Shown one piece after another: positions 1 through 26,740 of a stretch of DNA of 26,740 nucleotides (the first letter of the stretch is position 1; each line of letters starts with the position of its first letter). The DNA is from a virus. The notes under the pieces were generated by a model. That model saw nothing but the letters and a program-made list of their open reading frames with translations. It was not told the DNA's origin and did not search any database. Location: IMG/VR virus record IMGVR_UViG_3300025896_000164, positions 1 to 26,740 of that record; one strand, written 5' to 3'. The translations under genes were made by a program, and so were the position numbers.

Positions 1-78
1 AGACCACTTTCAACAGTTTATAAACAAATACAAAAATTAAAGAAAAAAATTGACCAGATGGTCAAAGAATTAAATTAA
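1..78 (+). CDS. C-terminal end of an unknown protein (partial)
   Basis: The frame is open from the first base and stops at TAA 76-78, giving the last 25 residues, which begin RPLSTVYKQI and end MVKELN. The end is rich in lysine and could be a short helix or coiled coil. Its start lies left of the window. It is followed after 10 bases by the next gene on the same strand, which suggests the same transcription unit. No family can be named from this fragment. Confidence 0.55.
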   Translation, partial: RPLSTVYKQIQKLKKKIDQMVKELN

Positions 79-88
79 AAAAATATCT

Positions 89-355
89 ATGGATTTACAC
101 TACGAAATTATAATTAAAGGATTTTTGCTTGGATGGTTTATATCAGCATTCTCACCACTTCAAGATTGGTTAAATAAATTTAAAACAAACAAACTAATAC
201 TCGCTCTTGGTTGTCATAAGTGTATGAGCTTATGGTCAACAATCACACTTGGATTTATTATAACTTACTCTTTTTTGCCTTGGGAAGCATTAATAGCTTC
301 GCTTGGAGCTATGATATTTGATAAGGTGATTAATAGCTTCAAAATTTATTTGTAA
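89..355 (+). CDS. Small membrane protein with a CxxC motif
   Basis: This 88-residue protein has about three hydrophobic stretches, near residues 7-22, 34-40 and 48-75, so it is very likely in the inner membrane. A CHKC pair (Cys42, Cys45) followed by a conserved-looking SLW sits between hydrophobic segments. Small phage membrane proteins with an LxCxKCxxxW pattern (similar to DUF1360-type proteins) have this look, but I recognise the pattern only loosely. The start ATG follows an A-rich leader after the preceding stop. It lies upstream of the packaging genes. A holin-like or membrane-modifying role is possible, but nothing in the sequence proves it. Confidence 0.7.
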   Translation: MDLHYEIIIKGFLLGWFISAFSPLQDWLNKFKTNKLILALGCHKCMSLWSTITLGFIITYSFLPWEALIASLGAMIFDKVINSFKIYL

Positions 356-400
356 TACATTATGGGACAATTTTTATATAAAAACAATAAACAAAACAAT

Positions 401-736
401 ATGAGAACAAAAGAAGAAATGACACAGGAAGATTTTGAGGCATTTAAAAAACACAAGAAAATGTTTCAATACAACCAAGAAGAAACAAATGAATTATTAA
501 ATCTTGTTCGTTTATATATTAACCCCAATCAACCACATTGTCCAAGTTGTACAAATGCGCTACGTAAGGTAAAAACAGATGCAAATGATTATTTAAATAG
601 AAATGAAGAGTTTTTTGATAAAAAATTTGCTTTAGCTATTGTTCAAGAAGAAATTATTGAGCAAACACAATTGGATGTAGCAAAAGCAGAAGTTGAAGAG
701 TATAAAGGTAAAAGAGGTAGACCAAAGAAAAAATAA
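401..736 (+). CDS. Small protein with CxxC and a C-terminal AT-hook
   Basis: The protein has 111 residues from the chosen ATG at 401. An earlier in-frame ATG at 362 would add 13 residues, but 401 is preceded by the genome's usual leader (aataaacaaaacaat) and by a TTTATATAAAA stretch like the promoter motif seen elsewhere. The middle holds CPSC, a single CxxC pair that could be half of a zinc site or act in a dimer. The C-terminus is KGKRGRPKKK, a classic AT-hook core (RGRP) that binds the minor groove of AT-rich DNA. The rest is acidic and helical. Because it sits just before the tRNA and the terminase genes, a role in DNA binding during packaging or in late gene control is a reasonable guess. 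I do not recognise the family. Confidence 0.72.
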   Translation: MRTKEEMTQEDFEAFKKHKKMFQYNQEETNELLNLVRLYINPNQPHCPSCTNALRKVKTDANDYLNRNEEFFDKKFALAIVQEEIIEQTQLDVAKAEVEEYKGKRGRPKKK

Positions 737-746
737 TAAAATATAA

Positions 747-754
747 ATATTTAT
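747..754 (+). promoter_or_regulatory. ATATTTAT motif upstream of tRNA-Cys
   Basis: The core ATATTTAT is part of the palindrome TATAAATATTTATA and lies 17 nt before the first base of the tRNA. Because a tRNA has no start codon, this copy argues that the recurring motif is a promoter element and not a translation signal. Confidence 0.5.
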
Positions 755-763
755 ATAATAACC

Positions 764-837
764 GTTGATGTGGCTGAGTGGCTGTAGGTACCTGATTGCA
801 ACCCAGGAAAACGGGAGTTCGAATCTCTCCATCAACT
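764..837 (+). tRNA. tRNA-Cys (anticodon GCA)
   Basis: A 74-nt cloverleaf can be drawn by hand. The acceptor stem GTTGATG (764-770) pairs perfectly with CATCAAC (830-836). The anticodon stem is CCTGA/CCAGG with one A-C mismatch at the loop end. The loop is TTGCAAC with T33 and anticodon GCA. The variable loop is AAAAC, and the T arm is GGGAG-TTCGAAT-CTCTC with one G-T pair. The discriminator base is T (837), the known cysteine identity base U73. CCA is not encoded. The D stem is weak (GCT with GGT, including a wobble). It would decode TGT and TGC codons. It lies between a small gene and the terminase small subunit, with its own promoter-like motif. Confidence 0.88.
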
Positions 838-848
838 CACTAGTAATT

Positions 849-1280
849 ATGGCAAAACAAAAAATAAATAAACCTTTAACTACAGAAGAAGAAAAATTCT
901 GCAGACATTACGCTGATTTTGGAAATGGAAGACAAGCATTTATGTATGCTTGGCCTAATTCTAATTTTAACTCTTCTAGTGAATTGGCTTCTAGACTATT
1001 GAAGAAAGTAGATATAGATGCAAGGATTCAACAACATAGAGAAGAAGTAGCAGTTCAATTTAATCAAACTAAAGAAGGAACTATACGTGACTTAATAATT
1101 GCTGCAGAAGAAGCAAAAAAGGCATTTCAATTTGCAGCTTATGCAAAAATAAGAGATATGGTTATTAAACTGGTTGGATTCTATGAACCAGAAAAACACG
1201 AACACTCAGGTTCAATTGACCTTAATTTAAAAACTCCTGGATTAGATTCAGATGAAGATGATGACGACTCAGATGAATAA
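849..1280 (+). CDS. terS: Terminase small subunit
   Basis: This 143-residue protein begins MAKQKINKPLTTEEEKFCRHYADFGNG and continues RQAFMYAWP. That matches the Terminase_2 pattern (LTxxxxxFcxxYxxxxNxxxAxxxA), an N-terminal helix-turn-helix that recognises the packaging site on phage DNA. A helical oligomerisation region follows, then a very acidic tail (SDEDDDDSDE) that could contact the large subunit. A longer frame reaches back to 765 but would run through the tRNA, so the ATG at 849 is chosen. The end overlaps the start of the terminase large subunit, the usual arrangement. It acts in the cytoplasm, in packaging of concatemeric DNA. Confidence 0.85.
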   Translation: MAKQKINKPLTTEEEKFCRHYADFGNGRQAFMYAWPNSNFNSSSELASRLLKKVDIDARIQQHREEVAVQFNQTKEGTIRDLIIAAEEAKKAFQFAAYAKIRDMVIKLVGFYEPEKHEHSGSIDLNLKTPGLDSDEDDDDSDE

Positions 1281-2499
1281 TATAAATGTAATATTCCCAA
1301 AGCTTTACAAAGCTCAAAGGCAGGTTGTAAAATCCTGCCTTTTTGGTGATGATAAATATATAACTCTAAACGGCTCACGTCAAATAGGAAAAACATTCAT
1401 ATTATCTTATCTTGCTTTATATTGGGCATTATCAGAAAAAGATGCTCATATAATGATTGTAAGCCCAACTGATGCACAAGTTAAGAAAATATATGACCAG
1501 ATAATTGAAACGATTGGAGAAGGCTATAAAACACTTTTAAAAACATCTAAACAATCATCTGGCTCAGCTAAAATGATGTTTAAAACTGGTTCAGCTATTC
1601 TATTCCGTTCAGCAGAATCAGAGAACTCTTTAAGAGGTTATTCAAATACACACCTTCTTCTTGATGAGTGTGCATTTATAAAAGAATCTACTTGGCAAAC
1701 AATATTGGCTCCAACACTTTCTGTTCGTGGAAAGAAGGTTTTTTTCTGTTCAACTCCAAAAGGATTGAATTTCTTCCATAAAATGTATTCAACTGGACTT
1801 GGAAGTGAACCTGGTTATAAATCTTTTAAGATAACTTATCATCAAAACCCATATGCTAAACAAGGTTTTATTGAACAACAAAGGCAAGTATTACCAGATG
1901 ATGTTTTTCGTCAGGAATATTTAGGTGAGTTTATAGATGCATCAAGTGTATTTAAAAATATTGATGAACTAGCCATTCTTAAAAGAAGAGATACAAAAAC
2001 TTTAGCAGAAACAATTACAATAGGTGTAGATATTGCTTTTAAGAAGGATTATACCGTTGCTGTCGCCTTGAATGATGAAGGAGATATGGTTGATTATATA
2101 AGATTTAATAATGAAGATACACTTATTGTTGTAAAAAACATTAAAGATTTTATAAATAAATGGCAGCCACAAAAAACAATAATAGAAGATAACAATCAAG
2201 GTCTTCCTATTATTCATCTATTACAAAATGAAGGATGTTTAATTACTCCATTTAATACAAATACATCTACAAAACCAGATTTAATTAATGAGCTTATGGT
2301 TGCTTTTAATAAGAAAGAAATAAGATTAATTAATGAAGATATTATTAAAGAAGAGTTTAAAAGCTTTACATATTTATTATCAAAAACTGGTAAGGTACAA
2401 TTTGCTGCAGCTTATGGACACGATGATATTGTAATGGCTACAGCTTTTGCTTATAAAGGTAAAGTAAAAGGATTTTATAGACCAACAATGTGGTCCTAA
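1273..2499 (+). CDS. terL: Terminase large subunit (packaging ATPase and nuclease)
   Basis: The protein has about 408 residues. The ATPase domain shows Walker A GSRQIGKT (about residues 34-41), Walker B LLLDE (128-132) with the catalytic Glu, and the coupling motif FCSTPKG (about 159-164). The C-terminal RNase H-like nuclease shows its acidic residues in GVDIAFKKDY (about 251), IIEDNNQG (about 303) and GHDDIVMA (about 381). It docks on the portal, pumps DNA into the prohead and cuts the concatemer. Start choice: ATG 1273 overlaps the terS stop by 8 bases. ATG 1252 is also in frame and adds seven residues from the Asp-rich terS tail, so I prefer 1273. Length and motifs are complete and typical. 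Confidence 0.95.
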   Translation: MNNINVIFPKLYKAQRQVVKSCLFGDDKYITLNGSRQIGKTFILSYLALYWALSEKDAHIMIVSPTDAQVKKIYDQIIETIGEGYKTLLKTSKQSSGSAKMMFKTGSAILFRSAESENSLRGYSNTHLLLDECAFIKESTWQTILAPTLSVRGKKVFFCSTPKGLNFFHKMYSTGLGSEPGYKSFKITYHQNPYAKQGFIEQQRQVLPDDVFRQEYLGEFIDASSVFKNIDELAILKRRDTKTLAETITIGVDIAFKKDYTVAVALNDEGDMVDYIRFNNEDTLIVVKNIKDFINKWQPQKTIIEDNNQGLPIIHLLQNEGCLITPFNTNTSTKPDLINELMVAFNKKEIRLINEDIIKEEFKSFTYLLSKTGKVQFAAAYGHDDIVMATAFAYKGKVKGFYRPTMWS

Positions 2500-2517
2500 A
2501 AAAAATAAAAAAGTAAA

Positions 2518-2525
2518 ATATTTAT
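2518..2525 (+). promoter_or_regulatory. ATATTTAT motif upstream of the homing endonuclease
   Basis: The core ATATTTAT is followed by ATAAAAC and lies 30 nt before the ATG at 2548, in the short gap after terL. Its form (AAAATATTTATATAAAA) matches the copy before the tape measure at 11403. Confidence 0.4.
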
Positions 2526-2547
2526 ATAAAACAAAATTATAATTTAA

Positions 2548-3138
2548 ATGAGCAAAATTCAAATTTATACACTAGATTGCCCAGATGAGAATATACCTAA
2601 ATATGTAGGTGTTACAATAAGAAAATTAGAAACTAGACTTGTTGAGCATATTTATAGTGGAAATAGAAAAGGTAAAAAAAATCTTAAATCTTCTTGGATT
2701 AAAGGCTTATTAAATAAAGGAAAGAAGCCTTTAATAAATTTATTAGATATAGTCGAAGAAAAAGATTGGCAATTTTGGGAACAATATTATATAAGTTTAT
2801 TTAAAAGTTTTGGCTTTAAATTAAAAAACTCAGATGATGGAGGGTATAGACGAATAACTTTTTTTACTTCAGAAGAAACTAAAAAAAAGATATCACTAAA
2901 AATGAAATGTCATCCTTCTTTAAAAAAGAAAAAAGGCCCTATGAGTATATTACATAAAAATAAAATCAAAAAATCATCATTATTAACATTTAAAGAAAAG
3001 TGTAATATAACAGATGAATTAATTAAGCAAATATATATTAATATTGATATAAACGGTTTTAGTATGAGAAAAACAGCAAGAGTTTTAAATTCTACTTATA
3101 ATAGAGTTAGGTCAGTTTATAAATTAAAAAAATATTAA
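2548..3138 (+). CDS. GIY-YIG homing endonuclease with NUMOD3-like tail
   Basis: This 196-residue protein starts with the GIY-YIG nuclease core: IYTL (residues 6-9) and KYVGVT (18-23), then ETRLVEHI with a candidate catalytic Arg30. WEQYYI follows with a candidate Glu78, and the domain ends LKNSDDGG. SEETKKKIS (about 108-116) and the similar basic segment after it match NUMOD3 repeats that bind the minor groove. The C-terminus (TDELIKQIY ... FSMRKTARVLN) looks like a helix-turn-helix. The gene is free-standing, has its own promoter-like motif, and sits between terL and the next structural gene. It is more AT-rich and lysine-rich than its neighbours, as expected for a mobile gene. Such enzymes cut alleles lacking the gene so that it spreads. 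I see no intron boundaries in terL. Confidence 0.85.
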   Translation: MSKIQIYTLDCPDENIPKYVGVTIRKLETRLVEHIYSGNRKGKKNLKSSWIKGLLNKGKKPLINLLDIVEEKDWQFWEQYYISLFKSFGFKLKNSDDGGYRRITFFTSEETKKKISLKMKCHPSLKKKKGPMSILHKNKIKKSSLLTFKEKCNITDELIKQIYINIDINGFSMRKTARVLNSTYNRVRSVYKLKKY

Positions 3139-3140
3139 TT

Positions 3141-5825
3141 ATGGTAGCATTAACATTTAACCAAATAATAGAAGTAATAAAGGATATCGCTGTGCGTCAT
3201 CCAAATATAAATTCATCCTATTTAGGAAAAAACTGGGAACTTGAGAATCAGTCTATTGACGTTATTTATCCAGTACTTCAGTTTTATCCTGAATCTGCTA
3301 GAATGCCTGAGAATGATAATAATGAATATAAAATTATTGAGCTAGATTTGAGATTTCGTCTAATTGACCGTGTATTTCAAGGTGAAGGTAATGAAAAAGA
3401 TACTCTTTCAGATATGCTTACTGTAGCTAAAGATGTTATAAATGAGATAAATAGACATCCTTACTATAAAAATTCTTATATTAAATTAATAAATAATATT
3501 AACTTCACTCCAATAGAAGAACAGGGAACTGATTTTACAGCTGGACAAGAATTTCTATTAACTTTAAAGATTTTAAATTACAATACATTTTGCGGACTTC
3601 CATTCGATGGAATTCCAGGGTTCTCAGTTCCAGGAGTTGATTTTACAGGTGGAACTTATAATACACAGTTCTTGACTTGTTCAACTGTTACAGGTTGCAC
3701 TTCATTTCAAGACTATATAACAAACGCAATTGATGCAGGTGATACAAATGACATCACAAGGATTCAAAGTGGTTTAAACACATATACAGGTGGTACAGGA
3801 AACAATCCAACTATTAATATAAGTGCAGCAACATTAACCTATTTAAGTGCATCAACAATAAGTGGTGGAACATTTTATTCTGGGTCAACACCTTTACAAA
3901 CCATTTTAAGTGATTTTGTGCCTTATTCAGGTGCAACGAATAATGTTAACTTGAATTCAAAGACACTTACAACTTCAAATGTAAATTATAATGATTCGAA
4001 TTTATATTTAACTACAAATATTAGCAAAATAACTTCAACTGATAATGTAAATAATAGAACATTTGAATCTGGTGTTAATGGTGATTTACGTGTGTCAAAT
4101 TTGAATATTTATGATAATAAAACAAACATAAGTTGCAGAAGTGAACAATATGCATACGAAAGTTTTCTTGGTCAAAGCTGGTTAGCTCAAAGTGGTTTAA
4201 CAGAAAGTCAATTAATACATACGCAAAATTTATTTGCTCTAACATATCAATCATTTTCACAAATACCTTTTAGAGTTGATAGAGATAATATAAATGGTTC
4301 TGGTATAATAAAAACACAACCTACATTTGATTATATAACAAATTCAAATCAATTAAATGGATTGGTTGGTGTAAACTCAACTGGTGAATTATTTAACTCT
4401 GGAATTATAACAAATAATGGTGGGTTGTCCGCAACAACAATAAGTGGTGGAACATTTTATTCTGGGTCAACACCATTACAGTCAATAATCACAAACATAG
4501 TAACTGCATCAACATTAACAGGGTCATATTTGGATTTGTCAGGTGGAACAGTAACAGGTATAACAACATTTACTCAAGGTTTATCTGCAAACTCGTTTTC
4601 AGCAACAAGTGGAAGTATAAAAAGTTCTGGATTGATTATAAGAAACCCAGCAAATACATTTAGCAATATTATTGTTTCATCTGCTATTGTAGCAAATAGA
4701 AACTTTACACTACCATTAATCACTTCAAATGATACATTTGTAACTGCTGCATTCGCTCAAACATTAACAAGTAAAACTTTAACTTCCCCTGTAATTAACA
4801 CACAGATAACAGGGAATATTGTTAATGGCACAATAAATACAACAAATAGATTAGTTGGTGAAACTGCAACACAAACATTATCAAATAAAACTGCTGTAAC
4901 CTTATCTGCTGGGACATTATCAGCAACATCAATATTTGTTCAAGGATTAACTGCAAATACAATTAACACAAGTGCAGTAACACATTCAACAAACATCTTA
5001 AACCAGATAGGAACAACTTCAACAAACTATGGAACAAGAACAGATGCAAGTGGATTTAAGATTGCAAAAACATCAAACCTAACAACAGCAAATTCATTTC
5101 CATTCTATCTTGAAGGTTCTGCAAGTGGCAGATATATGAGATATAATGCAAATACATTTGATGTAATAACAGCAGCAGAAACTGCTTTAAATGTATTGGT
5201 TCAAGGTTCGTCTGTCAATCCAGCAATATATGCACATAAAGCAGATAATGGAAACAACGGACCTGTAATGAGAGTTTCAAGGGGCGTAGGCTCAGCATCA
5301 AATTCATTTAACTATGCATCAATTGCTTTCGGCCTGCCAGATGTATTAAGCGTGTTTACATCTGTGGAAGATTCGGCTTTAATAAAAGCCTATTGGAATA
5401 AAAACGCAACAACCACAACTTCAACACAATTTTCAGAGCTTTCTTTTGAAACCAAGAATGCTGGTGTATTGGTTACGCCTTTAAAATTAAGTGCAAATAC
5501 AGCTACATTAACTGGTGTTTTATATACACCAGTTTCATCACAATCAAACACAACTTCTGCATATACAATAAACTGTGCAACTTCAAACATAATTGAATTC
5601 ACAGCAACAACCGCTTGTACATTATCATATTCAGGTGCAAGTGAAGGACAATATAAATTTATTATTAATAATTATAGTGCTTACACAGTAACCTTTGCAA
5701 CTGGTGCAACTTGGTATTCAAACCTTGGTGTTCAACCTAACATCACAGGTCTGGTCTATATAGATGCTGTTTATTCAAAAGGGAGAATGTTTATAAATGA
5801 ATTAGAGAGTATGCAACAAATTTAA
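3141..5825 (+). CDS. Tail fibre-like protein with an N-terminal virion-assembly domain
   Basis: This 894-residue protein has two unlike parts. Residues 1 to about 155 are globular alpha/beta (MVALTFNQIIEVIKDI ... LTLKILNY) and resemble small tail-terminator or neck-type proteins of Bacteroidota phages. I infer this from shape and context only. From about 160 it becomes Thr/Ser/Asn/Gly-rich and repetitive, as in trimeric phage fibres. ISGGTFYSGSTPLQ appears twice (about 240 and 434), and TLTSKTLTSPVIN is typical of fibre beta-repeats. The last 80 residues (from SAYTINCATSN) form a distinct beta-rich tip. It starts 2 bases after the endonuclease stop and is followed closely by a lectin-type protein, so host recognition is its likely task. 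Confidence 0.75.
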   Translation: MVALTFNQIIEVIKDIAVRHPNINSSYLGKNWELENQSIDVIYPVLQFYPESARMPENDNNEYKIIELDLRFRLIDRVFQGEGNEKDTLSDMLTVAKDVINEINRHPYYKNSYIKLINNINFTPIEEQGTDFTAGQEFLLTLKILNYNTFCGLPFDGIPGFSVPGVDFTGGTYNTQFLTCSTVTGCTSFQDYITNAIDAGDTNDITRIQSGLNTYTGGTGNNPTINISAATLTYLSASTISGGTFYSGSTPLQTILSDFVPYSGATNNVNLNSKTLTTSNVNYNDSNLYLTTNISKITSTDNVNNRTFESGVNGDLRVSNLNIYDNKTNISCRSEQYAYESFLGQSWLAQSGLTESQLIHTQNLFALTYQSFSQIPFRVDRDNINGSGIIKTQPTFDYITNSNQLNGLVGVNSTGELFNSGIITNNGGLSATTISGGTFYSGSTPLQSIITNIVTASTLTGSYLDLSGGTVTGITTFTQGLSANSFSATSGSIKSSGLIIRNPANTFSNIIVSSAIVANRNFTLPLITSNDTFVTAAFAQTLTSKTLTSPVINTQITGNIVNGTINTTNRLVGETATQTLSNKTAVTLSAGTLSATSIFVQGLTANTINTSAVTHSTNILNQIGTTSTNYGTRTDASGFKIAKTSNLTTANSFPFYLEGSASGRYMRYNANTFDVITAAETALNVLVQGSSVNPAIYAHKADNGNNGPVMRVSRGVGSASNSFNYASIAFGLPDVLSVFTSVEDSALIKAYWNKNATTTTSTQFSELSFETKNAGVLVTPLKLSANTATLTGVLYTPVSSQSNTTSAYTINCATSNIIEFTATTACTLSYSGASEGQYKFIINNYSAYTVTFATGATWYSNLGVQPNITGLVYIDAVYSKGRMFINELESMQQI
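3853..3892 (+). repeat. 40-bp exact direct repeat, copy 1
   Basis: This copy is identical to 4435-4474 over 40 bases, starting caacaataagtggtggaaca. It lies inside the fibre gene and encodes TISGGTFYSGST. Identity at the DNA level, including third positions, points to recent duplication or recombination between fibre modules. Confidence 0.9.
4435..4474 (+). repeat. 40-bp exact direct repeat, copy 2
   Basis: This is the second copy of the repeat at 3853-3892, in the same frame of the fibre gene and 582 bases further on. Recombination between the copies would delete 194 residues in frame. Confidence 0.9.
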
Positions 5826-5831
5826 ACCAAT

Positions 5832-6515
5832 ATGCCTAAACACAAGCACATAATTCAAAATGATTTATTACTGCATTATGATATTGGTAATGTTAGAAGT
5901 TGTAAATCTGGGAGCACAACAGTTCTTGATTTAAAGAACACATATAATGGAACAATAAATGGTGGTGCAGCCTATAACACAGCAAATGGTGGTTGCCTCA
6001 TATTTGATGGTGTTAATGATTACATCAATAGTGGAAACGTATCTGTTTTAGGATTAACAACTGGCGGAACAGTTTCCATTTGGGTTTATGTTCCAAGTCC
6101 GTATGTTGGTGATGATTGGCCAAATATAATAAGTAAAGGTGGGTCAGCAGGATGGGATTCAAACGGGTGGTCAATTTATTATTTTAAAAGTGCAGCATAT
6201 AATCCAGGTGTTTCAATTAGAAATGGTGCAAATATTCATAATTTACAATACCCACCAAGAACGGCAAATAAATTTGTAAACTACACATCTACATTTGGTG
6301 ATGGCTATCTTAAGTATTATGTTGATGGTGTTTTTAAAGCACAAGTTGCTGTGGCTGTTAACCCAGCAGCAAATTCAGACCCAGTTACAATTATGAGAGG
6401 ACCAACAGCATATTATCTGGGTGGTCGTGTTTCACAAGCCTTAATATATAATAGACCATTAACAGCAACAGAAGTTTTATATAACTATAACGCCACAAAA
6501 TACAGATATAGATAA
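5832..6515 (+). CDS. LamG/concanavalin-like lectin-domain tail protein
   Basis: This 227-residue protein is made almost wholly of one LamG/Laminin_G_3-type jelly roll. The usual landmarks are visible in order: LIFDGVNDYI (about 56-65), VSIWVYV (81-87), YYVDGVFKAQV, the YLGGRVSQALIYNR strand, and the closing PLTATEV. This fold binds sugars, and in phages it is found on tail fibres or as virion decoration. The gene begins 6 bases after the fibre-like gene and is followed 2 bases later by the next, so it belongs to the tail operon. Binding to a cell-surface glycan is inferred. I see no enzyme active site. Confidence 0.85.
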   Translation: MPKHKHIIQNDLLLHYDIGNVRSCKSGSTTVLDLKNTYNGTINGGAAYNTANGGCLIFDGVNDYINSGNVSVLGLTTGGTVSIWVYVPSPYVGDDWPNIISKGGSAGWDSNGWSIYYFKSAAYNPGVSIRNGANIHNLQYPPRTANKFVNYTSTFGDGYLKYYVDGVFKAQVAVAVNPAANSDPVTIMRGPTAYYLGGRVSQALIYNRPLTATEVLYNYNATKYRYR

Positions 6516-6517
6516 TT

Positions 6518-6820
6518 ATGTTAGAAAACACAGAAAAAGAATTAAAAGCATTAGCACCTAAACTTGAATCTTATTTAAAAAGTATGATTCAAGCAAGAGG
6601 ACTTGTTGATTCTGGAAATTTATTAAAGTCAATTTCTGTTTCATTTGTCGATAAAGGTGGAAGTTTAGAACTTTCAGTTGAAGCTGCTGATTATATAAAA
6701 TATGTAGATGATGGAAAGTTATTAGAAGATTTTCTAAACTATGCAAAAACAGAGATTTCTGAAACGATTGTAAAATCCGCTCAAAAAGATTTAATTAACA
6801 AATTTAAAATAAATAAATAA
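6518..6820 (+). CDS. HK97 gp10-like head-tail/tail completion protein
   Basis: This short 100-residue protein has the pattern of gp10-like tail completion proteins. It starts with a helix, continues GLVDSGNLLKSISVSF (about 28-43), and has a beta strand with an aromatic end in AADYIKYVDDGK (about 57-67). A long C-terminal helix follows. In that family LxxSGxLxxSI and AxYxxYVExG are the usual landmarks. Such proteins sit at the neck between connector and tail tube. The gene is packed tightly between the lectin gene and the next tail gene. The match is by motif only, so the assignment is moderate. Confidence 0.6.
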   Translation: MLENTEKELKALAPKLESYLKSMIQARGLVDSGNLLKSISVSFVDKGGSLELSVEAADYIKYVDDGKLLEDFLNYAKTEISETIVKSAQKDLINKFKINK

Positions 6821-6821
6821 A

Positions 6822-8120
6822 ATGGCAATTTCTATACTTTCTCAACCACATTCAGCCTCAACAGTTTATAATGAACATTGGTTAAATGTTTATTCTACAA
6901 ATGTTCTTGGTCAGAATTTTTCATATATATTTGATATATACACAGGTTCGACAGCAACAACAAAGATTGCTCGTTATAGAATATCTCCATATCCTTCTTC
7001 AGCAAATGGGTATTTAAATCCAAATAAAACTCTTGAGAAGTATTTGACATCTGATAAAAATTTTACAATGTCAGGTATATCTACTGCTCCTAATTCAATC
7101 ATTCAATATTTCATAAATATTGGTGAGGAGTATGGACCATCAACAGCTCCGCTTGTTGTATATCCAAATTTAGCTTCAATGTCTGGTTATTCATTTAATG
7201 GAGTTGCTCAGTATGAAGATTTGGCATCTGGTTATTATAACTCATATATTGGTACATTTACTTTAACAGGAGCATCAACTTCTTTAATTCCATATCCAGG
7301 CCCAACAGTAACAAAATTCTTAACAGAGAAGCCAAATGGAGATATTCCAATTCAACCAAATGAGAGAGAAACTCTTGGTTATTTAAATATAAATAATGAT
7401 ATTAATTACATACGATTGGTAACTCTTCCTACATCAGGTGGGTCTGAGATATTTTATATATCAAATAATACAATTTCTGCTACAACAAGTGATGATAGAC
7501 GTTTAAATATTATTGGTGTTGGTGTTCCAAACTTATTGGAGATACCTAATAGTGCAATATTTATTAAGAGTGGATTAACACTTGTAAATTCAACTCAGCC
7601 TTTAATTAATACAGCAACAACAAGTCAATATAAAATTTGTGCTGTTGAGCCTGATTATTTAAGTGCAGATATAGAAAAATCCTTAACATATACATATAAT
7701 ATTTATGAAAATTGTTCTAAATATAATACAATCCGTATATGTTTTTTAAATCGTCACGGTCAGTTTGATTTCTATTCTTTTAATAAAGTATCAAGAAAGA
7801 CATATAATTCAGAAAGAAAGACATTTACAAAATTATTGGCTCCAAATTATACACTTGGTTCAGCTGGAAAAACTGTATATGATGTTTCTGGAACAAAATC
7901 AATGACAGTAAATACTGATTATATTGACCAGGAGACTGGAAGTTGGTTGGCATTTGAGTTGCTTTATACAAAAGAAGCTTATGAGATAAGAAATGGAAAT
8001 CAATTAATTCCAATAATTATTGATAGAAATTCTATTGAAGATATATATGAGATTAATGGTGTCCCAATTCAATATCAATTTAATTATACTTATGCTAACG
8101 CTATAAGAGGACAAAGATAA
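6822..8120 (+). CDS. Phage tail protein of unknown fold (Bacteroidota-phage type)
   Basis: The protein has 432 residues, is beta-rich, and lacks signal peptides or membrane segments. The opening (MAISILSQPHSASTVYNEHW) and the section on RYRISPYPSSANGY with LNPNKTLEKYL recall a family seen beside the tape measure in Bacteroidota phages, where the first strand block is followed by an FD-type domain. I recall the family only as a virion protein of unknown function. The middle has a 'TEKPNGDIPIQPNERETLGYL' style beta block. The C-terminal third (YNIYENCSKYNTIRICFLNRHG ... YEINGVPIQYQF) looks like a separate domain. Its place before the 1060-residue tail protein suggests a tail-tip or baseplate hub component. 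Confidence 0.6.
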   Translation: MAISILSQPHSASTVYNEHWLNVYSTNVLGQNFSYIFDIYTGSTATTKIARYRISPYPSSANGYLNPNKTLEKYLTSDKNFTMSGISTAPNSIIQYFINIGEEYGPSTAPLVVYPNLASMSGYSFNGVAQYEDLASGYYNSYIGTFTLTGASTSLIPYPGPTVTKFLTEKPNGDIPIQPNERETLGYLNINNDINYIRLVTLPTSGGSEIFYISNNTISATTSDDRRLNIIGVGVPNLLEIPNSAIFIKSGLTLVNSTQPLINTATTSQYKICAVEPDYLSADIEKSLTYTYNIYENCSKYNTIRICFLNRHGQFDFYSFNKVSRKTYNSERKTFTKLLAPNYTLGSAGKTVYDVSGTKSMTVNTDYIDQETGSWLAFELLYTKEAYEIRNGNQLIPIIIDRNSIEDIYEINGVPIQYQFNYTYANAIRGQR

Positions 8121-8147
8121 TTATTAAATACAAAGAATAAAAAAAGC

Positions 8148-8155
8148 ATATTTAT
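8148..8155 (+). promoter_or_regulatory. ATATTTAT motif upstream of the 1060-residue tail protein
   Basis: GCATATTTATAAAG lies 19 nt before the ATG at 8167, in a 46-bp gap. This form, with C before the core, resembles the minus-strand copies at 24589 and 25212. Confidence 0.4.
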
Positions 8156-8166
8156 AAAGAAAAATT

Positions 8167-11100
8167 ATGGACGCAAGAGTAGAAATATATGTATATAGTG
8201 GAGCAACAACTGGAAATACAACATCAGTTGGTGTACTTGAATTATTTGGAACAGAACAAATTCAGCTTGTTTATACAATTGATGATATAAAAGAACTTGG
8301 TAAAACAAGGTCAGAGTTTTCTCAAACGTTTACAGTACCTGGAGATAGAGGAAATAATTTAAATATTTTTAAAGATTATTTTCTTATAACAAATGATACA
8401 ATATTTGACCCAAGAAAAAAGGTTCAGTGTGATATATTGGTTGATTCTATTCCAGTTCTTAGAAATGCTGTAATGCAATTAATGTCAGTTTCAATTAATG
8501 AGAATAAAGTACCAATGTATGAAGTTCAAATTTTTGGTTCTACATCTGATTTTATAACTGATATAGGCGAATCAAAAATTGGAGATTTGGATTTTTCAGA
8601 TTTATCTCATATATGGTCAATAACTTCTGTAACAAATTCTTGGACAGGAGCAACTGCTGGACCTGATTTGGGCTATTTTTATCCTTGGACTGATTATGGA
8701 TACAATTATGGTAATGAAGATTTAAGAGGAGTTAATTATCTTAATTCTCAAACAAATGGTTATGGTGTTTCTTATAATCAAATGTTTCCAGCAACATATG
8801 CAAAAACAATTGTTGATTATATTTTTTCTGGATTTAATAGAACATTTGATTCTACTTTTTTAAATTCTACAGCATTTACATCTGTTGCACATATTTTTAA
8901 TTCATCAAAAGATTTTAAATTGGATGCTGATTATATAGCCGTAAGAAAAGCAGAAGCAACAGCGTCATCAGTTCAATATACAGTACCAGTTGTAGCTGCA
9001 AATACTTTTATTAATCTTGATACTGGGTATTTTGTAATGCCTTTCCCAAATGAAACTGCAGACCCATCTGGTTTATATAATAATGCAACGTATGTTTATA
9101 CAAGTAATAATACACAATCATTAAAGGTTGTAGTTAATCTTGAAGCTGCTTTGACTTATTTTTCTGTAACTGCAAATAAAATGAATCAATTTACAGTTGC
9201 ACCAACAATTACAGCTTATTTACATCGTTCATCTTATCAAGCTGGAGCTCCAGCTGTTGCAGCTGTTTCTAAAACTTATCCTACATATGATGCTTCAGTA
9301 TCGTCTGCTGTATGGACAACTTATACATTTGATTTTCCAGAATTAGATAAACCTTTAGACCAACAACTTTATCCAGCACAACCTGGAGAAACTTTTTGGG
9401 TTATTGTTAGAGCTACTGGACAAGGTATAAATTATATAGGAGCTGGTGGAACAACATCTGTTTCAAATTGGATTCACATTTCAACAAATTCAAATATTTC
9501 TTATTCTCCAACAAGTAAATTAGTTGGAGGTCAATTAATTGATTATAATTATTTTGTTCCAGGAAGAAATGAAAAGATAGTTGACTATCTTAAATCACTT
9601 CAGACTTGTTATAACTTAATGTTTATTCCAGATAAAAACAATCCTCGTAATATTAGAATTGAACCTAGAGATATAGTTTATCAAACTGGAACAACAAAAA
9701 ATTGGACAGATAAAGTAGACCATTTAAAACCAATTATTGAAACACCTCTTGCTGAATTTCAAGCAAAAAGTTATATTTTTTCACATAAATCAGATAGTGA
9801 TTTTTTAAATAAAAATTATCAAGATACAATGGGAGGAAGAATATATGGAGATGCAATTGTTTCAACAGAATCAGAATTTTTAAAATCTGAAAATAAAAAA
9901 ACAACAATATTTTCACCTACTCCATTTACATTTGCAGATGATATTCCGACAATATCTGATAATATTATTTTCTTTCCAACTACCAAAATATTTAAAGTTA
10001 ATTCAAATAATCAATTTGAAAAGACAGAATGTGGATTTAGAATTGGTTATGTAAAAAACCTTCCAATATCTGGAGGTGGAGGAACTGTTAAATTTTTAAT
10101 GAATGGAACAGAATATAAAACTTTTCCTTACTTCGGACAATTTAATGACCCAGGATTTGTTGGACTTGGAGGTCCAGGATGGACAACTTCTACAAGAAAT
10201 ATGTTAAATATAAATTTTGATGAAACAGAATTTATGTATTCTATACCAGCACAATATGTTGGTGATTCTCGATTTTCAGCAACAACAGAATCTCTTTATG
10301 ATAAATACTGGGCAAAAACAATAAATGAATTAACGGATAAAAATGCAAGATTTATAAAATGTTGGATTCATTTATCTCCACAAGATATTAATGAATTAGA
10401 ATATACAGATAGAATTTATTTATTTGGTTTAACTCCAGAGTCTGGTGAATATTATCGTATAAATAAAATTACTTATAACGCAGGTTCAAATGATTCTTCT
10501 GAAGTTGAATTAATTAAAATAAAAGATTTAACAACTCCAGTTTCTGTAAAAAAATGGATGGGTTTTACAGCCAATGGTGTTTCTGCTGATGGAGGAGGAA
10601 GTAATACAAATAATGGCTCATCATTTATTTATGGCGGAGGAGTTGGAAATGCTTTATATGGCCCAGGTAATGAAACAAATTCATCCTATAACTTTATGGC
10701 TGGAGGTGCAAACGTTTCATCAGGTCCATTTAATTCAACAATAGGAGAATCAAATAATATAGGAGCTAAATCTTCTAATAACTCAGTTAATGGTTCTGGT
10801 AATACACTTTATGAAAGTGTTACTTATTCAACAGCAATAGGACAAAACAATTCAATAGGTGAGACAACAACATCAGCATTTATTGTTGGGTCAAATAATA
10901 TTATAGAAGACTCTAATTATTCAGCTCAAACGCAAAATGCATTTATTGTAGGGTCAAATAATTATATTAACTCAGGAACAACAGGAGTAACAATATTCGG
11001 CTCAAATGTTACAGGCGATACATCAAATACATTATATGCTGATAATGCTGTAATTGGAGGGGCTGTTTTTTCTGGTGGAGTTCAAAATTTTTGTTCTGGA

Positions 11101-11349
11101 ATTAATACAAATAGACTAGCTTCTTGTTCATCTACATTATTAATTGGAGATGGTGGTGGTTTTAATGATATAAAATTCATTGATTCAGTAAATGCTACAG
11201 CTATAACAATAACACAATCAACTTTAAATTTATTACCACAAAACACTCTTCCAACATCAAATTACGGAGTTATGTTCTTTTCTGGAACTCCGTTAAATAG
11301 AATTATGTATTGTACTGGAACAACAAATGCTGACTGGATAATTATCTAA
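8167..11349 (+). CDS. Large tail protein with C-terminal YadA-like repeats
   Basis: The protein has 1060 residues. The N-terminal part (LELFGTEQIQLVYTIDDI then KELGKTRSEFSQTFTVPGD) matches a tail-tip protein type that is widespread in Bacteroidota phages, with the 'DFSQSFTVPA'-style segment. The centre has YNLMFIPDKNNPRNIRIEPRD and a beta-rich body. From about residue 814 to 966 the sequence turns into short Gly/Asn/Ser repeats such as STIGESNNIG, STAIGQNNSIG and AFIVGSNN. These resemble the left-handed beta-roll of YadA-type heads, so the end is probably a trimeric spike. It is followed by the tape measure. I infer a tail tip that carries its own receptor-binding head. Confidence 0.7.
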   Translation: MDARVEIYVYSGATTGNTTSVGVLELFGTEQIQLVYTIDDIKELGKTRSEFSQTFTVPGDRGNNLNIFKDYFLITNDTIFDPRKKVQCDILVDSIPVLRNAVMQLMSVSINENKVPMYEVQIFGSTSDFITDIGESKIGDLDFSDLSHIWSITSVTNSWTGATAGPDLGYFYPWTDYGYNYGNEDLRGVNYLNSQTNGYGVSYNQMFPATYAKTIVDYIFSGFNRTFDSTFLNSTAFTSVAHIFNSSKDFKLDADYIAVRKAEATASSVQYTVPVVAANTFINLDTGYFVMPFPNETADPSGLYNNATYVYTSNNTQSLKVVVNLEAALTYFSVTANKMNQFTVAPTITAYLHRSSYQAGAPAVAAVSKTYPTYDASVSSAVWTTYTFDFPELDKPLDQQLYPAQPGETFWVIVRATGQGINYIGAGGTTSVSNWIHISTNSNISYSPTSKLVGGQLIDYNYFVPGRNEKIVDYLKSLQTCYNLMFIPDKNNPRNIRIEPRDIVYQTGTTKNWTDKVDHLKPIIETPLAEFQAKSYIFSHKSDSDFLNKNYQDTMGGRIYGDAIVSTESEFLKSENKKTTIFSPTPFTFADDIPTISDNIIFFPTTKIFKVNSNNQFEKTECGFRIGYVKNLPISGGGGTVKFLMNGTEYKTFPYFGQFNDPGFVGLGGPGWTTSTRNMLNINFDETEFMYSIPAQYVGDSRFSATTESLYDKYWAKTINELTDKNARFIKCWIHLSPQDINELEYTDRIYLFGLTPESGEYYRINKITYNAGSNDSSEVELIKIKDLTTPVSVKKWMGFTANGVSADGGGSNTNNGSSFIYGGGVGNALYGPGNETNSSYNFMAGGANVSSGPFNSTIGESNNIGAKSSNNSVNGSGNTLYESVTYSTAIGQNNSIGETTTSAFIVGSNNIIEDSNYSAQTQNAFIVGSNNYINSGTTGVTIFGSNVTGDTSNTLYADNAVIGGAVFSGGVQNFCSGINTNRLASCSSTLLIGDGGGFNDIKFIDSVNATAITITQSTLNLLPQNTLPTSNYGVMFFSGTPLNRIMYCTGTTNADWIII

Positions 11350-11402
11350 TCTTTTTATATGAGGCCAAAAAGCCTTATGTCAAAAAAAAATATTGATAAA
11401 AA

Positions 11403-11410
11403 ATATTTAT
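11403..11410 (+). promoter_or_regulatory. ATATTTAT motif upstream of the tape measure
   Basis: AAATATTTATATAAAATAA lies 27 nt before the ATG at 11430, in the 80-bp gap after the previous gene. The surrounding bases match the copy at 2518 closely. Confidence 0.42.
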
Positions 11411-11429
11411 ATAAAATAAACAAACAATT

Positions 11430-13613
11430 ATGGCTCTCAGCGAAAATGTAAAGATTTCCTTAAATATTGAAGTAGCTAAATCTACAACAGATGTTAATGC
11501 TCTTAAAAAGGCTACAGAAGAATTAAATAAATCTCTCTCAAATGTAAAAGAGGGTACAAAGGAATATGCAGAAATTCAAGATGCATTAACTAAAAGTTCA
11601 CAGCGTCAAAATGAATTGCTTGTTGAGCAGGCTATTAATTATTCTGAAGCAGCTCAAGGAGTTGGAGAGTTAAACAAAGCAATGAAGCAGTTAAAATCTG
11701 CTCAAGAACTTGTTGATAAAAGTTCTCCAAAATTCAAGGCTTTACAAGATGCTATAAATAAAACAGAAGGAAGAGTTGGTGATTTGAATGACTCGTTCAA
11801 GACTTTAACTGGTTCTGGAATGGAAAGATTCAGAAGTTCAATTGGACTTGTTGGAGAAGGTATGACCAATTTAGATTGGGGTAAATTTTCTGGTGGTATA
11901 AAAGGTGCAACAAAAGCTTTTGGTGGCTTAAAAGGTGCTTTAGGAGCTTTAGGAATAGGTTTGATTATTAAGGCTGTATCTTATTTAATTGATAATTTTG
12001 ATGATTTAAAGAATTCAACTGGATTGGTTGGACAAGTATTTAGAGGCATTGGTGATATAATTACTTCAGTTACTTCTAAAATTTCTGAATTTACAGACTG
12101 GATTGGTTTAACAAATAATGCTTTAGAAAAACAATCTGAAAAAGCTATTGAAGGTGCAAAAAAAACAAGTGAAGCAGTTACAAAAAAATATGACCAAGAA
12201 ATAAAAGAAGCTGAAGCTGCTGGAAAAAGTACAATTAAATTAGAAAGAGAAAAAGCAAATGCTGTATTAGCTACATTAAAAATACAGGCAGATGCTATTA
12301 TTGCACTAGGTAAAGCAAATGGTTCATTCACAGAAGAACAACTTAAAAATTTAACAGAATTAACTGAACAAGGAAAACAAATAAAATCTGATTTAAAGGT
12401 TGCTGAAGAAAAAGATGCAAAGAAGCAAAAAGAAGATAAAAAGAAATCAAATGAAGATGCTTTAAAAGCAGAAAAAGATAGGGCAAAAAACGAATATGAA
12501 GAATTAAAGAAATCTCAGGAGCTTTCTTTGTTAAAAGTTCAACAAGGAACTTATGATGCAATCTATCTTAAACAAAAACAATCAGAAGAAGAAGCAAAGT
12601 TTTTAGAAAAGAATAAAAAACTACTTGAAAAATCTGAACTTGATATTAAGTTAATTAGAGAGAAGTCGGCTAAAGAAACTAATGATTCAATTAAAACTAT
12701 TCAAGATAAAGAGATAGCTGATAATAAAACAAAGAATGATAAAATAGCTGCTGACAATAAAATAGTACAAGATACTGCTATAAAAGATTTAATTGCTGGC
12801 CAACAAGCTATATTATTGCAACAACAAATTGGTTCTCAAGCAGAACTTGATGCAAAAATTCAATTAATGGAAGTTGAGCGCCAGGCTAAATTAATGAATG
12901 CTCAATTAACAGAAGGAGAAATAGCCTTAATTAATGCTCAATATGCTGCAGATGTTGATAAAACAAAAGAAGAATATCATCAGAAAGAATTAGAAAGAAA
13001 GAAAAAAGAGCAAGAAGCTACTATACAGACAACAACAGATACTGTTGGAGCTATACAAGGAATAACTGATACATATTTTGCAATTCAAGAAGCAAATACA
13101 AACTCTCAAAGTGCAAATGCTGAAAAAAATGCAAGAAAACAATTTCAAGCAAATAAAGCTTTACAATTAGGTATGGCTGTTATTGATGGATTTAAAGCAG
13201 TTACATCATCATTATCTCAAGCTCCTGTTGCAATTGGACCACTTCCAAATCCAGCTGGTATTGCTTCGTTAGCATTTGCTGTTACAACATCAGCTGCAAA
13301 TATTGCAAAAATAGCAGGAACTCAATATAAATCAAGTTCTTCAGGAGCTGCTTCAACTGGAGCACATTCTTCAGGAGCTGGCTCTAGTATATCACCTGGT
13401 GGATTTCAATCAGGAGCTGCATCAAGTCCTGGTAATATACCACCACAATTAAAGCGTGTTGATGGTTCACTTCCATCTGCAGCCAACGTAAGCGGTTCTG
13501 GTTCTGATTCATCTAAAAATAGTGGTTCTGTTGTAAGGGCTTATATTGTACAAGGAGATATATCAAGTTCAAATAATAAAGCTGAAATTTTAGATAGGAA
13601 GACAAGTTTCTAA
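11430..13613 (+). CDS. Tail tape measure protein
   Basis: The protein has 727 residues. Long helical, coiled-coil stretches cover about 1-130 and 245-545 (for example DAKKQKEDKKKSNEDALK), with a Gly-rich hydrophobic segment in between (about 155-188, GGLKGALGALGIGLII). The last 100 residues are Ser/Gly-rich (SSGAASTGAHSSGAGSS). This is the layout of tape measures, which set tail length and are ejected to help DNA pass the cell envelope. At about 0.15 nm per residue the tail would be near 110 nm. The gene has its own promoter-like motif. The tail assembly chaperone follows it, whereas in most siphoviruses it precedes it. Confidence 0.88.
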   Translation: MALSENVKISLNIEVAKSTTDVNALKKATEELNKSLSNVKEGTKEYAEIQDALTKSSQRQNELLVEQAINYSEAAQGVGELNKAMKQLKSAQELVDKSSPKFKALQDAINKTEGRVGDLNDSFKTLTGSGMERFRSSIGLVGEGMTNLDWGKFSGGIKGATKAFGGLKGALGALGIGLIIKAVSYLIDNFDDLKNSTGLVGQVFRGIGDIITSVTSKISEFTDWIGLTNNALEKQSEKAIEGAKKTSEAVTKKYDQEIKEAEAAGKSTIKLEREKANAVLATLKIQADAIIALGKANGSFTEEQLKNLTELTEQGKQIKSDLKVAEEKDAKKQKEDKKKSNEDALKAEKDRAKNEYEELKKSQELSLLKVQQGTYDAIYLKQKQSEEEAKFLEKNKKLLEKSELDIKLIREKSAKETNDSIKTIQDKEIADNKTKNDKIAADNKIVQDTAIKDLIAGQQAILLQQQIGSQAELDAKIQLMEVERQAKLMNAQLTEGEIALINAQYAADVDKTKEEYHQKELERKKKEQEATIQTTTDTVGAIQGITDTYFAIQEANTNSQSANAEKNARKQFQANKALQLGMAVIDGFKAVTSSLSQAPVAIGPLPNPAGIASLAFAVTTSAANIAKIAGTQYKSSSSGAASTGAHSSGAGSSISPGGFQSGAASSPGNIPPQLKRVDGSLPSAANVSGSGSDSSKNSGSVVRAYIVQGDISSSNNKAEILDRKTSF

Positions 13614-13641
13614 TTTTTCATTAAATAACAATAATTTAAAC

Positions 13642-13649
13642 ATATTTAT
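13642..13649 (+). promoter_or_regulatory. ATATTTAT motif just upstream of the tail chaperone gene
   Basis: CATATTTAT begins 12 nt before the ATG at 13654. If it acts as a -10-like box, transcription would begin at or next to the start codon, giving an almost leaderless message. Confidence 0.38.
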
Positions 13650-13653
13650 TAAT

Positions 13654-14289
13654 ATGAAATTAATTAAGATAAAAGATAACTTCTATTCAATACCAACAAA
13701 TTGGTATGATATAAACTTAAAGCAATTCTTAGCTATAAGAAGTTTAAAAGAAAAACAAAACACAGAATCTGAAATAGATTATTTATTAAACTTCTGTTCT
13801 ATTATAACAAAAATTTCAGTTGAAGAATTAGGTAAATTAACGCCTAATGAACTTGGAGAAGTTCTTGGTGTTTTATATTCTATATCAGAAGAAAAGATTC
13901 CAGTTGAAAAAAAAGTTTGTTTTAAAATAAACGGTATAAGTTATGTATTTGATTCTGATTTATCTAAAATAACTTATGGACAATTTATTGATTTAGATTT
14001 TTTAACAAAAAATAAAGAGTTCTGGGAAGTTGAACATAGAGTTTGTGCTATATTCATTAGACCTGAAAAGAAAAGTAATTACAAAGCTTTTAAACGCCTT
14101 TTTAAAAGAAATAAAAACATAACTTCAAAAGATTATTTAATAGAAGAATATAATTATGATTCTATGGAAGATAGAGCTAAAATTCTATTTGAAAATCTTC
14201 CTATGCCATATGCAAATGCTGTAGCTGATTTTTTTTTGAATTTAGGAGCGAACTTACAAAACAGTACCCAAGCCTATTCCCAAAAATAA
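13654..14289 (+). CDS. Tail assembly chaperone, short form (gpG-like)
   Basis: This 211-residue protein begins MKLIKIKDNFYSIPTNWYDI followed by NLKQFLAI, the typical opening of the Bacteroidota-phage protein I associate with tail assembly chaperones. It continues with helical segments and a second KITYGQFIDLD-type block. Such chaperones coat the tape measure during tail building and are made in two lengths by ribosomal frameshifting. Here the frame crosses a run of nine T (14229-14237), read GAT TTT TTT TTG, and stops at 14287-14289. The -1 frame is closed just upstream (TGA at 14226) and opens exactly at the T run, continuing to 14531. The gene follows the tape measure with its own promoter-like motif. 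Confidence 0.78.
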   Translation: MKLIKIKDNFYSIPTNWYDINLKQFLAIRSLKEKQNTESEIDYLLNFCSIITKISVEELGKLTPNELGEVLGVLYSISEEKIPVEKKVCFKINGISYVFDSDLSKITYGQFIDLDFLTKNKEFWEVEHRVCAIFIRPEKKSNYKAFKRLFKRNKNITSKDYLIEEYNYDSMEDRAKILFENLPMPYANAVADFFLNLGANLQNSTQAYSQK

Positions 14290-14531
14290 AGTCAAATAAT
14301 GACGAGTTTAAAGAGGAAGAAAGAGAAAAAACACCACAAGTTATCTTTAATGAAAGATGGTTTTGGTATGATAAATTAAGAGATTTATCAAAAGGTTATT
14401 TACCAAATTTTAATGAAGTTTTAAAACTTCCAGTATATCTTGTTTTTAATGATATGGTTTATCTTAACGATAAAGCAAAAGTTGAAAAATATCTAAACGA
14501 TAAAGCTAATAATAAAAACCGTGTTCTTTAA
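14229..14531 (+). CDS. Tail assembly chaperone -1 frameshift extension (gpGT-like)
   Basis: This frame has no plausible ATG of its own, yet it encodes a protein-like sequence: FRSELTKQYPSLF, then FNERWFWYDKLRDLSKGY, then EVLKLPVYLVFNDMVYLNDK. The WxWYxxLxxLSxG ... EVxKLP pattern is typical of the second half of tail chaperones in Bacteroidota phages. It joins to the 211-residue chaperone by a -1 shift at the nine-T run (heptamer T TTT TTT or T TTT TTG). A slip after codon 14233-14235 gives a fusion of about 292 residues. The TGA at 14226-14228 in this frame limits the site to 14229-14289. A sequencing error in the homopolymer is the main alternative. The rarely made long form normally recruits tail-tube protein. 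Confidence 0.75.
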   Translation, partial: FFFEFRSELTKQYPSLFPKIKSNNDEFKEEEREKTPQVIFNERWFWYDKLRDLSKGYLPNFNEVLKLPVYLVFNDMVYLNDKAKVEKYLNDKANNKNRVL

Positions 14532-14559
14532 ACTTAAATGAAAAAAATTACATCAATAA

Positions 14560-14567
14560 ATATTTAT
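14560..14567 (+). promoter_or_regulatory. ATATTTAT motif just upstream of the prohead protease
   Basis: AAATATTTATTATT begins 12 nt before the ATG at 14572, the same spacing as the copy at 13642. Again the message would be nearly leaderless if this is a -10-like element. Confidence 0.38.
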
Positions 14568-14571
14568 TATT

Positions 14572-15288
14572 ATGGAAGAAAAAGAATTAGACCTTGTTAG
14601 AGGTATTTTTAAAGATGCTGATGGCAATTTTATAGGCCAAACTCGTACAGTTTCAATTGTAACTGACCCAGCTATAGAGCTATCTTTCCAATTATTCAAA
14701 AATTTAGAATTAAATAAACATCTATTTTCAGTTGTACCTGATAAAATGGAAGTGGTTGGACCAGCAATGATTCCAGACACAAAAATTTTAAGACAACGTG
14801 AGGATGGAAGTTTCTATAATATTTTCTTTACAAAAGAAGATGTTAAAGATGCAGCATTTGTTTATTTACGTAAAGCAAATATTAACTCAGCAAATCTAGA
14901 ACATAAACAAAATTTTACAGATAAGATTCAATTATTTGAAAGTTGGTTTATGGAAGATAGAGAAAAGGACCGTTCAGCGTTTCTTGGATTTGATAACTCT
15001 AAGATTCCATTAGGTACCTGGTTTATCAATTATAAAATTCTAGATAAAGAACTTTGGGATGAGATAAAAAATGGTGATTTTACAGGTTTCTCAGTTGAAA
15101 TTGGTTGTGCTGAAATGGAATATTTTGGTAAGAAATCTTTATTCAATGATGATGAAGAAGCCGATAAAGTTGAATATAGAGGAAAGCACAAATTGATTTA
15201 TAACCTTGTTCAAGATATATTAGCAACGACTGATATTGATGACCAAGCTAAGTATAAATTTATATCTCGTATTCTATCAAAACTTTAA
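14572..15288 (+). CDS. XkdF-like prohead maturation protease
   Basis: This 238-residue protein has the signature of XkdF-like phage serine proteases (Peptidase_S78_2). VVGPAMIPDTKILR is at about 61-74, then YNIFFTKEDV. NLEHKQ follows with the likely catalytic His111, then LFESWFMED (121-129). GTWFINYKI and GDFTGFSVEIG follow, with the likely nucleophile Ser174. It cleaves scaffold and capsid proteins inside the prohead. The neighbours fit: scaffold and major capsid protein follow directly. The gene has an ATATTTAT motif 12 nt before its ATG. Length and motifs are complete. Confidence 0.85.
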   Translation: MEEKELDLVRGIFKDADGNFIGQTRTVSIVTDPAIELSFQLFKNLELNKHLFSVVPDKMEVVGPAMIPDTKILRQREDGSFYNIFFTKEDVKDAAFVYLRKANINSANLEHKQNFTDKIQLFESWFMEDREKDRSAFLGFDNSKIPLGTWFINYKILDKELWDEIKNGDFTGFSVEIGCAEMEYFGKKSLFNDDEEADKVEYRGKHKLIYNLVQDILATTDIDDQAKYKFISRILSKL

Positions 15289-15312
15289 AAAGTAAAAAAA
15301 AAATAACAATAA

Positions 15313-15320
15313 ATATTTAT
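15313..15320 (+). promoter_or_regulatory. ATATTTAT motif upstream of the scaffold gene
   Basis: AATAAATATTTATTAATAAC begins 25-27 nt before the ATG at 15340, in the gap after the protease gene. The run ATAAATATTTATTAAT is nearly palindromic, so its direction is set by the neighbouring gene. Confidence 0.38.
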
Positions 15321-15339
15321 TAATAACAAAAACAATAAT

Positions 15340-15960
15340 ATGAATTATTTCGCAAAAAAAATAAACGAACTTAGAGCAGTTATTTCAAATCAAAAATTTG
15401 CTGAGGCAAAGATGGTAGATGGAACACTTGTTAGAAGTGAAGGTGATGTTTTCAAACCAGAGCAAAAATTAGAAGTTATTACTGAAGACGGTAAAACAGC
15501 TAAAGCTCCAGAAGGAATGCACGAGTTAGAAGATGGTACAGTATTGGTTGTTAATGCTGAAGGTGTTATCACTGAAGTAAGAGAAGTTAAGGCTGAAGAT
15601 TTAAAAGACGAAGCTAAAACTGAAGATGTTAAAGTAGAAGATAAAAAAGATGAACAAATGGCAGAAGAAGTTCCTGCACAAGATGCTGTAGAGGCTGTTG
15701 TTGAGGAAGTTGTTGATGCTGTAGCAGAAAAGATTGCTGAATTAGAAAAAAGAATTGCAGCTTTAGAAGGTTCAAATAAAGAAGTTGAGACTGAGATGAA
15801 AAAAATCGAAGATGAAAACAAAAATCTTAAAGCTGAATTAGATGCACCTGCAGTTAAACCTTCGAACTTTACAAAGTTCAGAGTAACTGAAGCTCCTGCT
15901 GATAAGAATACAAAAAGAGATTCTAATTTCTTTTCAAAGATGATTAGAGATTCAAAATAA
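15340..15960 (+). CDS. Putative head scaffolding protein
   Basis: The 206-residue protein is strongly charged and low in complexity. The first 80 residues hold a small beta domain with DGTLVRSEGD and LEDGTVLVVNAEG, which resembles the N-terminal part of capsid-assembly proteins in Bacteroidota phages. Residues about 85-125 are almost only Glu, Asp, Lys, Ala and Val. Residues about 128-168 form a heptad coiled coil (VAEKIAELEKRIAALEG), and the last 35 are basic and flexible. That is the usual make-up of scaffolds, and the place between protease and capsid genes fits. It would line the prohead interior and be removed by the protease. The call rests on composition and position, not on a family motif. 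Confidence 0.75.
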   Translation: MNYFAKKINELRAVISNQKFAEAKMVDGTLVRSEGDVFKPEQKLEVITEDGKTAKAPEGMHELEDGTVLVVNAEGVITEVREVKAEDLKDEAKTEDVKVEDKKDEQMAEEVPAQDAVEAVVEEVVDAVAEKIAELEKRIAALEGSNKEVETEMKKIEDENKNLKAELDAPAVKPSNFTKFRVTEAPADKNTKRDSNFFSKMIRDSK

Positions 15961-16008
15961 TAAAAAATTAAATAAATAAAATATTAACAAATTAAAAACT
16001 AAAAAACA

Positions 16009-16950
16009 ATGGCATTTGACGTATCAACAATAAGCACTTGGGATGATGAAATTTCAGGCGGATTATTAAAAGAATGGATGTTAAGTAATGACACAATCAA
16101 AGGTGGTCTAGTAGAATTAAAATACAGATTAATCGGTGCAAGTTCAAAACTTAACAACGTAAAAATTACAAGTAACGCAGTTCTTGCACAATGCGCAACT
16201 ATCGCAAACACAGGTAGTACAGCATTAGCACAAACTGAAATGGAACACACTGGAATTGAGTTTCCTCAATTTTATTGTAACCAAACATTAACTAATTACT
16301 GGACTGATTGGGATGGCGCTAAGTCATACAATGACGAGAAGTTTTCATTCCAGGAATATATCCTTGGAGCAAAATTAGAAAGCGATTTAGAGGCTTATGA
16401 CAAGATGATTTGGCAAGGTGATAACGGCTCAAATAAATATGCTGCTGTTACTGGTAACTTAACAAAAATGAGAGGTTTCTTCGGTACACTTTGGGCTTAT
16501 TCAGCTTCTTGTGCATCTGTAAAATCTAAGACAGCAATTACATCTTCAAACGCATTAGTTGTTGTTAATTCTATAAAAGCTTCAATTCCTGAAGTAGCTA
16601 TCAACGATTGTTCTCTTTACTTATCTCCAATTAATTTTGAGACAGTAGCAGGTGCAATTGCAGTAGAATACAAATACAATCAAAACTTAATGAACTTAGA
16701 TTCAGTAACTGAGATTAAAGTACCTAACACAATCGGTTTAAAAGCTGTTAAAGTTAACGGTATGAGTGGTATTGCTGATGGTTCTGCTATCGCAACTCCA
16801 AAGAAAAACTTGGTTCTTGGAATCTCTGATACTTCAGACTTAGGTTTGACTGTATGGTATGAGAAAAAAGATAGAGGTGTATGGGCTAATCTTAGACTTA
16901 AGACTGGAACTGGTGTATACTTCCCTGAGCTTGCAGTATTAGTAAAATAA
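16009..16950 (+). CDS. Major capsid protein (HK97 fold expected)
   Basis: This 313-residue protein follows the scaffold and precedes a strong terminator, as highly expressed capsid genes do. The sequence has a mixed alpha/beta profile. A long E-loop-like stretch precedes the helical segment KFSFQEYILGAKLESDLEAYDKMI (about 111-134), which would be the spine helix. The sequence then runs on through the LYLSPINFETVAGAIAVEY segment to GVYFPELAVLVK at the C-terminus. Codon use differs from its neighbours, with more C-ending codons (aac, atc, ttc), a sign of strong expression. The start ATG follows a 40-nt A-rich leader typical of this genome. I cannot point to a unique family motif, so context carries much of the weight. 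Confidence 0.85.
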   Translation: MAFDVSTISTWDDEISGGLLKEWMLSNDTIKGGLVELKYRLIGASSKLNNVKITSNAVLAQCATIANTGSTALAQTEMEHTGIEFPQFYCNQTLTNYWTDWDGAKSYNDEKFSFQEYILGAKLESDLEAYDKMIWQGDNGSNKYAAVTGNLTKMRGFFGTLWAYSASCASVKSKTAITSSNALVVVNSIKASIPEVAINDCSLYLSPINFETVAGAIAVEYKYNQNLMNLDSVTEIKVPNTIGLKAVKVNGMSGIADGSAIATPKKNLVLGISDTSDLGLTVWYEKKDRGVWANLRLKTGTGVYFPELAVLVK

Positions 16951-16957
16951 TTCGAAT

Positions 16958-16987
16958 GGGGAGGAAACTCCTCCCCTTTCTTTTTTT
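16958..16987 (+). terminator. Rho-independent terminator after the capsid gene
   Basis: A perfect 8-bp stem GGGGAGGA/TCCTCCCC with a 3-nt loop (AAC) is followed by TTTCTTTTTTT. It starts 7 bases after the capsid stop. In this AT-rich genome such a GC-rich stem stands out clearly. Confidence 0.93.
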
Positions 16988-17011
16988 AAATAACAAATTA
17001 AATAAACAAAA

Positions 17012-17527
17012 ATGAGCTGTATTTATAACACACCATATTCAATTGACTGTATGTCTGAGCACGGTGGTATTGCAAAAGTTGTAGCGAGAAATTTCTCAGC
17101 ATCTAATGTATATACTTATACTGCTGTTGGAGACATCAGCGGTGGAACTGCCACAGATTCTTGGTATACAATTGAACAAAGAAGTGAGCAAGCTGAATTA
17201 ACTTCAGAAGGAGCTTTTTCTCAAGAAAATGGAAACTTTATTTTCCCTTACACTTTAAATATTAATCTTGACAGAGCAACTGCTGATGTTAGAACAATGA
17301 TTTATGTAATGGCACAAAAGAATCTTGAATTCTTAGTTTACGGAAATAATGGTAATGTATATTCTTTCGGTTCTGAATTCGGTGGTGCTTATATGAATAG
17401 CGCAAATCCTGGACTTGGTAAAGCATTAACTGATAAAGCTGGTGCAACTGTAGGTTTCTTAGGAAAGCACTCTTCTCCATTGAGATTAGTAACTGCAGGT
17501 TTTATCGCTACACAAACAATTGCGTAA
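17012..17527 (+). CDS. Probable major tail tube protein
   Basis: The protein has 171 residues, is beta-rich, and has few charged stretches. Like the capsid gene it is enclosed by strong terminators (16958 and 17554) and uses many preferred codons, which marks an abundant virion protein. The order of beta segments with TIEQRSEQAELTSEGAFSQE, then FIFPYTLNINLDR and a helix RTMIYVMAQKNLEFLVY, fits a tail-tube monomer. The other abundant candidate, a head decoration protein, cannot be excluded. The presence of tape measure and chaperone genes demands a tube protein, and this is the best candidate in the window. The start follows an A-rich leader (aataaacaaaaATG). Confidence 0.62.
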   Translation: MSCIYNTPYSIDCMSEHGGIAKVVARNFSASNVYTYTAVGDISGGTATDSWYTIEQRSEQAELTSEGAFSQENGNFIFPYTLNINLDRATADVRTMIYVMAQKNLEFLVYGNNGNVYSFGSEFGGAYMNSANPGLGKALTDKAGATVGFLGKHSSPLRLVTAGFIATQTIA

Positions 17528-17553
17528 TAAACATTAAATTAAACAATATATTT

Positions 17554-17588
17554 AAAAACCTTCCTTCGTTCAAGGAGGGTTTTTTTTT
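17554..17588 (+). terminator. Rho-independent terminator after the tube protein gene
   Basis: The stem AACCTTCCTT/AAGGAGGGTT holds about ten pairs with one T-G wobble and a 5-nt loop (CGTTC). A run of nine or more T follows. It separates the abundant tail-tube gene from the weaker downstream genes. Confidence 0.93.
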
Positions 17589-17608
17589 GAAAAAAATTAT
17601 CATTTTAA

Positions 17609-17616
17609 ATATTTAT
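17609..17616 (+). promoter_or_regulatory. ATATTTAT motif after the terminator, before the portal block
   Basis: AAATATTTATATTAAA begins 22 nt before the ATG at 17631 and directly follows a strong terminator, exactly where a new promoter is needed. This is one of the better-supported copies. Confidence 0.5.
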
Positions 17617-17630
17617 ATTAAATCAAAGCT

Positions 17631-17873
17631 ATGAAATGTAATTGTAAAATAACTATAAAGAATGGATTTAAAACACTTTTAAATTCTCCTTTAATAAGTC
17701 AACCAATAAATCTTGCAACATTACCAGAGAGCCAATATGAGCTTTTTAAAGGTATATTTCCAGATGCATTTGAAAAGAATTGTACTTGTAAATATGTTGA
17801 ATCTAGTGATGAAAAATTGCCACAAGATATTGTGACAACAAAATTTAAAGGTGATAAAAAACAGGGTAAATAA
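17631..17873 (+). CDS. Small cysteine-containing protein, unknown
   Basis: The protein has 80 residues. It has CNC near the N-terminus (residues 3-5) and CTC at about 51-53, so four cysteines arranged as two CxC pairs could bind one zinc ion. The middle (NLATLPESQYELFKGIFPDAF) is helical, and the C-terminus is lysine-rich and flexible. The stop codon overlaps the next start by one base (TAATG), which indicates translational coupling with the following gene. I do not recognise the family. Between tail tube and portal genes it may be a small head-tail joining factor. Confidence 0.68.
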   Translation: MKCNCKITIKNGFKTLLNSPLISQPINLATLPESQYELFKGIFPDAFEKNCTCKYVESSDEKLPQDIVTTKFKGDKKQGK

Positions 17874-18298
17874 TGAATTTTATTTTAGAACATAATACTG
17901 TTAATTTAATTTATCCAACATTATCTGAATTGGTTACGATATCGGACCCAGTTTATTTTTTGTTTAAGTTAAAAAATGTTGCAACAAATGAAGAAGTTTT
18001 TTTCACTTCTCCAAATATTTCAACAGCAATAACTAGATATGATAAATTTGAAATTACATTAACTTCATCAACTGAAAATTTAACAGCTGGAACTTTATCA
18101 AACTTAACAATTGGAGATTGGTATTATTATGCATATCAAATGAGTTCAGAAACAAATTTAAGTTTAACTGGAACAACTGGAGACTATCTAGAAGTTGGTT
18201 ATTTTAACATTAAAGGAAATACTGTTATTGCTGATGAGTTTTATTCTTATACAGGTCAGACGGATGAATATTTCTTTTATGATGGCCAGGATAATTAA
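17873..18298 (+). CDS. Beta-rich virion-associated protein, unknown
   Basis: This 141-residue protein is almost wholly beta in pattern, opening MNFILEHNTVNLIYPTLSEL, with a GDWYYYAYQMSS segment and an aromatic C-terminus (FYSYTGQTDEYFFYDGQ). It is translationally coupled to the preceding gene through TAATG. In Bacteroidota phages, proteins of this type (strand block, then WYxYxIxE, then GxxxV) occur among structural genes and are usually left without a function. Position before the portal suggests a part of the head-tail junction or a decoration protein. No catalytic motif is visible. Confidence 0.7.
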   Translation: MNFILEHNTVNLIYPTLSELVTISDPVYFLFKLKNVATNEEVFFTSPNISTAITRYDKFEITLTSSTENLTAGTLSNLTIGDWYYYAYQMSSETNLSLTGTTGDYLEVGYFNIKGNTVIADEFYSYTGQTDEYFFYDGQDN

Positions 18299-18319
18299 AG
18301 AAGTGATAGAATAATATAC

Positions 18320-18327
18320 ATATTTAT
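18320..18327 (+). promoter_or_regulatory. ATATTTAT motif upstream of the portal gene
   Basis: ACATATTTATATATAAA begins 23 nt before the ATG at 18343, within the 44-bp gap. The C before the core matches the strongest copies on the minus strand. Confidence 0.42.
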
Positions 18328-18342
18328 ATATAAAAAAATATT

Positions 18343-19692
18343 ATGGCAAAAAAAGAAACTATAACAACTGGAAAATTAAAAGTTCCAACTCCAAAAAAAA
18401 CAAATCAAAAACCAATTGAACTTGGTGATATAGGTATGTATAAATTTGGAAGAACTTCTGTTGGCACACCAAAGGTAGAAGAAAAATGCGGTTCTGATGA
18501 CTTTATTCTATGGGGTGGTCAAAATGATTTTCCGCAGGAGAACATTCGTTTATATCAAAATGCTTCTGAATTGCACACAAGATTAATTAAAAGAACTGCT
18601 GATATGATTTATGGAGGTGGATTTAAACCTACTGAACAACTTAAAGCATTGTTATCAAATTCTTTTTCTAAAAAGAAATTAGACAAAGTAGCAAGAGCTG
18701 CTTCTTTAAATTTAGCCATTCACTATGGATATGCTATAAAAGTTATTTTTAATAAAAAAGGAGATAAAATTGTTCAAGTTGAAAATATTCCAGTTGAAAA
18801 ATTAAGAGTTCAAAAGCCACAAAAAGATGAAAATGAAGTTGAGTTTATTGATGGTTATTATATATCTGCAGATTGGCTTAAAAAAAATAAAGAAGGAAAT
18901 GCTCCAGTTTGGTTTAAGTCATTTGACCCTTCTAAATCAAAAGAATATCCAGAGCAAATTATTTTTGATTACATAGAAACTCCTGGAATGGACTTCTATC
19001 CACTACCTTCCTTTTTCCCTATATTTAACTTTATAAAATTAAACTATGAGATTGGCGTTTTTTGTTTAAAGAATGCACAAAACAATTTACATAGTTCTTA
19101 TATCATTGTTAATAAAAGCGGAGCAAGAACACAAGCACAAAGAGATTTTGAATATGATGCTTTAAAAGCAAGATATTCAGGTGCTGATAACTCAGGTGAC
19201 TTCCTTATGGTATATGCTGAACCAGATGGTACAGGAGCACCTGAATTTATTCCTATGCAAACAAATGGTTCTGATAAGCGTTTTATTGAGCTTATGGGAA
19301 TTATTGATTCAAAAATAATGAGAGCCCACGCTTTTACTCCAGCATTGGCAGGAATTGAAACTTCTGGAAAACTCGGTTCAAAGAATGAAATTGTTGAGCA
19401 ATTAGAATATTTACAAACAACTGTAATTTCACCTCTTCAAAAGATGATGGAAGATACATTTAATGTAATTGCAGATACAAATGGATTAACTGATAGATTT
19501 GAATTTATTGAATATAAAATGTTTAAGGACCAAGAAAGTTCTTTCCTTGATAATTTAAGTAAACAAAATAATCTTGTTATTCAAAAGGTATTAGATACAT
19601 TAGATTCAAATGAATTAAAAGAAATGTTAGGATATAAACCAAAAACAAATATTTCAACTGAGCCAATTGTTTCTGATGATGAACAAATTTAA
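18343..19692 (+). CDS. Portal protein
   Basis: The length of 449 residues is usual for portals. The N-terminus is disordered and basic. From about 60 it reads WGGQNDFPQENIRLYQNASELHTRLIKRTADMIYGGGF, the typical opening in which the DNA-translocating ring begins. The middle has the wing-type section with helices and the IDSKIMRAHAFTPALAGIE segment (about 325-343). This is followed by LGSKNEIVEQLEYLQTTVISPLQKMMEDTFN, typical of the stem and clip helices of portal proteins. The C-terminus is acidic. It forms the dodecameric ring at one capsid vertex and binds terminase. The gene is located far downstream of the terminase genes and even of the capsid gene, which is unusual. Confidence 0.85.
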   Translation: MAKKETITTGKLKVPTPKKTNQKPIELGDIGMYKFGRTSVGTPKVEEKCGSDDFILWGGQNDFPQENIRLYQNASELHTRLIKRTADMIYGGGFKPTEQLKALLSNSFSKKKLDKVARAASLNLAIHYGYAIKVIFNKKGDKIVQVENIPVEKLRVQKPQKDENEVEFIDGYYISADWLKKNKEGNAPVWFKSFDPSKSKEYPEQIIFDYIETPGMDFYPLPSFFPIFNFIKLNYEIGVFCLKNAQNNLHSSYIIVNKSGARTQAQRDFEYDALKARYSGADNSGDFLMVYAEPDGTGAPEFIPMQTNGSDKRFIELMGIIDSKIMRAHAFTPALAGIETSGKLGSKNEIVEQLEYLQTTVISPLQKMMEDTFNVIADTNGLTDRFEFIEYKMFKDQESSFLDNLSKQNNLVIQKVLDTLDSNELKEMLGYKPKTNISTEPIVSDDEQI

Positions 19693-19710
19693 TTTTAAAA
19701 ACAAAACATT

Positions 19711-20292
19711 ATGTCAACAATAATAAATAGCGGTAGTACAAAAGGATTGATTATAACACCAACATATGTTATCAATCATTCATTTCCAAATGAGAATGTG
19801 GACCAAAAACTATTAAGAAATGCAATTGTAATTTCTCAAGATATCGTTTTAAAACCATTAATAGGTGGAACTTTATTTTATACTTTATTAAATAAAATCC
19901 AAGCTCAAACTTTAACTGGAGAATATAAATTTATAGTTGATAATTTCATAACACCTTGTTTGCTTTATAACACCTTATATGAATATATGCCTTTTTCACA
20001 AAATAAATTTAGAAATAAAGGTATATCAAAACAAACATCTCCTGATTCTGAAAATTTGGATATGGCAGAAACTTTAAGATTAGAAAACAGATTGATTAAA
20101 ATCAGTCAATCGTATGGCCAGGAATTGGTTGTTTATTTGAAAGCTCATATTCAGGATTTCCCTGAATATTTACAATTTCAAAACGACCAGATTAGACCAG
20201 CAATTAATGATACATTTTCTGGTATTCATATTCCAGGTGTAAATCGTGGTCCATCAGATATTATGTTCACAAATCCCAACACACCCAATTAA
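19711..20292 (+). CDS. Head-tail adaptor-like protein
   Basis: This 193-residue helical protein opens with a short strand block, then NENVDQKLLRNAIVISQDIVLKPLIGGTLFYTLLNKIQ, which has the look of connector proteins (DUF6712-like or gp6-like) in Bacteroidota phages. The pattern QxxxLxPLLGxxLY followed by helices is how I recognise it. The C-terminal part is extended and rich in Asn and Pro (HIPGVNRGPSDIMFTNPNTPN), suited to docking onto the portal. The gene follows the portal by 18 bases and overlaps the holin start by one base (taATG). The assignment is from pattern and neighbourhood. Confidence 0.6.
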   Translation: MSTIINSGSTKGLIITPTYVINHSFPNENVDQKLLRNAIVISQDIVLKPLIGGTLFYTLLNKIQAQTLTGEYKFIVDNFITPCLLYNTLYEYMPFSQNKFRNKGISKQTSPDSENLDMAETLRLENRLIKISQSYGQELVVYLKAHIQDFPEYLQFQNDQIRPAINDTFSGIHIPGVNRGPSDIMFTNPNTPN

Positions 20293-20774
20293 TGTTTGCT
20301 CAATTATCAATACAGTTATCTTATCTCATTGGAGCCTTGAAGGTTCTTGGACTTAAGTTTATTATTCTTATTTTGGCGTTTATTTTGCCTATAAGACCTT
20401 TAATTCTTGTAGTTGGACTATGTATATGTTTAGACACATTAATAGGTTTATATCGCTCTAAAAAGCTTAAACAAAAAATAACAAGCCATAAGCTTTCAAA
20501 TGTGATTTCAAAAATGGTTTTGTATCAATCAGCAATACTATTATTTTTTTGTATAGAGAAGTATATTTTAGCTGACTTTATTGCTATTTTTACAGGTATA
20601 GAATGGTTCCTTACAAAAATTGTTGCAGCTACATTAGCAGCAATTGAACTTAAATCAATAAATGAAAGTTATGAAGTAATAACTGGTTATTCTTTATGGG
20701 ATAAATTTAAAGGATTTCTCAAAAGAGGAAAAGAATTAAAAAACGAATTATCTGACTTCAAAGAAGAAGAATAA
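20292..20774 (+). CDS. Phage holin
   Basis: The protein has 160 residues with hydrophobic segments at about 20-33, 35-52, 73-100 and 105-120, so it is an integral inner-membrane protein. The core has LCICLDTLIGLYRSKKLKQK, then TSHKLSNVISKMVLYQ, and later IELKSINESYEVITGYSLW. The arrangement D-G-Y ... S-K ... E-x-x-S-I-x-E matches the Phage_holin_4 (toxin-secretion holin) family. The tail is charged (KRGKELKNELSDFKEEE), facing the cytoplasm. It would form the lesion that lets the endolysin reach the cell wall. The start overlaps the adaptor stop by one base, and the endolysin follows after 4 bases, a typical lysis cassette. Confidence 0.82.
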   Translation: MFAQLSIQLSYLIGALKVLGLKFIILILAFILPIRPLILVVGLCICLDTLIGLYRSKKLKQKITSHKLSNVISKMVLYQSAILLFFCIEKYILADFIAIFTGIEWFLTKIVAATLAAIELKSINESYEVITGYSLWDKFKGFLKRGKELKNELSDFKEEE

Positions 20775-20778
20775 AAAA

Positions 20779-21270
20779 ATGGACCAAATAACTATAAATA
20801 GAATTAAACTTCTTCATCCAAATTTAAGAGATGAAGCAACATCTATTTATAAAGAGATATGTGAAGCATTAAAAGGACGTGCTATTTGCCGTTTTTCTCA
20901 CACTCTGAGGACTTTTAAAGAACAAGATGAGTTATATGCCATTGGAAGAACAAAGCCTGGAAAAATCGTTACAAATGCAAAAGGAGGAGAATCATTTCAT
21001 AACTACGGCCTGGCAATTGATATTGTTCTTTTGGTTGATAAAAATGGAGATGGAAGTTTTGAATCAGCATCTTGGGAAACAAATGTTGATTTTGATGGTG
21101 ATGGATTTAATGATTGGATGGAAGTTGTTAAGATATTTAAGATGTATGGATGGGAATGCGGTATTGATTGGAAATTTAAAGATGCTCCACACTTCCAAAA
21201 AACATTTGGTTATTCAGTTAAACAATTGCAGAAACTTCAACAGGGAGCAAATGCATATGTAAATTTGTGA
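20779..21270 (+). CDS. Endolysin, M15-family peptidase
   Basis: This 163-residue protein shows the M15 (VanY/Ply500-like) zinc site: SFHNYGLAID (72-81, with His74 and Asp81 as ligands) and DAPHF (135-139, third ligand His138). RTFKEQDELYAIGR (44-57) is the usual substrate-side segment. It cleaves peptide cross-links of peptidoglycan, probably at L-Ala-D-Glu or D-Ala ends. Two short acidic loops, DKNGDGSFE (87-95) and DFDGDGFND (104-112), look like EF-hand-type calcium loops; similar inserts are common in Bacteroidota-phage M15 enzymes. No signal peptide is seen, so the holin upstream supplies the exit. It is the last gene of the plus-strand unit. Confidence 0.9.
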   Translation: MDQITINRIKLLHPNLRDEATSIYKEICEALKGRAICRFSHTLRTFKEQDELYAIGRTKPGKIVTNAKGGESFHNYGLAIDIVLLVDKNGDGSFESASWETNVDFDGDGFNDWMEVVKIFKMYGWECGIDWKFKDAPHFQKTFGYSVKQLQKLQQGANAYVNL

Positions 21271-21412
21271 ATTGGGCCTTAAAGGTTTTTGATTCGTATT
21301 TAAATAATACGAACACACAGGTTCGAATCCTGTATGGTCCACAAACGATAACATAGTTGAATTGGAAGAATTTGCTGTAGCAGCATAATCTCCGCAGAAA
21401 AAGAAAAGGCCC
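21271..21412 (+). ncRNA. tmRNA-like RNA: alanine-type tRNA-like fold followed by an ssrA-like tag
   Basis: A tRNA-like fold spans 21274-21341. The acceptor is GGGCCTT (21274-21280) with ATGGTCC (21334-21340), containing a G3-U70 wobble, the alanyl-tRNA synthetase identity pair, and one T-T mismatch. The discriminator is A73 (21341). The D region is short and stemless (AAAGGTTTTTGA), as in tmRNA. An 8-bp stem TTCGTATT/AATACGAA (21293-21313) with a 5-nt loop takes the place of the anticodon arm. The T arm ACAGG-TTCGAAT-CCTGT (21317-21333) is perfect. Directly downstream an ssrA-like tag is encoded (21341-21388). The 5' end AATTGGGCCTT is the exact complement of AAGGCCCAATT at 21406-21416. In known tmRNAs the tag lies inside the fold or in a permuted two-piece order, and neither applies here. 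A degenerate tRNA or tmRNA relic is the main alternative. Confidence 0.5.
21341..21388 (+). other. ssrA-like degradation tag reading frame
   Basis: Codons ACA AAC GAT AAC ... GCT GTA GCA GCA TAA give TNDNIVELEEFAVAA-stop. Known ssrA tags end in ALAA, AVAA or similar; the Caulobacter tag AANDNFAEEFAVAA shares NDN at the start and EEFAVAA at the end. The nucleotide context GGTCCACAAACGATAAC also recalls the tmRNA resume region of E. coli (AGTCGCAAACGACGAAAAC). Such a tail would send a protein to ClpXP. There is no start codon, as expected for a resume frame. The first base is also the discriminator base of the tRNA-like fold. Confidence 0.5.
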
Positions 21413-21430
21413 AATTAAGGGCCTTTTATT
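21404..21430. terminator. Bidirectional terminator between convergent units
   Basis: A perfect 9-bp hairpin AAAAGGCCC/GGGCCTTTT with loop AATTAA is followed by ATTATTT on the plus strand and by TTTTCTTTTTC on the minus strand. It serves the late plus-strand unit and the minus-strand unit that ends at 21429. Its left arm is also complementary to the 5' end of the tRNA-like RNA. Confidence 0.92.
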
Positions 21431-21896
21431 ATTTAATTATAAACTTTTTCCTTAAATAAGAATCTCCTGGCATTAAAAAATTTGTACTATCTCTTTCTAC
21501 AAAATTATAATCTATTTCTAATTCATAACAAATATATTTTGTTTTATTTGTCATATTATTATCAATAGTTAATCCAGCAACTAAATTTAATGTATCACCA
21601 ACTTTACAGTTAATTGTTTTTAAGTTTGAATAATGACGTTCATATCCAATAGAATCTTTCCAAATTTGAGTATATACATAATGAATTGCTGTTAATTTTT
21701 CTCCAGTAATTGTATCTCTTGTATATATAAGAAATCTTACAGTTCTATTTGGGTCTGGTGTCCAAGGTTGCACAACAACTGGCTCAACTGGTTTTATTGT
21801 TTCTTTCTTACAAGAACTAAATAAAAATACATATAATAATGCTACTAATATAAATGCTATTGTATAAATTAACTTTTTTTTGTTTTTTGCTTTCAT
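21429..21896 (-). CDS. Phage-encoded lipoprotein
   Basis: The chosen start at 21896 gives 155 residues: a basic N-terminus (MKAKNKKK), a hydrophobic helix (about 9-26), and the lipobox LFSSC with Cys29 as lipidation site, followed by KKE. This is a complete type II signal peptide. An earlier ATG at 21938 would place 14 polar residues in front and overlap the upstream gene's end, so it is less likely. The mature part starts with a Pro-rich linker (VEPVVVQPWTPDPN) and a beta-rich domain of unknown family. A lipoprotein anchored in the cell envelope and made by a phage could block superinfecting phages; this is inference from other systems. It is the last gene before the terminator. Confidence 0.82.
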   Translation of the reverse strand: MKAKNKKKLIYTIAFILVALLYVFLFSSCKKETIKPVEPVVVQPWTPDPNRTVRFLIYTRDTITGEKLTAIHYVYTQIWKDSIGYERHYSNLKTINCKVGDTLNLVAGLTIDNNMTNKTKYICYELEIDYNFVERDSTNFLMPGDSYLRKKFIIK

Positions 21897-21915
21897 ATTT
21901 ATTTGTTTTTTATTT

Positions 21916-22521
21916 TTAAAATTTAAACTCTGAATCATCTGAACACAATGTCATTTCATCATACTTAAGAATAATTCCTTGTATTTCTTTTCCATCAAAA
22001 TACCAAACAAGCGATTGGTCATCAGCTGATTTAATAACGATTCCACATACATCAATTTCTTTTGTGAATGAAATCTTCTTTAGTTCTTCCATTGATATAT
22101 CTTTTAAAATATCTTCAACAGACATTCCTTTATATTGTTCTGGTGCTTCATAAACTCTTTCTTTAAATGTTATAAGAGAACCTCTTTTATTTTTTGCAAA
22201 CAAATCTTCTGTTTTATAAAGCTCAAATCCCTGCGCTTTAAAGTGCTCAATAAACTCATCTTTTGTCATTAGTCTATGTTCTGAAAATTCTTCTTTCAAA
22301 TCATTAAATTTTTCAGGAGTTAAATCAAACATCCAAGTTCCAATTGGTTGATTATATATTTTTGATTGTTCTTCTGTTTCAATTTGAAAAAGTGAGTCAA
22401 CATAATCTTCGATTGATTTATCTTTAAATAATTCATCTTTTAATAATTCAATTGCTTCTGGCGTAAAGTGAATCCAATATTCAACTCCTGTTTCTTTATT
22501 TGTTCTTAATATTTTCTCCAT
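21916..22521 (-). CDS. Hypothetical acidic protein
   Basis: This 201-residue protein is soluble, helical and acidic, beginning MEKILRTNKETGVEYWIHFT. Repeated helical blocks include AIELLKDELFKDKSIEDYVDSLF and KDEFIEHFKAQGFELYKTEDLF, and the C-terminal 50 residues are strand-rich (VCGIVIKSADDQSLVWYFDG). I do not recognise it. The segment TKDEFIEHFKAQGF resembles general helix-turn-helix-like pieces in other phage proteins but lacks a specific signature. The stop of the next upstream small gene touches its ATG (TAAATG), so the two are translationally coupled in one minus-strand unit. Confidence 0.72.
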   Translation of the reverse strand: MEKILRTNKETGVEYWIHFTPEAIELLKDELFKDKSIEDYVDSLFQIETEEQSKIYNQPIGTWMFDLTPEKFNDLKEEFSEHRLMTKDEFIEHFKAQGFELYKTEDLFAKNKRGSLITFKERVYEAPEQYKGMSVEDILKDISMEELKKISFTKEIDVCGIVIKSADDQSLVWYFDGKEIQGIILKYDEMTLCSDDSEFKF

Positions 22522-22677
22522 TTATTTATTTTTTTTAATTGTTATTGTTTTAGAAAAACTTGTTTCTCTTTTTGGAACATCTTTAAATTTCATAACTGAA
22601 ATTAAACTACATATGTTTTCATCTGTCACAATTATTGGTTGAGATTTAATCCAATCCTTTATTTTTTTGATATTCAT
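22522..22677 (-). CDS. Small hypothetical protein (51 residues)
   Basis: The frame runs from ATG at 22677 to TAA at 22522 and encodes MNIKKIKDWIKSQPIIVTDE, then NICSLISVMKFKDVPKRETS and a basic tail ending TIKKNK. The stop codon is immediately followed by the ATG of the 201-residue protein (TAAATG), and the leader is A-rich, so it looks like a true member of the operon. It is short, basic and has no membrane segment. No family is recognised. Confidence 0.6.
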   Translation of the reverse strand: MNIKKIKDWIKSQPIIVTDENICSLISVMKFKDVPKRETSFSKTITIKKNK

Positions 22678-22678
22678 A

Positions 22679-22786
22679 TTACATTTTATTTGCTGTGAAG
22701 TCGTGAAAATTATCTGCCCACTTTGTATTTGTTATTAATAACGGGTGTGCAATTAAGTTATGAATTATATTCCAAATCTTTTTCAT
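22679..22786 (-). CDS. Small phage protein (35 residues)
   Basis: The frame from ATG 22786 to TAA 22679 encodes MKKIWNIIHNLIAHPLLITN and then TKWADNFHDFTANKM. The pattern of an N-terminal amphipathic helix with HNLIAHPL and a C-terminal FHDxTxxK recalls tiny proteins found in many phages, often left unannotated. It begins right after an (AAT)8 run on its own strand and ends one base before the next gene's start region, so the spacing fits an operon gene. The function is unknown; the helix could associate with membranes. Confidence 0.65.
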   Translation of the reverse strand: MKKIWNIIHNLIAHPLLITNTKWADNFHDFTANKM

Positions 22787-22810
22787 ATTATTATTATTAT
22801 TATTATTATT
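22787..22810. repeat. Trinucleotide repeat (ATT/AAT)8 in the leader of the 35-residue gene
   Basis: About eight ATT units on the plus strand (AAT on the coding minus strand) fill the whole space between the stop of the 63-residue gene and the ATG of the 35-residue gene. It serves as an A-rich leader. Such a repeat can change length by slippage. Confidence 0.85.
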
Positions 22811-23001
22811 TAAGATAATTCATCCATAAACCAGCTAAACATTGCTACTGTAAATGGAAGTAAAATTATGAAAACACAACTTATTTTAATTGCTAATATA
22901 ATTGGTAAAGCAAGAAATAAAACACAACTAATTCCAAAAATCATAAGTAATAAAAATATAAATATATCTATAATATTTTGTAAAATTTTATTTGATTTCA
23001 T
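22810..23001 (-). CDS. Small membrane protein with two helices
   Basis: This 63-residue protein has two strongly hydrophobic segments, about residues 12-36 and 38-56, with only short loops, so it spans the inner membrane as a hairpin. The N-terminus is basic (MKSNK) and the C-terminus is short and acidic (FMDELS). A 61-residue frame on the other strand overlaps it but is a shadow. The start is joined to the upstream gene by the junction TAAAACTTATG. The function is unknown; a holin-like or membrane-associated inhibitor role is possible. Confidence 0.72.
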   Translation of the reverse strand: MKSNKILQNIIDIFIFLLLMIFGISCVLFLALPIILAIKISCVFIILLPFTVAMFSWFMDELS

Positions 23002-23006
23002 AAGTT

Positions 23007-23267
23007 TTATTTTTCTATTGGATAAATTTTTGAATACTCCCTTTCAAAATTAGCTACAGCAATCATTTTGAATGCATATATTATTTCTCTATTTTTATTT
23101 TCACATTTTATTTTCTTTCCTCCATAATTCATCATAACATATCCACCAGTTGAATTAAATACTTTCTCAGCTTCTTCTAAGAATTCAGGTAAGAATTTTT
23201 CAATCAGTTTATAATTCCTTGGTTTCTTACATTTACCAATTATGTGTTCATTTATTGTACAAGCCAT
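23007..23267 (-). CDS. Hypothetical protein (86 residues)
   Basis: The protein starts MACTINEHIIGKCKKPRNYK and is basic at first, then helical and acidic (FLPEFLEEAEKVF), with a strand segment YVMMNYGGKKIKCENKNREI. It has no membrane segment. Cys3, Cys13 and one further Cys could bind metal, but the spacing is not a known motif. It is bounded by the stop-start junctions TAAAACTTATG downstream and TAAAAACTTATG upstream, so it belongs to the repeated-leader operon. I do not recognise the family. Confidence 0.68.
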   Translation of the reverse strand: MACTINEHIIGKCKKPRNYKLIEKFLPEFLEEAEKVFNSTGGYVMMNYGGKKIKCENKNREIIYAFKMIAVANFEREYSKIYPIEK

Positions 23268-23273
23268 AAGTTT

Positions 23274-23579
23274 TTATTTTTCAAAGTATCTTTTAATTAA
23301 TTCAGCCATTTCTTCAATAAATACATAAGCAGAATGACAATTTAGTTCTTCATTCCAGAATGGGTCGTTATCTTTTCCTTCATCCCAATCGTTTAAAATA
23401 CAATCTGGATTTCCATATGAAAAAATTACATCATACAAATGAACATCATAAGTTGTTTTTTCTTGGAATAACTTACATTCTTCTTTGATTGTATCAAATA
23501 AACTTTCTATTGGTTCCATTTCCCAAAATTCAACTGTTTCATCTTTAAATATTTCTTCCCATTCTTTAATTGTTTTCAT
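23274..23579 (-). CDS. Hypothetical acidic protein (101 residues)
   Basis: The protein is highly acidic: MKTIKEWEEIFKDETVEFWE at the start, then LFDTIKEECKLF and a loop NPDCILNDWDEGKDNDPFW. It closes with a helix VFIEEMAELIKRYFEK. Strong acidity in a small phage early protein is often seen in DNA mimics or host-protein inhibitors, but this is only a general parallel. The leader is the operon's TAAAACTTATG type. No family is recognised. Confidence 0.68.
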   Translation of the reverse strand: MKTIKEWEEIFKDETVEFWEMEPIESLFDTIKEECKLFQEKTTYDVHLYDVIFSYGNPDCILNDWDEGKDNDPFWNEELNCHSAYVFIEEMAELIKRYFEK

Positions 23580-23584
23580 AAGTT

Positions 23585-23920
23585 TTATTTTTTTATTATA
23601 TCTAAATCTTCATACATCTCTTTTTCTATAAGATATTGTTTTAGTTCTTCAATTGTTAAATGTTGAATTCTAAGATTAATTTCTAGCTTTTCATCGCTTG
23701 CAACTTTTCTACAATTTTCAGCAGTTAGTTCATAACTTCTTCCTAATACTCTATAATAACCACCTTCAACTAAAATTTTTTTTGTAGCAAACCAACCATA
23801 TTCATCTACTTCATTTATATGAATTATATCATAGTTATTTGCAATACTAATTTTATCCAAAATATCAATTGAATCTGGTGTAGCACCATCAATAAATATA
23901 TCTGTTACTTTATATATCAT
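23585..23920 (-). CDS. Hypothetical protein (111 residues)
   Basis: This soluble alpha/beta protein starts MIYKVTDIFIDGATPDSIDI and then has repeated strand-helix units. The middle reads EYGWFATKKILVEGGYYRVLG, and the C-terminal 40 residues are helical (LTIEELKQYLIEKEMYEDLD). The last part resembles a short helical hairpin used for binding partners. Its start shares the TAAAACTTATG junction with the gene upstream. I cannot assign a function. Confidence 0.68.
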   Translation of the reverse strand: MIYKVTDIFIDGATPDSIDILDKISIANNYDIIHINEVDEYGWFATKKILVEGGYYRVLGRSYELTAENCRKVASDEKLEINLRIQHLTIEELKQYLIEKEMYEDLDIIKK

Positions 23921-23925
23921 AAGTT

Positions 23926-24105
23926 TTATTTATTTAATAATTCAGCTTCTTTTTTTGTTAGGAAAATGAATTGATAATTGCTTGTCATTCTTTTATAAGT
24001 TTCTGCTTCCATTTTATCTATTTCATATACAGAAAATAAGTTTGTATTTTTAAAATGAAATACAGCTATATATTTTCTTCCTTTTAAATTTAATTTTTCT
24101 TTCAT
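23926..24105 (-). CDS. Hypothetical protein (59 residues), first gene of its operon
   Basis: The frame from ATG 24105 to TAA 23926 encodes MKEKLNLKGRKYIAVFHFKN, then TNLFSVYEIDKMEAETYKRM, then a segment ending FLTKKEAELLNK. The leader is AAAACTTATG, as in the following genes of the operon, and its stop codon TAA starts the next TAAAACTTATG junction. A promoter-like motif lies 40 nt upstream (24138). It is basic, mixed strand and helix, and of unknown function. Confidence 0.65.
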   Translation of the reverse strand: MKEKLNLKGRKYIAVFHFKNTNLFSVYEIDKMEAETYKRMTSNYQFIFLTKKEAELLNK

Positions 24106-24137
24106 AAGTTTTGTTTTATTTTTTATTTTAGTTATTT

Positions 24138-24145
24138 ATAAATAT
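24138..24145 (-). promoter_or_regulatory. ATATTTAT motif before the repeated-leader operon
   Basis: On the minus strand TTTTAAAATATTTATAAATA lies 40 nt before the ATG at 24105. It would drive the run of small genes that share the AACTT-ATG leader. Confidence 0.42.
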
Positions 24146-24161
24146 TTTAAAATTTTATTTA

Positions 24162-24569
24162 TTATTTAATGTTTTTAAATTTCCACACATATCCATATGC
24201 ACTTTTACTCTTACCATTTAAACATAACGAAATATGGCCAGCTCCCTGTGAACCTTTACCTAAAGCAATTGCTGCCGCATAAATACTTTCATATTCATTA
24301 ACCTTCTCTCCGCTCTTTGAACTTTGAACAATTGCCTTAGCTCCTTCTTTCTTTTGCTTATAGATGACATATGCACCTTTTTTGATATCATTGTACTGTT
24401 TAAACTCTTCAGAGTCAACCAGGGCATCTATAGCCTTAAATGGACCAATTATTTTTGTTTGTTCTCTAAGTATTTCAAATGCCTTGTCCAATTGGAATAA
24501 TGGAAGATAAATTTCTTTTTGAGCTAAGAGAAAGAATAACTCTTTTTTTTGTGTTGCTAAATGTAACAT
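24162..24569 (-). CDS. NUMOD1-like DNA-binding protein without nuclease
   Basis: This 135-residue protein ends with a segment (about 88-133) reading EKVNEYESIYAAAIALGKG, then HISLCLNGKSKSAYGYVWKF. The layout F/Y-x-S-I-x-x-A-A, then a Gly/Ser turn, I-S-x-C-L-N-G-K, and GYxWKF is that of NUMOD1 modules, DNA-binding parts of homing endonucleases. No GIY-YIG, HNH or LAGLIDADG motif is present in the first 85 residues (which hold VIYKQKKEGAKAI). It may be a decayed homing enzyme or a regulator built from such a module. It has its own strong promoter-like element upstream (24589). Confidence 0.7.
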   Translation of the reverse strand: MLHLATQKKELFFLLAQKEIYLPLFQLDKAFEILREQTKIIGPFKAIDALVDSEEFKQYNDIKKGAYVIYKQKKEGAKAIVQSSKSGEKVNEYESIYAAAIALGKGSQGAGHISLCLNGKSKSAYGYVWKFKNIK

Positions 24570-24588
24570 TGTTTTGGTTTTTTAATTA

Positions 24589-24613
24589 TTTATTATAAAT
24601 ATGTACAAATTTT
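24589..24613 (-). promoter_or_regulatory. 25-bp promoter-like element, copy A
   Basis: On the minus strand it reads AAAATTTGTACA followed by TATTTATAATAAA. It differs by only one base from the copy at 25212-25236 and lies about 20 nt before the ATG at 24569 (core to ATG: 33 nt). It is preceded by GTCGAATTTATTT (24622-24634), which also occurs near copy B. Confidence 0.6.
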
Positions 24614-24645
24614 CTCTTTTTAAATAAATTCGACCAATTGGCTTT

Positions 24646-25002
24646 TTATTCAGATAAAATTTCTTCTAAGTATTTCGCCATTGGTTTGATTCCTGACTTT
24701 TCAATCTTACCAGCATTAAAACTCATTACCGCCAATTTCAAAGCCTCTAGTCTGTTATTTGGTCTAGAATATCCTCCTGGTTTATAACCGTTCTTATTTG
24801 GCAATTGAATGCGTGTACGACCATCTTTTGACTCAATCTCATATGTGATTGTTTCTCCAACTGAATGAGCAAACTTTTCTGACTTAAAGAATACAGCACC
24901 GTTGTCACCAGATTCGAATTTTACGAATGAATAATTTGTTCCAACAACTTTTGAAGGAGTTGGATTGCTAATGCTTACGATTTTTGATGTTTTTGTTTCC
25001 AT
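24646..25002 (-). CDS. Hypothetical protein (118 residues), possibly nucleic-acid binding
   Basis: The N-terminal 70 residues are a beta-barrel-like run: NYSFVKFESGDNGAVFFKSE, then GETITYEIESKDGRTRIQL, which recalls small OB-type folds. A Gly/Pro/Asn linker (NKNGYKPGGYSRPNNR) leads to a C-terminal helical domain (LEALKLAVMSFNAGKI ... IKPMAKYLEEILSE). This arrangement can be seen in phage DNA-binding or annealing accessory proteins, but I find no specific signature. Codon use has more C and G than its neighbours, suggesting stronger expression. The leader is A-rich (aacaaacataaaaaATG). The gene is followed by the promoter for the NUMOD-type gene. Confidence 0.72.
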   Translation of the reverse strand: METKTSKIVSISNPTPSKVVGTNYSFVKFESGDNGAVFFKSEKFAHSVGETITYEIESKDGRTRIQLPNKNGYKPGGYSRPNNRLEALKLAVMSFNAGKIEKSGIKPMAKYLEEILSE

Positions 25003-25024
25003 TTTTTATGTTTGTTTTTTGAAT

Positions 25025-25201
25025 TTATTTTCCTAATAAGATTGAATTAATATTTGACTCATCTAGTTCATAGCTATACTTCCTGTTTCTTTTTTCGAAG
25101 AAGTTAGCCTTATAAGCTGCAGCTTCTTTTTCAAATTGACTGATATGCTTTGAAGCTTCTAGTCTGGCTTTTGTTTCTGCTGGTGAATTTAGAGTTTTCA
25201 T
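25025..25201 (-). CDS. Small helical protein (58 residues)
   Basis: The start at 25201 (MKTLNSPAETKARLEASKHI) is preferred over an ATG at 25231, since the longer form would lie over the promoter element at 25212-25236 and the leader AAAGAAACAAAAAATG fits 25201. The protein is basic, mostly helical (SQFEKEAAAYKANFFEKRNR), with a C-terminal SNINSILLGK. It is the first gene downstream of promoter copy B and is followed by the 118-residue gene. The function is unknown. Confidence 0.68.
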   Translation of the reverse strand: MKTLNSPAETKARLEASKHISQFEKEAAAYKANFFEKRNRKYSYELDESNINSILLGK

Positions 25202-25211
25202 TTTTTGTTTC

Positions 25212-25236
25212 TTTATTATAAATATGCACAAATTTT
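25212..25236 (-). promoter_or_regulatory. 25-bp promoter-like element, copy B
   Basis: On the minus strand AAAATTTGTGCA followed by TATTTATAATAAA, one base different from copy A (24589-24613). The ATATTTAT core starts 24 nt before the ATG at 25201. Two near-identical 25-mers in front of two unrelated genes strongly suggest a protein binding site such as a promoter. Confidence 0.6.
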
Positions 25237-25279
25237 ATTTCTTCAGTAAAATTAATTAAATATTTAATGAAAAACAAAT

Positions 25280-25315
25280 AAATTCGACAAATAAGTTAAA
25301 TCTGTCGATGAATTT
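25280..25315 (-). terminator. Possible terminator hairpin after the polymerase-like gene
   Basis: An inverted repeat aaattcgaca (25280-25289) and tgtcgatgaattt (25303-25315) can pair as CGACA/TGTCG with an outer AAATTC/GAATTT and a bulge. On the minus strand it is followed by TTATTTGTTTTTC. The stem is AT-rich and overlaps the last codons, so termination is uncertain. Confidence 0.35.
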
Positions 25316-26740
25316 ATTTAGCTGTTGTATAAACACCAAATTCTATAACCACTTCATTCATTACCTCAATAACTCTGGCCTTATCACTTTCTGTGCAAAA
25401 TAAAGCATCATATACATAACCAACATATATTTTTTCTTTATTTAAAATCTCAATTACTTCAGTCATTATTTGAACTTCTGTTTTAAACATTTTTTTGCTT
25501 GTTATTTTATGGCCATTTTCTATTTTGTCGTGGTAAATTTCTTCCATCATTTTAGGTTCTTTTTTTGTATAATAATCAAAAAGAGGAGAATAACTCATTT
25601 CTCTCCAATTTTTATTTAAAAAACTTAAATGTTCAACTTTTACTTCTTTAATATCAACTCCTGATTCTTCTGAAACTTTCTTATGTGTTATAAATTTAGT
25701 ATTACCACTATATAATTTAATTGCAATATTTGGGTGTAATGCTGAATAATCACATTCAAAAACTTTCTTACCATCAATCTTAATTAAATTTCTTATCCAA
25801 CTTGGCATTAAAGTGAATGAATCAACTATACGGCATCCAGATTTTTCATCACCAGGTGTTGGAATCATATATCCTCTTTTTGTTAAAAAATCAAATAGTT
25901 CTATATTATCCTCAACAAAACTTCTTTCGCTTATATCATTCCAATACGCATTTGTATGTTTATTTCTAAATGTTAATTTTTTCCCTTTTTTTGTTGTAAA
26001 TTTTTCTTTAATTAATCTCTTTGCCTCTTTTTTAATTTCTTCGTGTGTAGGTAAATCAATTCTAGAGTAAATATCAATTAGATTTTTACAAATAACATTG
26101 TTATTAGCCTCTTTTAGGAGTTTATAGAATGTTTTGTTCCTTTGTTTGATAATTCCTTCGTTTTTTAAATTATAAGTCGTTAAACCAGCTTTAAAATACT
26201 TTTCTGTAATTCTAAACTTCCTACTCTCTACTCCTACTAAATATGAATCTCCTCCTATTTTATTTTTAATTATTTCAATTACAGGACCCTGTTTTTTTGT
26301 TCCTGTTAATAATACACGTTCAATTTTTTTGTATATATAATCATTTTTTGAGTTTCTTGTTTGTTCGTGTAAATAAACTGAATGTAATTTTTTCCATTTA
26401 TTCTCAGTATAATATGTACTAGATAAATTATTTAGAAATAACAAACACTTCTCAATAGCTATATCTAAATCTTTATCAACACATCTTAATAATTCTCTAT
26501 CCATATATCTCTCCAAATCAACCTTTATTTTCTTTGGAATAAGTATTTCTGTAATGTTTGGAAAAAATAGCGGAAATTGTGCAGTAAACTCATCTTCTAT
26601 TTTTTCATTTATTTGGCTTGTAACTGTTGCTGTTACAGCAGTATAACCTATTTCTTTAGTATCTGTTATTAACGGAACATCTATGAAGTAAGATTTAGGT
26701 ATAGAGTTAGAGTTAGAGTTAGATAGTGTATTAGTAATAA
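25314..26740 (-). CDS. Polymerase-like protein related to family A / T7-type enzymes (TV-Pol-like), 5' end outside window
   Basis: The frame is open from the right edge to TAA at 25314, at least 474 residues, and contains no ATG in its first 75 codons, so the start is beyond the window. TTG at 26514-26516 could be read as a start but the coding sequence clearly continues upstream (for example FTAQFPLFFPNITEILIPKK). Near the C-terminus lie two motifs typical of a palm domain. KVFECDYSALHPNIAI, about 145 residues from the end, looks like motif A (Asp in DYS). VGYVYDALFCTESD, about 30 residues from the end, looks like motif C (Asp in YD). Preceding text RIVDSFTLMPSWIRNLIKID fits proteins with '...R..I.IdG..v.E.DYS.LH'. 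This is the pattern described for TV-Pol, relatives of family A DNA and T7-like RNA polymerases in phages and mobile elements. Whether it makes DNA or RNA cannot be told. Confidence 0.65.
   Translation of the reverse strand, partial: ITNTLSNSNSNSIPKSYFIDVPLITDTKEIGYTAVTATVTSQINEKIEDEFTAQFPLFFPNITEILIPKKIKVDLERYMDRELLRCVDKDLDIAIEKCLLFLNNLSSTYYTENKWKKLHSVYLHEQTRNSKNDYIYKKIERVLLTGTKKQGPVIEIIKNKIGGDSYLVGVESRKFRITEKYFKAGLTTYNLKNEGIIKQRNKTFYKLLKEANNNVICKNLIDIYSRIDLPTHEEIKKEAKRLIKEKFTTKKGKKLTFRNKHTNAYWNDISERSFVEDNIELFDFLTKRGYMIPTPGDEKSGCRIVDSFTLMPSWIRNLIKIDGKKVFECDYSALHPNIAIKLYSGNTKFITHKKVSEESGVDIKEVKVEHLSFLNKNWREMSYSPLFDYYTKKEPKMMEEIYHDKIENGHKITSKKMFKTEVQIMTEVIEILNKEKIYVGYVYDALFCTESDKARVIEVMNEVVIEFGVYTTAK

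Follow-up and report, generated by a model that had tools for sequence, protein, structure and literature searches.

In their text description of the TV-Pols, Iyer, Abhiman and Aravind 2008 (PMC2579912) list two conserved palm Asp residues, an RxxxK motif in the fingers, an absolutely conserved Arg on a beta-hairpin before the palm, a bi-helical coiled-coil thumb, the absence of fused or linked nucleases, and linkage to an integrase, a resolvase or a D5 helicase. CCPol-MP, which its authors place in the TV-Pol group, primes DNA de novo, and in the account given by Bebel et al. 2020 CCPol is, to their knowledge, the only TV-Pol that has been studied biochemically (PMC7581432). In CCPol-MP (PMC7581432) and the PolA-SSB primases (PMC10061031), a mobile element encodes an A-family polymerase and, close to it, a small protein of OB type, an arrangement that the phage locus described here, with its candidate OB-like protein, may resemble.

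Genes for both terminase subunits (small and large), a portal, an S78-protease-like protein, a tape measure and an M15 peptidase form a tailed-phage late module on the plus strand of the window, the whole 26,740-nt stretch of DNA from an uncultivated virus that was analysed; the terminase large subunit gene (1252 to 2499) marks the record as a tailed phage. On the minus strand, the polymerase gene occupies positions 25314 to 26738, where a frame open from 26738 down to 25314 encodes 474 residues followed by a normal stop; the true gene start lies outside the window because the frame is cut by the end of the 26,740-base IMG/VR virus record. Three smaller minus-strand genes follow: a 58-aa ORF (25025 to 25201) that matches PHROG 12905, of unknown function, with an E of 0.004 on a longer 68-aa reading; a 118-aa OB-like protein (24646 to 25002); and a 135-aa NUMOD/HNH-homing-type protein (24162 to 24569) with a Pfam match below its cut-off.

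The open frame, the relatives and the predicted structure together support a real gene whose product, as modelled, is a polymerase of the A-family fold (the DNA Pol I / T7 RNA polymerase family). The AlphaFold2 model, built from 20 sequences, has a pLDDT of 82.7 and a pTM of 0.78, with residues 1-59 below pLDDT 50. The original prediction had read two motif A- and C-like strings as signs of a polymerase related to Pol A and T7 RNA polymerase and had proposed a structure search as a check; the predicted fold and the conservation across 36 sequence rows bear this out, and both Foldseek and VIA-align place the model among palm-type polymerases. In particular, the best Foldseek matches in the PDB are the large fragments of Bst, Klenow and Taq DNA Pol I (E from 5.4e-5, TM 0.3-0.4), and VIA-align gives Z 14.2 for yeast mitochondrial RNA polymerase (243 aligned, 4.3 A), 13.8 for Bst Pol I (244 aligned, 4.1 A) and 13.4 for T7 DNA polymerase (245 aligned, 4.4 A), with Z of at least 8 for 243 of 959 chains. 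Since these Z scores tie, the fold does not separate a DNA polymerase from an RNA polymerase. In BFVD, the model best matches (E 1.7e-12) a viral protein that bears the name putative DNA polymerase I.

Within the model, D330 lies on predicted strand 327-331, and D444 sits between strands 440-442 and 445-448, as the catalytic residues of motifs A and C should; predicted helices at 194-211 and 232-244 may correspond to the bi-helical coiled-coil thumb of TV-Pols. No exonuclease domain was recognised in the protein, and an alpha/beta region is predicted at about residues 60-190. The order of its helices and strands suggests a winged helix; searches of the N-terminal region of eight family members against Pfam returned no coherent family.

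Because sequence profiles did not reach Pol I or T7 RNA polymerase, placement in this family depends on fold and motifs. With shallow alignments (Neff about 3; one Pol I row, L096, left out), hhalign compared the family profile with Pol I at E 0.083 and with T7/SP6 RNA polymerase at E 0.89, next to E 0.5 for an unrelated TerL control, and a comparison of the core alone, from which six rows were left out, came no closer to Pol I or T7 RNA polymerase. Pfam DNA_pol_A does not detect the window protein.

Identity to the window protein ranges over about 32-58% in the 36 non-redundant rows, of which the window itself is one, and R303, R316, D330, H335, P336, K367, N375, Y390 and D444 are invariant in all of them, so motifs A and C are more than chance resemblances. 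Along the minus strand, the segment SGCRIVDSFTLMPSWIRN (25788 to 25841) holds R303, the proposed hairpin Arg, and R316; motif A, ECDYSALHPNI (residues 328-338; 25725 to 25757), holds the putative catalytic D330 and places H335 at the position of Pol I Glu710; the fingers motif VDIKEVKVEHLSFLN (25614 to 25658) keeps K367, has Ile in place of the RxxxK Arg, and by spacing places L371 and N375 at the positions of Phe762 and Tyr766; and motif C, YVYDALFC (residues 441-448; 25395 to 25418), holds the putative catalytic D444 and reads [YF]D[AS][LI] across the 36 rows. In contrast, the Pol I rows have DYSQ[IV]E and RxxxKxxxFxxxY, and T7 and SP6 RNA polymerases have DGSCSG and KxxxMxxxY. DNA Pol I and T7 DNA polymerase share the predicted fold (Z about 13-14), whereas the window protein lacks a recognised exonuclease domain and has DYSALH in place of DYSQIE and VYDA in place of VHDE; T7-like and mitochondrial RNA polymerases share the fold equally (Z about 13-14), whereas the window protein has neither the DGSCSG nor the HDSFG of the T7 type and no supported tie to the promoter-like motif ATATTTAT.

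The positions tied to sugar choice in this fold stand out in this comparison. Pol I has Glu/Phe/Tyr there and T7 RNA polymerase Gly/Met/Tyr, whereas the window protein, with the positions placed by motif spacing, has His/Leu/Asn; by sequence they appear to resemble neither model enzyme. N375 stands at what we take to be the third sugar-choice position, held by Tyr766 in Klenow and Tyr639 in T7 RNA polymerase. The positions of Klenow E710 and F762 are tied to sugar choice in the discussion of CCPol (PMC7581432), according to which CCPol keeps the equivalents of both, whereas the family studied here has His (36/36 rows) and Leu (35/36 rows).

Measured against the text description of the TV-Pols (PMC2579912), the window protein is TV-Pol-like and departs from strict membership in two listed features. 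Similar to TV-Pols, it has an A-family core without a nuclease domain, two palm Asp residues, the fingers Lys and a conserved Arg before the palm (R303, on a putative hairpin); its relatives occur in phages and in mobile elements that also encode a tyrosine integrase or a serine recombinase; and a figure legend of that paper names Flavobacteriales and other Bacteroidetes. The TV-Pol label that had been attached to this gene therefore holds for the palm Asp pair, the pre-palm Arg and the fingers Lys, but not for the RxxxK Arg, which is missing in 31 of 36 rows, window included, nor for the separation from nucleases, as some relatives have a GIY-YIG, HNH or exonuclease gene in their vicinity and one relative has a C-terminal HNH_3 domain; no D5 helicase was noticed. 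The Arg was probably lost in this branch, because it is present in five of the 36 rows, in three rows from PHROG 4756 and in a distant relative (L020).

PHROG 4756, a family of unknown function with Aeromonas and Vibrio phage members, is the only match of the direct searches (HMM E 1e-8). Three of its phage members align to the window protein with motifs A and C in register, and a profile comparison links the two families at about 97%, the comparison set also holding L020. Motif A of PHROG 4756 reads DxxxxHP with the His at D+5, a residue common to the three rows and L020; in contrast, identity is about 16-23%, motif C reads HDS (also in L020) where the window protein has YDA, and the RxxxK Arg is present. 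Otherwise, the window protein as a query found nothing credible in Pfam, NCBIfam, the PDB, or phage and plasmid searches, including no match at E 0.01 among 50,697 phage records, where a partial query reached members related to PHROG 4756 at E 0.1-1. In the PDB, partial or profile queries drew only weak, unrelated matches. No relative came from scanning the collections with P0001 or TerL, nor from a first scan of genome contigs, and scans with small alignments returned PHROG 4756 kin or the phage contig L011 again. Pfam, NCBIfam and PHROGs hold no functional name for this polymerase subfamily.

The relatives were reached through a degenerate DNA pattern for motif A, followed by alignment of what it found. 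The pattern led to phage contig L011, whose protein is 37% identical over 427 aligned positions, and to 23 matches in genomes and MAGs, 19 of them with family members; three pattern matches (L014, L015 and L021) were rejected as chance, and L020 was set apart as the distant relative. The 19 copies are mostly from Flavobacteriaceae; Chitinophagaceae, Verrucomicrobiaceae, Bacteroidetes and Rhizobium are each the label of one copy. A search with their alignment then found 12 viral loci, which amount to nine new phage rows, as L078 is L011 again and the pairs L070/L071 and L076/L077 each share one core. Altogether there are 35 distinct relatives, ten in phage records and 25 in genomes or MAGs, mostly Flavobacterium.

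Further, in a sample of 199 genomes centred on the genus of one Flavobacterium, which includes two genomes known beforehand, 17 match and one of these is short and broken, leaving 16 clear relatives at 46-58% identity; in a phylum sample, two of 296 genomes match, both already known and one of them the centre genome. The distribution is patchy and centred on Flavobacterium, and the host of the virus is probably a Flavobacterium-like bacterium. In a quick-method tree of the 36 rows (identical cores removed, nine fragment rows dropped), phage and genome copies are intermixed with at least four label changes and long branches, the deep order being unreliable. The copy in a MAG labelled Rhizobium (L022, 3819-5279, plus strand) sits among Flavobacteriaceae copies, pointing to recent transfer or a binning error. 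The Chitinophagaceae MAG copy (L026, 1374-3608, minus strand) encodes 745 aa with a C-terminal NUMOD4/HNH_3 extension, either a fused homing endonuclease or an insertion. One phage record (G494) may be an integrated prophage, as an ORF at its edge looks UmuC-like by eye.

When the flanks of the phage loci were compared, the portal cluster of the window recurred in four of them (L069, L070, L071 and L072), a different virion-region cluster in L073, and two such clusters in L011; overall, ten phage records besides the window carry the polymerase, and their late genes differ. Several of these place replication genes near it. In G497, the polymerase gene is followed by one for a DnaD-like helicase loader; in L011 and G495, a same-strand exonuclease gene lies 2.8 kb and 5.4 kb from the polymerase, respectively; G495 (46,315 bases) has GroEL, exonuclease and metallophosphoesterase genes; and in G499 (L091, 10007-13708), a record that looks T4-like, a distant polymerase copy precedes a 5'-3' exonuclease and an AAA clamp-loader-like protein whose match to the T4 gp44 lid is sub-threshold. 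The GroEL-type chaperonin of G495 (L081, 734-2389; PHROG 5725, E 1.1e-117) is thereby phage-borne. Across 11 viral records, Pfam DNA_pol_A, DNA_pol_B and DnaB_C each match none, with working controls, an absence of other polymerases that carries little weight, as all 11 records are listed without a completeness figure, most are probably fragments, and DNA_pol_A misses the present polymerase as well; Pfam RNA_pol also matches none of the 11, with its control search equally silent. No helicase was recognised beside the polymerase in the viral records by DnaB_C or by a Walker A scan, the latter a weak search because it missed several terminases.

The replication genes near the polymerase in G497, L011, G495 and G499 support the reading that we favour, with fair though by no means full confidence: the window polymerase would be a TV-Pol-like primase-polymerase that replicates the phage genome, perhaps together with the nearby 118-aa protein. 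Such an enzyme would act as a single chain with an A-family palm, fingers and thumb and no recognised exonuclease domain; D330 and D444 would bind metal and carry out the chemistry, R303 and K367 would hold template and nucleotide, and the N-terminal alpha/beta region may direct the enzyme to DNA. By analogy with CCPol-MP, it may prime de novo and use dNTPs, and the 118-aa OB-like protein may hold the single-stranded template, as MP does for CCPol.

The best model of this candidate ssDNA-binding partner is of low confidence (pLDDT 60.4; the other four models 37-41) and shows five predicted strands followed by two C-terminal helices, with no Foldseek match at E 0.001; its weak structural matches (Z about 5-6) include many OB folds, among them RecO, RPA, PriB, SSB and LEF-3. 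Homologue searches returned nothing significant, and the only possible counterpart, in L077, has a phmmer E of 0.11 in a small set and 33% identity in a two-row alignment. Compared with CCPol-MP and PolA-SSB as described (PMC7581432; PMC10061031), the candidate partner differs in being non-adjacent, encoded by the second gene downstream of the polymerase, in the low confidence of its OB model, and in the lack of a recognised helicase gene in the viral records. A Pol-SSB pair of the type described in PMC10061031 is plausible.

The alternative that survives best, though we consider it rather unlikely, is a polymerase for repair or recombination, or one that belongs to a mobile-element or defence module, rather than a phage replicase. 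It draws on the chromosomal copies, found in 16 of the 199 Flavobacterium-genus genomes, and on the same-strand exonuclease genes in two phages. Ten chromosomal loci of 20 kb each were clustered, with Pfam names taken from one representative per cluster. Common to four of them (L062, L064, L065 and L066) are a tyrosine integrase, which is split in two in L062, a ~114-aa protein, an AAA_24 ATPase, DUF3871, a protein of ~82 aa, the polymerase and a GIY-YIG protein. Three others (L059, L060 and L067) have serine recombinases in common, and by clustering the remaining L061, L063 and L068 have neither; this linkage, tyrosine integrase in four of ten loci and serine recombinase in three of ten, is a feature of the relatives only. 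The chromosomal loci resemble the TV-Pol-carrying integrative elements of Iyer et al. (PMC2579912). The shared module also gives DUF3871 a mobile-element context in Flavobacterium.

Around five of the loci, eight of ten selected large neighbours match PADLOC models for defence, chiefly those of restriction systems. Integrative elements commonly carry defence genes, so these neighbours do not assign the polymerase to defence; moreover, its presence in ten further phage records, whose late genes differ, and the helicase loader that follows it in G497 argue against this reading.

A variant of the primase reading, which we regard as unlikely, is that the enzyme is an A-family primase without the Pol I sugar gate, making RNA or mixed RNA/DNA primers de novo. 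If true, it would be an A-family primase distinct from DnaG, from AEP and from the dNTP-using CCPol-MP, and it would be shared between Flavobacterium-type phages and defence-carrying integrative elements. As the three sugar-choice positions differ from both model enzymes, whether the product is DNA, RNA or a primer becomes a testable question, and a purified enzyme would throw light on the evolution of sugar choice and priming in A-family polymerases, and on the way in which phages and integrative elements that lack a recognised replicase may be copied.

A third alternative, that of a phage single-subunit RNA polymerase of the T7, N4 or mitochondrial type transcribing from ATATTTAT promoters, starts from a motif that is real, as had been claimed: ATATTTAT occurs 26 times in the window on both strands, where 8.07 copies are expected and none of 100 shuffles reaches 26. 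Twelve of the 26 copies lie on the sense strand just 5' of a gene, 4-32 nt from its start, and 10 of 21 gene-start gaps contain the motif (0.23 expected; reached in 0/200 simulations). For example, minus-strand copies precede the first gene after the polymerase (25218 to 25225) and the 135-aa gene (24595 to 24602), and a plus-strand copy (747 to 754) lies 9 nt before a tRNA-Cys gene (764 to 838, anticodon GCA) that overlaps the region just 5' of the terminase small subunit gene. The motif looks transcriptional, since copies precede gene starts as well as a tRNA gene, and the copy before the tRNA gene rules out a purely ribosome-binding signal.

For an RNA polymerase speak the best VIA-align match, which is yeast mitochondrial RNA polymerase in a tie with DNA polymerases; the His in place of the sugar-gate Glu, a residue that T7 RNA polymerase likewise lacks; and a ATATTTAT copy that immediately follows the polymerase gene in three records, namely the window, G492 and G493, the last two of which have the motif in 3 of 18 (0/200 simulations) and 2 of 11 (1/200) gene-start gaps, respectively. 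Nor is the motif confined to these three phages, because the variant TATTTATA is over-represented in G497 (2 of 12 gaps; 3/200 simulations) and ATATTTAT is above chance in the chromosomal locus L065 as a whole (10 copies versus 4.64; 4/200 shuffles), yet in none of its 18 gene-start gaps; TATTTATA also occurs once each in gaps of G491, G494 and G006.

Against this reading, ATATTTAT is nearly absent from the gene-start gaps of other polymerase carriers: 2 of 144 in eight other phage records, 1 of 184 in the ten chromosomal loci, and 0 of 12 in G491, whose polymerase is 54% identical, with no enrichment in L011 (6 versus 4.83 expected). In addition, the fourth gene past the polymerase encodes a sigma-70 factor in L070 and in its near-twin L071/G492, a motif-bearing sister phage (for L070, region 2 matches at E 4e-6, above the cut-off, and region 4 at E 5.7e-4, below it); no sigma factor was recognised in the two G493 proteins tested, and other candidate regulators of sister phages gave weak or no matches. 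ATATTTAT follows the phage lineage better than the polymerase, and because of this and the sigma-70 factor of the sister phage, the promoter link put forward in the original prediction is not supported. A window polymerase that reads ATATTTAT is unlikely, and with the T7-type DGSCSG and HDSFG absent, a phage RNA polymerase of this kind is quite improbable. At the left edge of the window (1 to 78, plus strand), the C-terminus of a contig-cut protein has a helix-turn-helix look by eye, resembling the helix-turn-helix ends of proteins upstream of the terminase genes in some sister phages; some sister phages have HTH- or sigma-like genes at this place, and the cut protein is a candidate ATATTTAT regulator.

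A catalytically dead or structural palm-fold protein, suggested by YDA instead of HDE in motif C, the fingers Arg lost in 31 of 36 rows and the Pol-like proteins without active-site residues mentioned by Rice 2023 (PMC10061031), is very improbable, given that both Asp residues, R303 and the fingers Lys are invariant across rows of such low identity.

Two minor features of the window are also visible. Between the terminase large subunit gene and a structural gene, positions 2548 to 3138 (plus strand) encode a 196-aa protein that looks GIY-YIG-like by eye, with no Pfam match over the cut-off. After the peptidase gene, positions 21270 to 21345 (plus strand), which drew no ARAGORN or Rfam call, hold GGTTCGAATCC followed by GGTCCACA, resembling the 3' half of a tRNA.
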